DNA of 64,000 bases from Halorubrum sp. BOL3-1. GTDB lineage: Archaea; Halobacteriota; Halobacteria; Halobacteriales; Haloferacaceae. The DNA lies in assembly GCF_004114375.1 (NCBI RefSeq), contig NZ_CP034692.1, positions 1,054,001 through 1,118,000 of the forward strand. Direction: 5' to 3'. Positions within the stretch are counted from its first letter, which is position 1. Every line of letters begins with the position of its first letter. Under the pieces are notes generated by a model. That model was not told where the DNA came from, searched no databases, and saw only the letters and a program-made list of their open reading frames with translations. Shown piece after piece: positions 1 through 64,000 of the stretch. The position numbers and the translations under genes were made by a program.

Positions 1-21
1 AACCCCCGCCGCCCCGGTCCG

Positions 22-945
22 TCAGGCGAACCAGGAGAGGAACCGCCGGGTGCGGTGGGCCGACTGGAGGGCGGCGACCTTCGCCGCCACCGCCCCGTCG
101 ACCGCGGTCCGCTTGGTGGCCCGCGCGCCCCGAGCGGCGCCGGTCCGAGCGTAGTAGGCAGACCGGCGCCCGGCGGCGCCGACGTAGTGTTTCGCCGCCA
201 TCCGGACCGGTGCGCGCCGGCCCTCGACGGTCGTCGTACCGCGCCGGATCGCCGCCAGCACGTCGTCCGCGGTGACGTCGGCCGCCGACTCCCGACCCTC
301 GATCGTCAGCTCCGTGAACGCGCGGCCGACGTACTGGAGGTGGTGCGCGTCGCTGGCGGCGACGCCGGGGTACCCGTGTTCGGCCGCGAACCGACGCGCG
401 CGGCGGTTGCGGGACCCCGTGAACAGCCAGGCGTTGAACACCTCGATCGCGTCGACCTCGGTGGCCGACGCGACGCGCGCTACTCCCGGTCCCGGCTCGG
501 AGTCGGCGGCCGAGTCGGGCGTCTCGCCTCCGGTCTCGGCGTCGTCGCCCTCTCGGTCCGGTCCGGGCGTCGGGATGTCGCGCCGGCGGACCCCGTGGCG
601 CGAGCGCTGGAACGGGTGCGGAACGACGGCGACGCCGCCCTGCTCGTGGATCCGTCTGACCGTCTCCGCGTACGGTCGCCCGCGCGGCGGCATCCGGTCG
701 ACGCCGACCGCGAGCAGGTGGCCGTGCGCGGTCGACACCTCCACGCCGGGGATCCCGATCAGCCCGTACTCGGCGGCGACCTCCGCGGCGCGTTTCGACT
801 CTCGGATCACGTCGTGGTCGGTGATGACGACCGCGTCGAGTCCGATCTCGGCCGCGTGTTCGAGTATCAGCTCGACCGGCTCGTGGCCGTCGTAGCTGCC
901 CTCAGAATGGACGTGCGGGTCGATACTGACAGTGACGCGGGACAC
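22..945 (-). CDS. PHP-domain metal-dependent phosphoesterase
   Basis: Predicted metal-dependent phosphoesterase of the PHP family, about 307 residues, cytoplasmic. Seen: N-terminal D-P-H-V-H motif (His11 and His13), then VITDHD, PHPFQRSRHG and ASDAHH, the spaced His/Asp ligands that form the PHP metal site. A low-complexity acidic insertion (about residues 130-165) interrupts the middle. The frame is open further upstream, but I chose the GTG at 945 because a TATA box (969-976, minus strand ATTTATAT) lies about 27 bases before it, as expected for a leaderless haloarchaeal transcript. Known for the family: hydrolysis of phosphoesters such as nucleotides or histidinol phosphate; the exact substrate cannot be read from this sequence. 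Confidence 0.85.
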   Translation of the reverse strand: MSRVTVSIDPHVHSEGSYDGHEPVELILEHAAEIGLDAVVITDHDVIRESKRAAEVAAEYGLIGIPGVEVSTAHGHLLAVGVDRMPPRGRPYAETVRRIHEQGGVAVVPHPFQRSRHGVRRRDIPTPGPDREGDDAETGGETPDSAADSEPGPGVARVASATEVDAIEVFNAWLFTGSRNRRARRFAAEHGYPGVAASDAHHLQYVGRAFTELTIEGRESAADVTADDVLAAIRRGTTTVEGRRAPVRMAAKHYVGAAGRRSAYYARTGAARGARATKRTAVDGAVAAKVAALQSAHRTRRFLSWFA

Positions 946-968
946 GCTCGGACTACGCGGTGGGAGGT

Positions 969-976
969 ATATAAAT
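969..976 (-). promoter_or_regulatory. TATA box of the PHP gene
   Basis: ATTTATAT on the minus strand, centred about 27 bases upstream of the GTG at 945. The spacing implies a leaderless transcript and supports that start over the longer open frame. Confidence 0.6.
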
Positions 977-1194
977 GGGCGAGCGACCGCGGGGGGGTCG
1001 GGGTCGGCTCCGTCGAACTCTCCGGGACCCCGACAGGACCACCGTCCGGACACGGGGCGACGGTGATCGCCACGGACGGTCCGTAGACTGGACGGAAGTC
1101 ACCGCGGATAACCGGGAGACGGGACGGAGACCGTCGACGATCGACGGCGTGTGACACGGGTACACTTAATTGACCGTCTCCCGCATGATAATCT

Positions 1195-2820
1195 ATGACA
1201 GGGAGCGAGTACGACTACGTCGTCGTCGGCGCCGGGTCCGCGGGATGCGTCCTCGCGAACCGGCTCACTCAGGACGCGGAGACGTCCGTGCTGCTGCTCG
1301 AAGCGGGCGAACCCGACGACGAGCGGAACATCCGAATTCCGGCGGCGTTCCCGGAGCTGTTCAAGACGTCGACGGACTGGGAGTACTACACCGAGCCGCA
1401 GGAGCACTGCGGCGGCCGAGAGCTGTACTGGCCGCGCGGGAAGACCCTCGGCGGCTGCTCGTCCAACAACGCGATGATCTACGTCCGCGGCCACCCGTCG
1501 GACTACGACCACTGGGCCGAGCTGGGTAACGACGGGTGGGGGTACGACTCGATGCTGGAGTACTTCAAACGGGCGGAGGCCTTCGGCCCGGCGAGGTCGT
1601 CGTACCACGGAGACGACGGACCGCTCAGCGTCACCGAGCAGACCTCACCGCGCCCGGTTTCCGAGGCGTTCGTTCGCGCCGCCGCCGCGGCGGGCTACGA
1701 CCGGAACGACGACTTCAACGGGGAGACACAGGAGGGCGTCGGCCTGTACCACGTCACACAGAAGGACGGAAAGCGTCACAGCGCGGCCGAAGCGTATCTG
1801 AAGCCCGTCCTCGACCGTCCGAACCTCACCGCCGAGACCGGCGCGCAGGCGACGGAGGTGACCATCGAAGACGGTCGCGCGACCGGCGTGGAGTACCGTC
1901 AGGACGGCCGGGCCCGCAGTGCCGGCGCGAGCGAGGAGGTGGTCCTCTGTGCCGGCGCGGTCAACTCCCCGCAGCTGCTCATGCTCTCGGGCGTCGGGGA
2001 CCCGGACCACCTCTCGGACCACGGCATCGACGCCGCGGTCGAGTCGCCCGGCGTCGGTCGGAACCTCCAGGACCACCTGTTCGCCTTCACCGTCTACGAG
2101 ACGGCCGACGACGTGAGTACGCTCGACGACGCCGGCGGCCTGCGGGACGTTCTCAACTGGTTCGTGTTCAAGCGGGGGAAGCTCACCTCCAACATCGGTG
2201 AAGCGGGCGGCTTCGTTCGCACGAACGAGGACGAGCCGCGTCCCGACCTACAGTTCCATTTCGCTCCCTCCTACTTCATGGAACACGGACTCGCGAACCC
2301 CGCCGACGGCAGGGGACTGTCGATCGGCGCGACGCAGCTCCGACCGGAGAGCCGCGGCCGCGTCGCGCTCGGGTCGGACGACCCCTTCGACGCGCCGCGG
2401 ATCGACCCGAACTACCTCGCCGAGAGCGAGGACGTCGCGACCCTCGTCGAGGGCGTGCGGCGCGCCCGAGAGATCGCCGAGCGGGGCCCGCTCTCGCGGT
2501 ACATCGAGCGTGAGGTGTGGCCGGGCGAGGACGCCCAGTCCGACGCGGAGATCGAGGCGCACGTCCGCGAGGAGTGCCACACCGTGTATCACCCCGTAGG
2601 GACGTGTAAGATGGGCGACGACGAGACCGCGGTCGTGGACGACCGACTCCGCGTCCACGGCGTCGAGGGGCTTCGCGTCGCGGACGCGAGCGTGATGCCG
2701 ACGCTCGTCGGCGGCAACACGAACGCCCCGACGATCGCGATCGCCGAGCGGGCGGCGGACCTGATACGCGACGATCGGAGGGAGCGGGCCGAGGAACCGC
2801 CAACGGCTGCGACCGACTGA
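1195..2820 (+). CDS. GMC-family FAD-dependent oxidoreductase (choline dehydrogenase-like)
   Basis: Flavoprotein of the glucose-methanol-choline oxidoreductase family, 541 residues, the usual family length. Seen: FAD-binding GAGSAG at residues 12-17, the GMC signature GGCSSNNAMIYVRG, and a C-terminal HTVYHPVGTCKMG block with the conserved active-site His, followed by NTNAPTIAIAERAADLI. No signal peptide or membrane segment, so cytosolic. The family oxidises alcohols such as choline or glycerol-type substrates and passes electrons to FAD. Choline dehydrogenase would fit osmolyte metabolism, but no betaine aldehyde dehydrogenase or transporter lies beside it, so the substrate is open. Start ATG has an AT-rich ACTTAATTG about 30 bases upstream. 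Confidence 0.9.
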   Translation: MTGSEYDYVVVGAGSAGCVLANRLTQDAETSVLLLEAGEPDDERNIRIPAAFPELFKTSTDWEYYTEPQEHCGGRELYWPRGKTLGGCSSNNAMIYVRGHPSDYDHWAELGNDGWGYDSMLEYFKRAEAFGPARSSYHGDDGPLSVTEQTSPRPVSEAFVRAAAAAGYDRNDDFNGETQEGVGLYHVTQKDGKRHSAAEAYLKPVLDRPNLTAETGAQATEVTIEDGRATGVEYRQDGRARSAGASEEVVLCAGAVNSPQLLMLSGVGDPDHLSDHGIDAAVESPGVGRNLQDHLFAFTVYETADDVSTLDDAGGLRDVLNWFVFKRGKLTSNIGEAGGFVRTNEDEPRPDLQFHFAPSYFMEHGLANPADGRGLSIGATQLRPESRGRVALGSDDPFDAPRIDPNYLAESEDVATLVEGVRRAREIAERGPLSRYIEREVWPGEDAQSDAEIEAHVREECHTVYHPVGTCKMGDDETAVVDDRLRVHGVEGLRVADASVMPTLVGGNTNAPTIAIAERAADLIRDDRRERAEEPPTAATD

Positions 2821-3063
2821 GACGACTCGTCTGCCCCGTCGAGACCCTCTGCCGGCGAGACGTTCTCGCGGTCGCCGTGCGGGACGGGACTCGAAGGGAG
2901 TTCCCCCCGGGACGGTGACCGTCCCCGATCACAGAGCCGTGTCGATCGCCGCGCCGCGGGAAGCCGGGACCGGCGAAGCGTTCGGCACGGCGTCGACGAC
3001 CGCGAGGGATCCCCCGGCGACGACCGCAGGAAGCGTTAGGTGGCCGCGGCGGGACGTGTGCGT

Positions 3064-3573
3064 ATGCCCGACGAGAACGCACTCGGCGACCCGGCCGCGG
3101 CGGACCTCCCGCCGGACGCGACCGACGCCGAGTACGTGGATCGAACGATCGAACCGGCCGAGGCGGCCGTCGCGGCCGGCGACACCCCGTTCGGCGCGCT
3201 GCTCGTCGTCGACGGCGAGGTCGTCCGCGAGGCGCGAAACGAGACGCGGACCGGAGAGGACGTCGCCGCGCACCCTGAACTGACGCTCGCGCGGTGGGCC
3301 GCGCGCGAACTCGACGCCGACGAGCCGACGGCCTGTACGATGTACGCCAGCACGGAGCCGTGCCCCATGTGCGCGACCGCGGTCCACTACGCGGGGATCG
3401 GTCGGGTCGTCTTCGGCGTCGACGGCGAGACCCTCGACGAGCTCTCCGGCGGCGTGGTGCCGATCCCCTGCGAGGAGGTGATCCGCCGCGCCGGCGGCGA
3501 GGCGACGGTCGAGGGACCGATCGCCGTCGACGCGGCGACGAGCGTCCACGAGTCGTTCTTCGGTGAGCCGTGA
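3064..3573 (+). CDS. Nucleoside/CMP-dCMP deaminase-family protein
   Basis: Zinc-dependent deaminase of the CDA/TadA superfamily, 169 residues. Seen: HPE (His70, Glu72) and PCPMC (Cys100, Cys103), the canonical catalytic metal site, in TMYASTEPCPMC context typical of guanine-deaminase/TadA-like members. I used the ATG at 3064; an in-frame ATG at 3040 would add eight residues without support. It overlaps the next gene through GTGA, so it is translationally coupled to the PfkB kinase. The neighbours suggest nucleoside or base salvage (inference). It could act on guanine, cytosine or a free nucleoside; tRNA editing is less likely given the partner kinase. Confidence 0.85.
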   Translation: MPDENALGDPAAADLPPDATDAEYVDRTIEPAEAAVAAGDTPFGALLVVDGEVVREARNETRTGEDVAAHPELTLARWAARELDADEPTACTMYASTEPCPMCATAVHYAGIGRVVFGVDGETLDELSGGVVPIPCEEVIRRAGGEATVEGPIAVDAATSVHESFFGEP

Positions 3574-4661
3574 CGAGGGTATCGGACTCCGGCGACGACG
3601 CGGACGGCGGCTCGCCCGCGGTCCTCTCGATCGGCGCCGCGGCGATAGACGAGTGGTACGCGGTCAGCAACCTCCCCGAACCGGACGGCGGCGCGTTCGC
3701 CCGCGAGGTCACGTCCGCGTTCGGCGGCGTGGGCGCGAACGTCGCGATTGCGCTCGACCGCCTCGGCCGCGACGCCGGACTCGTCAGCCGCGTCGGGGAC
3801 GACGAGTACGGGCGGCGGGCGCGGGAGTACCTCGCGGAGACCGGGGTCGACGCGACCCACGTCGCGGTCGGTGACGACCCCCACACCAGGTCGCTGATCC
3901 TCCGCGACCCGGACGGCGAGCGCGCCATCGTCACCGCGGGCGAGAGCTTCCGCGGACTCCGGCTGGACGGCGACGCGCTCGCCGCGATGGCCGACGCCGA
4001 CGCGGTCTTCCTCACCGCCTACGCCCCGGACCGCGTCTCGCGGCGAGTCCTCGACCGGATCGCGGCGCTTCGCGATGGCGACGAGACCGCGGACCCGCCC
4101 GCGCTCGTCTTCGACCTCTCGGGGTCGGTCGAGGAGCTGGTCGATCGCGGGACCGAGCCGGAGACGGTCCATCGGTTCCTCCACGCCGCCGACCTGTTCG
4201 TCGCCGACGGGGTGGCCGCGCCCGCGTTCTTCGGCTCCGCGGACGCCGCCGTCGAGCGCGTCGCGGCCGCGCAGCGCCGGGCCCCCGGATCCGAATCGCG
4301 GTCGCGACGCGGGTCGCAACGGGATTCGACGTGGCCCCGAGCCGTCCTCACGCACGGCGCGGACGGGATGACGGCGGTCGCCGGCGGCGAGGTCTCCCGG
4401 TTCGACGCGTTCGACGTCGACACCGTCGACGCGACCGGCGCCGGCGACGCGTTCACCGCCGGGCTGATCGACCGGTGGATCGCGGGGACGTCACCGGGAA
4501 CGCCCGAGGACGGCGACGGGGTCGCTCCCGGCGTTCGGTTCGCGGCCGCGGTCGCCGCGATCAACTGTACCGCCCGGTTCACGCAGCCGGGACTGCCGAC
4601 CCGGAGCGAGGTCGAGTCGTTCCTCGCGGAGCGGGGCTACGGTCCCGGCGGGAGTCGATAG
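3570..4661 (+). CDS. PfkB-family carbohydrate/nucleoside kinase
   Basis: Ribokinase-superfamily kinase, 363 residues. Seen: N-terminal GGVGANVAIALDRLGRDAGLVSRVGDD substrate-side region and C-terminal DTVDATGAGDAFTAGL, the PfkB signature 2 with the catalytic Asp of GAGD. The GTG start overlaps the deaminase stop (GTGA), so the two form an operon. A charged Arg/Ser-rich loop lies near residues 235-255. Known family substrates are ribose, 2-keto-3-deoxygluconate, nucleosides and sugar phosphates. Coupling to a deaminase points to a nucleoside or pentose substrate (inference). The BtpA-like gene converges on it, 32 bases away. Confidence 0.9.
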   Translation: MTRVSDSGDDADGGSPAVLSIGAAAIDEWYAVSNLPEPDGGAFAREVTSAFGGVGANVAIALDRLGRDAGLVSRVGDDEYGRRAREYLAETGVDATHVAVGDDPHTRSLILRDPDGERAIVTAGESFRGLRLDGDALAAMADADAVFLTAYAPDRVSRRVLDRIAALRDGDETADPPALVFDLSGSVEELVDRGTEPETVHRFLHAADLFVADGVAAPAFFGSADAAVERVAAAQRRAPGSESRSRRGSQRDSTWPRAVLTHGADGMTAVAGGEVSRFDAFDVDTVDATGAGDAFTAGLIDRWIAGTSPGTPEDGDGVAPGVRFAAAVAAINCTARFTQPGLPTRSEVESFLAERGYGPGGSR

Positions 4662-4693
4662 CGAACGGCGGAGGGAGCGGACTACACTCGGAG

Positions 4694-5521
4694 TCACCGC
4701 ACCGCGTCGGCGGCCGCGACGAGGTCCGCGACCCGGTCCGCGTCGACCGGTGCGGTCGTCTCGTCGCCGCGTTTGAGCGCGGTGCCGACTATCGCGCCGT
4801 CGGCGGTTTCGAGCAGGTCCGCGACGGTCTCGGGCGTGACGCCGCTACCGACGAGGACCGGCGTGTCGAGGTCGTGGCGCTCGCGCTCGGCGACGACCGC
4901 TTCGAGGGCGTCCGTATCGACCGCCTCGCCGGTCCCGGAGCCGGAGGCGATCACGGCGTCCGCGAGGCCGCGCTCGGCGGTGTCGGCGAACGACTCGGCG
5001 GTGTATCCGGTCGGGGTCAGCGGCGCGGAGTGTTTCACGTCGGTGTCCGCGAAGACGCCGACGTCGACGCCGAGTCGGTCGCGCAGGCGGAGCGTCTCGT
5101 GGGCGCGGCCCGCCACGATCCCCTGGTCGGTGACGCGGGCGCCGGTGTGGACGTTCACGCGGACGAAGTCGGCGTCGACCGCGGCCGCGACCGACAGCGC
5201 CGCCTCGGCGTCGTTGCGGAGGACGTTGACCCCGAGCGGGAGGTCCGTCTCGGCGGCGACCGCGGTCGCGGCGCGGGTCACGCCGGCGACGACGTGCGGG
5301 GGGACTTCGTCGGGGTAGAACGGCGCGTCACCGAAGTTCTCGATAACGATCCCGTCGACGCCGCCGCGGTCGAGGGCCCGCGCGTCGCTCGTCGCCCGGT
5401 CGAGCGCCGCGCGCATCGCCTCGCCCCCGTCGTCGGGCGCTCGGGGGGCGCCCGGCAGCGGCGGGAGGTGGACCATACCGAGGAGCGGCGCGGCCGTCCC
5501 GAAGGTGGGTTCGAACTCCAT
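4694..5521 (-). CDS. BtpA/SgcQ-family TIM-barrel protein
   Basis: 275-residue TIM-barrel protein of the BtpA/SgcQ family. Seen: LLGMVHLPPLPGAP near the N terminus, DGIVIENFGDAPF, LGVNVLRNDAEAAL, RVNVHTGARVTDQG, FADTDVKHSAPL and C-terminal VLVGSGVTPETV...GAIVGTALKR, matching the whole family profile. BtpA was named in cyanobacteria for photosystem I accumulation; that role cannot apply here, and relatives resemble phosphoribosyl-binding barrels. The convergent PfkB kinase suggests a sugar-phosphate substrate (inference). A TATA-like CTTATGTC about 27 bases upstream (minus strand) supports the start and a leaderless mRNA. Confidence 0.85.
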   Translation of the reverse strand: MEFEPTFGTAAPLLGMVHLPPLPGAPRAPDDGGEAMRAALDRATSDARALDRGGVDGIVIENFGDAPFYPDEVPPHVVAGVTRAATAVAAETDLPLGVNVLRNDAEAALSVAAAVDADFVRVNVHTGARVTDQGIVAGRAHETLRLRDRLGVDVGVFADTDVKHSAPLTPTGYTAESFADTAERGLADAVIASGSGTGEAVDTDALEAVVAERERHDLDTPVLVGSGVTPETVADLLETADGAIVGTALKRGDETTAPVDADRVADLVAAADAVR

Positions 5522-5597
5522 CGTGGGGCTCGACGAGTCGCCCGGACATAAGCCTCCCCACAGCGTTTAGGTCGCGCGTCGTCTGGGTCCGATAGAG

Positions 5598-6080
5598 ATG
5601 GGAATCGACGCGACGGACCCCGGCGACGGCGACGTGACGCTCGTCTTCTCGCTCGGCGCCGCGCGGTCGCTCACCGACCCGGCCGCGGCGTTCGCCGACG
5701 CGCGGCGGTGGAGCCGCCACGTCGGCATCGTCGCGAACGAGGCGGACGAGGTCGCGGCGTTCGTCCGCGATCACGGGGTGGAAAACGACTACGCGCTCGC
5801 GAGTTGGGACAAGTGGGGCACCCTCGCGGACGTCCGCGAGGAGAGCGCCGCCCCGCGGTACGTGTTCGTCGGCACCACCCGCGCGGACGAGCGCGTCGCG
5901 ACCGAGACCGGCTACGAGTTCCTGCCGGTCGACGAAGCCGCCGAGAAGGCCGGCTGGGAACGCTCGGAGCCGGGGGCGACGGGGACGGACGGCGACGGCC
6001 CCGGTGGCAGCGGCCGCGACGCCGGTCGCCTCGCCCGACTGCGACGGGCCGTCCGCGACGCGGTCTCGCGGTTCCGGTGA
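5598..6080 (+). CDS. Haloarchaeal conserved protein, paralogue of the gene at 18923
   Basis: 160-residue acidic protein of unknown function. It has the layout [21 protein letters not shown]...[11 protein letters not shown], then [14 protein letters not shown], then [15 protein letters not shown], ending in a Gly/Arg-rich tail. The protein at 18923-19339 repeats this order (MTLAFELEALKALADPNAVF...ARQWTEYVGVV, HVFVGVDDEDETVA, WEFLQVGNAAEAAGW), so the two are paralogues. No catalytic motif, signal or membrane segment is visible. GTTTAGG about 29 bases upstream is a plausible TATA element. I do not recognise a function. Confidence 0.8.
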
Positions 6081-6172
6081 CCCCGCGCGCTCGGTTCCGC
6101 GAGCGGATACCCTTCCGGGCCGGCGGCCCTCGCTCGCGGAAGGTACAAATCGCTCGTCGCCCAACGTGGGGT

Positions 6173-6520
6173 ATGTCCTCACCGCTCGCGGACGAACCGG
6201 TCGAGCCGGCCGGCGACGACGCGGAGCCGCTCAGCGACGACGAGTGCGCCGAACACCTCGCGGAGCTCGGTGACGCGTGGGAGGTCGTCGACGGCCACCA
6301 CCTGGAGGCGAGCTACGAGTTCCCCGACTTCGAGACCGCGTTGGCGTTCACGAACGACGTCGGGGAACTCGCCGAACGAGAGTGGCACCACCCGGACATC
6401 GCGCTGTCGTGGGGGGAGGTCGGAATCGAGCTGTGGAGCCACGAGGTCGGCGGGCTCACCCGCGCCGACTTCGCGATGGCGGCGAAGATGGACCGCCTGT
6501 ACGCGGACGCCGAGGCGTGA
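6173..6520 (+). CDS. Pterin-4a-carbinolamine dehydratase
   Basis: PCD/DCoH-family dehydratase, 115 residues, matching the family's roughly 100 residues with a short acidic leader. Seen: [25 protein letters not shown] with the catalytic WHHP His pair, then [22 protein letters not shown]. The enzyme dehydrates 4a-hydroxy-tetrahydropterin during pterin recycling; some archaeal homologues act with molybdopterin metabolism instead. The frame is open far upstream as a shadow of the previous gene; the ATG at 6173 has TACAAATC about 30 bases upstream. Confidence 0.9.
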
Positions 6521-6571
6521 CTCGACGAACCAACGAACGAGTTTAAACCCCTCCCGGCGAAACGAAGCGTA

Positions 6572-7054
6572 ATGAGCGAGAACGTCTTCCTGGTCCCGAT
6601 TAACCCGGAGAACTTCGACCGAACGGTCCGGTCAGCGGTGGATCTCACCGAGTATCCGGACCGGCCCGAGCCGCTCGCGGACCTCGACGAGGTCCGCCTG
6701 TGGGCCGTCGACGACGACAGCGGCAACGGATCGACGTTCGAGAAGATGAGCGAGGGCGACCTCGTCCTGTTTTACACCGATGACGAGTACGTCGGCACGG
6801 GTCGGATCGGCACGACCTTCGAGGACGACGACCGGTGGGTCAGCGGGTCGTTCTGGACGGCGTTCCCCGCCGCGCGAGTGTACACGGTGACCGACTTCAC
6901 CGAGGTCTCCGCCCCCAAGCGGGCCGTCAACCGCATCTTCGACTACTCGTCGTCGTACACCCCCGGGTTCATGCGCGTCGCCGACAGTCGGGTGACCACC
7001 GACCTCTCGTCGATCGAGTCCGCGCTGGAACACTACACGAAGCGGAACGCCTGA
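6572..7054 (+). CDS. Stand-alone PUA/EVE-like domain protein
   Basis: 160-residue soluble protein resembling the PUA/EVE fold seen in modified-base readers. Seen: MSEGDLVLFYTDDEYVGTG, a basic strand/loop pattern like the EVE 'GD-hhhFY' core, followed by an aromatic-rich FWTAFPAARVYTVTDF and a C-terminal block FDYSSSYTPGFMRVADSR that resembles C-termini of N-terminal domains fused to restriction endonucleases. No nuclease motif is present. GTTTAAAC about 27 bases upstream of the ATG indicates a leaderless transcript. Family assignment is by eye and tentative; alternatives are an ASCH domain or a haloarchaeal orphan. Confidence 0.6.
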   Translation: MSENVFLVPINPENFDRTVRSAVDLTEYPDRPEPLADLDEVRLWAVDDDSGNGSTFEKMSEGDLVLFYTDDEYVGTGRIGTTFEDDDRWVSGSFWTAFPAARVYTVTDFTEVSAPKRAVNRIFDYSSSYTPGFMRVADSRVTTDLSSIESALEHYTKRNA

Positions 7055-7078
7055 GCGCGGGCCGACCGCACCGATTTC

Positions 7079-7993
7079 TCAGTTCTCGACCGCTCCGACG
7101 AGTGCCTCGTACACCGATTCGTATCGAGAGGCGACCCGGTCGGGGTCCCCTCGGACCTCGCCGGACAGCGCCGGGAGCGAGGCGGTCGCGACCGGTTCTA
7201 TCATCTCCGTCACCGCGTCGACGTGCTCCTCGCGGGTCCCCTCGTGCGGGCTGCCGGCGGCGACCGCGCGCGCCTTCGCGTACCGGTCGCCCGCGTAGAT
7301 CCGGGCGCGGCCGGGGTCGACGACGGCGACCGCGTCGGGCGCGACCGGTCCCCCGCGGGGAAGTGTTCCAGCGATATCCGCGTACGATTCGACGGCGACC
7401 GGGACCGGCGTCCGCGCGACCCGCGCCGCGAGGCGTTCGATCGCCGGGAGGTGCGCCTCGGCCATCACCTCGTTGAACGACGGGACGTCGCGCACGCGAG
7501 TCGCGTCTTCGAGGGGGAGCCGCTCCGCAAGCGGGTCGGGGAGGAGCCCCGCCGCCTCGGCGGCGCCGTTGACGACAAACCGGGTCCCGGACGCGGTCGT
7601 CACGCGGTCACAGAGAAAGGTGCGGTCGGCGTCGCCGAGCATCCCGGTCCGCCCCGGCGTCGGCCGCCAGAGTCGGTGGACGGGGTTGATCGACTCGGGC
7701 GCGATCCCCGAGGGCGACGGCGACGAGTCGTCGACCGCCGCGAGCGAGGCGGTGCTCGCGGCCGTCAGCTTCCGCGCGTCCTTGCCGTAGAGGCGGCCCG
7801 AATCGGTCGCGATCCGGTAGTCGTCGTGGTCGAACCAGAAGTCGTTGCCCGCGCGGGGCTTGACGCCGACCGCGTCGCCCGCGCGCTCCGCGAGGTGCGC
7901 GACCAACCCCGCCGAGAAGGTGGTCTTCCCGGCGTCGACGCGCGAGCCGCCGGCGACGAGATACACGGGCGGATCGGACGGCTCCCCCCTCAC
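7079..7993 (-). CDS. Predicted P-loop ATPase (DUF1611/BioD-like)
   Basis: 304-residue predicted ATP-binding protein. Seen: VYLVAGGSRVDAGKTTFSAGL, a Walker A motif of the deviant GGxxxxxGKT type, near residue 15, then VGVKPRAGNDFWFDH and FNEVMAEAHLPAIERL. The arrangement recalls SIMIBI-class P-loop enzymes such as dethiobiotin synthase. The start GTG (7993) overlaps the stop of the upstream gene as GTGA, so both are one translational unit. A longer open frame to 8260 is only the shadow of that gene. Substrate unknown. Confidence 0.75.
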   Translation of the reverse strand: MRGEPSDPPVYLVAGGSRVDAGKTTFSAGLVAHLAERAGDAVGVKPRAGNDFWFDHDDYRIATDSGRLYGKDARKLTAASTASLAAVDDSSPSPSGIAPESINPVHRLWRPTPGRTGMLGDADRTFLCDRVTTASGTRFVVNGAAEAAGLLPDPLAERLPLEDATRVRDVPSFNEVMAEAHLPAIERLAARVARTPVPVAVESYADIAGTLPRGGPVAPDAVAVVDPGRARIYAGDRYAKARAVAAGSPHEGTREEHVDAVTEMIEPVATASLPALSGEVRGDPDRVASRYESVYEALVGAVEN

Positions 7994-8298
7994 GCGGACT
8001 CGTCGGCGTCGGAATCGTCTGCCGACGCCGTCTCGGTCGCCAGCCCGTAGTACCCCGGCCCGTCCTCGCTCAGCGGCTCGGCGACGACCATGTCCTCGGC
8101 GTGGACCATCACCCACGGGACCGCCCAGTCGACCAGCACCGCCTCGGTGTCGGGGTCGACCTCGGCGTCCGGTTCGAGCCCCTGAAGCAGGCGGCCGATC
8201 TCCGGGATCGTGTACATCCGGTCCGGTTCGAACAGCTCCGCCGGCTCGTAGAAGTCGCACGGGTAGGTGGCGTCGAACGCCGACTTCGGTTCGGGCAT
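7990..8298 (-). CDS. Haloarchaeal small conserved acidic protein
   Basis: 102-residue acidic protein with no recognised domain. Seen: DFYEPAELFEPDRMYTIPEIGRLLQGLEPD, then VLVDWAVPWVMVHAEDMVVAEP and a Ser/Asp-rich tail. First gene of a two-gene unit: its TGA overlaps the GTG start of the downstream ATPase. GTTTACGG on the minus strand about 27 bases upstream of the ATG at 8298 could be the TATA element. The open frame continues to 8622 through repeat copy A, but that part is low-complexity repeat translation, so I start at 8298. Confidence 0.7.
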   Translation of the reverse strand: MPEPKSAFDATYPCDFYEPAELFEPDRMYTIPEIGRLLQGLEPDAEVDPDTEAVLVDWAVPWVMVHAEDMVVAEPLSEDGPGYYGLATETASADDSDADESA

Positions 8299-8374
8299 GG
8301 ACGGCAGTACGCGACCGCCTCCGTAAACGCTGCCGATAGCGACTCGATCCCGGTCAGTAACGCTCGATCCGATG

Positions 8375-8652
8375 CGGTGGCGCGTACCTGCGAACGGTCG
8401 CCTTGGCGACCGTGAGCCAGCACGCGCGAGGGAGTCGCTGGCGGCCGAGCGAAGCGACGGCCGCCAGCGACGAGGCTGGGGAGGCGTGAGGTGCGGAGCG
8501 GTGCGGGGTGGGACTCGAAGGGGCAGTCGCCGGCGCTGCGCACCGGCTGCCAGAGGATCTTCGATTCTCGCGGCTGGGGCTTCGGCGGTGTCCGTATCGA
8601 TCAGCGATCTATAAGCAGCCACGTGCGGCCGAGCGGCTGAGGCTTCGGCGGG
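8375..8652 (-). repeat. Dispersed structured repeat, copy A
   Basis: Fills most of the 459-base gap 8299-8757. On the minus strand it holds two GAAGCC(C/T)CAGCCG motifs (8634-8652 and 8571-8588), a TATA-like CTTATAGAT between them (8607-8616), and two perfect hairpins: 14-bp stem 8434-8447/8458-8471 with a 10-base loop, and 9-bp stem 8394-8402/8405-8413. It shares an identical 23-base block (8468-8490) with copy C at 28168-28190, and about 43 bases with copy B around the TATA-like box. Open frames across it look like translated repeat, not genes. It may be a structured RNA or a non-autonomous mobile unit. Confidence 0.75.
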
Positions 8653-8710
8653 AACCGCGAATACGGCAGCGACTGCACAACCTGAGTCACGACTAACCCG
8701 ACGAACGTCA

Positions 8711-8716
8711 CAAAAA
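8711..8716 (-). terminator. Oligo-T terminator after sod
   Basis: Six T residues on the minus strand (TTTTTTG) about 42 bases beyond the superoxide dismutase stop. Oligo-T runs terminate archaeal RNA polymerase. Confidence 0.5.
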
Positions 8717-8757
8717 ATGCGGATCTCGACGCGCGTAACGCGTTCTCTCGAACGCGC

Positions 8758-9357
8758 TTACTCGAACAGCTCGACGGCCTGCTCGTAGCGGGCGGACGGC
8801 TCGTCCCAGTCGACGACCTCGAAGAAGTTGTCGACGAACTCGCCGCGAGCCGGACCGTAGTCGTGGTAGTAGGAGTGCTCCCAGACGTCGAGCGCGAGGA
8901 CGGGGTGACCGCCCCAGACGGCGCCCTCGTCGTGGTTGTCGACCACGACGTTGCGAAGCTGGTTCGAGAACGTGTCGTACACCAGAAGCGCCCAGCCGCT
9001 CGCGTCACCGGCCGCGGCCTCGAACTCGCCCTTCCAGGCCTCGTACGAGTCGAAGTCCTCGGCGATTCGGTCCGCGAGCGCGCCCTCGGGCGTGTCACCG
9101 CCCTCCGGCGACATGCTCTGCCAGAACAGGTCGTGGAGGATGTGGCCCGAGGAGTTGTGGGTCACGTTGCGGATGGCGCCGGCCGACGAAGAGAAGTCGT
9201 GGGACTCACGGTTCCCTTCGAGCGTCTCTTCGGCCGCGTTCCAGCCGTTGACGTACCCCTGATGATGGGTGTCGTGGTGCCAGTTGAGCACCTGTTCGGA
9301 GATATGCGGTTCCAGCGCGTCGTAGTCGTACGGGAGCGGATCGAGTTCGTAGCTCAT
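8758..9357 (-). CDS. sod: Superoxide dismutase (Mn/Fe)
   Basis: Converts superoxide to oxygen and hydrogen peroxide in the cytoplasm. 199 residues, normal for the family. Seen: all four metal ligands, His27 (WHHDTHHQGY), His75 (HILHDLFW), Asp157 and His161 (DVWEHSYYHDYGP). The GAVWGG and FSNQ positions fit the manganese-type halophilic enzymes, though metal use cannot be settled by sequence alone. Unlike most genes here it has a short leader with a Shine-Dalgarno AGGTGAT about six bases before the ATG, and a TATA-like CTTTAACAGG further upstream. An oligo-T stretch at 8711-8716 follows the gene. Confidence 0.97.
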   Translation of the reverse strand: MSYELDPLPYDYDALEPHISEQVLNWHHDTHHQGYVNGWNAAEETLEGNRESHDFSSSAGAIRNVTHNSSGHILHDLFWQSMSPEGGDTPEGALADRIAEDFDSYEAWKGEFEAAAGDASGWALLVYDTFSNQLRNVVVDNHDEGAVWGGHPVLALDVWEHSYYHDYGPARGEFVDNFFEVVDWDEPSARYEQAVELFE

Positions 9358-9648
9358 CGTTGTATCACCTATTACGAACATGTACCGGAAACCTGTTAAA
9401 GATAATGCGCCACATGATACCACGCGACACTGGACGCGAGCATCACCGGCACCGAGCGTCGAGAATCGATGTGGTCGCGGTTCCGCCCGAAACCGACAGA
9501 TAGTGGGACGGCGTCTGGACCGATTCGAGGTAACCATTTTCAGTTTCGAGTCGGTCGGGATGCGCCGACGGCGAGGCCTCTCGAAATACGGACACGAGGT
9601 CGGAACGTCGCACGAGGCGCGCACGGCGCGAGGTGCGCCGCGCGCTTA

Positions 9649-9732
9649 CGGTGGGACTGGGATTTGAACCCAGGAAGCCGTGAGGCTACCGGTTTTCAAG
9701 ACCGGCGCAATGGGCCACTCTGCCATCCCACC
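9649..9732 (-). tRNA. tRNA-Ser(UGA)
   Basis: 84-base class II tRNA on the minus strand. Acceptor stem GGTGGGA/TCCCACC is perfect, discriminator G73 is as expected for serine, T arm CTGGG-TTCAAAT-CCCAG, anticodon stem CCGGT/ACCGG with loop CTTGAAA, anticodon TGA (positions 9696-9698), and a long variable arm. No intron and no encoded CCA. Reads UCA codons. Confidence 0.95.
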
Positions 9733-9809
9733 ACACATGACCGCTCGGCGTCGGTCGACTAAGTGGTGTCGGATCCGACGAACGCGACCGCCCGTCCGGG
9801 TCCGACCGC

Positions 9810-10565
9810 TCAGTCCCGCACCAACCGCTGTTCTCCGTCCTCGACGACCACGTCCAAGCCCTTCTCGTGGACGAACGCCGCGGTGTAATCCGGAACCACG
9901 CGCTCGGCGGCGAACCGCGCCCGCAGCATCGGCACCACGTCGAGGAGGTCCTCACCGGTCTCCAGCGAGGCCGACGGCTTGACGAAGTCGACGGAGCGGT
10001 CCGCGTCGCGGCCGCGCTCCGCGAGCGTCGGCAGCGCCGGCGCCGCGAACGCGCCCTCGAAGTCGATCGGCTCGGTGAACCCCGCGTAGTACGCCCGACC
10101 CTCCGTCGAGGGACCGATCACGACCTCGGTCGTCCGCAGCTTCATCGCCGCCGAGTCGACGAGCGTCCGTGAGAGCAGCGGCGCGGTCGGGGTGACGACC
10201 GCGACCGAGTCGGCGCCCTCCTCGCGGAGCAGGTGCGTGACGGTGTTTCCGGCGCGCGCGCCGAACGAGGAGCCGACCTGCCGTTCGAAGCGGACGTCCT
10301 CCGTGCCGCCGAGCGTGTCCGCGACGAGCGTCCGCAGCTCCGCCTCCGCGCTCGTCTCGGTCCGGTACTCCTCGGGGAGGTCGTCCTCGTCGGGGTAGTT
10401 GACGAGGAGTTCGCCGCCGGAGCGGTCGACCGCGAGGACGGCGTCGCGGAACTGCGCCTCGTAGAGATCGGCCGCCTCGGCGGTCGACAGCGGCGTCGAC
10501 TCGGCGATCGCGGTTCCGACGAGCCCCTCGCGGGGCGGGTTCGCCAGCAGGGCGACGACTGTCAT
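9810..10565 (-). CDS. DUF2064/CofC-like nucleotidyltransferase-fold protein
   Basis: 251-residue protein with a glycosyltransferase-A-like layout. Seen: N-terminal TVVALLANPPREGLVGT, central GSSFGARAGNTVTHLLREEGADSVAVVTPTAPLLSRTLVDSAAMKL, then TEVVIGPSTEGRAYYAGF. This order (FGAR...L, P-x-L, VIGPS..GRxYY.G) follows the DUF2064 proteins. The family is annotated as putative sugar or nucleotide transferase; no substrate is established. The usual acidic DxD before P-x-L reads TPTAP here, so the metal site may be altered or inactive. The idi gene follows 62 bases upstream in the same direction. Confidence 0.65.
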   Translation of the reverse strand: MTVVALLANPPREGLVGTAIAESTPLSTAEAADLYEAQFRDAVLAVDRSGGELLVNYPDEDDLPEEYRTETSAEAELRTLVADTLGGTEDVRFERQVGSSFGARAGNTVTHLLREEGADSVAVVTPTAPLLSRTLVDSAAMKLRTTEVVIGPSTEGRAYYAGFTEPIDFEGAFAAPALPTLAERGRDADRSVDFVKPSASLETGEDLLDVVPMLRARFAAERVVPDYTAAFVHEKGLDVVVEDGEQRLVRD

Positions 10566-10626
10566 ACGGGAACGCGGCGCGGGAGCGCCTTCAAGTCGCC
10601 GTTTCGGGCCGGAACCGGCCGGCCGC

Positions 10627-11241
10627 TCAGGAGAAGTCGCGCCGCATCGCGATCTCGAACCAGGGACAGAGCCGGAGCTGCCGGTACAGCGCGGGATTCC
10701 GGTGGAGGTGTTCGTAGTCGGCCCACAGCATGCCGCCGATCTCCTCCTCGTCGGGGTCGAGCGCGGTGTCGTCGAGGGTGACCTTCAGCACCGCACACAC
10801 CTCCCACTCGACGCCCTCGTTGGGGTAGTAGCGCTTGTACTCGAACTTGTCCGTCACCCGGAGATCGTCGTACTGGTCGGGCGCGATGCCGAGCTCCTCT
10901 TCGAGGCGCTGTTCGGTGGCCGCCTCCTGCGACTGCCCCTCGACCGGGTGGGAGGCGACCGTGCCGTCCCAGTGGCCGTCCCACAGGCGCTTGTCCGGCG
11001 CGCGCTGAGCCAACAGAATCCGGCCGTCCCGGTCGAAGACGAGACAGGTGAACGCGCGGTGGCGGATCCCGTCGCCCGTGTGCGCGTCGAGCCGGTTCAC
11101 CGTGTCCTGCGCGACGTCGTCGGGGTCGACGGCGATTACGTCCTGGAGCGCGTTCTCGTGGTCCGCGTCGCTCGTGGCGCCGGTTTCGCTTGCTCCCTCG
11201 CTGGCGGGGTCCCCCGGCGCGGTCGCGTCTTCGGAACTCAT
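10627..11241 (-). CDS. idi: Isopentenyl-diphosphate delta-isomerase, type 1 (Nudix)
   Basis: Interconverts isopentenyl and dimethylallyl diphosphate, feeding archaeal lipid and carotenoid synthesis. 204 residues with an acidic N-terminal leader. Seen: HRAFTCLVFDRDGRILLAQRAPDKRLWDGHWDGTVASHPVEGQS, a Nudix-like EAATEQRLEEELG, and EWEVCAVL and the WFEIAMR terminus, all diagnostic of type 1 enzymes. The usual catalytic Cys position in 'SHP' context reads ASHP. Start is the ATG at 11241. It is transcribed with, and upstream of, the DUF2064-like gene. Confidence 0.92.
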   Translation of the reverse strand: MSSEDATAPGDPASEGASETGATSDADHENALQDVIAVDPDDVAQDTVNRLDAHTGDGIRHRAFTCLVFDRDGRILLAQRAPDKRLWDGHWDGTVASHPVEGQSQEAATEQRLEEELGIAPDQYDDLRVTDKFEYKRYYPNEGVEWEVCAVLKVTLDDTALDPDEEEIGGMLWADYEHLHRNPALYRQLRLCPWFEIAMRRDFS

Positions 11242-11393
11242 GCGCGTTACGTTGCGGACCAGGGCTAATAAGGGTTCGATACGCCGGTCGGTCGTCTGCG
11301 ACTGTCGTCGCTCCTCCCGACTCGCCGGCGCTTCCCCCTCGTCTCGCCGGCGCTTCGACGGTCTTAACCGCGTCCCGGCGCTACTTCGCGCGG

Positions 11394-12851
11394 ATGAGTA
11401 ACCCGGCGCTTGACGTCGTCGAGTTCGTGTTGACGACGCACTTCTACACGCAGGACCGCGACCTCGACGAGAACGACCTGCCCCCTCGATTCCGGCAGGT
11501 GTTCTGGTCGGCCGACGCCGCCGAGGACGCCCCCGGCGGCGTGGAGCGACCGCTGAAGGCGACCGACGAGACCACCCGCACCGCGACGGGGGTCGAGCGG
11601 CCGTGGGAGGCGGTCTCCGACCTCCTCTTCACCCAACGCACGGAGTTCTCCGGCGAGATCTCCCTGACCCAGCCGGCGATGGGGCTGGAGTGGTACCGCG
11701 ATCGCGCGGACGACGACCGGATTGGCGGAAATCCGACGATCGTCGCCGCCTTTGAGACCGCCGAGGAAATGGAGGCGCCGGTGACCCGCGAGGAAGCCAG
11801 AGACGATGTGCGGCCGGTTCAGGCCGACCGCGTCTGGATCGACGCGCTCCTCGGAGAGTACTTCGACGAGGAGGAGGACGCGGAGATGCTCGACCTCGTT
11901 AACGTCCGCGCGCCGGAGGAGATCGAGACGACGCTGGCCGACCTCGTGTTGACCGGCGACCAGGAGGGCGAGATCCAGAAGATCGTCAAGGCGATCGAAC
12001 ACCGCGAGTACCTCGCGGAGATCGGCCTCCGCGAGATCGGGAAGCTGCTGTTCGTCGGCCCGCCGGGAACCGGAAAGACGACTGTGTCGCGGGCGCTCGC
12101 CCACGAGCTCGGGCTCCCGTTCGTCGAGGTCAAACTGTCGATGATCACGAGCCAGTACCTCGGTGAGACGTCGAAGAACGTCGAAAAGAGCTTCGAGGTC
12201 GCGAAGCGGCTCTCGCCGTGTATCCTCTTCATCGACGAGTTCGACTCGGTGGCGAAGACCCGCCGCTCGGACGAGCACGCGGCGCTGAAGCGCGCGGTCA
12301 ACACCCTGCTCAAGTCGATCGACGAGGTGTCGCTGGTCCGCGACGAGGTCCTCCTCATCGGGGCGACGAACCACCCGGACCAGCTCGACGCGGCCGCGTG
12401 GCGCCGGTTCGACGAGATCGTCAATTTCCCCAAGCCGGATCGCGACATGCGCGCGGACATCCTCCGCGTGGTGACGAAGGAGATGCGGATCGCCGACTTC
12501 GACCCCGAGGAGGTCGCGGACCGGACGGGCGGACTCACCGGCTCCGACCTCCGGATGGTCCTCCGGGAGGCCGTCCTCGGCGCGCTCACGGAAGACCGGA
12601 TGACGATCACGCAAGAGGACGTGATGGCGGCCGTCGAGGACTTCGAGGAGCGCGACAACCTCAAGAACATGGACATGATCGACGGGGAGGGCGCCGAGGT
12701 GCTGGGCGAGACGGGGTCGAACGACGCCCACGATCACGAGGAGCACGATCATGATCACGGCGATCACGGTCACGGCGAGAACGACGGTCACGAGGAGAGT
12801 TCGGCGGACCCGACTCGCGGCGCGGAGCCGCAGGGACGAACGCAGGACTGA
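11394..12851 (+). CDS. AAA-family ATPase with His-rich C-terminal tail
   Basis: 485-residue single-domain AAA ATPase. Seen: Walker A VGPPGTGKTT around residue 223, Walker B ILFIDEFDSV, sensor/arginine-finger region LIGATNHPDQLDAAAWRRFDEIV, and the small alpha-helical lid GLTGSDLRMVLREAV. An N-terminal region of about 200 residues is family-specific to haloarchaea. The C terminus ends in a His/Asp/Gly tail (HDHEEHDHDHGDHGHGENDG) that could bind metal. Start ATG 11394 is supported by GTCTTAACC about 30 bases upstream. Proteins of this Vps4/SpoVK-like type remodel other proteins; the client is unknown. Confidence 0.88.
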   Translation: MSNPALDVVEFVLTTHFYTQDRDLDENDLPPRFRQVFWSADAAEDAPGGVERPLKATDETTRTATGVERPWEAVSDLLFTQRTEFSGEISLTQPAMGLEWYRDRADDDRIGGNPTIVAAFETAEEMEAPVTREEARDDVRPVQADRVWIDALLGEYFDEEEDAEMLDLVNVRAPEEIETTLADLVLTGDQEGEIQKIVKAIEHREYLAEIGLREIGKLLFVGPPGTGKTTVSRALAHELGLPFVEVKLSMITSQYLGETSKNVEKSFEVAKRLSPCILFIDEFDSVAKTRRSDEHAALKRAVNTLLKSIDEVSLVRDEVLLIGATNHPDQLDAAAWRRFDEIVNFPKPDRDMRADILRVVTKEMRIADFDPEEVADRTGGLTGSDLRMVLREAVLGALTEDRMTITQEDVMAAVEDFEERDNLKNMDMIDGEGAEVLGETGSNDAHDHEEHDHDHGDHGHGENDGHEESSADPTRGAEPQGRTQD

Positions 12852-12959
12852 GGCGAACGGTCGGATTCATCGACGCCGATTTTCGTGTGGGGAGACGCCG
12901 GTGAGTCCCGCTCGTTCAGACGCGAGAACGGGCGAAACGGCCGGGGCGTTCGAGCGTAG

Positions 12960-13160
12960 TTATAAATCGCTGATCGACACGGAGACCACCGAAGCCCCAG
13001 CCGCTCGCTACGACGTAGTCGCTACCGACGCTCCAACGGAGACCGCCAAAGCCCCAGCCTCGCGGTTCGCGCTCTCCGAGCGCTCACCTTGCCCTCGCGC
13101 GTGCTGAGCCGTGCTGAGCCGCGGCTTATCGGCCGCTCGCAGGCACGCAGGGAGGCGCGA
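12960..13160 (+). repeat. Dispersed structured repeat, copy B (truncated)
   Basis: Lies in the 391-base gap 12852-13242. Starts with TTATAAATCGCTGATCGAC and a GAAGCCCCAGCCG motif about 25 bases later, with a second, diverged CAAAGCCCCAG 57 bases on. It shares about 43 bases with copy A (four mismatches) and a 15-base CCCTCGCGCGTGCTG (13092-13106) with copy A (8418-8432), but lacks the central block shared by A and C, so it looks like an internally deleted relative. Next to it are short hairpins, GAGGCGC-GAC-GCGCCTC and CCGGCGGC-AGA-GCCGCCGG, around 13151-13193. No gene is evident in the gap. Confidence 0.65.
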
Positions 13161-13242
13161 CGCGCCTCTTACAGCCGGCGGCAGAGCCGCCGGCGACGCC
13201 ACAGCACCGCAGATCGGTCGTTCCTCTCCCCGTACTGACTGA

Positions 13243-13818
13243 TCATCGTCGGACGCCGACGACCGTGTAGCCGAATCCCCGGTCGACGATCCGTGGGTCG
13301 AGGTCGACGGCGTCCATCGCGGCCGCGAGGTCGTCCGGCGCGCGGAATCGCGAGTCCATCCCGATCGCGTGTTCGCCGGCGACCAGCAGTCGCCCGAGCG
13401 GGTGGTCCGGGTTGAACTCGCGGACGACGAGCGCGCCGCCGGGCGCGAGGGCGCGCGCCGCCTCCGCGAGCGCGGCGTCGTGATCGGGCAGGTGGTGGAG
13501 CGCGTCGACGACCGTGACCGCGTCGACGCTCGCGTCCCCGAACGGCAGTCGCCCCGCGTCGGCGGCGAGACCGGCGAGTCCGCGGGCGCGACGCGCCCGT
13601 GAGAGCATCTCAACGGAGGCGTCGACGACCGTGATATCGGGACCGGCCAGCGCGGCCGCCGCCCGCCCCGATCCCCCGCCGACGTCGAGGAGGCGCTCGA
13701 TCGGCCGCGTCGCGTGGTCGAGTCCGGCGGCCAGCGCCGCGCCGTCCGCCGGCGGCATCGCGAGGTCGTACAGCGGCGCCACCCGGTCGAAGAAGTCCAC
13801 GTCGCCGGTTCCGTACAT
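13243..13818 (-). CDS. Class I SAM-dependent methyltransferase
   Basis: 191-residue Rossmann-fold methyltransferase. Seen: LLDVGGGSGRAAAAL (SAM motif I), ITVVDASVEMLSRA (acidic end of strand 2), DAVTVVDALHHLPDHDAALAEAARALAPGGALVVREF, typical of UbiE/Methyltransf_11 proteins. An N-terminal FFDRVAPLYDLAM matches UbiE-like enzymes, but the protein is short. Start ATG 13818; an in-frame extension to 13845 lacks support. Substrate unknown. Confidence 0.85.
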   Translation of the reverse strand: MYGTGDVDFFDRVAPLYDLAMPPADGAALAAGLDHATRPIERLLDVGGGSGRAAAALAGPDITVVDASVEMLSRARRARGLAGLAADAGRLPFGDASVDAVTVVDALHHLPDHDAALAEAARALAPGGALVVREFNPDHPLGRLLVAGEHAIGMDSRFRAPDDLAAAMDAVDLDPRIVDRGFGYTVVGVRR

Positions 13819-13889
13819 GGACGCAGCGAGTGCCGCGACGAACAAAGGGCCACCGACCCCGTTTAGGGGCCCGCCGCCGTACGACCCCC

Positions 13890-14534
13890 ATGGAGTACGC
13901 GCTCGTGTGTCGCCCCGGCGAGGGCGCGACCCTGCGGCTCGACTACCGAGCGTTCGCGTACGCCGGGAAGTTCGTCGTCGGCGCGCCGGGGAAGTCGGTC
14001 ATCCGGACGCCGGACGGAAGCCCGGCCGCGCCCGACTGGGAGCCGAACGAACCGCTGCCGGACACGGTCGACCCTGCGGCGTTCGAGGGGGACGTGATCG
14101 CGGCCGTCTCCTTCTCGCCCGACCGGACCGACCCCGACTGCTGCCGGATCCGGTACGTCACGGTTCACGCCGCGCGGCGCGGCGAGGGAATCGGGCCGCG
14201 GCTGATCGACGAGACCGTCGCTGGCCTGGCCGCCGACGGCTTCGACCGCGTGAAGATCGCCGTGAACAACCCGTTCGCCTACGAGGCGTGTCACAAGTGC
14301 GGCTTCGGATACACCGGCGAGCGCACGGGGCTCGCCGAACTGGAACTCGAACGCCCGGCCGACGCGCCCGCCCGCGTCGACCCCGAGCGGTACCGCGACG
14401 GGATGGGGGCGTTCCGCGAGACTGACGGCGAACTGAGCCGAGCGGAGCGTCGGTTCGTTGCCGAGCGACTGGAGCGCGGGCCGCCGGTGGTCGGTTCGGA
14501 CGAGGAAAGGGGCGGAGACCGAGGTCAGAGCTAG
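13890..14534 (+). CDS. GNAT-family N-acetyltransferase
   Basis: 214-residue acetyltransferase. Seen: IRYVTVHAARRGEGIGPRLIDETVAGLAADGFDRVKIAVNNPFAYEACHKCGFGYTGE, the GNAT motif A (R-x-x-G-x-G/A pyrophosphate loop) and motif B tyrosine region. N-terminal 80 residues are haloarchaeal-specific. GTTTAGGG about 29 bases upstream of the ATG supports a leaderless start at 13890. Its TAG stop shares a CTAG palindrome with the stop of the convergent tspO gene. Substrate unknown. Confidence 0.85.
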   Translation: MEYALVCRPGEGATLRLDYRAFAYAGKFVVGAPGKSVIRTPDGSPAAPDWEPNEPLPDTVDPAAFEGDVIAAVSFSPDRTDPDCCRIRYVTVHAARRGEGIGPRLIDETVAGLAADGFDRVKIAVNNPFAYEACHKCGFGYTGERTGLAELELERPADAPARVDPERYRDGMGAFRETDGELSRAERRFVAERLERGPPVVGSDEERGGDRGQS

Positions 14535-15043
14535 TTGAGCGCCCAGATGGCGTAGTTGAGCGCGGTCGCGAAGCAGACCCACGCGAGGTACGGGACCACG
14601 AGCGCCGCGGCCCGCCGGTCGACGCGGTCGAAGGCGCGGATCGTCGCGACGACTAGGGGGAGGAGGACGGCGAGGACGACGAGACCGAGGTCGTCGCGTT
14701 CGAGCCCCCAGAAGACCGGCGACCACGCGACGTTGACCGCGAGCTGAACGCCGAACAGCGCGAGCGCGGTCCGGACCCGCCCCGCCGACGCCGCACCGTC
14801 GCGTCCGGCGAGGTACACGAGCGCGGCCGCGGCACCGAGCAGCGCGTACAGAATCGGCCAGACGACGCCGAACGCCCAGCTCGGCGGGTAAAAACCCGGT
14901 AGTTCCAGCGCCGCGAACCAGGCGCTCTGGGTGGTCGTGAACGGGACGCCGAGCGCGCCGATCAGGTTGACCCCGACCGCCGCGGCGGCGATGAGGAAGG
15001 CGTCGCGTCGGTCCGGGAGGCGGGAGGTCGCGGTCGTCGCCAT
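14531..15043 (-). CDS. tspO: TspO/MBR-family membrane protein
   Basis: 170-residue integral membrane protein with five predicted helices. Seen: WFAALELPGFYPPSWAFGVVWPILYALLG and LAVNVAWSPVFWGLERDDLGL, the conserved Trp- and Pro-rich TspO motifs, and a final YLAWVCFATALNYAIW helix. TspO proteins bind porphyrins and cholesterol-like ligands and in microbes modulate photo-oxidative or stress responses; archaeal function is not established. The final codons overlap the stop of the convergent GNAT gene. Confidence 0.95.
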   Translation of the reverse strand: MATTATSRLPDRRDAFLIAAAAVGVNLIGALGVPFTTTQSAWFAALELPGFYPPSWAFGVVWPILYALLGAAAALVYLAGRDGAASAGRVRTALALFGVQLAVNVAWSPVFWGLERDDLGLVVLAVLLPLVVATIRAFDRVDRRAAALVVPYLAWVCFATALNYAIWALN

Positions 15044-15092
15044 GGCCGAGGTACGACGGCCGCGGAGGTAAACCCCTGTGCCGGGTTCGGCC

Positions 15093-15607
15093 TCAGATCG
15101 CGTCGTAGTCCTCGCGGAACGTCTCCAGCGTGGCTACGAGTACGCCGATCACGATGGGACCGACGAACGGCCCGGTGAACCCGACCGAGTAGATGCCGCC
15201 GAACAGCGTCTGGACAGGGAGTTCTCCGATCGTCTGGAGCGCGTCCCCGACTTCCGGGTCCTATCCAATGAGCACCGCGATTCCCGCTTCGATCGCCGCG
15301 ACGTCGATCGACGATTCACCGGCGGCGATGGCGGTGAGGTCGGGAACGAACACCCGTGTGATGTACGCGAGCGGGAGGATCACGGGACGATCGACGAGAA
15401 GATGAGGGTCAGCGCCGAGAGCATCTCTCCGAACCGCTTCGAGACCCGCGCTCGGAGCCGCCGGGTGAGTCGCCGGTAGAACGGGTAGAGGACGAACGCG
15501 AGGACGGCCGAGGCGATCACGTACTCGACGAACGGAAGGATGACGAAGAGCGTGAGGAGCGCGACGGCGCCGATCAACAGGAGGAGGAGCGATTGCCCGC
15601 GGTTCAT
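15093..15607 (-). pseudogene. Decayed AI-2E family transporter (PerM-like permease)
   Basis: Three pieces of one permease remain on the minus strand. 15607-15380 encodes an N-terminal MNRGQSLLLLLIG...LYPFYRRLTRR with two hydrophobic helices. One base is then lost in a C run (VP-to-VILPLAYITRVFVP frameshift near 15384). The frame runs on to a TAG near 15261. After the stop the same frame reads DPEVGDALQTIGELPVQTLFGGIYSVGFTGPFVGPIVIG and ends FREDYDAI at 15093, which is the family's C terminus. Normal proteins are about 340 residues, so some 200 central residues have also been deleted. Non-functional. Confidence 0.85.
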
Positions 15608-15688
15608 TGAGCTCCGTGTCTCCCCCAGAGTATAAACGTGCCCGGCGGGGGCGAGCAGATTGGTCGACCGACGGCGAGCGCGACCCGC

Positions 15689-16285
15689 TCAGGCCCTCGC
15701 CTCGTCCTCGTCGAGTCCGGGCGCGGTCGCGGCGTCGACCTCGTCCGGCTCCTCCGTGCCGCCGCCGACGACGGTCTCGCCCTCGTCGGTCTCGACGTAC
15801 ACGTCGTCCGCGAAGCCCGCCAGCGCGTTCTCGTACTCCGGGGAATCGAGCCGCTCGGGCGTCTCGGGGGCCTCGACGACGCCATCGGTCGGACGGAACT
15901 CGCCCAACGGGTCGTCGATCGTGATCCCGCACTCGGAGAAGAACTCCTCGTACCGCCGGTAGTGGGCCTCCAGCTCGTCGCCGGGAATCTCCATCATCTC
16001 CGTCCACCCGTGGTTGAAGAAGTCGAAGTTCGCCTGGACGTGGGTGATCTCGCGGGCCTCCGCCTCCGGGAGCCCGGCCTCCAGGGCGGCGACGTAGGCG
16101 TCCATCGTCGCGTCGAAGAAGCTGTCGAGGTGGTCGCGGCGCTCCTCGCGGCGCTGTTCGTCCGCCTTGTTGAGGAAGATACTCGTGTGGAGGTCGACGA
16201 GCCTGTCGTTGGCGACGTCGCCGAGGACCGGCGTGGTCAACGCCTTCTTCGCGGCCCAGTGGCGGATGTTCTGCTGGATCTTCAT
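15689..16285 (-). CDS. Haloarchaeal conserved protein (DUF6149-like)
   Basis: 198-residue acidic protein. Seen: MKIQQNIRHWAAKKALTTPVLGD, then a helical region with FFDATMDAYVAALEAGLPEAEAREITHVQANFDFFNHGWTEMMEIP and a disordered acidic tail rich in Glu/Asp. No catalytic motif, signal peptide or membrane segment. I recall a haloarchaea-restricted family of this kind, but the number is from memory. Start ATG 16285; the frame is open to 16435 without support. The gap 16286-16448 carries imperfect CCTGCGGCGTCG repeats. Confidence 0.65.
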   Translation of the reverse strand: MKIQQNIRHWAAKKALTTPVLGDVANDRLVDLHTSIFLNKADEQRREERRDHLDSFFDATMDAYVAALEAGLPEAEAREITHVQANFDFFNHGWTEMMEIPGDELEAHYRRYEEFFSECGITIDDPLGEFRPTDGVVEAPETPERLDSPEYENALAGFADDVYVETDEGETVVGGGTEEPDEVDAATAPGLDEDEARA

Positions 16286-16448
16286 ACGTATCGTTGGGCT
16301 GGGACGCTCTTGAATCTGTGGCGTCGAGGTCCTGCGGCGTCGAGAATCCGTGGTGTCGGGGACCTGCGGCGTCGGAAGCGTGATCGTGTGCGGCGACGAC
16401 CGCGCCGCGCAACTGTTATCCGGCTTAGCGGACACCCTCCGTGTAGAG

Positions 16449-17024
16449 ATGGCATCCAGCGACGACGACGACTGGGCGGCACAGGTCCGGGCACAGCGGC
16501 GGGCGAAGACCGAACACTTCCGCGATTCGGGCCGGTCGCCGCTGCCCGTCTCGATGCGGGGCGACGCGTTCCCCGGACTCGACTACTTCGAGCCGGACCC
16601 GGCGTACCGGTTCGTCCTCCCGCTTCACGAACACGACGAGCCGGAGACCGTCACCGTCGAGACGACGGCGGACGGCGAGCAGACGTTTCGGCGGGCGGGG
16701 GAGTTCCGGTTCGAGGTCGACGGGGAGGCGGTGACGCTTCAGGCGTACCGGCCGGCCGACGGCGAGGACCGCCTCTGGGTGCCGTTCCGCGACGCGACCG
16801 GCGGCGAGGAGACGTACGGCGCCGGGCGGTACCTCGATTTAGAACCCGACCGCGACCGCGTCGACGGCGAGTGGATACTGGACTTCAACCTCGCGTACAA
16901 CCCCACGTGCGCGTACAACCACGCCTACGAGTGCCCGCTCGTTCCGGGCGAGAACTGGCTGGAGGTCGCGATCGAGGCCGGCGAGCGGGACTTCCCCGGC
17001 GAGCCGGCCGGGGCGGATCACTGA
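16449..17024 (+). CDS. DUF1684-family protein
   Basis: 191-residue soluble protein. Seen: W(A)xQVRAQRRAKTEHFRDS near the N terminus and the diagnostic C-terminal block LDFNLAYNPTCAYNHAYECPLVPGENWLEVAI with three Cys/Tyr-rich conserved positions. Family members are annotated as uncharacterised proteins sharing this block; function is not established. Start is the ATG at 16449. The last codons run into a short GCGGACCGCTGACCGGCG-type tandem repeat (17014-17110). Confidence 0.85.
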   Translation: MASSDDDDWAAQVRAQRRAKTEHFRDSGRSPLPVSMRGDAFPGLDYFEPDPAYRFVLPLHEHDEPETVTVETTADGEQTFRRAGEFRFEVDGEAVTLQAYRPADGEDRLWVPFRDATGGEETYGAGRYLDLEPDRDRVDGEWILDFNLAYNPTCAYNHAYECPLVPGENWLEVAIEAGERDFPGEPAGADH

Positions 17025-17110
17025 TCGGCAGCGTCGGGCGCCGACCGGCGGCGCGGACCGCTGACCGGCGACGCAGGTCACTGATTCCCGGCGCGGACCG
17101 CTGACCGGCG
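17014..17110. repeat. Short degenerate tandem repeat after the DUF1684 gene
   Basis: Imperfect copies of GCGGACCGCTGACCGGCG occur at about 17014 (as GCGGATCACTGATCGGCAG), 17053 and 17092. It overlaps the final codons of the DUF1684 gene. Probably slippage-derived; no function is seen. Confidence 0.5.
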
Positions 17111-17247
17111 CGTGGCCCACCGACCGGCGACGCGACTTCCGACGGAAGAGGGGTCTAGTGTACTCTTTTCACATGTCGTGTTTCTCGTTCCCACGGGCTC
17201 GGACGCGGATGACAACCCACATTAACCATGAATTCGAACGGCCGAGT

Positions 17248-18486
17248 ATGAGCGATTCGTACGTGATCGTCGGTGACGGTATCGCGGGTGCGTCCGCGGC
17301 CGAGACGCTGCGCGAGGAGGCGCCCGACGCCGAGATCACGGTTCTCACGGACGAGGGAGAGTCCCTCTACAACCGGATCCTGATCAAGGAGTACGCGAAG
17401 GGGAAACTCCCCGAGGCGCCGATATCGATCCACCAGGAGGACTGGTACGACGAGCACGACGTGGACCTCCGGCTCAACACCGTTGTCGTCGACATCGACA
17501 TCGAGAACGACGCGGTCCACACCCACGAGGGCGAGAGCTTCGAGTACGACTCCCTGCTGCTCGCCATCGGCGGGACGCCACAGCAGCTCCCCGTGGAGAA
17601 CGCCGACGCCGACGGGATCCACCACTTCTGGACGTTCCAGGACGCCCGCCGGATCAAAGAGAGCGTCGAGGACGCCGAGAAGGCCGTCATCGTCGGCGCC
17701 GGCCTGCTCGGTATCGACTTCGCGGCCATCTGCGGCGCGCAGGACGTCGAGGCGAAGTACCTCATGCGCGGCGACAGCTGGTGGCGGTACGCGCTCTCCG
17801 AAGAGGGCGCGGAGATCATGCACGAGGCGATGCGCGAGCGCGGCGTCGAGCCGGTGTTCGGCTCCGGCGTCGACCACTTCGAGGTCGACGATGACGACCA
17901 CGTCACGGCCGCTGTCGACCCGAACGGAGAGCGCTTCGAGTGCGACTTCGCGGGCGTCGCCATCGGGCTGAACTTCAACACCGAACTCGTCGAGGACACG
18001 CCGCTGGCGGTCGATGACGGAATCGTCGTCGACGAGTTCATGCGCACCAACGTCGACAACGTGTACGCCGCGGGCGACATCACCACGTTCAACGACCTGA
18101 TCCTCGGCGAGCGGGCGAAGAACGGCTCGTGGGGGTCCGCCAAAGAACAGGGAACGATCGCCGCCGGGAACATGGTCGAGTACGGCAGCGAGGAGTTCGA
18201 GTGGGTCTCCTCGTACTCGATCACCCACTTCGACTTCCCGTTCCTCTCCTTCGGCCACCCGACCCTCGGGGACGACTCGGTGGAGGCGACCACGGCCGAC
18301 GGCGAGTGGCGTCGCGTCGCGCTGAAAGACGGCAAGGTGGTCGGCGGCGTACTCATCGGTGACCTCTCGCCGCAGTCGGCGTTCAAACAGCTGATGCGCG
18401 AGGGCCGCGACGTCAGCGACCAGAGGGACCGCCTCATGGAGCCCGGCTTCTCGGTCGATGACTTGGCGGCCGCGACCGAACAGTAG
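17248..18486 (+). CDS. NAD(P)/FAD-dependent oxidoreductase (rubredoxin/nitrite reductase-like)
   Basis: 412-residue flavoprotein of the pyridine nucleotide-disulfide oxidoreductase group. Seen: FAD site VIVGDGIAGASAAETL at the N terminus, a second dinucleotide fold AVIVGAGLLGIDFAA, and YAAGDITTFND near the C-terminal FAD contact. No redox-active CxxC is visible, so it belongs to the NirB/NADH-oxidase/ferredoxin reductase side rather than to disulfide reductases. The frame is open to 17158; the ATG at 17248 is chosen because ACATTAACC lies about 27 bases upstream. The electron acceptor is unknown. Confidence 0.88.
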   Translation: MSDSYVIVGDGIAGASAAETLREEAPDAEITVLTDEGESLYNRILIKEYAKGKLPEAPISIHQEDWYDEHDVDLRLNTVVVDIDIENDAVHTHEGESFEYDSLLLAIGGTPQQLPVENADADGIHHFWTFQDARRIKESVEDAEKAVIVGAGLLGIDFAAICGAQDVEAKYLMRGDSWWRYALSEEGAEIMHEAMRERGVEPVFGSGVDHFEVDDDDHVTAAVDPNGERFECDFAGVAIGLNFNTELVEDTPLAVDDGIVVDEFMRTNVDNVYAAGDITTFNDLILGERAKNGSWGSAKEQGTIAAGNMVEYGSEEFEWVSSYSITHFDFPFLSFGHPTLGDDSVEATTADGEWRRVALKDGKVVGGVLIGDLSPQSAFKQLMREGRDVSDQRDRLMEPGFSVDDLAAATEQ

Positions 18487-18616
18487 CGGAGAGCGAGGGG
18501 CGGAGAACGCTCGTCGACGGACGGTCGCCCGCGGGATTTTTCGAGCGACTCACCGAGCGACGCTCACGTATCGCTGCCGCGAAACGTTTATCATTAATCG
18601 TGTTGTATGGTATCAC

Positions 18617-18832
18617 ATGTCACTCAGAGACACCGGGCGACGGGTACGCCTCCGCCGCACCGGCTGCGTCCCGACCGACGCGCGGGTCCGTCACTACGAC
18701 GAACTCGACGACGACGAACAGCGAGTCGTGCGGGAGCTGGCGGGCGAGCCGTGGACGGCGCCGGAGACCGGCGACCTCGACGACGGTGACGTGGTGAAGT
18801 TCACCGACTACTACCTGGTCCGGTCGCGGTGA
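18617..18832 (+). CDS. Small haloarchaeal conserved protein
   Basis: 71-residue protein, MSLRDTGRRVRLRRTGCVPTDARVRHYDELDDDEQRVVRELAG...VVKFTDYYLVRSR. Basic N terminus, acidic middle, ending in a YYLV beta-like strand. TTTATCATTAATC about 25-30 bases upstream of the ATG is a clear TATA element, which supports a real leaderless gene. No domain recognised. Confidence 0.7.
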   Translation: MSLRDTGRRVRLRRTGCVPTDARVRHYDELDDDEQRVVRELAGEPWTAPETGDLDDGDVVKFTDYYLVRSR

Positions 18833-18922
18833 GGGCACCCGGGTTCGGGTTCCGGTGAGCGGTCGGAGGAGGGTCTGCCCGGAAGCGAAGTTGTTTTCGC
18901 CGGTGGGGCGCAAGTGTGAGGC

Positions 18923-19339
18923 ATGGACAGCGGCGGATCCACCGACATGACGCTGGCGTTCGAGTTGGAGGCGCTGAAAGCGCTCGCGGACCCCAACGCG
19001 GTGTTCAACAACGCCCGACAGTGGACCGAGTACGTCGGCGTCGTCAGCGAGAAGCCGACATACGTCGTCACGAACTTCACGCGGAAACACCGCGTGCGAC
19101 AGGACTTCTTTTCCGGTCCGCGCGGCGTCGAGGAGAGCTTGGAGAACATCAGCCAGCAGTTCGATACGGATCGACACGTCTTCGTCGGGGTCGACGACGA
19201 GGACGAGACCGTCGCCGAGGCGACCAGCTGGGAGTTCCTCCAAGTCGGAAACGCGGCCGAGGCCGCCGGATGGACGCTCGCGACCGGCGAGAGCGCGGAC
19301 GAGGCGCCCGAAGAGCAGGCCCGCGACGACTGGCCCTGA
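18923..19339 (+). CDS. Haloarchaeal conserved protein, paralogue of the gene at 5598
   Basis: 138-residue acidic protein. Same conserved order as the protein at 5598-6080: MTLAFELEALKALADPNAVFNNARQWTEYVGVV, HVFVGVDDEDETVA, WEFLQVGNAAEAAGW. It differs in the middle (FTRKHRVRQDFFSGPRGVEESLENI) and lacks the Arg-rich tail. The convergence of a short N-terminal motif, an internal [HY]VFVG strand and the terminal EAAGW suggests a conserved fold. Function unknown. Confidence 0.8.
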   Translation: MDSGGSTDMTLAFELEALKALADPNAVFNNARQWTEYVGVVSEKPTYVVTNFTRKHRVRQDFFSGPRGVEESLENISQQFDTDRHVFVGVDDEDETVAEATSWEFLQVGNAAEAAGWTLATGESADEAPEEQARDDWP

Positions 19340-19410
19340 GCCGACCGCGACCGGGGGTCGGCTCGGCTTCCGACGCGAGGTGTTTTGCCCGCGGCGACGA
19401 ATCGCGTGAC

Positions 19411-20169
19411 ATGACGAGTCACGACGACGGCCACGGGGACGACAAAGGACATGACCACCACGGTCGCGACCACGGGGACGACGAAGGACATGACCACCAC
19501 GGGGACGACGACGGCCACGACCACCACGGTCACGACCATGGGGACGACGACGGCCACGACCACCACGGTCACGACCATGGGGACGACGACGGCCACGACC
19601 ACCACGGTCACGACGTCGACTCGGTCGCGGTCGCGGTCGTTACGGTCTCCTCGTCGCGCTCCGCGGACGAGGACCCCGCGGGCGACTACGTCGCGGCCGC
19701 CTTCGAGACGGCGGGTCACGAGGTTGCCGTCCGCGAGCTGATCGGAGACGACTACGACAGCGTTCAGGGGACCGTCGACAGACTGGCTCGCCGGGAGGAC
19801 ACGGACGCGGTTGTGACCACCGGCGGCACGGGCGTCACGCCGGACGACGTCACGCCGGAGGCGGTCCGCGGCCTGCTCGCGAAGCGCCTGCCGGGGTTCG
19901 GTGAGCTGTTCCGCCGGCTCTCCTACGAAGAGATCGGTACCCGCACCATCGGCTCGCGCGCGACCGCCGGGGTCGTCTCCGCGACCCCGGTGTTCTGTCT
20001 CCCCGGCTCCGAGAACGCGGTCCGGCTCGGCGTCGACGAGGTGATCCTCCCGGAGATCGGTCACCTCGTCGGACTCGCCGGGCGCGGACTCGACGAGGAG
20101 GAGAGCGGGGGAAGCGAGGAGGGTGAGACGGCGGAGGGCAGCGAAACGGCAGAGAGCGGCGACGCCTGA
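19411..20169 (+). CDS. MoaB/Mog-type molybdopterin biosynthesis protein with His-rich leader
   Basis: 252-residue protein in two parts. Residues 1-68 hold 23 histidines in Gly/Asp/His repeats; residues 31-69 are three near-identical units GDDDGHDHHGHDH. The rest is a MoaB/Mog fold: SVAVAVVTVSSSR, DAVVTTGGTGVTPDDVTPEAV (GGTG adenylation loop), ELFRRLSYEEIGTRTIGSRATAGVV, and CLPGSENAVRLGVDEVILPEIGHLVGLA. Such enzymes adenylate molybdopterin before metal insertion. The His-rich leader could store or deliver metal (inference). No other Mo genes are adjacent. Confidence 0.85.
   Translation: MTSHDDGHGDDKGHDHHGRDHGDDEGHDHHGDDDGHDHHGHDHGDDDGHDHHGHDHGDDDGHDHHGHDVDSVAVAVVTVSSSRSADEDPAGDYVAAAFETAGHEVAVRELIGDDYDSVQGTVDRLARREDTDAVVTTGGTGVTPDDVTPEAVRGLLAKRLPGFGELFRRLSYEEIGTRTIGSRATAGVVSATPVFCLPGSENAVRLGVDEVILPEIGHLVGLAGRGLDEEESGGSEEGETAEGSETAESGDA
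19501..19617 (+). repeat. In-frame 39-bp tandem repeat (x3) in the MoaB-like gene
   Basis: Three near-perfect 39-base units encode GDDDGHDHHGHDH (residues 31-69). Diverged partial units precede them from 19411. Length may vary between strains by slippage. Confidence 0.8.
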
Positions 20170-20181
20170 CGCGCCGGCAGC

Positions 20182-20775
20182 TCAGACGGCGGTGAGGAAG
20201 TTCCGGACGAGGTCGTGGCCCGACGCGGTCAACACGCTCTCCGGGTGGAACTGGACCGCCTCGATCGGGTGGTTCCGGTGACGGATCCCCATCACGATCG
20301 GCTCGCCGTCGTGGTCCGTGGTAGCAGTGACCTCGAACGCGTCCGGCACCTCGGTCGCCGCCAGCGAGTGGTAGCGGCCTGCCCGGAACCCCTGATCGAG
20401 TCCGCGGAACACGCCCTCGCCGTCGTGCTCGACGGCGAACGCCTTCCCGTGGACCGGTTCGGGGGCGTGCCCCACCGTCCCGCCGTACTCGTGGACGGCC
20501 GCCTCCAGCCCGAGGCAGACGCCGAGCGTCGGCACCCGGCGGGAGAGGTCGCGCAACACCGGCATCGTCACGCCGACGTCGCGGTCGTTCCTCGGGTGTC
20601 CCGGGCCCGGGCTGACGATCACCGCGTCCGGGTCCGCCGACTCGATCTGGTCGAGCGACGCGGTGTTTTTGAACACCTCGACGGCGACCGGCTCGCCGTC
20701 GATCCGCTGGTCGGAGACGTACTCGACGAGGTTGTAGGTGAACGAGTCGAAGTTGTCGACGACGACGACCCTCAT
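20182..20775 (-). CDS. trpG: Anthranilate synthase component II (glutamine amidotransferase)
   Basis: Supplies ammonia from glutamine to TrpE for tryptophan synthesis. 197 residues, the family norm. Seen: VVVDNFDSFTYNLVEY at the N terminus, VSPGPGHP oxyanion region, nucleophile Cys87 in LGVCLGLEA, and the C-terminal QFHPES with catalytic His and Glu. The usual 'CLGHQ' reads CLGLE. Its ATG (20775) overlaps the trpE stop as ATGA. Last gene of trpDFEG; it converges on the MoaB-like gene, 12 bases away. Confidence 0.96.
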   Translation of the reverse strand: MRVVVVDNFDSFTYNLVEYVSDQRIDGEPVAVEVFKNTASLDQIESADPDAVIVSPGPGHPRNDRDVGVTMPVLRDLSRRVPTLGVCLGLEAAVHEYGGTVGHAPEPVHGKAFAVEHDGEGVFRGLDQGFRAGRYHSLAATEVPDAFEVTATTDHDGEPIVMGIRHRNHPIEAVQFHPESVLTASGHDLVRNFLTAV

Positions 20776-22475
20776 CGGTCCGCCTCCGAGCCGGTGGCGA
20801 GCGGGTCGGGCGCGTCGCTGTCGGTCGCGTCCCCCTCGCTCGCTCCGTCCTCGCGGATCCGATCGATCGCGGCCAACACGCCGTCCATCTTCTGTTCGGT
20901 CTCCTCGTACTCGGCGGCCGGGTCGGAGTCCGCGACGAGACCGGCACCGGCCCGCACGCCGATGACGGTCTCCTCGACCGACTCGTCGAGCGTCGCGGTC
21001 CGGATCACGATCGCGAAGTCGGCGTCGCCGGTCCACGAGTAGTAGCCGACGCCCCCGCCGTACGCCTCCCGCGGCGTCGACTCGAGGTCGTCGATGATCT
21101 CCATCGCGCGTACCTTCGGCGCGCCGGTGAGCGTCCCCGCGGGGAACGTCGCGCGCGTCGCGTCGAACGCGTCGGCGTCGCCGGCGAGCGTCCCCGTGAC
21201 GGTCGACTCGATGTGCTGGACGTGGCTGTACTTCAGGACGTTCATGAACTCCTCGACGCGGACTGAACCCGGCTCGGAGACGCGGCGGACGTCGTTGCGC
21301 GCGAGGTCGACGAGCATCGTGTGCTCGGCGCGCTCCTTCGCGTCCGCGAGCATCTCGCCCGCGAGTCGCCGGTCCTCGACGGGGCTGGTCCCGCGCGGAC
21401 AGGTGCCCGCGATGGGGTTCGAGACGATCCGGTCGCCTTTCACCGACACGAGCGTCTCCGGGCTGGCGCCGACGACGGTCCGGTCGTCGTGGCGCAGGAC
21501 GTACATGTACGGCGAGGGGTTCACGTCGCGCAGCGCCGCGTACAGTCCGAGCGAGTCGGCCTCGCCGCGCAGTTCGCGGCTCCGCGAGACCACGCCCTGG
21601 TAGATGTCCCCGTCGAGGACGTGGCGCTTCGCGGTTCGAACTGCCTCCTCGTACTCCTCGCGGGGGTCCGCGCTCTCCTCTCGCACCCGGACGCCGTCCG
21701 GGTCCGGCGACCCCGCCTCGCGCAGGGCAGTCGCGACCCGATCCGCCTCTGCGAGCAGGTCGTCGTACACCGCCGCGGGGTCGTCGTCGACGCCGATCAC
21801 CGGCGTGAACACGAGTTCGACGCTGCCCTCCTTCTCGTCGAAGACGACGGTCCGGGTCGTGAGCGCGAACTCGGCGTCCGGGAACTCTGTCTCCGGGCGC
21901 TCGACGCCGACCTCCTCCAACCAGAGGTCGTAGACGGCCTCGTACGCCAGGAACCCGACGAATCCGCCCGAGAGGATCTGCCGGTCGGTGTCGGGGAACC
22001 CGCGCAGGCTCACGTCCGGGAAGGCGGCCCGGACGCGGTCGACGGCGTCGCCGGCGTCGGGACCGAGGTCGCCGCCCCGCTCCGCCCCGGCGTCCGCGTC
22101 GCCGACGAACTCGGCGGCCGGGCCGAGTTCGGTCACCTCGGTGCGGTCCGGGTGGACCGAGACGATCGCCTCGGGATCGTAGCCGACGAACGAGTAGCGG
22201 GCGTGTCTGTCGGCCTTCCCGCCCGACGTGAACGCGCCGTCGGGGTCGCTGGAGGCGACCTTCTCGCCGGACTCTAAGAGGAACCCGTACGGCCCCTCAC
22301 CGACCAGGGTCGCGTACGCCGCGATCGGGGTGACGTCGGCGTCGAGCGACGTCGACGCCCGGACCACGGTCGGCTTCTCGGCGTCCGCGGCGAGGGCGAC
22401 GAACTCGGCCTTCGAGCGGTCGAGCGAGGAGGGGGAGGACGCCTCACGGCCGTCGGACACCGTACCGTCGCTCAT
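20772..22475 (-). CDS. trpE: Anthranilate synthase component I
   Basis: Chorismate-to-anthranilate synthase, 567 residues. Seen: N-terminal LLESGEK...RYSFVGYDP (region that binds tryptophan in feedback inhibition), and the chorismate-binding half with GDIYQGVVSRSRELRG, PSPYMYVLR, ETLV, SNPIAGTCPRG, EHTMLVDLARNDVRRV, VQHIESTVTG, FPAGTLTGAPKVRAMEIID, and GGGVGYYSWTGDADFAIVIRT. All family-critical blocks are present. Overlaps trpF upstream and trpG downstream by ATGA junctions. Start ATG 22475; open frame beyond it is shadow. Confidence 0.97.
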   Translation of the reverse strand: MSDGTVSDGREASSPSSLDRSKAEFVALAADAEKPTVVRASTSLDADVTPIAAYATLVGEGPYGFLLESGEKVASSDPDGAFTSGGKADRHARYSFVGYDPEAIVSVHPDRTEVTELGPAAEFVGDADAGAERGGDLGPDAGDAVDRVRAAFPDVSLRGFPDTDRQILSGGFVGFLAYEAVYDLWLEEVGVERPETEFPDAEFALTTRTVVFDEKEGSVELVFTPVIGVDDDPAAVYDDLLAEADRVATALREAGSPDPDGVRVREESADPREEYEEAVRTAKRHVLDGDIYQGVVSRSRELRGEADSLGLYAALRDVNPSPYMYVLRHDDRTVVGASPETLVSVKGDRIVSNPIAGTCPRGTSPVEDRRLAGEMLADAKERAEHTMLVDLARNDVRRVSEPGSVRVEEFMNVLKYSHVQHIESTVTGTLAGDADAFDATRATFPAGTLTGAPKVRAMEIIDDLESTPREAYGGGVGYYSWTGDADFAIVIRTATLDESVEETVIGVRAGAGLVADSDPAAEYEETEQKMDGVLAAIDRIREDGASEGDATDSDAPDPLATGSEADR

Positions 22476-23116
22476 GCCAGCTCCATCTCCCGGCCCGCGT
22501 TGGCGACGAAGCGAGCCACCGCGTTGTGGTCCTTCCGCCCGTCCTCGATCTCGACGCCCGAGGCGACGTCGACCGCGAAGGGGTCGGCGACGCGCACCGC
22601 CTCCGCGACCGTGTCGGGCGTGAGTCCGCCGGCCAGCACGACGGGCGTGGTAAGCCGGGCGGCGAGCTCGCCGGTCGCCTGCCAGTCGTGGGTCTCGCCC
22701 GTGCCGCCCGCGCCCGAGTCGTCCGTGGAGTCGACGACGAACGCGTCGACCGCGCCGTCGAGCTCCTCGGCGCGACCCGGCTCGTCGGCGTCGACCGCGA
22801 GCAGCACGCTCCGCCCCGTCTCCGCGCGGACGTAGCGCAGCTCCTCGGCGGTCCACTCGCCGTGGAGCTGGACCGCGTCGGGGGCGACCGTCCGGGCCAG
22901 CTCGACCGCGCGCTCAGCGGATTCGGGCATCGCCACGAGCGTCGCGGTGACGAACGGCGGGACGTCCGCGAGCAGCTCGGCGGCCTTCGCCGGGTCGACC
23001 TGGCGCGGCGAGTCGACCGGCACCTCGGTGATCACGCCCACCGCGTCGGCGCCCGCCTCAACCGCGGCGCGGAGGTCGGCCGCTTCGGTGATCCCGCAGA
23101 TCTTCACGCGCGCCAT
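22472..23116 (-). CDS. trpF: Phosphoribosylanthranilate isomerase
   Basis: TIM-barrel isomerase of tryptophan synthesis, 214 residues. Seen: VKICGIT at the N terminus with catalytic Cys, PDAVQLHG, the VDSTDDS region, PVVLAGGLTPDTVAEAV and C-terminal FAVDVASGVE, all family hallmarks. Start ATG 23116 shares a base with the trpD stop, and its own stop overlaps the trpE start. Confidence 0.95.
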   Translation of the reverse strand: MARVKICGITEAADLRAAVEAGADAVGVITEVPVDSPRQVDPAKAAELLADVPPFVTATLVAMPESAERAVELARTVAPDAVQLHGEWTAEELRYVRAETGRSVLLAVDADEPGRAEELDGAVDAFVVDSTDDSGAGGTGETHDWQATGELAARLTTPVVLAGGLTPDTVAEAVRVADPFAVDVASGVEIEDGRKDHNAVARFVANAGREMELA

Positions 23117-24201
23117 CAGTCGCCGTCCTCCGCGGCGTCGCCGCCGGCGCTCGCCGCCGCTTCTCCCTCCGCTCGCGCCTCCGAACCGGGGTCGTCGCCG
23201 CACAGCGCCGCGAACTTCTCCGCCGCCGCGCCGGAGTCGATCGCCTCCGCGGCGCGCTCGACGCCCGCCGCGAGCGAATCGGTCTCGCCGGCGACGTAGA
23301 CGGCGGCGCCCGCGTTCGCCAAGACCAGGTCGCGTTTCGGGCCGGTGACGGAGCCGTCGACGATCCCTCGAAGGTCCGTCGCGTTCTCCTCGGGCGATCC
23401 CCCCGCGACGGCTTCGATCGGGGCGCGGCCGAGACCGAGGTCCTCCGGCGTGATCGTGAACTCAGTGACCTCGTCGCCGTCGACCTCGGCGGCGACGGTG
23501 TCGTCGTGGATCCCGATCTCGTCCATTCCCGCGCCGTGGACGACGAGCGCGCGTTCGACGGGCATGTGCGCGAGCGACCGCGCGATGACCGGCACGAGGT
23601 CGGGGTCGTACACGCCCAGTACCTGCGCGTCGGCGCCGGCGGGGTTCGTCAGCGGCCCGAGGACGTTGAAGATCGTCCGCATTCCCAACTCCTTGCGCGG
23701 GCCGATGACCGCCTTCATCGCCGGGTGGAAGACCGGCGCGAGCATGAAGCCGATCCCGTCGTCCTCGATGGCGTCCTCGACGGCCGGGGGTTCGGCCTCG
23801 ACGTCGGCGCCCGCGACCTCCAGCACGTCGGCGCTGCCCGACGAGGAGGAGACCGAGTAGTTGCCGTGCTTGGCGATCGGCACCCCGGCGCCAGCGGCGA
23901 CGATCGCGGCGGTCGTCGAGACGTTGATCGTGTCGTAGTCGTCGCCGCCCGTGCCGCAGGTGTCGACGAGCGGCTCGCGGTCCGGCTCGATCGTCCGGGC
24001 GGCGTCGCGCATCCCCCGCGCGAACCCGGCGATCTCCGCCTCGGTCTCGCCCTTCGCCCGGAGCGCGGCGAGCAACGCCCCGATCTGGGCCTCCGTCGCC
24101 TCCTCGAAGACGAGCCGCGCGGCCTCGCGCGCCTCCTCGACGGTCAGGTCCGTCCCGTCCGTCACGCGCTCGACCGCGTCGTTGATATTTATTATGTCCA
24201 T
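23116..24201 (-). CDS. trpD: Anthranilate phosphoribosyltransferase
   Basis: Transfers phosphoribose to anthranilate; first gene of trpDFEG, the operon order known from Haloferax. About 361 residues. Seen: VDTCGTGGDDYDTINVSTTAAIVAAGAG, AKHGNYSVSSSSGSADVLE, FMLAPVFHPAMKAV, RTIFNVLGPLTNPA, and a disordered Ala/Asp C-terminal tail. I chose ATG 24201, not 24231: the inferred transcription start lies near 24219, downstream of 24231. Convergence of TATA, palindrome and start makes this the operon promoter. Confidence 0.95.
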   Translation of the reverse strand: MDIININDAVERVTDGTDLTVEEAREAARLVFEEATEAQIGALLAALRAKGETEAEIAGFARGMRDAARTIEPDREPLVDTCGTGGDDYDTINVSTTAAIVAAGAGVPIAKHGNYSVSSSSGSADVLEVAGADVEAEPPAVEDAIEDDGIGFMLAPVFHPAMKAVIGPRKELGMRTIFNVLGPLTNPAGADAQVLGVYDPDLVPVIARSLAHMPVERALVVHGAGMDEIGIHDDTVAAEVDGDEVTEFTITPEDLGLGRAPIEAVAGGSPEENATDLRGIVDGSVTGPKRDLVLANAGAAVYVAGETDSLAAGVERAAEAIDSGAAAEKFAALCGDDPGSEARAEGEAAASAGGDAAEDGD

Positions 24202-24224
24202 CGATGTAGTATTCCGAGTTGTGA

Positions 24225-24249
24225 TGTACAAGTATGTACACTAATTTAA
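24225..24249 (-). promoter_or_regulatory. trp operon promoter with palindromic candidate operator
   Basis: TATA box TTAAATTA (minus strand, 24242-24249) places transcription start near 24219. Between them lie two TGTACA half-sites, each self-complementary, separated by four bases (24225-24240, TGTACAAGTATGTACA). A protein bound here would block the polymerase, so this is a strong candidate tryptophan-responsive operator. Seen: TATA and palindrome; inferred: function. Confidence 0.55.
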
Positions 24250-24325
24250 CGCTGTCGACGGCGCGGGGACTGATCGCACAGGCGAGAAAATCAGGAGACG
24301 AACCCGAGAAGAGACCGTCGGGCCC

Positions 24326-25033
24326 CTACTCCGCGTCGAGCGCGGTCGACCCGTCGCCCTCCACGACGACGACGGGAACCTCGGCGTCGCCGACGACCGT
24401 GTCGGTCGTGGAGCCGAAGACGAACCGGCCGACCGTACCGGTCGTGGGGGCGCCGACGACGACTAGGTCGTAGTAGGGCGACTGCTCGACGACGGCGCCC
24501 GCTGCGGTCCGGTCCTCGACGAGCCACCGGTCGGCGCGGTCGAAGCCGCTGAGCCGCGATTCGGCCGCGTCGAGGAGCCGCTCACCGGCCGTGGCGTAGT
24601 CGGCGTCGTCCGCGTCGCCGGGGGTGTCGGCGTCGGCAGTCGTTCCGTCGTCGTCGCCGGATTCGGCGTCAGCGAGCGCCGCGTCGGAGGGGACGACGTG
24701 GAACAGTTCGAGCCACGCGTCCGTCGCCGCCGCTATCCCCCTCGCGACGTCGACGGTCGCCCCCGAGTGCGGGCCGGGACCGACGGCGACGAGGACCGAC
24801 GAGACGCGGTCGGGGCGCCCCGCGCGGTCGGCGCCGTTCAGCGACACGTCGGCCGCGGTGGCGACCCCGCTCGCGTCCTTCACCGCGGGTCCGATCACGG
24901 GGTCACCGACCGCGAGCGAACCGGCGGCGGCAGAACCGCCGCTCGCGGTCGAGTCGCTCGATCCGCCGCGGGCGCCGCCGTTTCGGGTTCCACCGTTTCG
25001 GGTGCTTCCACCGTCGCCGTCGCTCCCGTTCAT
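24326..25033 (-). CDS. Universal stress protein family
   Basis: 235-residue UspA-like protein. Seen: VLVAVGPGPHSGATVDVARGIAAATDAWLELFHVVP and the ATP-binding stretch VVVGAPTTGTVGRFVFGSTTDTVVGDAEVPVVVV (G-2x-G-9x-G(S/T)). The N-terminal 60 residues are a low-complexity Gly/Ser region, and a 25-residue acidic insertion sits in the middle, features common in haloarchaeal Usp proteins. TTTATC about 25 bases before the ATG supports the start. Role in stress signalling is inferred from family. Confidence 0.8.
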   Translation of the reverse strand: MNGSDGDGGSTRNGGTRNGGARGGSSDSTASGGSAAAGSLAVGDPVIGPAVKDASGVATAADVSLNGADRAGRPDRVSSVLVAVGPGPHSGATVDVARGIAAATDAWLELFHVVPSDAALADAESGDDDGTTADADTPGDADDADYATAGERLLDAAESRLSGFDRADRWLVEDRTAAGAVVEQSPYYDLVVVGAPTTGTVGRFVFGSTTDTVVGDAEVPVVVVEGDGSTALDAE

Positions 25034-25133
25034 GTGTGAACGTCTGACGCGCGTCAGATAAATCCCGTTGGTTCCGCACGCGTTTCGGCTGAGCGCCCGT
25101 CTCCTGCGGCCCCGCAGCGGGAGGTTCGAGTCG

Positions 25134-26423
25134 TCACTCCCGGAAGGACTCCTCGCGCTCGAAGGGTTCGTCTTCCCCCTCCACCGCGAGGACGTCGAGC
25201 GCGGTCACCTCGGCGCCGACCCCGAGCAGCCCGGCGAGGCTCGGTTCCGTCCGCCCCTCGTCGCCGGATATCAGCTCCTTGACGTAGAGACCGCCCTCGC
25301 CGCGGATCTCGACGGTCGCGTGGCTGGGGTCGCCGTCTTCCAGTTCGGCGGTCGCCTCGTACACGTCGCGCTCGCGGGTGATGCTCGCGCGCCGGTGGTC
25401 GACCCGGTTGGGGGTGTACTGCTCGACGGTCGTCCCCTCCAGCTCCTCGACCGCCGCGGCGAGTGCGTCGGCGTCGATGTCGGCGTCGAAGGTCACCGCG
25501 GCCCGGTAGCGCTTGCCCGCGTCGTGTTCCTTCACGCGCTCGACCATGTCGTAGGTCGCGAGCCGGAGTCCCTCGACCTCGACCGCGCCCTCCGCGAACG
25601 CGTTGATGTCGGCCTGGAGTCGGTCGGTGTCGACCCGGCGTCGACGCGGCTCCTCGATCTCGATCACGAACGGCCGCCCGGTGCCGAGCATGAGCGCGTC
25701 GACGTCTTCCCGACCCGCGCCGTGGAACGTCGCCTCCGTCCCGTCGAGGACGTCCTCGACGACCGGCGCGGTGTACTCCTCGACGCTGTCGTCGTAGAGG
25801 TAACCGGAGCCGCCGCAGTGGTCGCAGGGGTCCGCGCCCTGTCGCCCCGACCCCTTACACTCCCGGCAGGGCCACTCCGTCTGGGGGATGTCGCGCTCCA
25901 GCTTGCGGTAGCGGCCGTAGACGAACGTCGAGTTCACCTTCGCGTCGATCGCGTCCTCGGCCAGGTCGATCGTGAACTGGACGTCCGGGCGGTCGAAGGA
26001 GACCTCGGCGTCGGTGCGCCGACCGAAGCGCTTGCCGACCTCGCGGTTGAACTCCGATTTGAACGGCTCGCCCGCGTCCTCGTCGAGACCGACGTCCGCG
26101 CGCAACAGGGCCTCGTTCTCCTCGATCAGCGGCGGGGGCCGCGTGCCGACGTTGTAGGTGGCGAACCCGACTCCTTCGACCGCCTCTGCGGCGCGGTCGG
26201 CCCACGCCTCGAACTCGGTACAGCGGCCCTCGCACACCCAGCAGTCCGCGGTGTCGACCGGCTCGTGGTCCTCGTCGTCGCGCAGCGCGAGCGACACCCG
26301 CAGCGCCGAGCCGCGCTCGGCGTTCGACAGCCCGAAGCTCCGGTCGGCGACGAGCCGGCCGAGACAGGCGTCACACACCGGACCGGTGTCGGTCGCGCGC
26401 GCCGCGACGTCGAGTACGTCCAT
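25134..26423 (-). CDS. pus10: tRNA pseudouridine synthase Pus10
   Basis: Forms pseudouridine at tRNA positions 54 and 55. 429 residues. Seen: N-terminal THUMP-like zinc site CDAC...CWVC, a second CRECKGSG...CDHCGGSG ribbon, and the catalytic block FHGAGREDVDALMLGTGRPFVIEIEEPRRR with the active-site Asp. Ends in DSVEEYTAPVVE-following regions typical of archaeal Pus10. Start ATG 26423; the open frame extends to 26525 only as shadow. The divergent nth gene starts 127 bases away. Confidence 0.95.
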   Translation of the reverse strand: MDVLDVAARATDTGPVCDACLGRLVADRSFGLSNAERGSALRVSLALRDDEDHEPVDTADCWVCEGRCTEFEAWADRAAEAVEGVGFATYNVGTRPPPLIEENEALLRADVGLDEDAGEPFKSEFNREVGKRFGRRTDAEVSFDRPDVQFTIDLAEDAIDAKVNSTFVYGRYRKLERDIPQTEWPCRECKGSGRQGADPCDHCGGSGYLYDDSVEEYTAPVVEDVLDGTEATFHGAGREDVDALMLGTGRPFVIEIEEPRRRRVDTDRLQADINAFAEGAVEVEGLRLATYDMVERVKEHDAGKRYRAAVTFDADIDADALAAAVEELEGTTVEQYTPNRVDHRRASITRERDVYEATAELEDGDPSHATVEIRGEGGLYVKELISGDEGRTEPSLAGLLGVGAEVTALDVLAVEGEDEPFEREESFRE

Positions 26424-26549
26424 ACGCGATCCAACGCGGCGCGTGGTAATTGTCTTACTACTCGGTGGAGGGGAGGGCACACCTCTCGGTCGGTCGAAGC
26501 GGACGCCTCCAGTCGGATCGTTCAATGTCGCCCGGACGGAGGAGTCCGT

Positions 26550-27233
26550 ATGGGAACGTCACTCGACCCGCGAGAGGAGCAGGTCGTCGAGGTCGTAGAC
26601 CGGCTCTACGAGGAGTACCCCGACTCGACCATCTCGCTCAACTACTCGAACCGGACGGAGCTACTGATCGCGGTTATTCTCTCGGCGCAGTGTACCGACG
26701 AGCGGGTGAACAAGGTGTGTGCGGATTTGTTCGAGACGTACGAAACCCCCGAAGAGTACGCGAACGCACCCCAAGAGGAGCTCGCGGAGGCGATCAACTC
26801 GATCACCTACTACAACAACAAAGCGGAGTATATCCGCTCGGCGTGCGCGGACATCGCGGACGAGCACGGCGGCGAGGTGCCGGACACGATGTCGGAGCTA
26901 ACCGATCTTATGGGCGTCGGTCGCAAGACGGCGAACGTCGTGCTCCAGCACGGCCACGACGTCGTCGAGGGGATCGTCGTCGACACCCACGTGCAGCGGA
27001 TCACGCGGCGGCTCGGAATTACGGAGGAGGAGCGACCGGAGGCGATAGAACAGGACCTCCTCGATATCGTCCCCGAGCGCGACTGGCAGCAGTTCACGCA
27101 TCTCATGATCGACCACGGTCGGGCGACGTGTACCGCGATCAACCCCGACTGCGCGGACTGCGCGCTCGCGGACGTCTGCCCCTCGGAGAAGGGCGACGGC
27201 GACGTGGACTTGGCGAGCGGCGAGGCGTGGTAG
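26550..27233 (+). CDS. nth: Endonuclease III (DNA glycosylase/AP lyase)
   Basis: Removes oxidised pyrimidines and cleaves AP sites in base excision repair. 227 residues. Seen: helix-hairpin-helix [14 protein letters not shown] with catalytic Lys126, then VVDTHVQRI with catalytic Asp145, and the [4Fe-4S] cysteines C194-x6-C201-x2-C204-x5-C210. The start ATG 26550 leaves a 684-base gene of normal length. Two T-rich tracts at 27338-27356 probably terminate it. Confidence 0.97.
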
Positions 27234-27317
27234 GCGACCCGAGACGCCGAACGACCTCGGCCGAACGAGGACGGTATCGAGTGAGAGAGATCCGGCGCGT
27301 GACCGCGCGCCGTCGAC

Positions 27318-27366
27318 TCGTTTTCAGATCGGATCGTGTTTTTTGCGAGTCGTTTTTCAGATCGTC
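27318..27366 (+). terminator. T-rich terminator region after nth
   Basis: Two near-direct repeats of CGTTTT(T)CAGATCG (about 27318 and 27351) enclose an additional GTTTTTTGCG (27338). These T tracts follow the nth stop by about 100 bases and fit archaeal oligo-T termination. Confidence 0.45.
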
Positions 27367-27431
27367 CGGTCGACACGGTTCGGTCCCCTCGGGGCCGCCA
27401 CCGACGGACGAGATCGGGATCGAACGCCGCG

Positions 27432-27863
27432 TCAGCTCTCCGTAACCGTGAGGTCGAATCCCTCGCGAACCTCCCGTTCGGAGTCGTCGTCCGGGACGAC
27501 CGTGACCCCGTACTGGTACGTGCCGGGATCGACGGTCTCCGCGGCGGCGATCGGTACTTCGACGGTCACGTCGGTGCGTCGCGACCAGAACCACCGGGGC
27601 GGGGCGGAGTCTTCCCCCGAGTCCGGCGGCGGAGATACGTCCCGTTTCGAGGCGGCCCACCCGATAGTGATCCCGTTCGGCGGCGATCGGAAGGCGAAGC
27701 CGCCGACATCGGTCGCGCGGACCGTGACGGTCGTGTCCTCGCCGGGCGAGAGCGTCGGCGTGTCGCCGTCGACCGTCGGATTCCATTCGCCGTCGCTACC
27801 ACAGCCGGCCAGCGGGACCGTTCCGGCGGCGAGGAGGGCGGCGGTGAACCGCCGTCGATTCAT
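27432..27863 (-). CDS. Predicted Tat-exported lipoprotein
   Basis: 143-residue secreted protein. Seen: twin-arginine leader [21 protein letters not shown] with lipobox LAGC, so exported folded and lipid-anchored on the outer face, then a beta-rich domain with [20 protein letters not shown] and [14 protein letters not shown], resembling an Ig-like fold. Start ATG 27863. No catalytic motif. Function unknown. Confidence 0.75.
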
Positions 27864-27964
27864 ATTGGGGAGTTGCGTTCGACGTGACAAACGCTTTGTG
27901 GGGGAAACGAGTTCGACACGGCGAAATACGGGACGTTCGGTGATACGCAGGCACTCTCATCACG

Positions 27965-28282
27965 ACCGAGCCCGCCGAAGCCCCAGTCGCTCGGCCGTAG
28001 GTCACCGATCTCGTCACAACCGAGACCGCCGAAGCCCCAGCCGGGAGGCAGCCGCACGCTCGCTGCGGTCCTCAGTCGCTCGCGTTGCTCGCTCCTTGCG
28101 GTCCTTACGTCGCCTCCGGCTGCCTCCCGGCCGCCCCTTCGAGTCCCGCCCCGCACCGCAACCGTACCTCACGCCTCCCCAGCCTCGTCGGTGGCCCTCC
28201 GCTTCGCTCCGGACCACCGACTCCCTCGCGCGACGCTGCTTTGCGGTCGCCAGAGGCGACCGCTCGCAGGCGCGCGCCACCG
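27965..28282 (+). repeat. Dispersed structured repeat, copy C
   Basis: Occupies most of the 496-base gap 27864-28359, just upstream of the gshA promoter. Two GAAGCCCCAG(T/C)CG motifs 54 bases apart, then the block shared with copy A (28131-28190, including 23 identical bases 28168-28190), a stem 28187-28221 and a 9-bp stem 28243-28251/28255-28263 with an AGA loop, ending in TCGCAGGCGCGCGCCACCG as in A. Stem bases differ from A in paired positions, so the pairing is kept. See findings. Confidence 0.75.
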
Positions 28283-28327
28283 TTGGGGATTCGGTTGTCG
28301 TCAACCGTACCTTCCGCCTTCCAATCG

Positions 28328-28334
28328 TTATAAG
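28328..28334 (+). promoter_or_regulatory. TATA box of gshA
   Basis: TTATAAG centred about 29 bases before the ATG at 28360; leaderless spacing. It lies 46 bases beyond the end of repeat copy C. Confidence 0.6.
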
Positions 28335-28359
28335 AGCGCGCGACCGATACGGGGCGGTA

Positions 28360-29439
28360 ATGGAACTGGGCTCGCGAGAGGCGTTCTCCCGGATGGGAAC
28401 GCTCGGCATCGAGGAGGAGTTCTACATCGTCGACGCCGAGGGCCGCCCGACCTCCGGGACCGACGACCTCGCCTACGGTCGCGACCCGCCCGCGGCCGTC
28501 CCGGAGGGGTTCGACCACGAGCTGTTCGAGTGTACCATCGAAGCGCAGACGGAGCTGATCGAAGACCCAGCGAACGCGGCCGACGCGCTCGCGAGGGTCC
28601 GTGAGGCGCTCGTCGAGCACGCCGCGGCCGACGGATACGGTATCGCGGCCGCCGGCCTCCACCCGGTCGCGAAGTGGCGCGAACTCGACCACGTTCAAAA
28701 GCCGCGGTATCAGGCGCAACTCGACCGCATCCAGTACCCCCAGCATCGGAACACGACCGCGGGCCTTCACGTCCACGTCGGCGTCGACGACGCGGACAAG
28801 GCCGTGTGGATCGCGAACCGACTGCGGTGGCACTGTCCGATTCTCCTCGCACTGTCCGCGAACTCCCCGTTCTGGAACGGGTTCGACACCGGACTAGCCT
28901 CGGCCCGCGCGAAGGTGTTCGAGAACCTCCCGAACACCGGCATTCCCTCCGCGTTCGACGACTTCGACGCCTTCCAACGATACGAGCGCCGGATGGTCGA
29001 GACCGACTCCATCGCGGACCGCGGCGAGCTGTGGTTCGACGTGCGCCCCCACACCGGCCACGGCACCGTGGAGGTCCGGGCGCCCGACGCGCAGCGCGAC
29101 CCCGAGGTGACGCTCGCCCTCGCGGAGTACGTCCACGCCCTCGCCGTCGACTACGCCGAGCGCTACGAGGACAGCGAGTCTCCGGCCGCGCTCCGCCGCG
29201 AACTCCTCGACGAGAACAAGTGGCGCGCGGTCCGGCGCGGCCGCGACGCCGCGTTCGTCGACCGCGACGGCGAGGGGACGACCGCGCTGGAAGCGGTCGT
29301 CGACGCCGAGTGCGACCGGCTCGGTGTCTCCGGGATCCGCGAGGTGTACGAGTCGGAGAGCGGCGCCGCGCGCCAGCGTCGGATCCGCGAGGAGTCCGGC
29401 GTCGACGCGCTGTGCGACGACCTCCTGGTGAAGGCCTGA
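28360..29439 (+). CDS. gshA: Glutamate-cysteine ligase (GCS2-type)
   Basis: Makes gamma-glutamylcysteine, the main low-molecular thiol of haloarchaea. 359 residues. Seen: [22 protein letters not shown] near the N terminus, ATP-grasp-like carboxylate-amine ligase regions with [64 protein letters not shown]. Start ATG 28360 is fixed by the TATA box. No second-step glutathione synthetase is nearby, fitting gamma-glutamylcysteine as end product. Confidence 0.92.
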
Positions 29440-29529
29440 CGCCGCTCGCGGCCGACACCCGACGCACCGAGTTTCGTCGGAACGAAAGCGACGAGAAACC
29501 CTTTTGCCCGCGTGGCCCCATCTCCCGTC

Positions 29530-30150
29530 ATGACCACGGACGATTCGCCTGCCGGTCCGGGAGACGACGCGGAGGAGTCACCGACGGAACGGACCCGCGA
29601 GGAGCTTCGGAAGACCAGAGAGCGGCTCGGCGAGGGCGCCGACAAGGCGGTGAAGGGGTTCGACGACAACGTCGTCGACCTCCTCGCTTGGGTCCTCGAC
29701 ACCGAGACCCGCGCGCGCATCTACGTCTACCTCCGAGACAACCCCCACAGCACGAGCGACGAGGTCGCGGACGGCACGGGACTCTACCCCAGTACAGTCC
29801 GCGAGGCGCTTGCGGAACTCCACGACGAGGACACCGTCGAGCGGGGCAAGCGGAAGGCCGAGGGCGCGGGCAACAACCCCTACGAGTACGAGGCCATCGC
29901 GCCGAGCGACTTGGTCCGGGGCGTCGTCGGCGACGTCCAGGCGGAGCTGAACGCCGTTTTCAACCTCGACCGTCGGCTCGGCGGCGAGTCGCCCGACGGC
30001 GACGCCGAACCGGTCCAGATATCCGTCGACGGCGACGGCGGAGACGGCGAGACCGGTGAGAACGGAGACGACGTGGACGGGAGCGGCCAGGACGACGGCG
30101 GCGGAGACGGAAACGAGCGCGGCGGCGCGGACGACGACCCCGAGAACTGA
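29530..30150 (+). CDS. Winged helix-turn-helix regulator, haloarchaeal type
   Basis: 206-residue DNA-binding protein. Seen: a helix-rich N-terminal Glu/Arg segment, then LDTETRARIYVYLRDNPHSTSDEVADGTGLYPSTVREALAELHDEDTVERGKRKAEG, a wHTH with a clear recognition helix, and a disordered Gly/Asp tail of about 55 residues. Start ATG 29530; an ATG six codons upstream is possible. AAACCCTTTTGC about 30 bases before is a weak TATA. Target unknown. Confidence 0.8.
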   Translation: MTTDDSPAGPGDDAEESPTERTREELRKTRERLGEGADKAVKGFDDNVVDLLAWVLDTETRARIYVYLRDNPHSTSDEVADGTGLYPSTVREALAELHDEDTVERGKRKAEGAGNNPYEYEAIAPSDLVRGVVGDVQAELNAVFNLDRRLGGESPDGDAEPVQISVDGDGGDGETGENGDDVDGSGQDDGGGDGNERGGADDDPEN

Positions 30151-30230
30151 GTCGGTCCCGCCGGCTCGGGTTCGAATCGGGTCGACCGCGCTTCGGGATA
30201 TTTTAAGTTCGACCCGCGCAACCGGGAGGC

Positions 30231-30725
30231 ATGAACGTCGCGCTGGGGGGTACGTTCGACCCCGTTCACGACGGCCACCGCAAGCTGTTCGAACGGGCGT
30301 TCGAGCTGGGCGACGTCACCGTCGGACTCACCGCCGACGACCTGGCGCCGGACACCCGACACGTCGAGCGATACGTCCGCCCGTACGGGGAGCGGAAGCG
30401 CGACCTCGAGGCCGAACTGGCCCCGCGGGCCGAGGCTCGCGGGCGCGAGTACGAGATCCGGGAGCTGACCGAGCCGACCGGTATCGCGGTCGAGCCGGAG
30501 TTCGACGCGCTCGTCGTCTCGCCCGAGACCCGCGGCGGCGGCGAGCGCATCAACGAGATCCGCGCCGAGCGCGGCCGCGACCCCCTCGAACTGGTGGTCG
30601 TCGACCACGTCACGGCCGAGGACGGCGAGCGCATCTCTTCGACGCGGATCGTCGCGGGCGAGATCGACGAACACGGCGACCTCACCCCCGAGCGCGAGGG
30701 TCGAGGCGCGACCCGGCCGGAATGA
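30231..30725 (+). CDS. coaD: Phosphopantetheine adenylyltransferase, archaeal
   Basis: Penultimate step of coenzyme A synthesis: 4'-phosphopantetheine plus ATP to dephospho-CoA. 164 residues. Seen: VALGGTFDPVHDGHRKLF with the H13-x-x-H16 nucleotidyltransferase motif and ISSTRIVAGEID near the C terminus, matching the archaeal PPAT family. ATATTTTAAG lies about 30 bases upstream. Overlaps the next gene by ATGA. Confidence 0.95.
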   Translation: MNVALGGTFDPVHDGHRKLFERAFELGDVTVGLTADDLAPDTRHVERYVRPYGERKRDLEAELAPRAEARGREYEIRELTEPTGIAVEPEFDALVVSPETRGGGERINEIRAERGRDPLELVVVDHVTAEDGERISSTRIVAGEIDEHGDLTPEREGRGATRPE

Positions 30726-31171
30726 GCGGAGCCGACGGCGACAACGGCACCCGAGGCGCGCGAGCGTCGGCCTTCCGTCGGGTCGTACTCGGTGAGACCG
30801 GCTTCGAGCGTGCGGCGGTCTGGAGCGCGGTCGGTCTCGCGCTGTCGTACGCCGCCTTCGACGCGACGGGAGCCGCCGGTCTCGGTCCGTCGGTGACGGC
30901 CGGCGCCCTCGCCGCGGTCGCCGCGCTGGGAACGGTCGCGTTCGCCGCCGCGGGCGGACGGGCGCTCCCGGCGACGCTGCTCGCGTGCGGTCCCCTCGCG
31001 GGGACGCTGTTGCGAGCGCTCGGTCCGGAGCCGTACGTCCTCCCCGTCTCTGCCGGCGCTCCGCCCGTCACGGCGTTCACCGCGCCGCTCGCGCTCGCCG
31101 CCGCGGTCGCCGTCGCGGTCGGGACCGCGGCGACCGTCGTCGGGGTCCTCGTCGAGCGGATCGATTCGTGA
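30722..31171 (+). CDS. Small integral membrane protein
   Basis: 149-residue protein with about four hydrophobic helices (FERAAVWSAVGLALSYAAF, VTAGALAAVAALGTVAFAA, ALPATLLACGPLAGTLLRAL, FTAPLALAAAVAVAVGTAATVVGVL). The ATG overlaps the coaD stop, so it is translationally coupled. No recognised family. Role unknown. Confidence 0.7.
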   Translation: MSGADGDNGTRGARASAFRRVVLGETGFERAAVWSAVGLALSYAAFDATGAAGLGPSVTAGALAAVAALGTVAFAAAGGRALPATLLACGPLAGTLLRALGPEPYVLPVSAGAPPVTAFTAPLALAAAVAVAVGTAATVVGVLVERIDS

Positions 31172-31195
31172 GACGCCCGTGCGGTACTCGGGGGT

Positions 31196-32623
31196 TCAGT
31201 CGTCGAGCGTTCCGTTCAACACCTTCGCGGCGACGAGTACCGGGTCCCACACCGGGCTGAACGGCGGGGCGTAGGCGAGGTCCAACCGCTCGACCTCGGC
31301 GACGGTCATGTCCGCCTCGACCGCGGTCGCGAGGGTGTCGATCCGGACCGCGGCGCGGTCGGTGCCGACGATGCTCCCCCCGAGGAGCCGCCCCGTGTCG
31401 CGGTCCGCGACGAGCGTCACGTCGGTCTCGGCGGCGCCCGGGTAGTAGCCGGAGCGCGATCCGGCGGTCACCGTCTCGCTGACCGGGTCGAACCCGGCCT
31501 CCGCCGCCGCCTCGTGGTCGAGAAGCCCGACGCGGGCGGCCTCGGCGTCGAACGCCTTCACCGCCGCGGTGCCCGCGATATGGCCTACGGGCGTCGGGTC
31601 GCCCGCCACGGTCGCTCCGATCGCTCGCCCGGCGCGGTTCGCGGTGAGTCCGAGCGGGATCCAGTCGGGGTCGCCCGTCACGGCGTGGCGCGCAGTCGCG
31701 CAGTCGCCGGCGGCGTACACGTCCGGGAGGCTCGTCCGGCCGCGGTCGTCGACGCGGATCGCGCCGCCCGACCCGAGTTCGACCCCGGTACCGTCGAGGA
31801 GTTCCGTGTTCGGTCGGATGCCAACGCCGACGACCGCCATGTCGAACGAGATCCTGTCGCCGTCGACGTCGACCGCCTCGATCCGGTCGTCACCGACGAG
31901 CGCCTCGACCGGGGAGTCGGTGTGAACCGCGACGCCCTCGGCTTCGAGCGCGTCCTCGACGCGACCGCCGACCGTCTCACCGAACGGCGGGAGGAGGTGG
32001 CCGGACCGCTGGAACACGTGGACGTCGAGACCGCGCTCCGTGAGCGCCTCGGCCACCTCGACGCCGACGTACCCGCCGCCGACGACCGCGACGGTCTCCG
32101 GTGCCGGCATCGCCGCGTTGCGGTCGGCGCGCTCGCGGTCGACCGCGCTCACGTCGGCGCGTTCCGGGTCGTACGCGTCCGGCTCGGCCACGTAAGCGTC
32201 GATGGCGGCCGCCGCGTCCATGTTGTGAAGCGTGAACGCGCCGTCGACGCCGCGCACGTCGAAGGGACCGGTGGTCGCGCGCGCTCCGGTGGCGACGAGC
32301 AGGTCGCCGTACGCCCGGTCGAACCGGTCTCCCTCGGTCGTCTCGACCGTGACGCGCTTCGCGTCGGGGTCGACGGCGACGACCTCGTGTCCCCGCCGGA
32401 GGTCGATCTCCCGCTCGTCGACCTCGCCCGGCGACAGCGACAGGAGGTCCGACATGCGGTCGACGTAGCCGGCGATGAAGTAGGGCATCCCGCAGTAGGC
32501 GTAGGATATCCACCGGCCCTTCTCGTAGGCGATGACATCGCGGTCGGGCGCCTCGCGGCGGAACTTGCTGGCCGCGCTCAACCCCGCCGCGTCGGCGCCG
32601 ACGACCACGAACGGATCACTCAT
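31196..32623 (-). CDS. CoA-disulfide reductase/NADH oxidase-like flavoprotein
   Basis: 475-residue FAD/NAD enzyme. Seen: FVVVGADAAGLSAASKFRREAP (FAD), the SYAYCGMPYF redox Cys at about residue 44 as in CoA disulfide reductases, AVVGGGYVGVEVAEAL (NAD), VYAAGDCATARH, and the C-terminal dimerisation domain with YYPGAAETDVTLVADRDTGRLLGGSIVG. In this group one cysteine carries the reaction. Reduces CoA disulfides, sulfur or oxygen depending on member. It converges on the coaD group. Confidence 0.88.
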   Translation of the reverse strand: MSDPFVVVGADAAGLSAASKFRREAPDRDVIAYEKGRWISYAYCGMPYFIAGYVDRMSDLLSLSPGEVDEREIDLRRGHEVVAVDPDAKRVTVETTEGDRFDRAYGDLLVATGARATTGPFDVRGVDGAFTLHNMDAAAAIDAYVAEPDAYDPERADVSAVDRERADRNAAMPAPETVAVVGGGYVGVEVAEALTERGLDVHVFQRSGHLLPPFGETVGGRVEDALEAEGVAVHTDSPVEALVGDDRIEAVDVDGDRISFDMAVVGVGIRPNTELLDGTGVELGSGGAIRVDDRGRTSLPDVYAAGDCATARHAVTGDPDWIPLGLTANRAGRAIGATVAGDPTPVGHIAGTAAVKAFDAEAARVGLLDHEAAAEAGFDPVSETVTAGSRSGYYPGAAETDVTLVADRDTGRLLGGSIVGTDRAAVRIDTLATAVEADMTVAEVERLDLAYAPPFSPVWDPVLVAAKVLNGTLDD

Positions 32624-32733
32624 GTACGTACATCGACGGGCCGGGTGAAAAAGTCACGCCGCGGGTGCGGTCCGGCCGCGCGGCCGACGCCGTTCGGCGC
32701 GGACCGCTTCCGGCCGGCGGTCGCGCCCGCGAC

Positions 32734-33171
32734 TCAGTCGTCCTCGGCCAGCCGCGAGAGCGTCTCGCGGGCGTTCGCGACTGCCTTCTCCTTTTTCGCA
32801 GGATACGCCTCGACCTTCGTGCGGACGGTGAGTCCGGGACCGAGCCGGACGTCCCCGCGGAACGCGGCCTGCTTGTCGAGGCGGAGGAAGAGCGCGCAGT
32901 TGTCGTCGACCCGCTCATCGAGCTCGTCGAGGACGCGGTCGAGGTCGTCCAGCTCGGAGAGCCGGTCGAGCACGTGTCGCATCTCGTCTGCGGTCTCGAC
33001 CCGCGCCGAGAGCACGACGATCCGGTCCCCGTGATGGCCCACGTTCTTGACGCGGTCGAGTTCGACATCCTCGGGGAGGAGGGCGTACAGCGCCTGCTCG
33101 ACGCGTTTCACGTCCTCCGTTGCGTACGAGAACGCGCGGAGGTCGACGTAGTGGAAGGGGACTTTCGGCAT
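32734..33171 (-). CDS. Predicted RNA-binding protein (COG1325-like)
   Basis: 145-residue protein. Seen: HYVDLRAFSYATEDVKRVEQALYALLP and a later cluster DNCALFLRLDKQAAFRGDVRLG. This is the archaeal family often annotated as a putative exosome-associated RNA-binding protein. Function is inferred from such annotation. Divergence from its neighbours and ordinary acidic composition support a real gene. Confidence 0.75.
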   Translation of the reverse strand: MPKVPFHYVDLRAFSYATEDVKRVEQALYALLPEDVELDRVKNVGHHGDRIVVLSARVETADEMRHVLDRLSELDDLDRVLDELDERVDDNCALFLRLDKQAAFRGDVRLGPGLTVRTKVEAYPAKKEKAVANARETLSRLAEDD

Positions 33172-33192
33172 GCGAAAACGGGTGAGCCGGCG

Positions 33193-33381
33193 TTACTCCT
33201 CGCTCTCGACGGCGTCGAGCGCGTCCTCGGGGACACCCGTCTCTTGGCCGTCCTCGAAGCTGACCGTGTACGTCGCGTCGCCGAACATCGTCTCCATTAC
33301 CTGCGTGATCGTGCCCGTATCGCCGTCGTACTCGCTGTGTTTGTCGTGGAGCACGACTTCGTCTTCCTTCTCGAAGCTCAT
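33193..33381 (-). CDS. Small KOW/DUF1918-like protein
   Basis: 62-residue protein, MSFEKEDEVVLHDKHSEYDGDTGTITQVMETMFGDATYTVSFEDGQETG. The pattern of a short SH3-like barrel with G-x-I/T and a closing F-E-DG-x-E recalls DUF1918. Transcribed away from 33400 with TTTTAACCG about 25 bases upstream on the minus strand. It lies 21 bases upstream of the RNA-binding protein gene and may be co-transcribed with it. Confidence 0.7.
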   Translation of the reverse strand: MSFEKEDEVVLHDKHSEYDGDTGTITQVMETMFGDATYTVSFEDGQETGVPEDALDAVESEE

Positions 33382-33459
33382 GGCGTCTCGTTCCGCCGGG
33401 ACGGTTAAAAGCGCGCGGATCCGCGCCGGAGCCGCGTGGATCGAACGGGGAACCCCCGC

Positions 33460-34053
33460 TCACGCCACCGCGAGCAGCGCCGCACCGAACGCGACCGTCA
33501 GCGCGAGTCCCACCGCGAGCCAGACGAGCGCGCTGTCGACGGCGAGCGCGAGCGCGACGCCCGCGGCGACCGCGAGGAACCCGAGGACTGCGCCCGCGAT
33601 CCCCCCGCGCTGGACGAGGCGGTCGAGCGCGTTCACCGCGCGCTGGCGGGGCGGGAGATCCGGGCTGCGTTCCGGGGGCGCCGAGAGGGTCTCGTCGACG
33701 GCGATCGGCTCCTCGGGAGTCTCGGTCGACGGTTGGACGCGCACGTCGACGTAGCGGGTGTTCGACCCGTAGCCGGTGACGATCTTTAGCTTGCCGTCGA
33801 CCGGTTCGTCGACGTCGGCCGTCGAGACGTGGACGTGGCGGGTGGCCTCGTCGGCGACGAAGTAGTTGACCTCGTCGACCGCGGTCACTCGACCGAGTTC
33901 GTCGTCGAAGTGAAGGTGAACGTGCGTCGAGCGCCCGCTGTTGTCGAGCGCGACCGGAAACGGTCCGTCCGTGACGAACGCCTCCGCCGCGTCGATATCG
34001 TGGACCGTCTCCCCGTTCAGTTCGACATCGAGTGTCGGCACGGTGGAGACCAC
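33460..34053 (-). CDS. Haloarchaeal protein with C-terminal membrane anchor
   Basis: 197-residue protein. N-terminal two-thirds is soluble and beta-rich (STHVHLHFDDELGRVTAV, EATRHVHVSTADVD, TRYVDVRVQP); C-terminal third has two hydrophobic helices (GAVLGFLAVAAGVALALAV, LVWLAVGLALTVAFGAALLAVA) separated by a few residues. Starts at GTG 34053, or GTG 34041, which sits about 26 bases from the TTTTTATTA tract (34063-34072 minus strand) and is the better leaderless fit. Function unknown. Confidence 0.65.
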   Translation of the reverse strand: MVSTVPTLDVELNGETVHDIDAAEAFVTDGPFPVALDNSGRSTHVHLHFDDELGRVTAVDEVNYFVADEATRHVHVSTADVDEPVDGKLKIVTGYGSNTRYVDVRVQPSTETPEEPIAVDETLSAPPERSPDLPPRQRAVNALDRLVQRGGIAGAVLGFLAVAAGVALALAVDSALVWLAVGLALTVAFGAALLAVA

Positions 34054-34146
34054 GACCCCGTAATAAAAAAAGATTCACACAGGTGAGGGGTTCGCCGGCC
34101 GTGACTCCGGCCGGAGCATCCGCGGCGGGCGCCCGAAACGGAGCCC

Positions 34147-34341
34147 CTACGCCGCCGCCTCTTCGCGCATGTCCGGCGGCAGGAGGTTCGGGATCCCGTC
34201 CTCGATCGGGTAGGTCTCGCCGCACTCCGTACACGTGAGCGTCCCGGCGAGAACCTCCTCGTCGTCCGCCTCGTCGACGTCGAGTTCGAGGGGCTCCTTG
34301 TCGAGCGGACAGCAGATCACGTCCATCAGGGATTCCTTCAT
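34147..34341 (-). CDS. Trm112-like zinc-ribbon protein
   Basis: 64-residue zinc ribbon. Seen: MDVICCPLDKEPLEL and CTECGETYPIEDGIPNLLPPDM, the Trm112 pattern (CC-P ... C-x-x-C-G-x-x-Y-P-I-x-x-G-I-P-x-L-L). Trm112 partners activate methyltransferases acting on tRNA, rRNA or release factors. TTTTTTATCGG about 25 bases upstream supports ATG 34341. Confidence 0.85.
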   Translation of the reverse strand: MKESLMDVICCPLDKEPLELDVDEADDEEVLAGTLTCTECGETYPIEDGIPNLLPPDMREEAAA

Positions 34342-34470
34342 AGCGTCCGATTGGCTCGGACCGATAAAAAAGCGTGCGGGTCGCGGTCGCGAGGCGGAGA
34401 GAGCGACGACCTCGGTGCGGGAAGCGAGCGGATGGCAACGTCTTTGCCGGCGCGTCTCGCCTCACGTGAC

Positions 34471-34755
34471 ATGGGTATCCCGGCGGAGCGAATCGAGCGG
34501 CTGTTCGCACTCGCTCGCGAGGCGGTCGTCGACGACGAGTACGACCGCGCCCGCGAGTACGTCGCCCGCGCCCGGCGGATCGCGGAGCGAAACCGCTGCG
34601 GCGTTCCGCCGGAACTCTCCAGGCGCGCCTGCGACGACTGCGCCGTCTACCTCCGCCCCGGGAAGACGAGCCGGGTGCGGACGCGGCCCGGGCGCGTCGT
34701 CGTCCGCTGTCTGGAGTGCGGGTCGACGGCTCGGTACCCGTACGACAGGAAGTGA
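34471..34755 (+). CDS. rnp4: Ribonuclease P protein component 4 (Rpp21)
   Basis: Protein subunit of archaeal RNase P, which trims tRNA 5' ends. 94 residues. Seen: two zinc-binding pairs in CDDCAVYLRPGKTSRVRTRPGRVVVRCLECGSTARYPY, preceded by an AERNRCGVP helical region, the standard Rpp21 pattern. The frame is open from 34351; ATG 34471 gives the usual family length. Confidence 0.93.
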   Translation: MGIPAERIERLFALAREAVVDDEYDRAREYVARARRIAERNRCGVPPELSRRACDDCAVYLRPGKTSRVRTRPGRVVVRCLECGSTARYPYDRK

Positions 34756-34815
34756 CGGAAAGAAGGCGGGAGACGGAGCGACGGGGACGCGACGGCCGCG
34801 ACGGCGGCGACGCGA

Positions 34816-35499
34816 CTACTCGGCGCGCCCGCGCAGTTCCGACAGCACCGCTTGGGTCCCGTCCATGAACCCGTCGTCGAGGACCGCGTCGGCCGCCTCG
34901 CGGGCCGCGTCGTCCGCGTCGGCGACCGCGTACGACTCGCCGGCGACGCCGAACGTCGAGACGTCGTTCACGCTGTCTCCGACCGCGACGAACGCCTCAG
35001 GGGCGAGATCAAGGGCGTCGGCGACGACTTCGAGCGCCGTCCCCTTGCTCACGCCGACCGACTTGACGTGGTAGGCGTAGCCGGTGTCGACGACCTCCAC
35101 GTCGCCGCCGGCGGCCGCGGCGACCTCGCGTAAGAGCGTCTCGTCGGCGTCGAGCGAGAGCGCGACCTCCGTCTCGCGCCAGCGGTTCACCGTGTCGCCG
35201 TTCCCCCAGCCGACCTTCCCGCCGCGCTCGCGGAACGCCTCGACGACGGCCTGCGCCGCGTCCGGGTCACCGACCGTCGTCGTCTCGCCGTCGACGTGCG
35301 CGACACCGCCGTTCTCCGCGATCACCGTCTCGTCGCGCCCGAGGAAGTGGGCGAGCGCGACCGGGTACGGGAACGCCTTTCCGGTGGCGAACACGACCGG
35401 CGCCTCCCACCCGGGTAACAGCTCGAAGACCCGCGGGTCGATCCGGCCGGTCGGCGTCGTCAGCGTGCCGTCGATGTCGAGTGCGAGGGGCGGAACCAT
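34816..35499 (-). CDS. Phosphoglycolate phosphatase, archaeal HAD type
   Basis: 227-residue HAD hydrolase. Seen: LALDIDGTLTT (nucleophile Asp), VVFATGK motif II, KSVGVSKGTALEVV (motif III Lys), FVAVGDSVNDVSTF (motif IV). Residue order matches archaeal PGP/TA0175-type enzymes of the Cof subgroup. Removes phosphate from 2-phosphoglycolate; other small phosphates are possible. Confidence 0.88.
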   Translation of the reverse strand: MVPPLALDIDGTLTTPTGRIDPRVFELLPGWEAPVVFATGKAFPYPVALAHFLGRDETVIAENGGVAHVDGETTTVGDPDAAQAVVEAFRERGGKVGWGNGDTVNRWRETEVALSLDADETLLREVAAAAGGDVEVVDTGYAYHVKSVGVSKGTALEVVADALDLAPEAFVAVGDSVNDVSTFGVAGESYAVADADDAAREAADAVLDDGFMDGTQAVLSELRGRAE

Positions 35500-35627
35500 A
35501 TCCGGAGTCGGCGCCTCGGCGGCAACTGTCTTCCGTTCGATGGAAGGGAGAAGCGGTCCGCCGGGCGCTCGGTCCGGTTCGCCGGGCGTTCTGGAGAGCT
35601 ATCCGGTCCGAGCGCGTCAGTCCGGAG

Positions 35628-36800
35628 CTAGCCGGTCCGGGCGCGCCGGTCGAACAGCTCGCGGAGGACGACGGTCGGGAACAGCGGCACGAGCCGGCTC
35701 GGGGGGCGTCCCTTGCCGTCGCTCTGGTCGACGGTGACGCGTTCGAGCAGGCCGGCGTCGGCCAGCTCGTAGAGGACGCGGCGCACCGTCGACGCCGAGA
35801 GGTCGACGCCGGGGCGCGCCGCGATCGCCTCCGTGGCCACGCCGACCGTCGACCGCTCTTCCTCCGAAAGCCCGACCAGCTCGTAGAGGAGCTGTCGGCG
35901 GCTCTCGGGAAGCGCGAGGACCCGCCCCAGCGCGACGCTGGGACGCGGCACCCACTCGATCCCGGCGTCGACGTCCGCGGACCGGACCGTCGACGCGCCC
36001 GCTCGTTCCGCGCTGACCGCCGCGCCCATCACGGCGGCGAGCGCGTCGTGGGCGTCGCCCGCGGCCCACTCGACGATCTCGCGGATCTGGTCGTGAGAGA
36101 GCGCTTCGCGGCCGAGACCGGTCGAGCACCGGCTCGTCAACAGCTCGACGAGGACGTGCCGGCGGTACTTCGCGAACTCGACCGTGGTCTCCGGCTCCCA
36201 GTCGATCGCGTCCGGCGGGTCGCGGCCGAGACACGCCGGCACGAGCCGCTCGCCCACGTCCGTGAGCCAGTCGATCAGCGTCGTCGCCGTCGGCGTCTCG
36301 ACCTCGTTGGTGTGGTCGACGGCGACGACGAGGTCGGGACCGGTACGCATCGCGTCGCGCAACGATTCGGCCAGTTCCTCGGTGCCGATCCCGTGGTCCG
36401 GGACGGGTTCGTCGCTCATCGCGGTCAGCATCGCGTGGTACAGCCGAAACCGGGTCGACGCACGCCGGGCGTCGACGTAGACGAACCCGGGGATCGTCGG
36501 CTCGACCGCCCGCGTCGTCGTCTGGATGGCCTGCCGCGGGCCGCTGTGCGTCGAGAGGCGGTCGAACAGCGCGGAGACGACCGCCGACTTCCCGCTCCCC
36601 TTCGGTCCGTACACGTAGAGGCTCGGCGGGAGCGACCCGGAGAACGCGGGGGCGAACACGTCGAGCAGGCGCTCGATCGACGGACCGCGTCCGACCGGGG
36701 ACTCGGCGTGTGCGACCGGCGAAACGGCCTCGAAGTCCGCGAGCACGCTCAAGCCGGTGTCGTAGCCGAGCCGTCGCTCGATTCGGTCGTCGATGTTCAC
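35628..36800 (-). CDS. Cdc6/Orc1-like AAA ATPase, copy 1
   Basis: 390-residue AAA ATPase of the haloarchaeal Cdc6/Cdc18-like group. Seen: Walker A YGPKGSGKSAVV at residues 65-72, Walker B DLVVAVDHTN, C-terminal winged helix with PGVDLSASTVRRVLYELADAGLLERV. GTG start at 36800. Near-identical in layout to copy 2 (40342-41514), same length. Orc1/Cdc6 proteins bind replication origins; these divergent relatives may instead be regulators. No origin repeats (ORB) were seen nearby. Confidence 0.85.
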   Translation of the reverse strand: MNIDDRIERRLGYDTGLSVLADFEAVSPVAHAESPVGRGPSIERLLDVFAPAFSGSLPPSLYVYGPKGSGKSAVVSALFDRLSTHSGPRQAIQTTTRAVEPTIPGFVYVDARRASTRFRLYHAMLTAMSDEPVPDHGIGTEELAESLRDAMRTGPDLVVAVDHTNEVETPTATTLIDWLTDVGERLVPACLGRDPPDAIDWEPETTVEFAKYRRHVLVELLTSRCSTGLGREALSHDQIREIVEWAAGDAHDALAAVMGAAVSAERAGASTVRSADVDAGIEWVPRPSVALGRVLALPESRRQLLYELVGLSEEERSTVGVATEAIAARPGVDLSASTVRRVLYELADAGLLERVTVDQSDGKGRPPSRLVPLFPTVVLRELFDRRARTG

Positions 36801-37047
36801 GGTCGCCCCTCCGTGATAGCCGAACAAAACTGGCACGAAGCGGAGTCGATGCGATGCCGGCCGCGGTCGGAGGGGCTCTCGGCGTCGTCTCGGCGACGGC
36901 TGTCGCTCTCGGAACGAGCGCGGCGTCGGTCGCGTGTCCGGTCTGGTCTCATTGGATCCGGCGGCTTGGTCGGGAGGGTGTTTTCGCGTGAGAACCGTCC
37001 TCGACCGCTGCGGGGGACCGACGCGGTGTCGGCTCCCGCGTGCGGGA

Positions 37048-37424
37048 TCAGATGTACCCGGCGTTCGGGAGAATCCCGAGGATCGAGAGGACGGCGACAA
37101 CGACCATGGCGATCGTGATAGCCATCGCCGGCGGGTCGACGTGCGTGCCGGAGTGCGAGTAGAACATCCGCTGGGTGACTTCGCCCAGGAGTCCGCTGAC
37201 CGCGCCGAAGACCCCGGCGGCCAACAGCGCGACGACGCTGCCCGCGATGGGGTCAACGACGACGGCCCCCGCCGCGCCGATCAGCGTGATGTGGTGCGTC
37301 ACCGGGATCTTCTCGACGCCGGGGTTGAGGAACAGCAGGCTGATCGCGGAGGTCGCGTAGCCCGGGAAGATGCCCGGATGACCAGTAGGCGGCGCTGGCG
37401 GAGAAATCGTCGATACCCGTAACT
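37048..37424 (-). pseudogene. Frameshifted remnant of a polytopic membrane protein
   Basis: The C-terminal part of a membrane protein. Minus strand reads DDFSASAAYWSSG, then one extra G in a GGG run (about 37373-37375) shifts the frame, after which GIFPGYATSAISLLFLNPGVEK, then VTHHITLIGAAGAVVVDPIAG and MFYSHSGTHVDPPAMAITIAM and a stop at 37048 continue in the next frame. The N-terminal portion is absent beyond about 37424, where the sequence becomes AT-rich. I recall similar haloarchaeal membrane proteins but no function. Confidence 0.7.
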
Positions 37425-37474
37425 AGTGCTCTGTGACGGAAACTGTGAACTCAACCGTAAAAGCGTTTTATCAA

Positions 37475-37501
37475 CGAATCGCTGCGCTGTACAGCGATTC
37501 G
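37475..37501 (-). terminator. Perfect 10-bp stem-loop, possible terminator
   Basis: CGAATCGCTG (37475-37484) and CAGCGATTCG (37492-37501) pair perfectly around a 7-base loop. On the minus strand it follows the small gene at 37546-37722 by 45 bases and is itself followed by a T/A-rich stretch. Consistent with a terminator or a mobile element end; not proven. Confidence 0.4.
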
Positions 37502-37545
37502 CCCCATCTCCGCTACCCCATGAGGGTCGGTCCGAGTTGCTACTA

Positions 37546-37722
37546 TTAATCTTCTCTGTTAGGCGGGACCCACTGATGTACTTCGTCTTCCTCTAGCTCC
37601 CGTACTCGTTCTACGAGAAGCATTTTCGCTGTCTCGGGCTTCGAGCACATACAGTTCTCTCCGACCCGCTCTATGAACTCGTCCAGTTCTTCCGACACCT
37701 CGATCGTGATTGTTGGTGACAT
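37546..37722 (-). CDS. Small ribbon-helix-helix-like protein
   Basis: 58-residue protein. It reads MSPTITIEVSEELDEFIERVGEN, then CMCSKPETAKMLLVERVRELEEDEVHQW. An N-terminal strand (TITIEVS) then two helices fit a CopG/ribbon-helix-helix fold, as in antitoxins. No toxin gene is visible beside it. A TATA-like GAAATACT lies about 26 bases upstream. Located in the AT-rich stretch between the two Cdc6-like genes. Confidence 0.6.
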   Translation of the reverse strand: MSPTITIEVSEELDEFIERVGENCMCSKPETAKMLLVERVRELEEDEVHQWVPPNRED

Positions 37723-38080
37723 GACGCTAGATACGAATTCACGGCTCTAGTATTTCAATCTATGCTGTATTGCCTGCTGAATGTTTTCAGAACTGTCGCG
37801 AATCTACGCTCTATTTACTCCTACTACTTCCGCCGTTAGAACACACGAGAGTCCGCTAATCCCCGAGGAATAAACAGAATTAAACGGTAATAACGGCAGC
37901 CGTCGCTGTAGGCGCTGTTTTAGAGAGGCGTTTGAGGCTGTCAAACAGATGTTTCACCGGTGGTTTGGACCTCCAAGCACACGTTCGGGAGGCGGCCCCA
38001 CCGCTTTTTGAGGTCAGGCAGCCGCTCGTCTTGAGAGGGTGTTTCATAAGATTTAATTTTATAATTGTTCAAGTATACGT
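37723..38080. other. AT-rich intergenic region upstream of arsR
   Basis: 358 bases with lower G+C than the neighbouring chromosome. No credible gene on either strand. It contains arsR's TATA box (38052-38066) and a palindromic ATACGTAT (38075-38082) overlapping the arsR start codon, a possible autoregulatory site. Low G+C suggests acquired or decayed DNA. Confidence 0.5.
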
Positions 38081-38082
38081 AT
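38052..38082 (+). promoter_or_regulatory. arsR promoter and possible operator
   Basis: TTTAATTTTATAATT supplies a TATA element about 25 bases before ATG 38081. GTATAC (38073-38078) and the overlapping palindrome ATACGTAT (38075-38082) cover the start site; a bound ArsR dimer there would block transcription. Confidence 0.45.
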
Positions 38083-38473
38083 GTCACCGACTGATCGTCT
38101 ACGACGGTACGTCGCCGCCGAGTGCGATTCCTGTACAAGTAAGGACGTGTCCGAGCGGATGACGGAGTTGGAAGCGCTGAGAGAGACGGCCGACGGGTCC
38201 GACTTGGAGAGCGACATCAATCTGCTGTCAGCGCTCGGAAACGAGACGCGCTACAAGATCGTCCGAACACTCCACGCTGCCGGCGACGAACTGTGCGTGG
38301 GAGAATTCTCGCCGCTTTTTGACGTGAGTGACAGCGCGATCAGCCATGCCCTCTCGGAGCTCACCGCTGCCGGTCTCGTCACCCGCCGGAAGGAAGGTAA
38401 ATGGCGGATGTACCGCGCGACGCCGCGTGCGAACGCTATCCTCATCGCACTCGACGGCTCGCGATCGTCGTAG
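38081..38473 (+). CDS. arsR: ArsR-family metalloregulator
   Basis: 130-residue wHTH repressor. Seen: LLSALGNETRYKIVRTLHAAGDELCVGEFSPLFDVSDSAISHALSELTAAGLVTRRKEGKWRMYRATP, the canonical ArsR HTH. Cysteines in ECDSC (about residues 14-18) and DELCVGE could bind As(III) or another metal; C-V-G-E resembles ArsR metal-site 'CVC' but with one Cys missing. Likely regulates the downstream ACR3 exporter (inference from neighbours). Confidence 0.88.
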   Translation: MSPTDRLRRYVAAECDSCTSKDVSERMTELEALRETADGSDLESDINLLSALGNETRYKIVRTLHAAGDELCVGEFSPLFDVSDSAISHALSELTAAGLVTRRKEGKWRMYRATPRANAILIALDGSRSS

Positions 38474-39149
38474 GAACGAAGATTTTCCTTCGACGTAGTC
38501 ACGAGTAATTCGCTCGGTGACCTTTTCGGAGGACCGCAGCCGCGGGACGAACGGCAGACACAGACACGGTTGCCCGGTGTCGAAGGCTACGGCGCGCAGC
38601 AAGATGACTCGGAGTCCGTCGAAGCGTCAGTCACTGCCCCTCGGCCGCGGACAGATATCAAGCGCGGCTCCTGTTTTGCTCTTTCAGGAACTACGCTTCG
38701 TCTCTCGATACGCGGCCCTGACACCGATGCGTGAGCTTATTCGAAGCGTTTTAATATTTGAGAGACTGTTCATCTGTCATGGAGAAGAAACCAGCAAAAA
38801 ATAGTTCGAGGGAGAGACGGGGTACCAGAATACCTATCGGTTCGGCGTTACGCGAGGAAGGCAAGTACCAGCGCGAGGGACCGGATAACATCGGAGCCGT
38901 TCGGAGGCGAACCGGATCCTCAGACGTGTGTTTTCTTACGGAGGCGCCAAGAAAACCCGGAAACACCGTGATTAGTCATTGCTCAATCGAATCGCAGTCC
39001 GTTACTTCGCTCAACCGTATCCACGGGTCACCGTTTCGCGGCCGAAGCATAACCGCCGTTTCTGACACGCCGGCGATGAACGGGTACCTCCCGACACACT
39101 GGTATCGCCTGCCGTTCGACTCGCCCGAAAGCACAGAGGTGACGGCGTC
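38474..39149. other. Gap between arsR and acr3, no clear gene
   Basis: 676 bases. A TATA-like TTTTAATATTT (38748-38758) lies 31 bases before ATG 38779, whose 124-codon frame ends in a GTGA overlap with acr3. Its predicted protein is Arg/Ser-rich and non-acidic, unlike haloarchaeal proteins. More likely this is a long leader for acr3 or decayed DNA. No other coding signal is seen. Confidence 0.45.
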
Positions 39150-40331
39150 GTGAGCGACAACGTCCACGAGCACGGGCCGAACTGCGACTGCGAGTCCTGC
39201 GGGGACCCGCGATCGATGGACTTCCTCGACAAGTACCTCACCGTCTGGATCTTCGGAGCGATGGCGATCGGGATCGGTCTCGGGTACGTCGCGCCGTCGC
39301 TCACCGGCCCGATTCAGGACCTTCATCTCGTGGAGATCGGGCTCGTGTTGATGATGTACCCGCCGCTCGCGAAGGTCAACTACGGACAGCTTACCTCGGT
39401 CTTCAGGAACGTGAAGGTCCTGGGGCTGAGCCTCGTTCAGAACTGGCTCATCGGCCCCACCGTGATGTTCACGCTGGCGGTCGTCTTCTTCAGCGGGCTC
39501 GTTCCCGGACTGCCGGCGCGCCCCGAGTTCTTCCTCGGGCTCGTGTTCATCGGGATGGCCCGGTGTATCGCGATGGTGCTCGTCTGGAACGAGCTCGCCG
39601 AGGGCTCCAACGAGTACGCGGCGGGCCTCGTCGCGTTCAACAGCGTGTTCCAGATTCTCACCTACGGCGTGTACATCTGGTTTTTCGCGCTGTTCCTCCC
39701 GCCGCTTCTGGGTATGGAGTCGCTCGTCGCCGGCATCTCCGCGTTCGACATCACGCCGATACAGGTGTTCGAGGCGATCGCGATCTTCCTCGGGATCCCC
39801 TTCGCTGCCGGCATCCTCTCGCGGTACGTCGGCACGCGGGCGAAGGGCGTCGAGTGGTACGAGGAGACGTTCGAGCCGACTATCAGTCCCCTCACGCTGA
39901 TCGCGCTGCTGTTCACGGTGGTCGTGATGTTCGCGATGCAGGGCGAGCGCATCGTCGCGCAGCCGAGCGACGTTCTCCTGATCGCGGTGCCGCTGACGAT
40001 CTACTTCGTCGTGATGTTCTTCGTCAGCTTCGGAATGGGCCGCGGGATCGGTGCCGACTACTCGACGACGACTGCGATTGGCTTTACCGCGGCCTCGAAC
40101 AATTTCGAGCTTGCGATTGCCGTCGCCGTCGCGGTGTTCGGCGTCGGCTCCGGCGTCGCGTTTGCGACCGTGATTGGCCCGCTGATCGAGGTCCCGGTCC
40201 TGCTCGCACTGGTTCACGTCGCGCTGTACTTCCAGCGAAAATTCGACTGGCGCGGCCGCACGACCGGACAGCTGGAGAGTACGAAGCCTGAGGCTACCGG
40301 CGATACCGGCTCCGTCACGGAGGACGACTGA
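39150..40331 (+). CDS. acr3: ACR3-family arsenite efflux transporter
   Basis: Exports arsenite across the membrane. 393 residues, ten predicted helices. Seen: [41 protein letters not shown] with the conserved catalytic Cys139, [17 protein letters not shown] and [19 protein letters not shown], all ACR3 hallmarks. N terminus ([17 protein letters not shown]) adds Cys12, Cys14 and Cys17 before the first helix, a possible metal site. GTG start at 39150. With arsR it forms an arsenic resistance unit. Confidence 0.95.
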
Positions 40332-40341
40332 TAAAAGAGGG

Positions 40342-41514
40342 TCAGACCGACCGTTGCGATCGGTCGAAAAGCCCTGAGAACGCCAGCGTCGGGAACTGCG
40401 GGACGAGTCGGCTCGGCGGCCGCCCCTTACCGCTGCTCCGGCGGGCCGTCACGCGATTGAGCAGCCCGGCGTCCGCCAGTTCGTAGAGCACGCGCCGAAC
40501 CGTTGAGACCGATAGGTCGACCGCCGGCCGCGAGGCGATTGTCGCTGTCGCCGCACTCACCGATGCTCGGTCTTCGTCAGGGAGGCTCACCAGTTCGTAC
40601 AGGAGCCGCCGCCGGCTCTGGGAGAGCGCGAGGACGCGCCCCAAGGCGGCGCAGGGCTTCGGCACCGCGTCTATCCCCGCGTCGAGGTCCGTCGGCCGAA
40701 CCGTCGAGGCGCCGGCGCGCTCCGCGTTGATCGCGGCGCCGGTGATCGCGGCGAGCGCATCGTGGGCGTCGCCGTCGGCCCACTCGGCGAGCTCGCGGAT
40801 CTGGTCGTGGCTGAACGCGTCCCGTCCGAGACCGGTCGAGCACCGGCTCGTCAGCAGTTCGACGAGGACGTGTCGCCGGTAAGGCTCGAACGCGACCGAC
40901 GCGTCCGAGTCCCACTCGATCGCGTCTAGGGGGTCCCGACCGAGACAGACGGGGACGATACGTCCGCTCACGTCGGTGAGCCACTCGACCACCGTCGCGG
41001 CGTCGACCGTCTCCGGCTCGTTGGTGTGGTCGACCGCGACGACGAGGTCGAATCGGGCGTCGATGGCGTCTCGCAGCGACCCCACCAGCTCGTCCGTTCC
41101 GATCCCGTGTTCGGGAACGCTCTCGTCGCTGATCGCGTCGAACGCGGCGTGGTAGAGCCCGAACTGGGTCGAAGCCCGTCTGGCGTCGACGTAGACGAAC
41201 CCGGGAAGCGTCGGCTCGACCGCTCGTGTCGACGTCTGTATCGCCCGCGGCGGGCCGCTGTGGGTCGCGAGCTCCTCGAACAGCGCCGAGACGACCGCCG
41301 ACTTCCCGCTCCCCTTCGGTCCGTACACGTAGACGCTCGGTGGAACCGACCCGGAGAGCGCCGGCTCGAGGGCGTCCAGCAGCCGCTCGATTGCCGGACC
41401 GCGTCCCACCGGCGACTCGACGTGTGCGGCCGGTGAGAGGGCCTCCACGTCGACGAGGGCGCTCGCCGCCGTCTCGTAGTCGAGTCGACGTTCGATCCGG
41501 TCGTCGACGTTCAC
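40342..41514 (-). CDS. Cdc6/Orc1-like AAA ATPase, copy 2
   Basis: 390-residue paralogue of the gene at 35628-36800. Seen: YGPKGSGKSAVV (Walker A), DLVVAVDHTN (Walker B), and winged helix DLSVSTVRRVLYELADAGLLNRV. Also a GTG start in the same MN(I/V)DDRIERRL context. Converges on acr3 by 10 bases. Extensive similarity at the protein level, but substitutions throughout, so the duplication is not recent. Either replication or regulatory role is possible. Confidence 0.85.
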   Translation of the reverse strand: MNVDDRIERRLDYETAASALVDVEALSPAAHVESPVGRGPAIERLLDALEPALSGSVPPSVYVYGPKGSGKSAVVSALFEELATHSGPPRAIQTSTRAVEPTLPGFVYVDARRASTQFGLYHAAFDAISDESVPEHGIGTDELVGSLRDAIDARFDLVVAVDHTNEPETVDAATVVEWLTDVSGRIVPVCLGRDPLDAIEWDSDASVAFEPYRRHVLVELLTSRCSTGLGRDAFSHDQIRELAEWADGDAHDALAAITGAAINAERAGASTVRPTDLDAGIDAVPKPCAALGRVLALSQSRRRLLYELVSLPDEDRASVSAATATIASRPAVDLSVSTVRRVLYELADAGLLNRVTARRSSGKGRPPSRLVPQFPTLAFSGLFDRSQRSV

Positions 41515-41688
41515 GGTCGGCTCCCCGGGGTCGTCGGGCGCAGCCGACGCGAAGCGACGCTCCGGCGATGACCGACGCGACAGCCGGTCTCATTGGGACC
41601 GCCGCGGCCGACGGACCGGGATCTGAGACGGCGTCCCGTCCCCGTTTGAGGGCTGTTTCGGTTCATTCGTGCGTCACCCCGCGATTCC

Positions 41689-42459
41689 TCACAGGACGAG
41701 ATAGAGCCCCGCTGCGAGGAGCGCTCCGATGATCGGCCCCACGATAGGGACCCATGAGTACGCCCAGTCCGACGGACCCTTGTTCGGGAACGGGAGGACC
41801 GCGTGGGCGATACGCGGTCCGAGATCGCGTGCGGGATTGATCGCGTAGCCGGTGGGGCCGCCCAGCGACAGTCCGATACCGAGCACGACGAGCGCGACCG
41901 GAAGTGCCGACAGCGCCCCGAGACCGAAGCCGACCTCCTGTCCGTCGATGGTGATCGTCTGGAGTACCTCGCCGGATGTACCCTCAAGGAAGCCAGCGGA
42001 GTTCAGATACAAGACGCCGAAAACTAGCATGAACGTCCCGATGATCTCGGTCATCAGGTTCGACGCGTAGTTCCGGATCTCGGGACCGGTCGAGAATATC
42101 GCTAGCTTCGCGCCCTCGTCTTCCGTGGCAGCGAAGTGGTCCTTGTACGCCAGCCATACCGTCACACCGCCGAGAAAGCCACCGAGGGTCTGTGACGCGA
42201 CGTACAGCGGGACTTGGGCCCAATCGAACAGCCCGGCGGCAGCGAGCCCGATAGTGACGGCGGGATTGATATGACCGCCGCTGATCTGGCTTATCGTAAA
42301 GACGCCCATGAAGACCCCGATAGCCCACCCCCAGGTGATGACGATCCAGCCGCCGCCGTTCCCTTTCGTCTCGTTGAGCACTACGTTGGCGACGACGCCG
42401 CCACCGAAGATGATGAGGATCGCGGTTCCGATGACTTCCGCGACGTATGGATTCATCAT
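41689..42459 (-). CDS. glpF: Glycerol facilitator (aquaporin family)
   Basis: Channel for glycerol, 256 residues with six helices. Seen: both NPA boxes, GGHINPAVT and AINPARDLGPR, the Asp after the second NPA being the mark of glycerol-type channels. Start ATG 42459 directly abuts the glpK TAA stop; a second ATG follows one codon later. It is co-transcribed downstream of glpK. Halophiles take up glycerol made by the alga Dunaliella. Confidence 0.93.
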   Translation of the reverse strand: MMNPYVAEVIGTAILIIFGGGVVANVVLNETKGNGGGWIVITWGWAIGVFMGVFTISQISGGHINPAVTIGLAAAGLFDWAQVPLYVASQTLGGFLGGVTVWLAYKDHFAATEDEGAKLAIFSTGPEIRNYASNLMTEIIGTFMLVFGVLYLNSAGFLEGTSGEVLQTITIDGQEVGFGLGALSALPVALVVLGIGLSLGGPTGYAINPARDLGPRIAHAVLPFPNKGPSDWAYSWVPIVGPIIGALLAAGLYLVL

Positions 42460-43995
42460 TTACTCATCACCCTCCTGCGCCCAGTCGCGGGAGCGGTCGA
42501 CCGCGTCGTCCCAGCGGCTGTAGAGCTTGTCGACCTCGTCTTGGCCCTTCTCGGGAGAGAACTCGCGGTCGATCTGCCAGTTGTCGCGTAGCTCGTCGAC
42601 GGTGTCCCAGTAGCCGACGGCGAGCCCGGCGGCGTACGCCGAGCCGAGCGCCGTGGTCTCGTCGACCTCCGGCCGCGCGATATCCGTCTGGATGATGTCG
42701 GACTGGAGCTGACAGAGGAAATTGTTCTTGACCGCGCCACCGTCGACGCGGAGACTCGTCATCTCGACGCCGGAGTCCGCCTCCATCGCCTCCGCGAGGT
42801 CGCGGGTCTGGTAGGCGATGCTCTCGAGCGTCGCCCGGACGATGTGCTCCTTGCTGGTGCCGCGAGTCATCCCGACGATGGCCCCGCGGGCGCGGCCGTC
42901 CCAGTGCGGGGCGCCGAGCCCGGTGAACGCCGGGACCATGTAGACGCCGTCGGTCGAGTCGACCGACCGAGCCAGCTCCGCGGTCTGGGCGGCGTTGTTG
43001 ATCAGGTCGATGTCCTCGAGGAACTCGATCGCCGCGCCGGCGATGAAGATCGACCCCTCCAGGGCGTACTGGACCGGTTCGCCGGACATCTGGAACCCGA
43101 TGGTCGTCAGCAAGCCGTTGTCGGACGCGACGGCCTCCTCGCCGGTGTTCATCAGGTAGAACGCACCGGTGCCGTAGGTGTTCTTGGCGTCGCCCTTGTC
43201 GAAGCAGGTCTGTCCGAACAGCGCGGCCTGCTGGTCACCCAGTGCCCCGGCCACGGGGACCTCCTCGCCGAGGAACCCGTCCGGGTCCGTGTGGCCGTAG
43301 TAGTCCTCGTCGGAGGACGGCCGGACCTCGGGCACCATCTCCTTCGGGACGTCGAACTCCTCGAGCAGCTCGTCGTCCCACTCCATCTCCCGGATGTTGT
43401 ACAGCATCGTCCGGGAGGCGTTCGTGACGTCCGTGATGTGGTTACCCGTCAGGTTGTAGATGAGCCACGCGTCGATGGTGCCCATGAGCAGCTCGCCGTC
43501 CCGGGCCCGGTCGCGGAGGTCACGGCCGCGCGACGCCGACATCTTGAGCGGCTCCGCGTTGTCGAGGATCCACTCGGTCTTGGTCGCGGAGAAGTACGCG
43601 TCACACTCCAGTCCCGTCTTCTCGCGGATCTCCTCGACCTTGCCCGCCTCCTGGATCTCCTCGACGCGGTCGGTCGTCCGCCGGTCCTGCCACACGAGGG
43701 CGTTGTGGACCGGCTTCCCGGAGTCTTTGTCCCAGACGATCGTCGTCTCGCGCTGGTTCGTGATCCCGAGCGCTTCGAGCTGGCTCGCCTCGAGACCGGC
43801 GTCCGCGAGACCGTCGAGGACCACCTGCTTCGTGTTCTCCCAGATCTCGAGCGGGTCGTGTTCGACCCAGCCCGGGTTCGGGTAGATCTGTTCGTGCTGT
43901 TCGTACGCGTTCGTGACGACCTGGCCCTCATGGTCGAACACCATGAATCGGGTACCGGTCGTCCCCTGGTCTATCGCACCGACATACTGTGTCAT
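42460..43995 (-). CDS. glpK: Glycerol kinase
   Basis: ATP plus glycerol to glycerol-3-phosphate, 511 residues. Seen: YVGAIDQGTTGTRFMVFDHEG (phosphate-1), NALVWQDRRT (conserved), TGLGAPHWDGRARGAIVGMTRGT, and TSLRVDGGAVKNNFLCQLQSDI, all FGGY glycerol kinase blocks. A Shine-Dalgarno GGAGGG (44005-44010 on the minus strand) lies nine bases before the ATG, so unlike most genes here it has a leader. Divergent from glpABC. Confidence 0.97.
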   Translation of the reverse strand: MTQYVGAIDQGTTGTRFMVFDHEGQVVTNAYEQHEQIYPNPGWVEHDPLEIWENTKQVVLDGLADAGLEASQLEALGITNQRETTIVWDKDSGKPVHNALVWQDRRTTDRVEEIQEAGKVEEIREKTGLECDAYFSATKTEWILDNAEPLKMSASRGRDLRDRARDGELLMGTIDAWLIYNLTGNHITDVTNASRTMLYNIREMEWDDELLEEFDVPKEMVPEVRPSSDEDYYGHTDPDGFLGEEVPVAGALGDQQAALFGQTCFDKGDAKNTYGTGAFYLMNTGEEAVASDNGLLTTIGFQMSGEPVQYALEGSIFIAGAAIEFLEDIDLINNAAQTAELARSVDSTDGVYMVPAFTGLGAPHWDGRARGAIVGMTRGTSKEHIVRATLESIAYQTRDLAEAMEADSGVEMTSLRVDGGAVKNNFLCQLQSDIIQTDIARPEVDETTALGSAYAAGLAVGYWDTVDELRDNWQIDREFSPEKGQDEVDKLYSRWDDAVDRSRDWAQEGDE

Positions 43996-44004
43996 GTTGT
44001 GGAT

Positions 44005-44010
44005 CCCTCC
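44005..44010 (-). promoter_or_regulatory. Shine-Dalgarno site of glpK
   Basis: GGAGGG on the minus strand, nine bases before ATG 43995. Leader of about 180 bases or less; most other genes in the window look leaderless. Confidence 0.6.
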
Positions 44011-44331
44011 TGTGGCGCTGGTCCGTGCGCGGCGGTAGCCGGGTCGCCGTCGGGGGCGATCCCGGTGCCGCGTTCGCTGCCGCTTCGCGCGACCGCCGAG
44101 TCCGACCCCTCCAGAGCCGGACCGAGGCGGCCGTGAGGCGTATCGACGCCGTCACGACATATCTTCATGGAAGCTACCACGCCGTCCGTGAACATAATGT
44201 ACTACCATAATAATCTTCCTGTTAAAATCCCGATGCTGCCCCAGATGAAAAAGTTAAATATATAAAAGCACCGGCCGTGACAGCGATCACACTACTTGAA
44301 TTACCCTGATAGTTATGAGTAGGGCACCTCG

Positions 44332-44337
44332 GGAGGT
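44332..44337 (+). promoter_or_regulatory. Shine-Dalgarno site of glpA
   Basis: GGAGGT eight bases before GTG 44346. It fixes the GTG as the start rather than ATG 44370, which lacks such a site. Confidence 0.7.
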
Positions 44338-44345
44338 AAAGTAAA

Positions 44346-46157
44346 GTGGTCGTGGTCCAAGAGCCTCGCATGGACAGACAAGTGGACGTCGTCGTCGTCG
44401 GTGGGGGGTCGACGGGGTGCGGCGTCGTCAGGGACCTGGCGCGACGCGGGCTGGACGCGGTCCTCGTCGAGAAGGGGAACCTGACGCACGGAACGACCGG
44501 GCGGATGCACGGTCTCCTCCACAGCGGGGGCCGCTACGCGGTCTCTGACCGGAAGAGCGCGAGGGAGTGTATCGAGGAGAACCGGGCCCTCCGGGACATC
44601 GCGGCCCACTGCGTCGAGGAGACCGGCGGGCTGTTCGTCAAGCGGCCCGAGGACTCCGAGGAGTACTTCCAGGAGAAGCTGGAGGGCTGTCGCGCCTGCG
44701 ACATCCCGGTCGAGGTGATCGACGGCGAGGAGGCGCGGCGCCGCGAGCCGTACCTCGCGCGCGACGTCGAGAAGGCGATCGCGCTGCCGGACGGCGCGGT
44801 CGACCCCTTCCGGCTCTGCGTGTCGAACGCCGCGGACGCCCGTGAACACGGCGCGCGGGTCGAGACCCACGCGCCGGTGACCGACGTGCTCGTCGAGGGC
44901 GACGAGGTCGTCGGCGTCGAGATCGAACACGAGACCGGGCCGGGCAAGCGGGTCCACCGCGATCCGGGGACGACCGAGGAGATCCGCGCCCGACACGTCG
45001 TCAACGCGACGGGTGCGTGGGCGGGCAACGTCGGTGAGATGGCGGGCGTCGACGTGGAGGTCCGCCCGTCGAAGGGCGTGATGACCGTGATGAACACCCG
45101 GCAGGTCGACACCGTGATCAACCGCTGTCGACCGAAGGGCGACGCCGACATCGTCGTCCCCCACGAGACCGCGTGTATCCTGGGGACGACCGACGAGGAG
45201 GTCGACGACCCCGAGGACTACCCCGAGGAGGACTGGGAGGTCGACCTCATGATCGAGACGCTCTCGGAACTGATCCCGGCGCTCGAAGACGCCAGGACGC
45301 TCCGCTCCTTTTGGGGCGTCAGGCCCCTCTACGAGCCGCCGGGGACGGGCACCGAGGACCCGACCGACATCACCCGCGACTACTTCCTCTTGGACCACGG
45401 CGACCGCGACGACCTGCCGGGGATGACGACCATCGTCGGCGGGAAGCTCACCACCTACCGGATGATGGCGGAGTCCATCTCCGACCACGTCTGCGAGACG
45501 CTCGGCCACGAGGCGGAGTGCGACACGGCGGACGCGCCGCTTCCCGGGTCTGAGAACCCGGCGCGCATGGAGGAGCTGATGGACGAGTTCGGTCTCCGGT
45601 CGCCGGTCGCCCGGCGCTCGGGCCAGCGGCTCGGGTCGCGCGCGGACGACGTGCTGGACGAGTGCGACCCGAACCCGATCGTCTGTAACTGCGAGAGCGT
45701 CACCCGCGCGGAGGTACAAGACGCCATCGACGACGCCGGCTCCGACCTCAACGCGGTCCGCCTGCGGACCCGCGCCTCGATGGGGAACTGCCAGGGCGGC
45801 TTCTGCACGCACCGGATCGCGTCGGAGCTGGCTCAGGAGTACCCCGAGCCGGTCGTCCGCGACGCCGAGGACGAGCTGTACCAAGAGCGCTGGAAGGGCC
45901 AGCGACACGCGCTGTGGGGCGAGCAGCTCTCGCAGGCGATGTTGAACCACATGCTTCACGCGACCACGATGAACCGTGACGGCGACCCCGCGAACCTCGA
46001 CGAGACGGTCGACTTCGGGGCGTTCGACGCGGGCGTCGACGGCGACTCGCCCGGCACCGACGAGTCCGGATCGGCCGGGACCGCCGCGGCCGACGGTGGC
46101 CGCGCAACTGGCGACGCGGGCGCCGACGGTGGCCGCGCAACTGACGGGGGTCGCTGA
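44346..46157 (+). CDS. glpA: Anaerobic glycerol-3-phosphate dehydrogenase subunit A
   Basis: FAD-containing catalytic subunit oxidising glycerol-3-phosphate to dihydroxyacetone phosphate. 603 residues. Seen: [32 protein letters not shown] (FAD), [47 protein letters not shown], and a C-terminal BFD-type [2Fe-2S] domain [12 protein letters not shown]...[10 protein letters not shown]. An in-frame DGGRAT repeat ends the protein. Its TGA overlaps the glpB ATG (TGATG). First gene of glpABC. Confidence 0.96.
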
Positions 46158-47536
46158 TGGCGATAAACAGCGATGTCCTCGTCGTCGGCGGCGGTCTCGC
46201 CGCGGTCACTGCGGCGGTCTCGGCCGCCCGCGAGGGCGCCGACGTGCGACTCGTCTCGCACAAGGCGAGCACGCTCCGGCAGGCCTCCGGGCTGATCGAC
46301 GCGCTCGGCTACGTCCCGGCGACGGAGCCGGCGAAGCCGCTCCGCGACGGGCCGCCGACCGCGGGCCGGGAGCTCGACCGCGACGAGTGGCCGGACCCGA
46401 AGGGACCGCTCGCTGACCCGTTCGAGGCGATCGAGCGGCTCCCCGAGTCGCACCCGTACCGGATCGCGGGGAGCGAGGCGCTCCGCGATGGACTCGACCT
46501 CTTCGACGACCTCACGGGCGACGCGTACCGCGGGGGACACACCGACCGCAACGCCCTCGTGCCGACGTTCGGCGGGTCGGTGAAGCCGACGGCGCGGTAC
46601 CCCGCCGCCGCCGAGGCCGGCCTCGCGAGCGACGACCGGCCGGCGCTGATCGTCGGGTTCCGGTCGTTGACGGAGTACGACGCGCGGGCCTTCGCTGGGC
46701 GGCTGGAGGCGGCCGGCGTCCCGTTCGACGTCGCCGGCGCCGAGGTGGAGTTCGCGGAGACGTTCCGGGCCGACGCGAAGGTCACCCGGCTCGCGAAGGC
46801 GTTGGACCACGACGAGGAGATAGACGGGGTTCCCGCCCGCGAGGCGCTCGCGAAGGCGGTCTCGCCCCACCTCCACGACGTGGTCGACGAGTCGGGCGGC
46901 GTCGACCGCGTCGAGCGCGTCGGCTTCCCGGCGTTCCTCGGTGACGACGAGGGCGAGGAGGTCCGCGACGAACTCGCGGACCGGCTCGGCACCGACGTGT
47001 TCGAGATTCCGATGGGACCGCCGAGCCTCCCCGGACTCCGTCTGGAGGACCATCTCTTCGACGCGCTCGACGCCGAGGGCGTCCGCTTCGAGACCGGCAA
47101 CCCCGTGGTGGGCGTCGAGTCCGCGACGGACGGTCGCGTGGAGACGGTCGCGGTCGACCGGAAGGGGCGGACGGCGCCGTACGGCGCCGACGCGTTCGTG
47201 CTGGCGACCGGCGGTCTCGTCGGAAAGGGGCTCGACTCGGACCGCGAGGGCGTCCGGGAGCCGGTCTTCGACCTGTACGTCGACCAGCCGGACGACCGCT
47301 ACGAGTGGTTCGTCGACGACGCGTTCGGTGACCAGCCGTACGCGCGGTTCGGGGTGCGGCCGGACGAGCGGATGCGACCCGTCGACGCCGACGGAGCGGT
47401 GGGGTACGAGAACGTCTTCGCGGCCGGCGGTGTCGTCGGCGGCGCGGACGCGGCGAGAGAGAAGTCCGCGAGCGGGGTGTCGCTCGCGACCGGCATCGTG
47501 GCCGGGCGGCAGGCGGCGACGGAGGCGACCCAATGA
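46157..47536 (+). CDS. glpB: Anaerobic glycerol-3-phosphate dehydrogenase subunit B
   Basis: FMN-type flavin subunit of the GlpABC complex, 459 residues. Seen: SDVLVVGGGLAAVTAAVSAAREGADVRLVSHKAS (dinucleotide fold), FVLATGGLVGKG, RMRPVDADGAVGYENVFAAGGVVGG, as in GlpB. It passes electrons from GlpA to GlpC and the quinone pool. Overlaps both neighbours (TGATG and ATGA). Confidence 0.94.
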   Translation: MAINSDVLVVGGGLAAVTAAVSAAREGADVRLVSHKASTLRQASGLIDALGYVPATEPAKPLRDGPPTAGRELDRDEWPDPKGPLADPFEAIERLPESHPYRIAGSEALRDGLDLFDDLTGDAYRGGHTDRNALVPTFGGSVKPTARYPAAAEAGLASDDRPALIVGFRSLTEYDARAFAGRLEAAGVPFDVAGAEVEFAETFRADAKVTRLAKALDHDEEIDGVPAREALAKAVSPHLHDVVDESGGVDRVERVGFPAFLGDDEGEEVRDELADRLGTDVFEIPMGPPSLPGLRLEDHLFDALDAEGVRFETGNPVVGVESATDGRVETVAVDRKGRTAPYGADAFVLATGGLVGKGLDSDREGVREPVFDLYVDQPDDRYEWFVDDAFGDQPYARFGVRPDERMRPVDADGAVGYENVFAAGGVVGGADAAREKSASGVSLATGIVAGRQAATEATQ

Positions 47537-49098
47537 CACGACACACGGACGACGACGGGAGTTCGGGGGAGTCGAGCGGAGACGACCGCGGCGGACGCGG
47601 GGAGTCGAGCGGCCCCGGAGCGCCGAGCCCCGGCGTGCCCGAGGCCGGTCGCGACGAGCAGCCCTCGATCTTCGTCCCGGACGAGGGGGAGATCCCAGAC
47701 GACGGGGCGGCGGACGGGACGGCGACCGCGGACGGTCGCGAGGCCGAGCGCGCCGCCACCGACGGCGGCGTCGAGAGCGCGGCGGGCGGCACCGAGAGCG
47801 CGACCGGCGGGACCGACTCGACGGAGCCCGACTCGGACGCGTACGACCCGGTCGACGTGTTCCCCGGCGGCGACCTCGACCTCCGCGAGGGGGCCGACTC
47901 CTGTTACAAGTGTACGAGCTGTGACACCTCCTGTCCGGTCGCGGAGGTCGACGACGAGTTCCCCGGGCCGAAGTTCCAGGGGCCCGAGCAGTGGCGGCTC
48001 AAGCGGAAGGACGACCACGATATCGACGAGTCGATCACGTCGTGTTCGAACTGTATGCGGTGTGACGACGCCTGTCCCTCCTCGGTGCCCCTCTCGCAGA
48101 TGCACAACGAGGCCCGCGGGCAGTTCGTCGAGCGGCAGATGGAGAAGCTCTCGGTCGAGTACGTTCGGAACCGGGTCCTGGCGAACTACCGCACGTCGGC
48201 CCGACTCGCGAGCATCTTCCCCCGGACGGCCTCGTTCGCGATGAACTTCGGGCCCGCGCGGTGGGCGATGGAGAAGGTGATGGGGATCCCCAAGGAGCGC
48301 GACTTCCCCGAGTTCGCCACCGAGACGTTCCGCGAGTGGTGGAAGGCGCGCGGCGGCGCGAAGGTCGAAAATCCCGACAAGCGCGTCGCCTACTTCCACG
48401 GCTGTTACTCGAACTACAACACCCCCGAGGTCGGCAAGGCGATGGTCCGCGTCTACGAGCACTTCGGCTACGAGGTGATGGTGCCCCCCCAGAAGTGTTC
48501 GGGGACGCCGATGTTCGCGAACGGGATGCTGAAGGACGCCCGGCGCCACGCCGAGACGAACGTCGAGAACCTCGTCGAGGCCATCGGGGAGGGCGCCGAC
48601 GTGATCGCCTCCTGTACCTCCTGTTCGCTGTCGCTTCGCCAGGAGTACCCCGAACTGTTCGACCTCCACGGGATCGAGGACCTCGCGGAACACACCTTCG
48701 AGGCGCTGGAGTACCTCCGCATCCACGAGGATCTGGAAGAGGAACTCAACGCGGCCGGGGGGCCCGACGACGAGCGCGAACTCGCGTATCACGCGCCGTG
48801 TCACGCCCGGAACCAAGGGCTCGCGCGGCAGGCCGTCGAGACGTTCCGCGATGTCGACGGGGTCGAGATGGAGGACGTCGGCGACTCCTGTTCGGGCATC
48901 TCCGGCACCTACGGCTGGAAAGAAGAGAAGTACGAGAAGTCGATGGAGATCGGCGCGGAGATGTTCGAACACATGGAGGAGGCCGACGGCGAGGTCGGGA
49001 TGACGGAGTGTCCGACCTGCGCGATGCAGATGGAACACGGCACCGGCTACGAGATCGAACACCCGCTCCAGCTGTTGGAGGACACGCTGGGCGCGTAG
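47533..49098 (+). CDS. glpC: Anaerobic glycerol-3-phosphate dehydrogenase subunit C
   Basis: Iron-sulfur membrane-anchoring subunit, 521 residues. Seen: a long acidic/Gly-rich leader of about 110 residues; two [4Fe-4S] motifs CYKCTSCDTSCPV and CSNCMRCDDACPSS; and two CCG-type domains ending with CSGTPMF and SCSGISGTYG. It links the complex to the membrane quinones. The leader is longer than in bacterial GlpC. Ends the glpABC operon. Confidence 0.95.
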   Translation: MTRHTDDDGSSGESSGDDRGGRGESSGPGAPSPGVPEAGRDEQPSIFVPDEGEIPDDGAADGTATADGREAERAATDGGVESAAGGTESATGGTDSTEPDSDAYDPVDVFPGGDLDLREGADSCYKCTSCDTSCPVAEVDDEFPGPKFQGPEQWRLKRKDDHDIDESITSCSNCMRCDDACPSSVPLSQMHNEARGQFVERQMEKLSVEYVRNRVLANYRTSARLASIFPRTASFAMNFGPARWAMEKVMGIPKERDFPEFATETFREWWKARGGAKVENPDKRVAYFHGCYSNYNTPEVGKAMVRVYEHFGYEVMVPPQKCSGTPMFANGMLKDARRHAETNVENLVEAIGEGADVIASCTSCSLSLRQEYPELFDLHGIEDLAEHTFEALEYLRIHEDLEEELNAAGGPDDERELAYHAPCHARNQGLARQAVETFRDVDGVEMEDVGDSCSGISGTYGWKEEKYEKSMEIGAEMFEHMEEADGEVGMTECPTCAMQMEHGTGYEIEHPLQLLEDTLGA

Positions 49099-49245
49099 GC
49101 GAGCCCGATCGCGCGGCCGGACGGTCTCGGAGGCGACCGGGTCTCGGACGCGCGATCGCCGCCCGAATCGGTCCCGAAAACCTGTTCTCAACCCCGATAA
49201 CTGCGCGAGAATCCTTATGCGTCGAACCCGCTCAGTACGCTTCAC

Positions 49246-49507
49246 GTGACTCTCGAACAGCTTCTCGACCACTTCGACGGACCCGAGCGCTCCGTGGTCG
49301 TCGTCAACCGGACCGACCCTGACCCCGTCCTGAACATGCTCGTGGACACGTTCGGCGACGACGTAGTACAGGTGGTCGACGGTCGCGTGACCGGCGCGGA
49401 CGACGGCCCCATGACCGACGGCGCGGGACGCGTCAAGACGGGGAAAAATACCGGTCTGACCGCCGAGGACCTGACCGGAACCGCCGTGGTCGACGGGGAC
49501 GACGATA
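49246..49507 (+). pseudogene. DICT-domain sensor gene, 5' half interrupted by IS
   Basis: The first 87 codons of a DICT-domain gene, GTG start at 49246 with TATA-like CCTTATGCG about 30 bases upstream. Seen: MTLEQLLDHFDGPERSVVVVNRTDPDPVLNMLVDTFGDDVVQ then a spacer. The frame ends in IS sequence after the TA at 49506. Removing the IS joins it in frame to the 3' half at 50615. DICT domains are sensory modules in signalling proteins. Confidence 0.8.
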
Positions 49508-50612
49508 GTGATAGTCGAAGAATTTGTAATGTTGGAGTATGAGTATGAACTATGCCTGGACCATCAAAAGATTACCTCGAACATCTGAGTGAAGAGGAAC
49601 TCGATGAGGCGATCGATCAAGCTCAATCTGACAAAGAACCCTATCTCGTCCGGCGATTATGTCTGATCAAAAATATCTATCTCGGTGATACGCTCACGGA
49701 AGCGGCGACACGTGTCGGCGTCACGACGCCGACCGCGAGCCGCTGGGTTGATCGCTGGAACAACGACGCTGTGGGCGGTCTTCGACCAGATTCTGGTGAC
49801 GGGCGCCCACCAAAACTTGACGAGCACCAACGCGACCGGCTTCAAGAGGTCCTCAAACAGCATCAACCACTTACCACCCATCAAGTTCAACAGCTCATCG
49901 AAGATGGGTTCGATGTATCATACTCTCAGCGACATACATCGCGACTTCTCAATAAACTTGGATTAAATTATGCGATCCCGCGACCAGAGTCGCCAGATCG
50001 GCCTGACGACGCAGAAGAACAACTCGAAGAGCGTCTCGAGGCCGCTCTCGACGACCTCGACGACGATACAGTGACTGACGGCGGTGTCGTCGTCGGGTTT
50101 CTCGACGAAGCCTGGCCTCGTCCAACAGACAACAGCCGGCGGCTGTGGAGCTTCGGCCGACCAACCCTGAAAAAAGAGACGCCGACAGCGAACTTTGACG
50201 ATGTCGTCTTCGGATTTTACGCATTGAACGGAACCAGCGTTGTCTCGTGTAAAGACGATCTGAGCAAGGAATCTGTGGGCGATTTTTTCCCTCAAGATAC
50301 GTGAGAAGAACTCAGATCAACCGATCATACTCATCTGCGATAACTTTTCGTCTCACTTTGCCGAGTATGTCGATAAGGTAGTAAATAAACACGATCTACA
50401 CAGAGTAGCACTGCCGCGGTATTCGCCGGATCTCAATCCGATCGAACAGATCTGGAAAAGCGTAAAACGTGATCTCTCACCGCTTGACGCGTCAGATCTT
50501 GAAAGGTATCGAGAACTGATCTGTTCGGTCTTTCACGACTACGCCGATCGGATAAGCTTCGCAGAATCATGGATAGATCGCTTCCTATCTATTCAAATAT
50601 TATGACGATCAC
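49508..50612 (+). mobile_element. IS630-type insertion sequence, 1105 bp
   Basis: Bounded by duplicated TA (49506-49507 and 50613-50614), the mark of IS630/Tc1 insertion. The ends are imperfect inverted repeats: left TAGTGATAGTCGAAGAATTTG, right (reverse complement) TAGTGATCGTCATAATATTTG. Carries one transposase frame, disrupted. Lower G+C than the surroundings. I do not name the element. Confidence 0.85.
49552..50605 (+). pseudogene. IS630-type transposase, frameshifted
   Basis: DDE transposase in two frames. Frame 1 (49552-50304): helix-turn-helix TLTEAATRVGVTTPTASRWVDRWN and GFLDEAWPRP (first acidic residue), ending TGA. The second part continues in the +1 frame, REKNSDQPIILICDNFSSH (second Asp) and RYSPDLNPIEQIWKSVKRDLS (Glu), to a TGA at 50603-50605. 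The break lies at T6C3 near 50283-50291; one fewer C would restore the reading frame. Either a mutation or a slippery frameshift. Confidence 0.8.
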
Positions 50613-50614
50613 TA

Positions 50615-51336
50615 ACGTCGTCCCCGCGCTCGACGTCGAGGTGCTCCGCCGGCACGACGACGTCCCGTTCGACGGCGACGACCCCGACGACATCGAGGAC
50701 CTCGTGCTGCTCATGGAGGGCGACGAGGTGGTCGCGGGCTCGACGCTCGCGGCGCTCGGTGACGCGGTGCTTTTCGTCAACTCCGACCTGTACACCACCG
50801 GTAGCCGGTCGCTCGACGACGTCGATCTGCCCTCGGTGATAACCGAACTCGACGACGCGACGTTCACTCTCCGGGGGTATCCCGAGTCGAACCGGCAGAA
50901 GCTGCTTCTGATCGTCATCTCGCGGTTTATCGAGCGGGCGGCGTGGACCGCCGGTGACGGGACCCTGCGCTCGTCGTTCCAGCGGCTCTCGCGCATCAAC
51001 GACGAGATCGGCACGCGAGAGGCGTACGAGCGGGTGTCGGAGACCGACGTCGACGCGCACCTCTACGGCGTCGCGGACGAGCTTCCGGACGGCCTCGACG
51101 CGGTGATCCACGCGAGCGACGACCCGGACTTCACCGACAGCTGGTTCGTGGTGTACCGACCGCCGGAGGGACCGCACCCGGTCGAGAACGCTCCGGGGAG
51201 TGACCTCGAACGAGGGATCGAGGGAGGCGTCGCGCTCCTCGCGGTCGAGCGGGAACCCCGCGTCTGGCGCGGCCTGTGGACGTTCGACTCGGAGCGAATC
51301 TCGCGGGTGAACCGCTACATCGAGCGGAACCTCTAG
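50615..51336 (+). pseudogene. DICT-domain sensor gene, 3' half
   Basis: Rest of the split DICT gene, starting in frame after the TA target. Seen: VVPALDVEVLRRHDDVPFDGDDPDDIEDLVLLMEGDE, then the DICT core TLRGYPESNRQKLLLIVISRFIERAAW, LRSSFQRLSRINDEIGTREAYERV, DSWFVVYRPPEG, WRGLWTFDSERI. An IS-derived ATG (50602) could start a shortened product. The whole gene would encode about 329 residues. Confidence 0.8.
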
Positions 51337-51417
51337 GGCACCCGTCACTTTCGTCACGCCCCGATCGCGCCGGATCCAACCCGTGCGTTCATATCCCCGG
51401 AGCGGTGACGGGCGGCC

Positions 51418-52824
51418 ATGTTCACGGAGCGGTCCGCGCTCGTCGACGACGGGGGCCCGATGCGCGGGTACGGCGTCGCGGTGACGCCGGGCCGCGAGGG
51501 GCCGCTCGTCTTCGTCGCCGGCTACGGCGAGCCGAACCGGCTGTACGCTCCCGAGGGCGACCGCTTTGCCGACACCGCCTGCGGCATCGTCGCCGACGGG
51601 ACGCGCCACGGGATGGGCGTGTGCGCGGCCGACCTCGACGCCGACGGGTGCGAGGAGGTGTACGTCCACAACTGCGCGCGCGGCGTCGAGGGGGGCGACC
51701 CGGACCTCCTCCTCAGCCGGCTGGAGGCCGACCGGTACCGCTGGACCGACGTGTTCGCTCGCGAGGTGAACGCCGACCGCCTCGACGTCCGCGCCGGTCG
51801 GTCGGTCGCCGCCCTCGACCGACTGGGGACGGGTCGCTACGGCGTCGCCGTCTCCGGGTACGCCGCGCCGCTCGCGTTCTACGAGCTCGGCGACGACGGC
51901 GAGGTCACCGACATGGCCGAGACGGTCGGACTGGAGGTCGAGGGCGGGTGTCGGTCGCTGCTCGCGGTCCCGTACCGCTCCCGCGAGGGCGACCTGTTCG
52001 CCGGCGTCGAGGGGGGACCGAACCGGCTGTTCACCAACCGCGACGGCCACTACGCCCGGACCGACGGCGGGCCGGACCTCTCGGACCCCGCCGGGGACAC
52101 GCGCGGCGCCGCCGTCGTCGACGAGAGCGGGACGTTCGCGCTCGCGGTCGGCAACGAGGCGGCGCCGAGCCGGCTCCTGCGCTGCGCGCCCGACGGGGGG
52201 TACGACGACGTGGCCCCGCCCGCGCTCCGCGACGCCGGCGCGGTCCGGACCGTCGTCGCCGCGGACTTCGACAACGACGGGCGCGAGGAGCTGTTCTTCA
52301 ACGTCTGCGGCGCCGAGAACCGACTGTTCGAACGAGTGGACGGAGCCGCCGAGTCGTCGCGCTGGGAATCCACAGCGCTCGGCGCGGCCGGGGAGCCGGA
52401 CGGGTTCGGTACCGGCGCGGTGGCCGCCGACCTCGACGGCGACGGCGCGCTGGAACTCCTGATCGTCCACGGTGAGGTCGCCGCGCAGCCGGTGACGGCC
52501 TACGGCGACCCGGACGCGCCCGACGCCGGATGGCTTCGCGTGCGCCCGACGACGCGTCACGGTGCGCCGGCGCGCGGCGCCGTCGTCACGCTGGAGACGG
52601 CCGACGGGGTCCAACGGCGGACGGTCGACGCGGGCGGCGGCTGTCTCTGCCAGACCGAGCCGGTCGCGCACTTCGGGCTCGGGGACGCGGAGCCGCTGCG
52701 CGTGGACGTGCGGTGGCCGGACGGACGCGAGCGGACCGTCGTCGGACCGAGCGCGGACCGAGAGATCACGGTCAAACATCCCTCCTGTGCGGCCGCCGAC
52801 GGCGACGCTCGGACGACCCGATAG
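51418..52824 (+). CDS. FG-GAP-like repeat protein with ASPIC/UnbV domain
   Basis: 468-residue protein. Seen: repeated beta-propeller units with Asp-rich calcium loops, DLDADGCEEVYV, DFDNDGREELFF, DLDGDGALELLI, and a C-terminal ASPIC/UnbV domain GAVVTLETADGVQRRTVDAGGG...RVDVRWPDGRERTVV. No signal peptide or TM helix at the N terminus, so cytoplasmic, which is unusual since most relatives are secreted. Start ATG 51418 has TTCATATC about 28 bases upstream. Function unknown. Confidence 0.85.
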   Translation: MFTERSALVDDGGPMRGYGVAVTPGREGPLVFVAGYGEPNRLYAPEGDRFADTACGIVADGTRHGMGVCAADLDADGCEEVYVHNCARGVEGGDPDLLLSRLEADRYRWTDVFAREVNADRLDVRAGRSVAALDRLGTGRYGVAVSGYAAPLAFYELGDDGEVTDMAETVGLEVEGGCRSLLAVPYRSREGDLFAGVEGGPNRLFTNRDGHYARTDGGPDLSDPAGDTRGAAVVDESGTFALAVGNEAAPSRLLRCAPDGGYDDVAPPALRDAGAVRTVVAADFDNDGREELFFNVCGAENRLFERVDGAAESSRWESTALGAAGEPDGFGTGAVAADLDGDGALELLIVHGEVAAQPVTAYGDPDAPDAGWLRVRPTTRHGAPARGAVVTLETADGVQRRTVDAGGGCLCQTEPVAHFGLGDAEPLRVDVRWPDGRERTVVGPSADREITVKHPSCAAADGDARTTR

Positions 52825-52917
52825 CGACCGAGTCGCTCCCGGTGAGGGGACGCCAACGGCCGTGGCCAGAACTGCCGCCCTTGGCGGATTCAAGTGTCCG
52901 GGGACGTACGAGAGGGT

Positions 52918-53118
52918 ATGGTGGATCCGACCTCGGAGCTCGAGGAGGACGTCGACGAGGAGTCCGCACCGCGGTGCGTGACGTGCGACGGGCCGGCGTT
53001 GGGCGTCGGACGACGGACGGTCACGTGGGTCGACGGCGGCGACGCCGTCCATCGACACTTCTGTTCGGAGTCGTGTCGGGCGGCGTGGGACGACGAGCGG
53101 TCGTCGGCGGACGGGTAA
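52918..53118 (+). CDS. Small haloarchaeal zinc-finger protein
   Basis: 66-residue protein. Seen: CVTCDGPALGVGRRTVTW and HRHFCSESCRAAWDD, two Cys pairs about 30 residues apart forming a zinc ribbon-like site. Starts at ATG 52918 (or GTG 52894). Independent gene between the ASPIC protein and sdo1. Function unknown. Confidence 0.7.
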   Translation: MVDPTSELEEDVDEESAPRCVTCDGPALGVGRRTVTWVDGGDAVHRHFCSESCRAAWDDERSSADG

Positions 53119-53199
53119 CCGACGCGGATCGAATCTCGGTTCGACGCGACCGCGCCGGCGGCGGGAGGCTTTTTGCCCGCGGGGGTGGTATCGTTCGGT

Positions 53200-53925
53200 A
53201 TGATATCGCTCGACGAGGCCGTGACGGCCCGACTGGAGTCACACGGGGAGCGCTTCGAGGTCCTGATCGACCCCGCCGCCGCGCTCGCGATCAAACGCGG
53301 GGAGTTCGAGGGCGAGCTTGAGGAGGTCATCGCGGCCGAGGACGTCTTCGAGAACGCCTCGCGTGGCGACCGGCCGACGGAGGGCGACTTAGAGACCGTC
53401 TTCGGCACCACGGACCCGCTGTCGGTCATCCCCGAAGTCGTCGAGCGCGGAGAGATACAGATCACCGCCGAGCAGCGCGCCGAGATGCAAGAACGGAAGC
53501 ACAACCAGCTCGTCACCACTATCACGCGCAACGCGGTGAACCCGCAGATGGACGACTCGCCGCACCCCCCCGAGCGGATCGAGCGCGCCTTGGAGGAGGC
53601 CGGGTTCCAGATCGACCCGATGGAGCCGGTGGAGAACCAGATCGACGACGCGCTCGACGCGCTGCGGCCGGTGATCCCGATCCGCTTCGAGGAGGTGACG
53701 ATGGCGGTTCAGCTCCCGGCCGACTACGCGGGGTCCGGGCAGGCGCAGATCAGGGAGTTCGGTGACCTAGAGCGCGAGGAGTGGCAGAACGACGGCTCGT
53801 GGGTGGGCGTTCTCACCTTCCCCGCCGGTCTCCAGAACGACCTCTACGACCTCGTCAACGAGGTCACGTCCGGGGAGGGAGACGCCCGCGTCGTCAAGGA
53901 CAAAGACGAGCTCCGGACCCGCTGA
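53200..53925 (+). CDS. sdo1: Ribosome maturation protein SDO1/SBDS
   Basis: Helps mature and release factor-bound large ribosomal subunits. 241 residues. Seen: VTARLESHGERFEVLIDPAAALAIKRGE (Shwachman-type FYSH domain), TTDPLSVIPEVVERGEIQITAEQRAEM, then two further alpha/beta domains. The order is the SBDS pattern. Start ATG 53200; GGCTTTTTGCCC about 32 bases upstream. Confidence 0.95.
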   Translation: MISLDEAVTARLESHGERFEVLIDPAAALAIKRGEFEGELEEVIAAEDVFENASRGDRPTEGDLETVFGTTDPLSVIPEVVERGEIQITAEQRAEMQERKHNQLVTTITRNAVNPQMDDSPHPPERIERALEEAGFQIDPMEPVENQIDDALDALRPVIPIRFEEVTMAVQLPADYAGSGQAQIREFGDLEREEWQNDGSWVGVLTFPAGLQNDLYDLVNEVTSGEGDARVVKDKDELRTR

Positions 53926-54024
53926 CGTTCTCTGACGGGTCGTCGCCGCCGTCGGACGCGACCGCGAGTGCGCAGTTTCACCGCCTCCGGGAGCTTGATA
54001 CCGGCGGGACGCGGCTCGGATCGC

Positions 54025-54510
54025 ATGCATCCACGCGCGGCGGAGTTCGAAGGACGGGCGCGAGACCGCTACGGAGTCGACGCCGACGTGCTGGAGTTCG
54101 GTGCGGGCACGGAGACGGCGGCCGCCGCGGCCGACGCCGTCGGCTGCGAGACGGGCGCGATAGCGTCGACCATCGTCGTCTCGCTGTCCGGCGGCGAGCG
54201 GGACGGTGCCCTCGCGGCCGCGGTCACGAGCGGCGCGAACCGACTGGACCTCGACGCCGTCGCGGACCGCTTCGGCGCCGCCGCCGCCGAGATGGGCGAC
54301 CCCGACCGAATCCGTGAGGCCGTCGGCTGGAGCATCGGCGGCGTCCCGCCGATCTGTCACGACGCCGCGCTCCCGACGGTCTTCGATCCGACGCTCACGG
54401 AGTACGACACCGTCTACGGCGCCGCGGGGACGCCGAGCGCGGTGTTCGCGATCGATCCGGAGACGCTTGCCGACCTGGCCGACGCGGCGGTCGTCGACCT
54501 CACCGAGTGA
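54025..54510 (+). CDS. YbaK/ProX-type aminoacyl-tRNA deacylase
   Basis: 161-residue trans-editing protein of the YbaK/INS family. Seen: IASTIVVSLSGGERDGALAAAVTSGANRLDLDAVADRFG and VGWSIGGVPPICHD...LPTVFDPTLTEYDTVYGAAG. Lys of the usual catalytic motif is not obvious (SLSGG), so activity is uncertain. Removes misattached amino acids such as Cys or Ala from tRNA-Pro in relatives. Start ATG 54025. Confidence 0.85.
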   Translation: MHPRAAEFEGRARDRYGVDADVLEFGAGTETAAAAADAVGCETGAIASTIVVSLSGGERDGALAAAVTSGANRLDLDAVADRFGAAAAEMGDPDRIREAVGWSIGGVPPICHDAALPTVFDPTLTEYDTVYGAAGTPSAVFAIDPETLADLADAAVVDLTE

Positions 54511-54597
54511 CTCGAGGCGGCCGCGCTCAAGTCCCGAGCGACGGGCGTCCGAGACCCGAACGCTGAGTTGTTAATCGAGGACGCTCTCGGCGCCCGT

Positions 54598-54643
54598 ATT
54601 ATTAATTTACAGCTATGAAATAATGTCCCTTTTCTATTAATCC
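54598..54643 (+). promoter_or_regulatory. Promoter of the metal-uptake operon with inverted repeat
   Basis: ATTATT (54598-54603) and AATAAT (54619-54624) form an inverted repeat over 15 bases, followed by the TATA-like CTATTAATCC (54634-54643) just before the ATG. A metal-dependent repressor could bind here (inference). Confidence 0.4.
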
Positions 54644-54658
54644 GCGCTATCGATCGGT

Positions 54659-55672
54659 ATGACACACTCACGGCGGTCGGTGCTGCGTCGCGGCGCGGGG
54701 CTTGCGGTCGCGGGAACGGCGGCGTCGTCGGCGGGCTGTTCCGGCGCCGCGAACGGTGGCTCGGGGGAGTTCGACGCCGGCTACGCCGCCTTCTTTACCC
54801 TCAACGACTGGGCGAACGAGGTCGCGGGCGACCGCGCGAGCTTCGAGGACCCGGTCGACGTCGGACGGCTCGGCCACGGGTGGACGCCGGACGGGACCCT
54901 CGCTACAGACGTCGCCGCGACGGACGCGTTCGTCCACCTCGACAACCCGGAGTTCTCGTGGGCGCAGGACCTCGCCGCGACGCTGGAGAGCGATTACGAC
55001 ACGGTGGCCGTGATCGACGCGCTCGACGGGGTGGAAGACGATCTGCTCGACTGGGACCACTCGCATGGAGGCGAAGACGGTCGGGATGGCCACGACGACG
55101 AGGAGGGAAGTCACGACGACGACGGCGGGGACCGCCGATACGACCCGCACGTCTGGGTCGACCCTGTTCTCGCGACCGAGATGGTCGAGACGATCGCGAC
55201 GGGACTCGGTGAGGCCGACCCGGACAACGCGGACGCCTACGCCGACAACGCCGCCGCCTACGCGGACGAACTCGACGCGGTTGACGCCGCGTTCGAGTCG
55301 ATCGCCGCGGACGCCGCGCGCGACGTGGCGGTGCTGGCGGGCCACAACTCCTTTCAGTACCTGGAGGCGCGGTACGGCTTCCGACTGCACTCGCCGGTGG
55401 GTGTCTCGCCGCAGAACGAGCCGACGCAGACGGAGATCGCCGACACGATCGACCTCGTGAACGCGGAGGGGATCGACGTCGTGCTGTACGACCGGTTCCA
55501 GTCGCCCAGGCTCGCTGAGTCGATAGTCGAGAACAGCGACGCGACGGAGGCGATCCCCGTCAGCCCCGCCGGCGGAACGACCCGGGAGTGGAACGACGCC
55601 GGCTACGGCTACCTCGAACAGATGACCGAGATCAACGTCCCCGCCTTCGAGCGGGCGTTCGGCGCGCAGTGA
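54659..55672 (+). CDS. Zinc/manganese ABC transporter substrate-binding lipoprotein (ZnuA-like)
   Basis: Extracellular metal-binding lipoprotein of the ZnuA/cluster A-I family, 337 residues. Seen: twin-arginine leader SRRSVLRRGAGLAVAGTAASSAGC with lipobox Cys27, metal-site His73 (LGHGW) and His164 (DPHVW) and a His/Asp-rich loop at residues 133-163 (DHSHGGEDGRDGHDDEEG). The His-rich loop is typical of zinc-specific family members. First gene of a three-gene transporter operon. Confidence 0.9.
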   Translation: MTHSRRSVLRRGAGLAVAGTAASSAGCSGAANGGSGEFDAGYAAFFTLNDWANEVAGDRASFEDPVDVGRLGHGWTPDGTLATDVAATDAFVHLDNPEFSWAQDLAATLESDYDTVAVIDALDGVEDDLLDWDHSHGGEDGRDGHDDEEGSHDDDGGDRRYDPHVWVDPVLATEMVETIATGLGEADPDNADAYADNAAAYADELDAVDAAFESIAADAARDVAVLAGHNSFQYLEARYGFRLHSPVGVSPQNEPTQTEIADTIDLVNAEGIDVVLYDRFQSPRLAESIVENSDATEAIPVSPAGGTTREWNDAGYGYLEQMTEINVPAFERAFGAQ

Positions 55673-55766
55673 GCGGAACGCGAAGCGGCTCGGCCGGAGT
55701 TCAGAACGACGGCGCCGCCGGACTAAAAGAGCTAAACGTGCGGCCGACCCAGATCCGGTACACGCA

Positions 55767-56507
55767 GTGAGCGCAATCGTCGACCTCGACGGCGTTACGT
55801 TCGCCTACGGCGACACCGTCGCCGTGAGCGACGTTTCTCTGACGGTCGAAGAGGGGGATTTCCTCGGACTGGTCGGCCCGAACGGCTCCGGGAAGACGAC
55901 CCTGCTCCACCTCATGCTCGGCCTCCACGAGCCGGACGAGGGGTCCGTGGAGCTGTTCGGCCGGCCGGTCAAGGAGTTCGACGACGGCGGGCGGATCGGC
56001 TACGTCTCCCAGAAGGCGACGAGCCGGGGCGGCGCGATGCCGGTCACCGTCCGGGAGTGCGTCACCATGGGTCGGTTCGCGCACGCCGGGCGCGGGCGGC
56101 TCTCCGCGGCCGACCGCGCCGCCGTCGCGGACGCCATCGAGACGGTCGGTATCCGCGACCTCGCTGACCGGCTCGTCTCGGAGCTGTCGGGCGGCCAGAA
56201 GCAGCGGGCATACATCGCCCGCGCCCTGGCGAGCGACGCGGACCTGCTCGCGCTCGACGAGCCGACGGTCGGCGTCGACGCCGAGTCGCGAGACGCCTTC
56301 TACGCCCTCCTCGATGGGCTGAACAAGGACGGGATCACGGTCATCCTCATCGAACACGACATCGGCGTCGTCACCGACCGCGCGAACCGCATCGCCTGTA
56401 TCAACACCGAGCTGTACCACCACGGGGACACCGAGTCGTTCGTCGAGAGCGACGCCCTCGCGGCGGCGTACGGTACGACGGGACAGGTCGTCCACCACCA
56501 CCACTGA
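55767..56507 (+). CDS. ABC transporter ATP-binding protein (ZnuC-like)
   Basis: 246-residue ATPase of a metal importer. Seen: Walker A GPNGSGKTT, Q-loop YVSQKAT, signature LSGGQKQR, Walker B LLALDEPTVGVD and H-loop IEHD. C terminus ends in HHHH, unusual and possibly metal-binding. GTG start 55767 (no SD; about 94 bases after znuA-like stop). Overlaps the permease through TGATG. Confidence 0.93.
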   Translation: MSAIVDLDGVTFAYGDTVAVSDVSLTVEEGDFLGLVGPNGSGKTTLLHLMLGLHEPDEGSVELFGRPVKEFDDGGRIGYVSQKATSRGGAMPVTVRECVTMGRFAHAGRGRLSAADRAAVADAIETVGIRDLADRLVSELSGGQKQRAYIARALASDADLLALDEPTVGVDAESRDAFYALLDGLNKDGITVILIEHDIGVVTDRANRIACINTELYHHGDTESFVESDALAAAYGTTGQVVHHHH

Positions 56508-57580
56508 TGAGCGGGCGAGAACCCTCCGACGACGGTGGTCGCGCCCGACGCGACGGCGCTCGGTCCGGTCGCGGACTCCGTCGGACCGCGGAGCTCGTCG
56601 GAATCGGGGTCACCGGGGTCGTCGCGGTCGCCATGCTCGGGTTCGTCCTGCTCTACTGGGCACGAGACCTCCCGGTCGCGAGCGACCTGTACGTCGCGTT
56701 CCGCTCGCTCGGGCGCGGGATGGACGCCGCGTTCGGCACGAACGTGTTCCGACACCCGATCATGTGGCAGTCGATGGCGGTCGGCGTGCTCGTCGGGGTC
56801 GTCGCCCCGCTCGTCGGCTCCTTCCTCGTCCACCGCGAGATGGCGCTGATCGGTGAGACGCTCGCGCACACCGCGTTCGCCGGGGTCGCGATCGGGATCC
56901 TCGTCACCTCCTCGACCGGGTGGAACGGCTCGCTGCTGCTCGTCGCGCTCGTCGTCGGGGTCCTCGGGGCGCTCGCCGTCCAGTGGCTCACCGACCGCAC
57001 CGACGCCTACGGCGACGTGCCCATCGCGATCATGCTTAGCGGGAGCTTCGCGGTCGGCACCCTGATCATCAGCTACGGCGACGGACTCACCGGGGTCAAC
57101 ATCCAGGGGTACCTGTTCGGGAACCTCGCGGTCGTCACGCCGGAGGGGGCGCGCCTGATGGGCGCGCTCTCGCTGATCGTCGTCGCGGGCGTAGCGCTGA
57201 CGTACAAACAGCTCCTCTTCATCACCTTCGACGAGCAGGCCGCGCGCGTCGCGCAGCTGAACGTCACCGGGTACAACACCCTCTTGGTGGTGTTGACCGC
57301 GGTCGTCGTCGTCGGCGCGATGCAGGTGCTGGGCGTCATCCTCGTCGCCGCGATGCTCGTCGTCCCGGTCGCGGCCGCCTCCCAGGTCGCTCGGAGCTTC
57401 CGCGAGACGGTGTACCTCTCGGTGATCTTCGGCCAGCTGTCGGTGGTCGGCGGCTTCGCCGTCTCGATCGGTCTCGGACTCCCCTCGGGGGGATCGATCG
57501 TCGTCACGGCAATCGCCGTGTACCTCGCCACCATCGTCGGCTCCGGCTTCTCGGTGAAGGCGATCTCCGCGCACGGGTGA
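56507..57580 (+). CDS. ABC transporter permease (ZnuB-like)
   Basis: 357-residue membrane permease of the ABC-3 family, with about nine hydrophobic helices. Seen: EMALIGETLAHTAFAGVAIGIL (characteristic ABC-3 loop), NIQGYLFGNLAVVTPEG, LGVILVAAMLVVPVAAA. Completes an operon with the binding protein and ATPase. Zinc is the likeliest ion because of the His-rich elements (inference). Confidence 0.93.
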   Translation: MSGREPSDDGGRARRDGARSGRGLRRTAELVGIGVTGVVAVAMLGFVLLYWARDLPVASDLYVAFRSLGRGMDAAFGTNVFRHPIMWQSMAVGVLVGVVAPLVGSFLVHREMALIGETLAHTAFAGVAIGILVTSSTGWNGSLLLVALVVGVLGALAVQWLTDRTDAYGDVPIAIMLSGSFAVGTLIISYGDGLTGVNIQGYLFGNLAVVTPEGARLMGALSLIVVAGVALTYKQLLFITFDEQAARVAQLNVTGYNTLLVVLTAVVVVGAMQVLGVILVAAMLVVPVAAASQVARSFRETVYLSVIFGQLSVVGGFAVSIGLGLPSGGSIVVTAIAVYLATIVGSGFSVKAISAHG

Positions 57581-57675
57581 GGAGTGCGGGCGGCGCGCTC
57601 GGGCCGCGAGCGACGGCCGCGATCGGTCCCGTCCGGTTTCCACAGACCCTTATGTCGCGGCCGCGACCCACGCGT

Positions 57676-57960
57676 ATGGGAGAAACCGAGACCTACACGG
57701 TCGCCGGTCCCGACGGTGACGAAGAGTCGTTCGAACTGCCCGCCGGCCTCGTCGACGTGCTCAGCGACCAGGGCGAGCCGGCGACCGCGGTCGTCTCCGA
57801 CGTGGTCGTCCAGGCGATGGCCCAGCAGGCACACGTCATCGTCAACCACAGCGAGGGCGACGTGCCCGAGGACATCGCGGAGATGAACGAGACGGCCGCG
57901 GAGCTGTTCGAGGAACGGTTCGGACAGCCCCTCGAAGAGGCGCTCGGTCACTCACACTGA
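57676..57960 (+). CDS. Small haloarchaeal conserved protein
   Basis: 94-residue acidic protein. Seen: MGETETYTVAGPDGDEESFELPAGLVDVL, VVVQAMAQQAHVIVNHSEGDVPEDIAEMNETAAELFEERFG. Helix-rich, no known motif. GACCCTTATG about 28 bases upstream of ATG 57676 supports a leaderless start. Function unknown. Confidence 0.75.
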   Translation: MGETETYTVAGPDGDEESFELPAGLVDVLSDQGEPATAVVSDVVVQAMAQQAHVIVNHSEGDVPEDIAEMNETAAELFEERFGQPLEEALGHSH

Positions 57961-58038
57961 GTCGATTCGGCACCTCACGGCGGTCTACTCACCACCACCG
58001 ACCGGCCGTTTAAGCCGGTAGAGTCTCTATTATTCGAC

Positions 58039-58482
58039 ATGCCTACCGACCCGGACGGCGCGGACGCTCCGGCGTTGATCTTCGACGGCGACTGCCCGTA
58101 CTGCTCGGTCGCGGCGGTCGCGCTGCGCCGGCTCGACGGGGTCGCTGCGGTCCCGTGGAAGGCCGACCCGGTCGGGCCGTTCCTCGACGCGCAGTTCGGC
58201 TCGCGCCCGTTCGCCATGGTGTTCGTCGACCCCAGCGAGCACCGGGTGTACGCCGGCCGATCGGCCGCCGAGGAACTGGCGAACCGCGCCTGGACACCCG
58301 GGATCGTCGGCGGACTCGTACGCGACAACTACGACCGGATCGCCGGCGTCGTCGGCGCGCTGTCGGGCCGCGACCGCGACCCGGCGGACTTCCACGACAC
58401 CTACCCGCTCGACGACGACGCGGGCGACATGGTGGCGTCGCTCCGGTCGGCCGCCGACGAGGCGCCGGCCGCGCTGTCGTGA
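58039..58482 (+). CDS. DCC-family thiol-disulfide oxidoreductase (DUF393)
   Basis: 147-residue thioredoxin-like protein. Seen: ALIFDGDCPYCSVAAVAL with the CPYC active site (Cys19, Cys22), the hallmark DxxCxxC of DUF393 proteins, and PFAMVFVDPSEHRVYAGRSAAEEL. Cytoplasmic. GTTTAAGCC about 30 bases upstream. Redox partner unknown. Confidence 0.88.
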   Translation: MPTDPDGADAPALIFDGDCPYCSVAAVALRRLDGVAAVPWKADPVGPFLDAQFGSRPFAMVFVDPSEHRVYAGRSAAEELANRAWTPGIVGGLVRDNYDRIAGVVGALSGRDRDPADFHDTYPLDDDAGDMVASLRSAADEAPAALS

Positions 58483-58531
58483 GGGCGACGGCGACAATTC
58501 CGGCAGTCGGTGTCCCGGCGGTGATCGGTCG

Positions 58532-59068
58532 ATGAGCGACGCCGACGGCGGCGGCTACACGCTCGTCGTCGACCTCGCTGGCGACGCGACGGTGTCGGCC
58601 GGCGCGCTCGGGGAGTGTCGCCTCCCGGCCGGCGCGTACGCTTACACGGGCAGCGCGCTCGGGTCAGGCGGCTTCTCACGGGTCGACAGACACCGCCGGA
58701 CCGCGCGCGGCGACCACGACGTCCGCCACTGGCACGTCGACTACCTGCTCGGCCACCCGAAAGCGCGGATCGACCGCGTCGTCCGGAGCGTCGGCGTCGA
58801 TGTCGAGTGCGCGGTCGCGGCGCGGCTGCCGACCGGCCCGGTCGACGGGTTCGGGGCCTCGGACTGCTGCTGCCCGAGTCACCTGGCCACCGGCGACGCA
58901 TGCGGCGGTGCCAGCGACGACCCGGACGGCCGCGACCGCGTCGCCCGTGGCGCCCGCGGCACCCTCGACGACCTCGCGGAGCGCGCGCTGGCGGCACACG
59001 AGACGGCGGTCGCGGAGACCGACGACCCGGACGCGACCGTCGATGTCGTCGCCGGCTCGGGGGAGTAG
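58532..59068 (+). CDS. DUF123-domain protein (GIY-YIG-like)
   Basis: 178-residue protein. Seen: CRLPAGAYAYTGSALGSGGFSRVDRHRRT, HWHVDYLLGHP and FGASDCCCPSHLATG, the DUF123 pattern. In many archaea this domain is fused to endonuclease III; here nth is separate at 26550. The C-terminal Cys cluster may bind metal. Function unknown. Confidence 0.85.
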   Translation: MSDADGGGYTLVVDLAGDATVSAGALGECRLPAGAYAYTGSALGSGGFSRVDRHRRTARGDHDVRHWHVDYLLGHPKARIDRVVRSVGVDVECAVAARLPTGPVDGFGASDCCCPSHLATGDACGGASDDPDGRDRVARGARGTLDDLAERALAAHETAVAETDDPDATVDVVAGSGE

Positions 59069-59088
59069 GACGGTCCGATCGATACCCG

Positions 59089-59571
59089 TCAGAGGTCGTA
59101 CCGCTCGACGACCTGTCGCAGCTGTTCCTCCCGACCGTCGAGGGCGTCGTCGCGGAGCGCTCGCTCGTCCTCGCTCGGGCAGTCCAACGCCGGGACCGGC
59201 GTCGGGCGACCCTCGTCGTCGAGCGCGACAAAGGTGAAGTAGGAGGTGGTCGTCCGGTGCGTCTCGTCCGTGCGGGGGTTCTCGGCCCGCACGTCGACTT
59301 TCACGTCGACACTCGTCCGACCGGTATTGAACACGTACCCCTCGATGATGGCGACCTCGCCCATCTCGATGGGGGCGATGAAGTCGACGTGGTCCATCGA
59401 GGCGGTGACCACCTGCCGGTTCGAAAAGCGCATGCCGGCGATGGCGCCGCAGATGTCCATCCAGTGCAACACGGCGCCGCCGAGCGCGCGGCCCAGGTTG
59501 TTCGTGTCGTTCGGCAGCAGCATCTCCGTCATCTCGGTGTGCGAGGAGGCGAGCGTGGCCGTCTCGTCCAT
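59089..59571 (-). CDS. Acyl-CoA thioesterase (hotdog fold)
   Basis: 160-residue hotdog-fold thioesterase. Seen: NLGRALGGAVLHWMDICGAIAGMRFSNRQVVTASMDHVDFIAPIEMGEVAIIEGYV and SYFTFVALDDEGRPTPVP, matching the YciA/BFIT group. Hydrolyses acyl-CoA esters. Start ATG 59571. Substrate unknown. Confidence 0.9.
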   Translation of the reverse strand: MDETATLASSHTEMTEMLLPNDTNNLGRALGGAVLHWMDICGAIAGMRFSNRQVVTASMDHVDFIAPIEMGEVAIIEGYVFNTGRTSVDVKVDVRAENPRTDETHRTTTSYFTFVALDDEGRPTPVPALDCPSEDERALRDDALDGREEQLRQVVERYDL

Positions 59572-59659
59572 GCCCGTCGTGAGAGGGCCGACGACTTGAA
59601 CGGCCGGCCTCGGCGTTCCGGGGGTCGTCGGAGTTCGACGGGGACGGCGGACCGAGGTC

Positions 59660-60118
59660 TCAGCGCTCCTCGGACGGGTCGCCGTCGCCGCTGAACCGCA
59701 CCGAGTCCGGGGGACGGCCCGCCTCGTCTATCACCTCGTCGGTCACGACGATCGGACAGTCGACGCGCACGGCCAGCGCGAGCGCGTCGGAGGGGCGCGC
59801 GTCGAAGACGAAGCGCTCCGGCTCGCCGTCGTCGTAGCGCTCGGCGTCGACCTTCGCGTAGAAGGTCCCGTCGCGGAGGTCGTCGACGCGGACGCGGTCG
59901 ATGGCACCGGCGAACTCCGTGAGAATATCTACGAGGAGGTCGTGGGTAAGCGGTCGGTCGAACGGTTCGCCCTCCAGCGCCATCCCGATCGACTGGGCCT
60001 GGTCCCCGCTGACGAAGATCGGGACGTACTCGTCGCGCGCGGACAAGATTACCGCCGGGACATCGCCGCTCGGTGCCGACCCCGCCCCGACCCCGACGAC
60101 CTCGGCTTCGTGTTCCAT
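59660..60118 (-). CDS. Bifunctional nuclease-like protein (DUF151)
   Basis: 152-residue protein. Seen: VILSARDEYVPIFVSGDQAQSIGMALEGEPFDRPLTHDLLVDILTEFAGAIDRVRVDDLRDGTFYAKVDAE and ARPSDALALAVRVDCPIVVTDEVIDEAG, the DUF151/BFN pattern. The plant homologue has DNase and RNase activity; activity in archaea is unproven. Start ATG 60118. Confidence 0.88.
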   Translation of the reverse strand: MEHEAEVVGVGAGSAPSGDVPAVILSARDEYVPIFVSGDQAQSIGMALEGEPFDRPLTHDLLVDILTEFAGAIDRVRVDDLRDGTFYAKVDAERYDDGEPERFVFDARPSDALALAVRVDCPIVVTDEVIDEAGRPPDSVRFSGDGDPSEER

Positions 60119-60180
60119 ACGCGAACGTGGTGACGGCCGCTTGAATAGCTGTCCCACGCGCAACCTCGGTCCGGCGCGAT

Positions 60181-60918
60181 CTACTTCGACGCGCGGTACC
60201 AGTACGCCCACGCGAGCGTGAACACGAGCGCGGCGCCGAGGAAGAAGACGATCCCCGGCTCGACGAGCGAGACCGCGTACTCCGCGAGCGGGTCGCCGAC
60301 GAGTTCGATCACACCGTCGCTCGCGTCAGCGCCGGCGTCCGGCTCCGGGGTACTCTCGACGGTGGGGCCGTCGGCGCCGTCACCCCCGGCTCCGCCCTCG
60401 CCGTCAGTAGTGGCCGTCCCCGCGTCGTCGCCGCCGCCGGCACCCGGGCCCCCGCCCGCGAGGTACTCGCCGCGGAGCGACCCGACCGCGAGGAGCCGCT
60501 GGGCCGCGACCGCCGCGAGACCGATTATCCCGTACCCGCCGAGCAGGCGCATGAGCGCGGTCCTGATCCCGGTCGACTCCTCGGCGCCGCCAGCGAACAG
60601 CACGAGGGGTTCGTCCGCGGCCGTGTACACGTCCATCTCGCGCCCCTTCTCGGAGTAAGCGGTGTCGACGACGTCGACGAGGTCGGCGTCGTCGAGCCGC
60701 GAGAGGTGATACTGGACGTTCTGGAGGGACGTGTCGACCTCGTTCGCGAGTTCTGACTTGGTCGCCGGGCGGTCGTGGAGCGTCGAGAGGATCGACCTGG
60801 CGGTCTCGGAGCCGAGGGCGGCGATGAGGTCGTCCGCCTCGTCGTCGTCGACGCCGACGACCCTGGGTTCGCGCTCCTCGGGGGTCGCGTCCGGCAGGGA
60901 GGGCAACAGCCGGGACAT
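60181..60918 (-). CDS. Membrane-anchored winged-helix regulator
   Basis: 245-residue protein. N-terminal ArsR-like wHTH (LIAALGSETARSILSTLHDRPATKSELANEVDTSLQNVQYHLSRLDDADLVDV), one helix near residue 140 (YGIIGLAAVAAQRLLAVG), a disordered Gly/Asp spacer and a C-terminal helix GIVFFLGAALVFTLAWAYWYRA. The layout, DNA-binding domain with C-terminal membrane segments, is common in haloarchaea. Start ATG 60918 with CAATAAGT about 28 bases upstream. Confidence 0.8.
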   Translation of the reverse strand: MSRLLPSLPDATPEEREPRVVGVDDDEADDLIAALGSETARSILSTLHDRPATKSELANEVDTSLQNVQYHLSRLDDADLVDVVDTAYSEKGREMDVYTAADEPLVLFAGGAEESTGIRTALMRLLGGYGIIGLAAVAAQRLLAVGSLRGEYLAGGGPGAGGGDDAGTATTDGEGGAGGDGADGPTVESTPEPDAGADASDGVIELVGDPLAEYAVSLVEPGIVFFLGAALVFTLAWAYWYRASK

Positions 60919-61045
60919 GTGCTGTCGTGAGGCGCCTGAGGATACAAACTTATTGGATCGTCGGGGACGCGCAGAGGGCGGACCGCGACGCGGACACCGG
61001 TATCGACTCACAAACCCTAAACGCGGTGACCGAGTACGACGGGTG

Positions 61046-62827
61046 ATGACAGAGACGTCACGGGGGAGCGACGACGGGGCACCCCCGTCGACCGACCGGC
61101 CCCCGCGGACCGACGGCAGCGGACTCGACGGCGAGCCGCGCCCCGATCCCGACGACGGAGAGGGGAGCGTCACGGTCGTCGGGACCGCGCACGTGTCGGA
61201 GCGCTCCGTCGACGAGGTCGAGGAGACGATCGAGCGGGAGCGGCCAGACGTCGTCGCGGTCGAACTCGACGAGGGGCGCTACCGCCAGCTCAACGGTGAG
61301 ACCCCGGACGACCTCGACGCCGGCGACCTGCTCAAGGGGAACACCGTGTTCCAGTTTCTCGCGTACTGGATGCTCTCGTACGTCCAGACCCAGCTTGGCG
61401 AGCGGTTCGATATCGAGCCGGGCGCGGACATGAAGGCCGCCGTCGACGTGGCTGAGTCGATCGGGATCGACGTCGCCTTAGTCGACCGTGACATCCAGAC
61501 CACGATCCAGCGGTTCTGGGCGCGCATGACGCTCGTCGAGAAGCTCCGACTGGTCGGCGGGCTGGCGTTCGGCGTCAGCGACCCGCGGGTCGCCGGCGTG
61601 ATCGGGGGACTCGTGGTCGGGATCCTCGCCGGGCCGGCGATCGGTCTCTTCGGCGGTGCCGTCGGGATCACGAGCGCCGTGCTGACGAGCGTCGCCGCGG
61701 GCGTCCTCGTCGCCGTCGTCAGCGCCGTCGTCGTTGACCAGGTTGGGACGCTCGCGCTCTCGCCGGACCAGCGGCTCTACGCCGCGGTCGGAACGGGGGT
61801 CGCGCTCGGCGTCGCAGCCGGAGTCACCGGCGTCGCAGACGGACTCGTCTCGACGTACCTCGGCGGCTTCGCCGTGACCGCCGTCGGCGGGTTCGGTATC
61901 GGTATCGGACTCGGCCTAGTCGTCGGCGTCGTCCTCGCGCTCGCGATGAGCGCGTTCACCGGCGGCGACGTCGACGCCGAGGCGGGCGGGATCGAGGAGC
62001 TCGACGCCGCCGACCTCACCGACACGGACGTGGTGACGATGATGATGGAGGAGTTCCGCCAGTTCTCGCCGGGCGGCGCGGAGGCGCTCATCGACGAGCG
62101 TGACGCGTTCATCGCCCACCGGCTCGTCGCGCTCCGCGACTCCGGCTACGACGTGGTCGCCGTCGTCGGCGCCGGACATCGGGCCGGGATCGAGCGCTAC
62201 CTCGCGGACCCCGCGACGCTCCCGCCCATGGCGGATCTGGTCGGCCAGGAGTCCGGTCGGGGCCTGCCGTGGAAAAAGGCGGTCGGTTACGCGGTCACGG
62301 TCGGCTTCGTCGGCTTCTTCGCCCTACTAGCGCTGGGCGGAGCCGGCGACGCCTTCCTGATCCGGCTGTTCGGCGCGTGGTTCCTGATCAACGGCGTCTT
62401 CGCGTTCGCGTTCGCGAAGGTCGCCGGCGCGCGGTGGCTTTCGGCCGGCGTGGGCGGCGCCGTCGCGTGGATGACCTCGATCAACCCGCTGCTCGCGCCC
62501 GGCTGGTTCACCGGCTACGTCGAACTCCGGAGTCTGACGGTAAACGTGGCCGACATCGGCGCGCTCAACGACCTGCTCGGCGACGAGACGCGGTCGCCCG
62601 GAGAGCTGATTTCCGCGATGCTCGACGTACCGCTGTTCCGGCTCATCGTCGTCGTCGCGATGACGAACGTCGGGAGCATCGTCGCGAGCTTCCTCTTCGC
62701 GGCGTACGTCATCCCGGCGATGTTCGGCGCCGAGGTAGGCGGCGTCGAGGACGTCGGTCGGCTGCTCGTCGACGGCGCGGTCAACGGCGCCGACCTCGTC
62801 CGCGGCGCCGTGGGGGGAATCGCGTGA
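61046..62827 (+). CDS. TraB-family membrane protein
   Basis: 593-residue TraB/PrgY-family protein. Seen: [19 protein letters not shown] (the GxxHxx motif with His), [33 protein letters not shown], then several membrane helices. N-terminal 40 residues are disordered. The family includes pheromone-shutdown protein PrgY; the GxxH motif suggests metalloprotease-like function, not shown here. Its stop overlaps the start of the M50 protease gene (GTGA). Confidence 0.88.
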
Positions 62828-63498
62828 GCGTCGACGTCGCGTTCAGCGGTCGCCGGATCGCGGGTCTCTACTTCAGCGGCACCGAAATAAGGGACCTCCT
62901 CGTCGCGTGGCTCGCGCTCGGCGTGGCGTTCATGCTGTTCTTCGTCGGCGGGTCGGGCGGAATCGGTCGGATCGTCGACGCGGGGGTGATCGCACCGCTG
63001 TTCGTCGCGCTCGCGACCGCCGGAGTCGCCTTCCTCCTCCACGAGGTGGCCCACAAGGTCGTCGCGGTCCGCTACGACCAAGTCGCGGAGTTCCGCGCGG
63101 ACAACTCCATGCTGTTCCTCGCGGTGATGAGCTCGCTTCTGGGCTTCATCTTCGCCGCGCCGGGCGCCGTCCACCACCGCGGCCGGCTGACCCCCCGCGA
63201 ACACGGCCACATCGCGCTGGCCGGCCCGGCCGTGAACCTCGGACTGATGGTCGCGTTCGTCCCGCTGTTCGTCCTCGGCGGACTCGTCGGGAGCGACCTC
63301 GTCACGATCCTCGGCTCGCGCGGCATCGCGATCAACGCGTTCCTCGCCGCGTTCAACCTGGTCCCGTACGGTCCCCTCGACGGCAAGACCGTGATGGGCT
63401 GGAGCAAGCCGGTGTGGGCGGCCGTCTTCGTCCCCTCCGTGCTGCTCGCCGTCGGACTGGTATTCGTCGCCGGACTCGGCTTCGGCGGGCCGTTCTGA
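62824..63498 (+). CDS. M50-type membrane metalloprotease (site-2 protease-like)
   Basis: 224-residue integral protein with about six helices. Seen: HEVAH at residues 73-77 (zinc-binding HExxH) and, late in the protein, [18 protein letters not shown] with the N/PxxDG-type motif of S2P proteases. GTG start overlaps the TraB stop, so the two are translationally coupled. Likely cleaves substrates within the membrane (inference); partner unknown. Confidence 0.87.
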
Positions 63499-63584
63499 CG
63501 GTCGACGTCGCGGCGGCGGTTCCGGAAGGCGTCCCCGTCGCGGCGAACGGTGCGTTTTTGCTCCGCGGGCGCGGTCTCAGACAC

Positions 63585-64000
63585 ATGTCCGATGGCGACG
63601 GGAGCGACGGCGGGGAATCTGGCGATGGCGACGAACTCACCTACGCGGACGCGGGCGTCGACATCGACGCGAGCGAGGCCGCGACCGCGGCGCTGATCGG
63701 GGCGGTCGGCGGCGGCGTCGGTGAAGAGGCCGGGGAGGGAAGCGACAGCGACTACGCCGGATTACTCGACATCGGAGACCGCTACCTCGCGCTCGCGACC
63801 GACGGGGTCGGGACGAAGCTGCTCGTCGCGGAGGCGCTCAACGACTACTCGACGGTCGGGATCGACTGCATCGCGATGAACGTCAACGACCTCGTCGCGG
63901 CCGGCGTCCGCCCCGTCGCGTTCGTCGACTACCTCGCGGTCGACGAGCCGGACGAGCGGTTCGCCCGGCAGGTCGGTGAGGGCCTCTCCCGGGGCGCCGA
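63585..64000 (+). CDS. purM: Phosphoribosylformylglycinamidine cyclo-ligase, 5' part (runs off window)
   Basis: Purine synthesis enzyme (AIR synthetase). Only the first 138 codons lie in the window. Seen: [66 protein letters not shown], all PurM blocks. Short acidic Gly-rich leader. GCGTTTTTGCT about 30 bases upstream of ATG 63585. Truncated only by the window edge. Confidence 0.92.

Follow-up and report, generated by a model that had tools for sequence, protein, structure and literature searches.

The element in front of trpDFEG in Halorubrum sp. BOL3-1 is very probably an array of TRP boxes that serves as the operator of a repressor of the TrpY family, with the candidate regulator encoded outside the window, by which we mean the whole stretch of 64,000 nucleotides that was analyzed (C3:1054001-1118000 of the 3,668,425-base genome). 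The element, TGTACAAGTATGTACA, occupies positions 24225-24240 on the plus strand and reads TGTACATACTTGTACA on the trp (minus) strand, and its repeated unit is TGTACA, which we take to be the TRP box that TrpY of Methanothermobacter, a repressor dependent on tryptophan, recognizes. This assignment, made by sequence comparison, draws on the boxes themselves, their phasing and conservation, an array at trpC, a single TrpY gene, divergent linkage in four genomes and a match between recognition helix and operator.

Architecture of the trpDFEG promoter

The Pfam assignments give the gene order trpD, trpF, trpE and trpG, with a Usp gene upstream. The features of the promoter and operon are listed below, with mean mismatches to TGTACA taken over 72 distinct trpD promoters.

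24242-24249, minus strand: TATA box (TTAAATTA) of trpDFEG; the last TTWW begins 8 or 9 bp ahead of box 1 in 72/72 distinct trpD promoters, and the TT columns carry 2.00 bits
24235-24240, minus strand: box 1 (offset 0), TGTACA; mean 0.60 mismatches (background 4.64)
24225-24230, minus strand: box 2 (offset 10), TGTACA; mean 0.42 mismatches
24215-24220, minus strand: empty slot (offset 20), AACTCG, partly conserved, not box-like, near the expected transcription start; mean 4.29 mismatches, at most 2 in 1/72
24205-24210, minus strand: weak box (offset 30), ACTACA; mean 1.83 mismatches, at most 2 in 61/72
24195-24200, minus strand: weak box (offset 40), TGGACA, over the ATG; mean 2.01 mismatches, at most 2 in 45/72
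23116-24201, minus strand: trpD, first gene of the operon (Pfam PF00591 and PF02885)
22472-23116, minus strand: trpF (Pfam PF00697)
20772-22544, minus strand: trpE, start approximate, from a scanned stretch (Pfam PF00425 and PF04715)
20182-20814, minus strand: trpG, start approximate (Pfam PF00117)

On the trp strand the plausible BRE/TATA element at 24249-24242 is followed by box 1 (24240-24235), box 2 (24230-24225), the expected transcription start at about 24219 and the trpD ATG at 24201-24199; the inferred start would be compatible with the usual archaeal spacing from the TATA box. The placement of TGTACA-AGTA-TGTACA between the TATA box and the inferred start, proposed in the first-pass annotation, is therefore borne out. 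The same annotation described a palindromic operator with half-sites, and the TGTACA boxes are indeed palindromic. Because TGTACA is its own reverse complement, however, each box is a complete 6-bp palindrome, and the element is a tandem pair of these set 10 bp apart, not a single palindrome made of two half-sites. Further boxes follow in the same 10-bp register, so that the array has strong boxes at offsets 0 and 10 and weak boxes at 30 and 40. The weak box at 24210-24205 has 2 mismatches to TGTACA, and that at 24200-24195 has 1 mismatch and overlaps the trpD ATG.

At 24187-24206 many relatives have GGTG and an ATG three codons downstream. Since both are changed in this genome, to GATG and ATA respectively, trpD most likely starts here at a different ATG, the one overlapping the last box.

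Exact TGTACA-N4-TGTACA occurs once in the window and once in the whole genome, at 24225-24240 in both cases. With up to 3 mismatches, 7 occurrences were found in the window, compared with a mean of 1.73 and a largest value of 5 in shuffled sequences. With up to 2 mismatches the whole genome holds 31 sites per strand, compared with 23 for the reversed control, which argues against a large genomic set of two-box sites.

Two further observations concern neighboring or related genes. The ORF at 18916-20169 on the plus strand encodes a His/Asp-rich tandem repeat (DDDGHDHHGHD...) followed by a domain that looks, by eye, to be of the MoaB type; the repeat is possibly a metal-binding extension. Elsewhere in this genome, three further TrpE-like chorismate-binding enzymes are encoded at G000:C3:2965534-2966637, 1591812-1592693 and 357894-358691.

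Conservation of the array at trpD and trpC

The first-pass annotation named orthologous loci as a place to look for the palindrome, and it was present at all of those sampled. The sample comprised the best 80 of 196 TrpD relatives from a scan of one-genome-per-species contigs, and covered Halorubrum and many other haloarchaeal genera, with one locus titled uncultured archaeon and two loci from one species. The two-box element lies upstream of trpD in 80/80 loci, with 0, 1, 2 and 3 mismatches of 12 in 42, 9, 21 and 8 promoters, respectively. Control windows of equal size at the same loci reached at most 2 mismatches in 1/4271 cases and at most 3 in 81/4271. When separations from 6 to 35 were scanned, box pairs in these promoters were found solely at 10 (51), 20 (8) and 30 (34).

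Over the 72 distinct trpD promoters, the upstream flank (-60 to -31) averages 0.16 bits per column, compared with 1.62 for box 1 and 1.66 for box 2, and both boxes lie downstream of the TATA box in 72/72. Conservation extends to the BRE/TATA element and to the GGTG ahead of the start codon. Sliding TGTACA along these promoters gave minima at offsets 0, 10, 30 and 40 against a background of 4.64 (sd 0.29), with one further offset, -18, below 3.3 (at 3.21). The trpD array is thus of a 2+2 type with an empty third slot. The signal at offset 40 may be due in part to the start codon and the Shine-Dalgarno GGTG; for the TACA at offset 30 no comparable explanation is apparent. Outside the 80 loci, the f9 genomes (L205-L207) have trpD boxes at 0, 10 and 20, and an f11 genome (L208) has them at 0 and 20.

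The search at trpCBA that the first-pass annotation suggested also gave a related array. We located trpC in 29/31 genomes of the order and could read the upstream region in 28, of which 24 have the outer boxes TGTACA-N14-TGTACA within 3 of 12 mismatches, straight after a putative TATA box and just ahead of the ATG. Three of the other four (L096, L100 and L109) carry the array before trpB, recognized by eye from its reading frame, rather than before trpC, and the fourth (L121) has a 4-mismatch array in the equivalent place. In this genome the trpC array reads TGAACA-N4-AGTACA-N4-TGTATA at C3:646800-646825. Over 25 trpC promoters, a set without one truncated locus and the three loci whose array precedes trpB, the slide gave minima at 0, 10, 20 and 30 (0.40, 2.40, 0.68 and 2.12 mean mismatches), with shallow values of 3.2 at -2 and +2. 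Box pairs at trpC were separated by 10 (2), 20 (19) and 30 (2), with one at 29. The trpC promoters are apparently leaderless, and in f9/f11 boxes stand at trpB as well; the 10-bp steps hold there too.

A three-box pattern was found in 75/98 genomes in a scan of the order (reversed control, 3/98). Fifteen of these sites were read in context: 7 lie at trp genes (4 trpD, 3 trpC) and 8 elsewhere, the latter comprising two in one gyrB-like coding stretch of two genomes and six single cases. No conserved target beyond trp emerged among the 15 sites read, a scan in which weak sites could be missed. The exact two-box site is present in 50/52 Halorubrum genomes (reversed control, 1/52), and eight such sites from eight genomes were placed at three trpD promoters and before a TFB gene in five cases. 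This second recurring exact pair, TGTACAACCCTGTACA, is conserved ahead of the TFB TATA box in five Halorubrum genomes (L126-L130) and occurs with one mismatch in this genome (L002:1501-1516, corresponding to G000:C3:741975-741990). Since it lies upstream of both the TFB gene and its TATA box, it is probably a signal other than the trp array.

A TrpY-family protein as candidate regulator

The first-pass annotation saw no recognized regulator gene in the window, in agreement with the location of the candidate found here. A genome-wide search for ACT domains identified a 166-residue HTH+ACT protein at G000:C3:2043763-2044263 (L224:1213-1713), outside the window, which matches the NCBIfam family TrpY_fam (NF053754) with 231.6 bits against a cut-off of 180 and is the one match in the genome. 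Pfam recognizes ACT domains alone in this protein, and its HTH was assigned on the basis of its sequence and of the name of the family. The trpY gene is unlinked from the operon: C3:2043763 and the trpD position C3:1078201 are 0.97 Mb apart, so that trpY is neither divergent from nor adjacent to the trp operon here. Residue 149 of haloarchaeal TrpY is Gly, as in 30/30 family members compared (its own sequence included), with Pro preceding it in 26; it coincides with the site of the TrpY G149R mutant. A search of solved structures returned no credible TrpY relative (best E 0.043).

Matches to NF053754 above the cut-off were found in 74/80 genomes of the phylum and 28/31 of the order, including 20/20 order genomes that are at least 90% complete. 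Among 14 well-known control genomes the family matched 3, of which 2 were over the cut-off, those listed being Lactococcus lactis, Haloferax volcanii and Methanosarcina acetivorans. Two small, incomplete genomes, G001 (0.9 Mb, 78% complete) and G018 (1.1 Mb, 70%), retain both TrpY and the trpC array. The regions upstream of haloarchaeal trpY genes (about 160-200 bp) contain a phased box pair in 0/31 cases and any TGTACA in 1/31.

Four f18 genomes (G098, G107, G121 and G127; completeness 61-85%) have a TrpY over the cut-off, and trpE was not found in them, a hint either of gaps in the assemblies or of an additional function of TrpY. On these grounds TrpY may do other work besides trp.

Arrays and recognition helices beyond the haloarchaea

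A trpE match is present in 76/80 genomes of the phylum, and 48 non-haloarchaeal trp regions were read. With an array defined as one perfect box and a partner with at most 1 mismatch in 10/20/30 register at the trp cluster promoter, phased arrays were found in 13/48 regions, from families f19, f22, f25, f27, f28 and f29. Their positions are given below; genes other than trpE were named by eye.

Before trpD: G099, G116, G144, G081 and G090 (f19)
Before trpC: G105 and G087 (f25)
Before trpE: G129 (f27), G100 (f29), G093 (f22), and G126, G094 and G148 (f28)

In G112, a fourth region of f28, the position of the array is taken by a weaker TGTACG-N4-TATACA; this region is left out of the 13 and belongs to the 16, described below, that combine a DRR-type TrpY with the absence of an array. 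Over the whole of the 48 regions, box pairs at separations of 10, 20 and 30 numbered 19, 7 and 8, whereas 18 control separations averaged 1.7; in test and control separations alike, two perfect boxes forming a pair were counted twice. In six regions (G080, G081, G084, G102, G103 and G144) a phased pair lies elsewhere than at the trp promoter, and such pairs therefore also arise by chance in A+T-rich DNA.

The array is accompanied by a particular recognition helix. Two of the 13 array regions were left out of the helix count, G100 (not parsed) and G148 (no TrpY over the cut-off); the sequence DRR(V/I)(V/I)(D/N) was found in 11/11 array-bearing non-haloarchaeal genomes with the helix read, and the haloarchaeal helices read are of the DRR type too. 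In regions with a DR(K/N)VV helix, ten from f21 (which we guess to be Archaeoglobaceae) and five from f24, the phased TGTACA pair was found in 0/15; f21 and f24 may share one origin, so these are not to be taken as 15 independent cases and may represent a single evolutionary event. The converse fails, as 16/48 regions with a DRR-type TrpY have no array near trpE by the criterion used; the operon promoter in those regions may lie elsewhere than near trpE. The remaining four of the 48 are two f26 regions and one f32 region without a TrpY over the cut-off and one f30 region whose helix was not read.

In four f24 genomes (G113, G104, G120 and G086; L261-L264) trpY is divergent from the trp operon. 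These operons begin with trpC and trpD, named by eye, and were read to trpB in G113 and G104 and to trpA in G086, the G120 contig ending within trpE. The divergent f24 loci have no phased TGTACA, and their TrpY has the other recognition helix. No convincing shared alternative box was seen by eye in the f24 intergenic regions.

We hold tentatively, as a plausible extension, that the whole phylum inherited its tryptophan switch from an ancestral TrpY acting on phased TRP-box arrays, and kept it even in small genomes and after separation of trpY from the operon; that helix and operator changed in concert on one occasion, so that in f21/f24 the DR(K/N) helix reads a different operator; and that the trpD array is of a 2+2 type (0, 10 | 30, 40) with the second pair over the leader and start codon.

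Proposed mechanism and alternatives

In the proposed mechanism, TrpY, with an N-terminal HTH and a C-terminal amino-acid-binding ACT domain, would bind the TGTACA boxes downstream of the TATA box, each of them a palindrome in itself, and the exact 10-bp steps would place neighboring TrpY units on one face of the helix. Tryptophan bound through the ACT domain would promote a multi-TrpY complex over boxes 1 and 2, and probably also over the weaker boxes at 30 and 40, covering the DNA from the TATA box to the transcription start, so that trpDFEG could not be initiated. With a similar array at trpC, the two separated trp operons would form one regulon. TrpY binding, its dependence on tryptophan, a repressing and not an activating effect, and cooperativity in assembly are the parts of this scheme that we infer.

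At both operons the boxes lie downstream of the TATA box and at or before the expected start, while the weak outer boxes extend past it. A protein bound there would accordingly be expected to impede RNA polymerase or the pre-initiation complex. The spacing of one box to each helical turn favors side-by-side assembly of TrpY, and each promoter has several boxes, at 0, 10, (30, 40) for trpD and 0, 10, 20, (30) for trpC, leaving room for a multi-TrpY complex. In 2008 Karr and colleagues reportedly found that insertions within the regulatory region prevented formation of the inhibitory complex at trpB2. The ACT domain and the analogy with Methanothermobacter TrpY suggest tryptophan as the signal.

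The boxes could instead be the operator of another helix-turn-helix regulator, an Lrp/AsnC-type protein, a DUF7839 HTH protein or an MGMT-like protein, which we consider improbable. A DUF7839 HTH gene does lie about 100 bp upstream of trpD in G025 (L207:1289-2119), but in this one genome only, and an MGMT/ATL-like gene is divergent from trpC at L119:2405-2869 (Pfam PF01035) and, by eye, in L097, L098 and L211. In place of the PCHR of the active enzyme, the MGMT-like protein has PDHR or PSHR, and by eye it has lost the Arg finger, which makes DNA reading by it doubtful. Neither this protein nor the DUF7839 protein is known to be linked to TGTACA, whereas TGTACA is the TRP box and TrpY is found in every one of the 20 nearly complete haloarchaeal genomes. 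Both genes were set aside as regulators.

A role of these boxes and TrpY in activation or in start-site selection, in place of repression, is more improbable still. Position by itself is no proof of sign, and in Thermococcus a different regulator, Tar, activates trp (PMC6737238). The Tar palindrome, however, lies upstream of BRE/TATA, whereas boxes 1 and 2 here are downstream of TATA in all 72 distinct promoters, a repressor-like position, and Methanothermobacter TrpY is described as a repressor in that source. Conservation of a core promoter or leader (an initiator, Shine-Dalgarno or RNA element) with no regulator would fit the conserved BRE/TATA and GGTG, but is very unlikely, as the boxes recur in 10-bp steps at promoters with other leaders (trpC, and trpB in f9/f11), boxes 1 and 2 lie upstream of the expected start and an Rfam scan of the promoter (23900-24600) gave no match at E up to 1.

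Comparison with known systems

The preferred reading, a TrpY-bound TRP-box array, is of a known kind; as far as the search shows, TRP boxes in haloarchaea are new to print, a limited claim, no report of them having appeared among the matches listed in a literature search that covered few subscription papers. The operators yield a concrete prediction, with two operons, exact boxes and one gene, that is testable in Haloferax volcanii, where NF053754 has a match. The strict 10-bp register and the covariation of helix and operator also allow operator reading by a small HTH-ACT protein to be studied across a phylum.

Bacterial TrpR is likewise a tryptophan-dependent repressor whose operator overlaps the promoter, a property shared with the system proposed here, but it has a protein fold unrelated to that of TrpY and a different operator. 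The TrpY/TRP-box system of Methanothermobacter thermautotrophicus is known from the work of Xie and Reeve in 2005 and Karr et al. in 2008. The haloarchaeal system resembles it in protein family, by NCBIfam name, and in having several TGTACA boxes per trp promoter, and by analogy tryptophan-dependent repression would be expected here. It differs in that trpY is unlinked and two separate trp operons carry arrays, and may differ in the exact 10-bp register of its boxes. Unlike the autoregulated Methanothermobacter trpY, haloarchaeal trpY genes have promoters without phased boxes (0/31). In Methanothermobacter, according to PMC6737238, TRP boxes lie in the overlapping promoters of trpY and trpE, and the divergent trpY-trp order of the f24 genomes is the arrangement described there. 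We regard adjacency of trpY and trp as characteristic of the type locus and not of the family at large. The same 2019 source treats haloarchaeal TrpY homologs as unexamined, with a function that could not be estimated, and states that TkTrpY of Thermococcus kodakarensis does not control its own trp operon. It further describes Tar (TK0271) of T. kodakarensis, which resembles the proposed system in placing a palindrome at archaeal trp promoters for aromatic amino acid control. Tar differs in recognizing TGGACA-N8-TGTCCA upstream of BRE/TATA, in acting as an activator and in also serving the tyr-phe and aro operons, whereas the boxes at trpD have 4-bp spacers and lie downstream of the TATA box.
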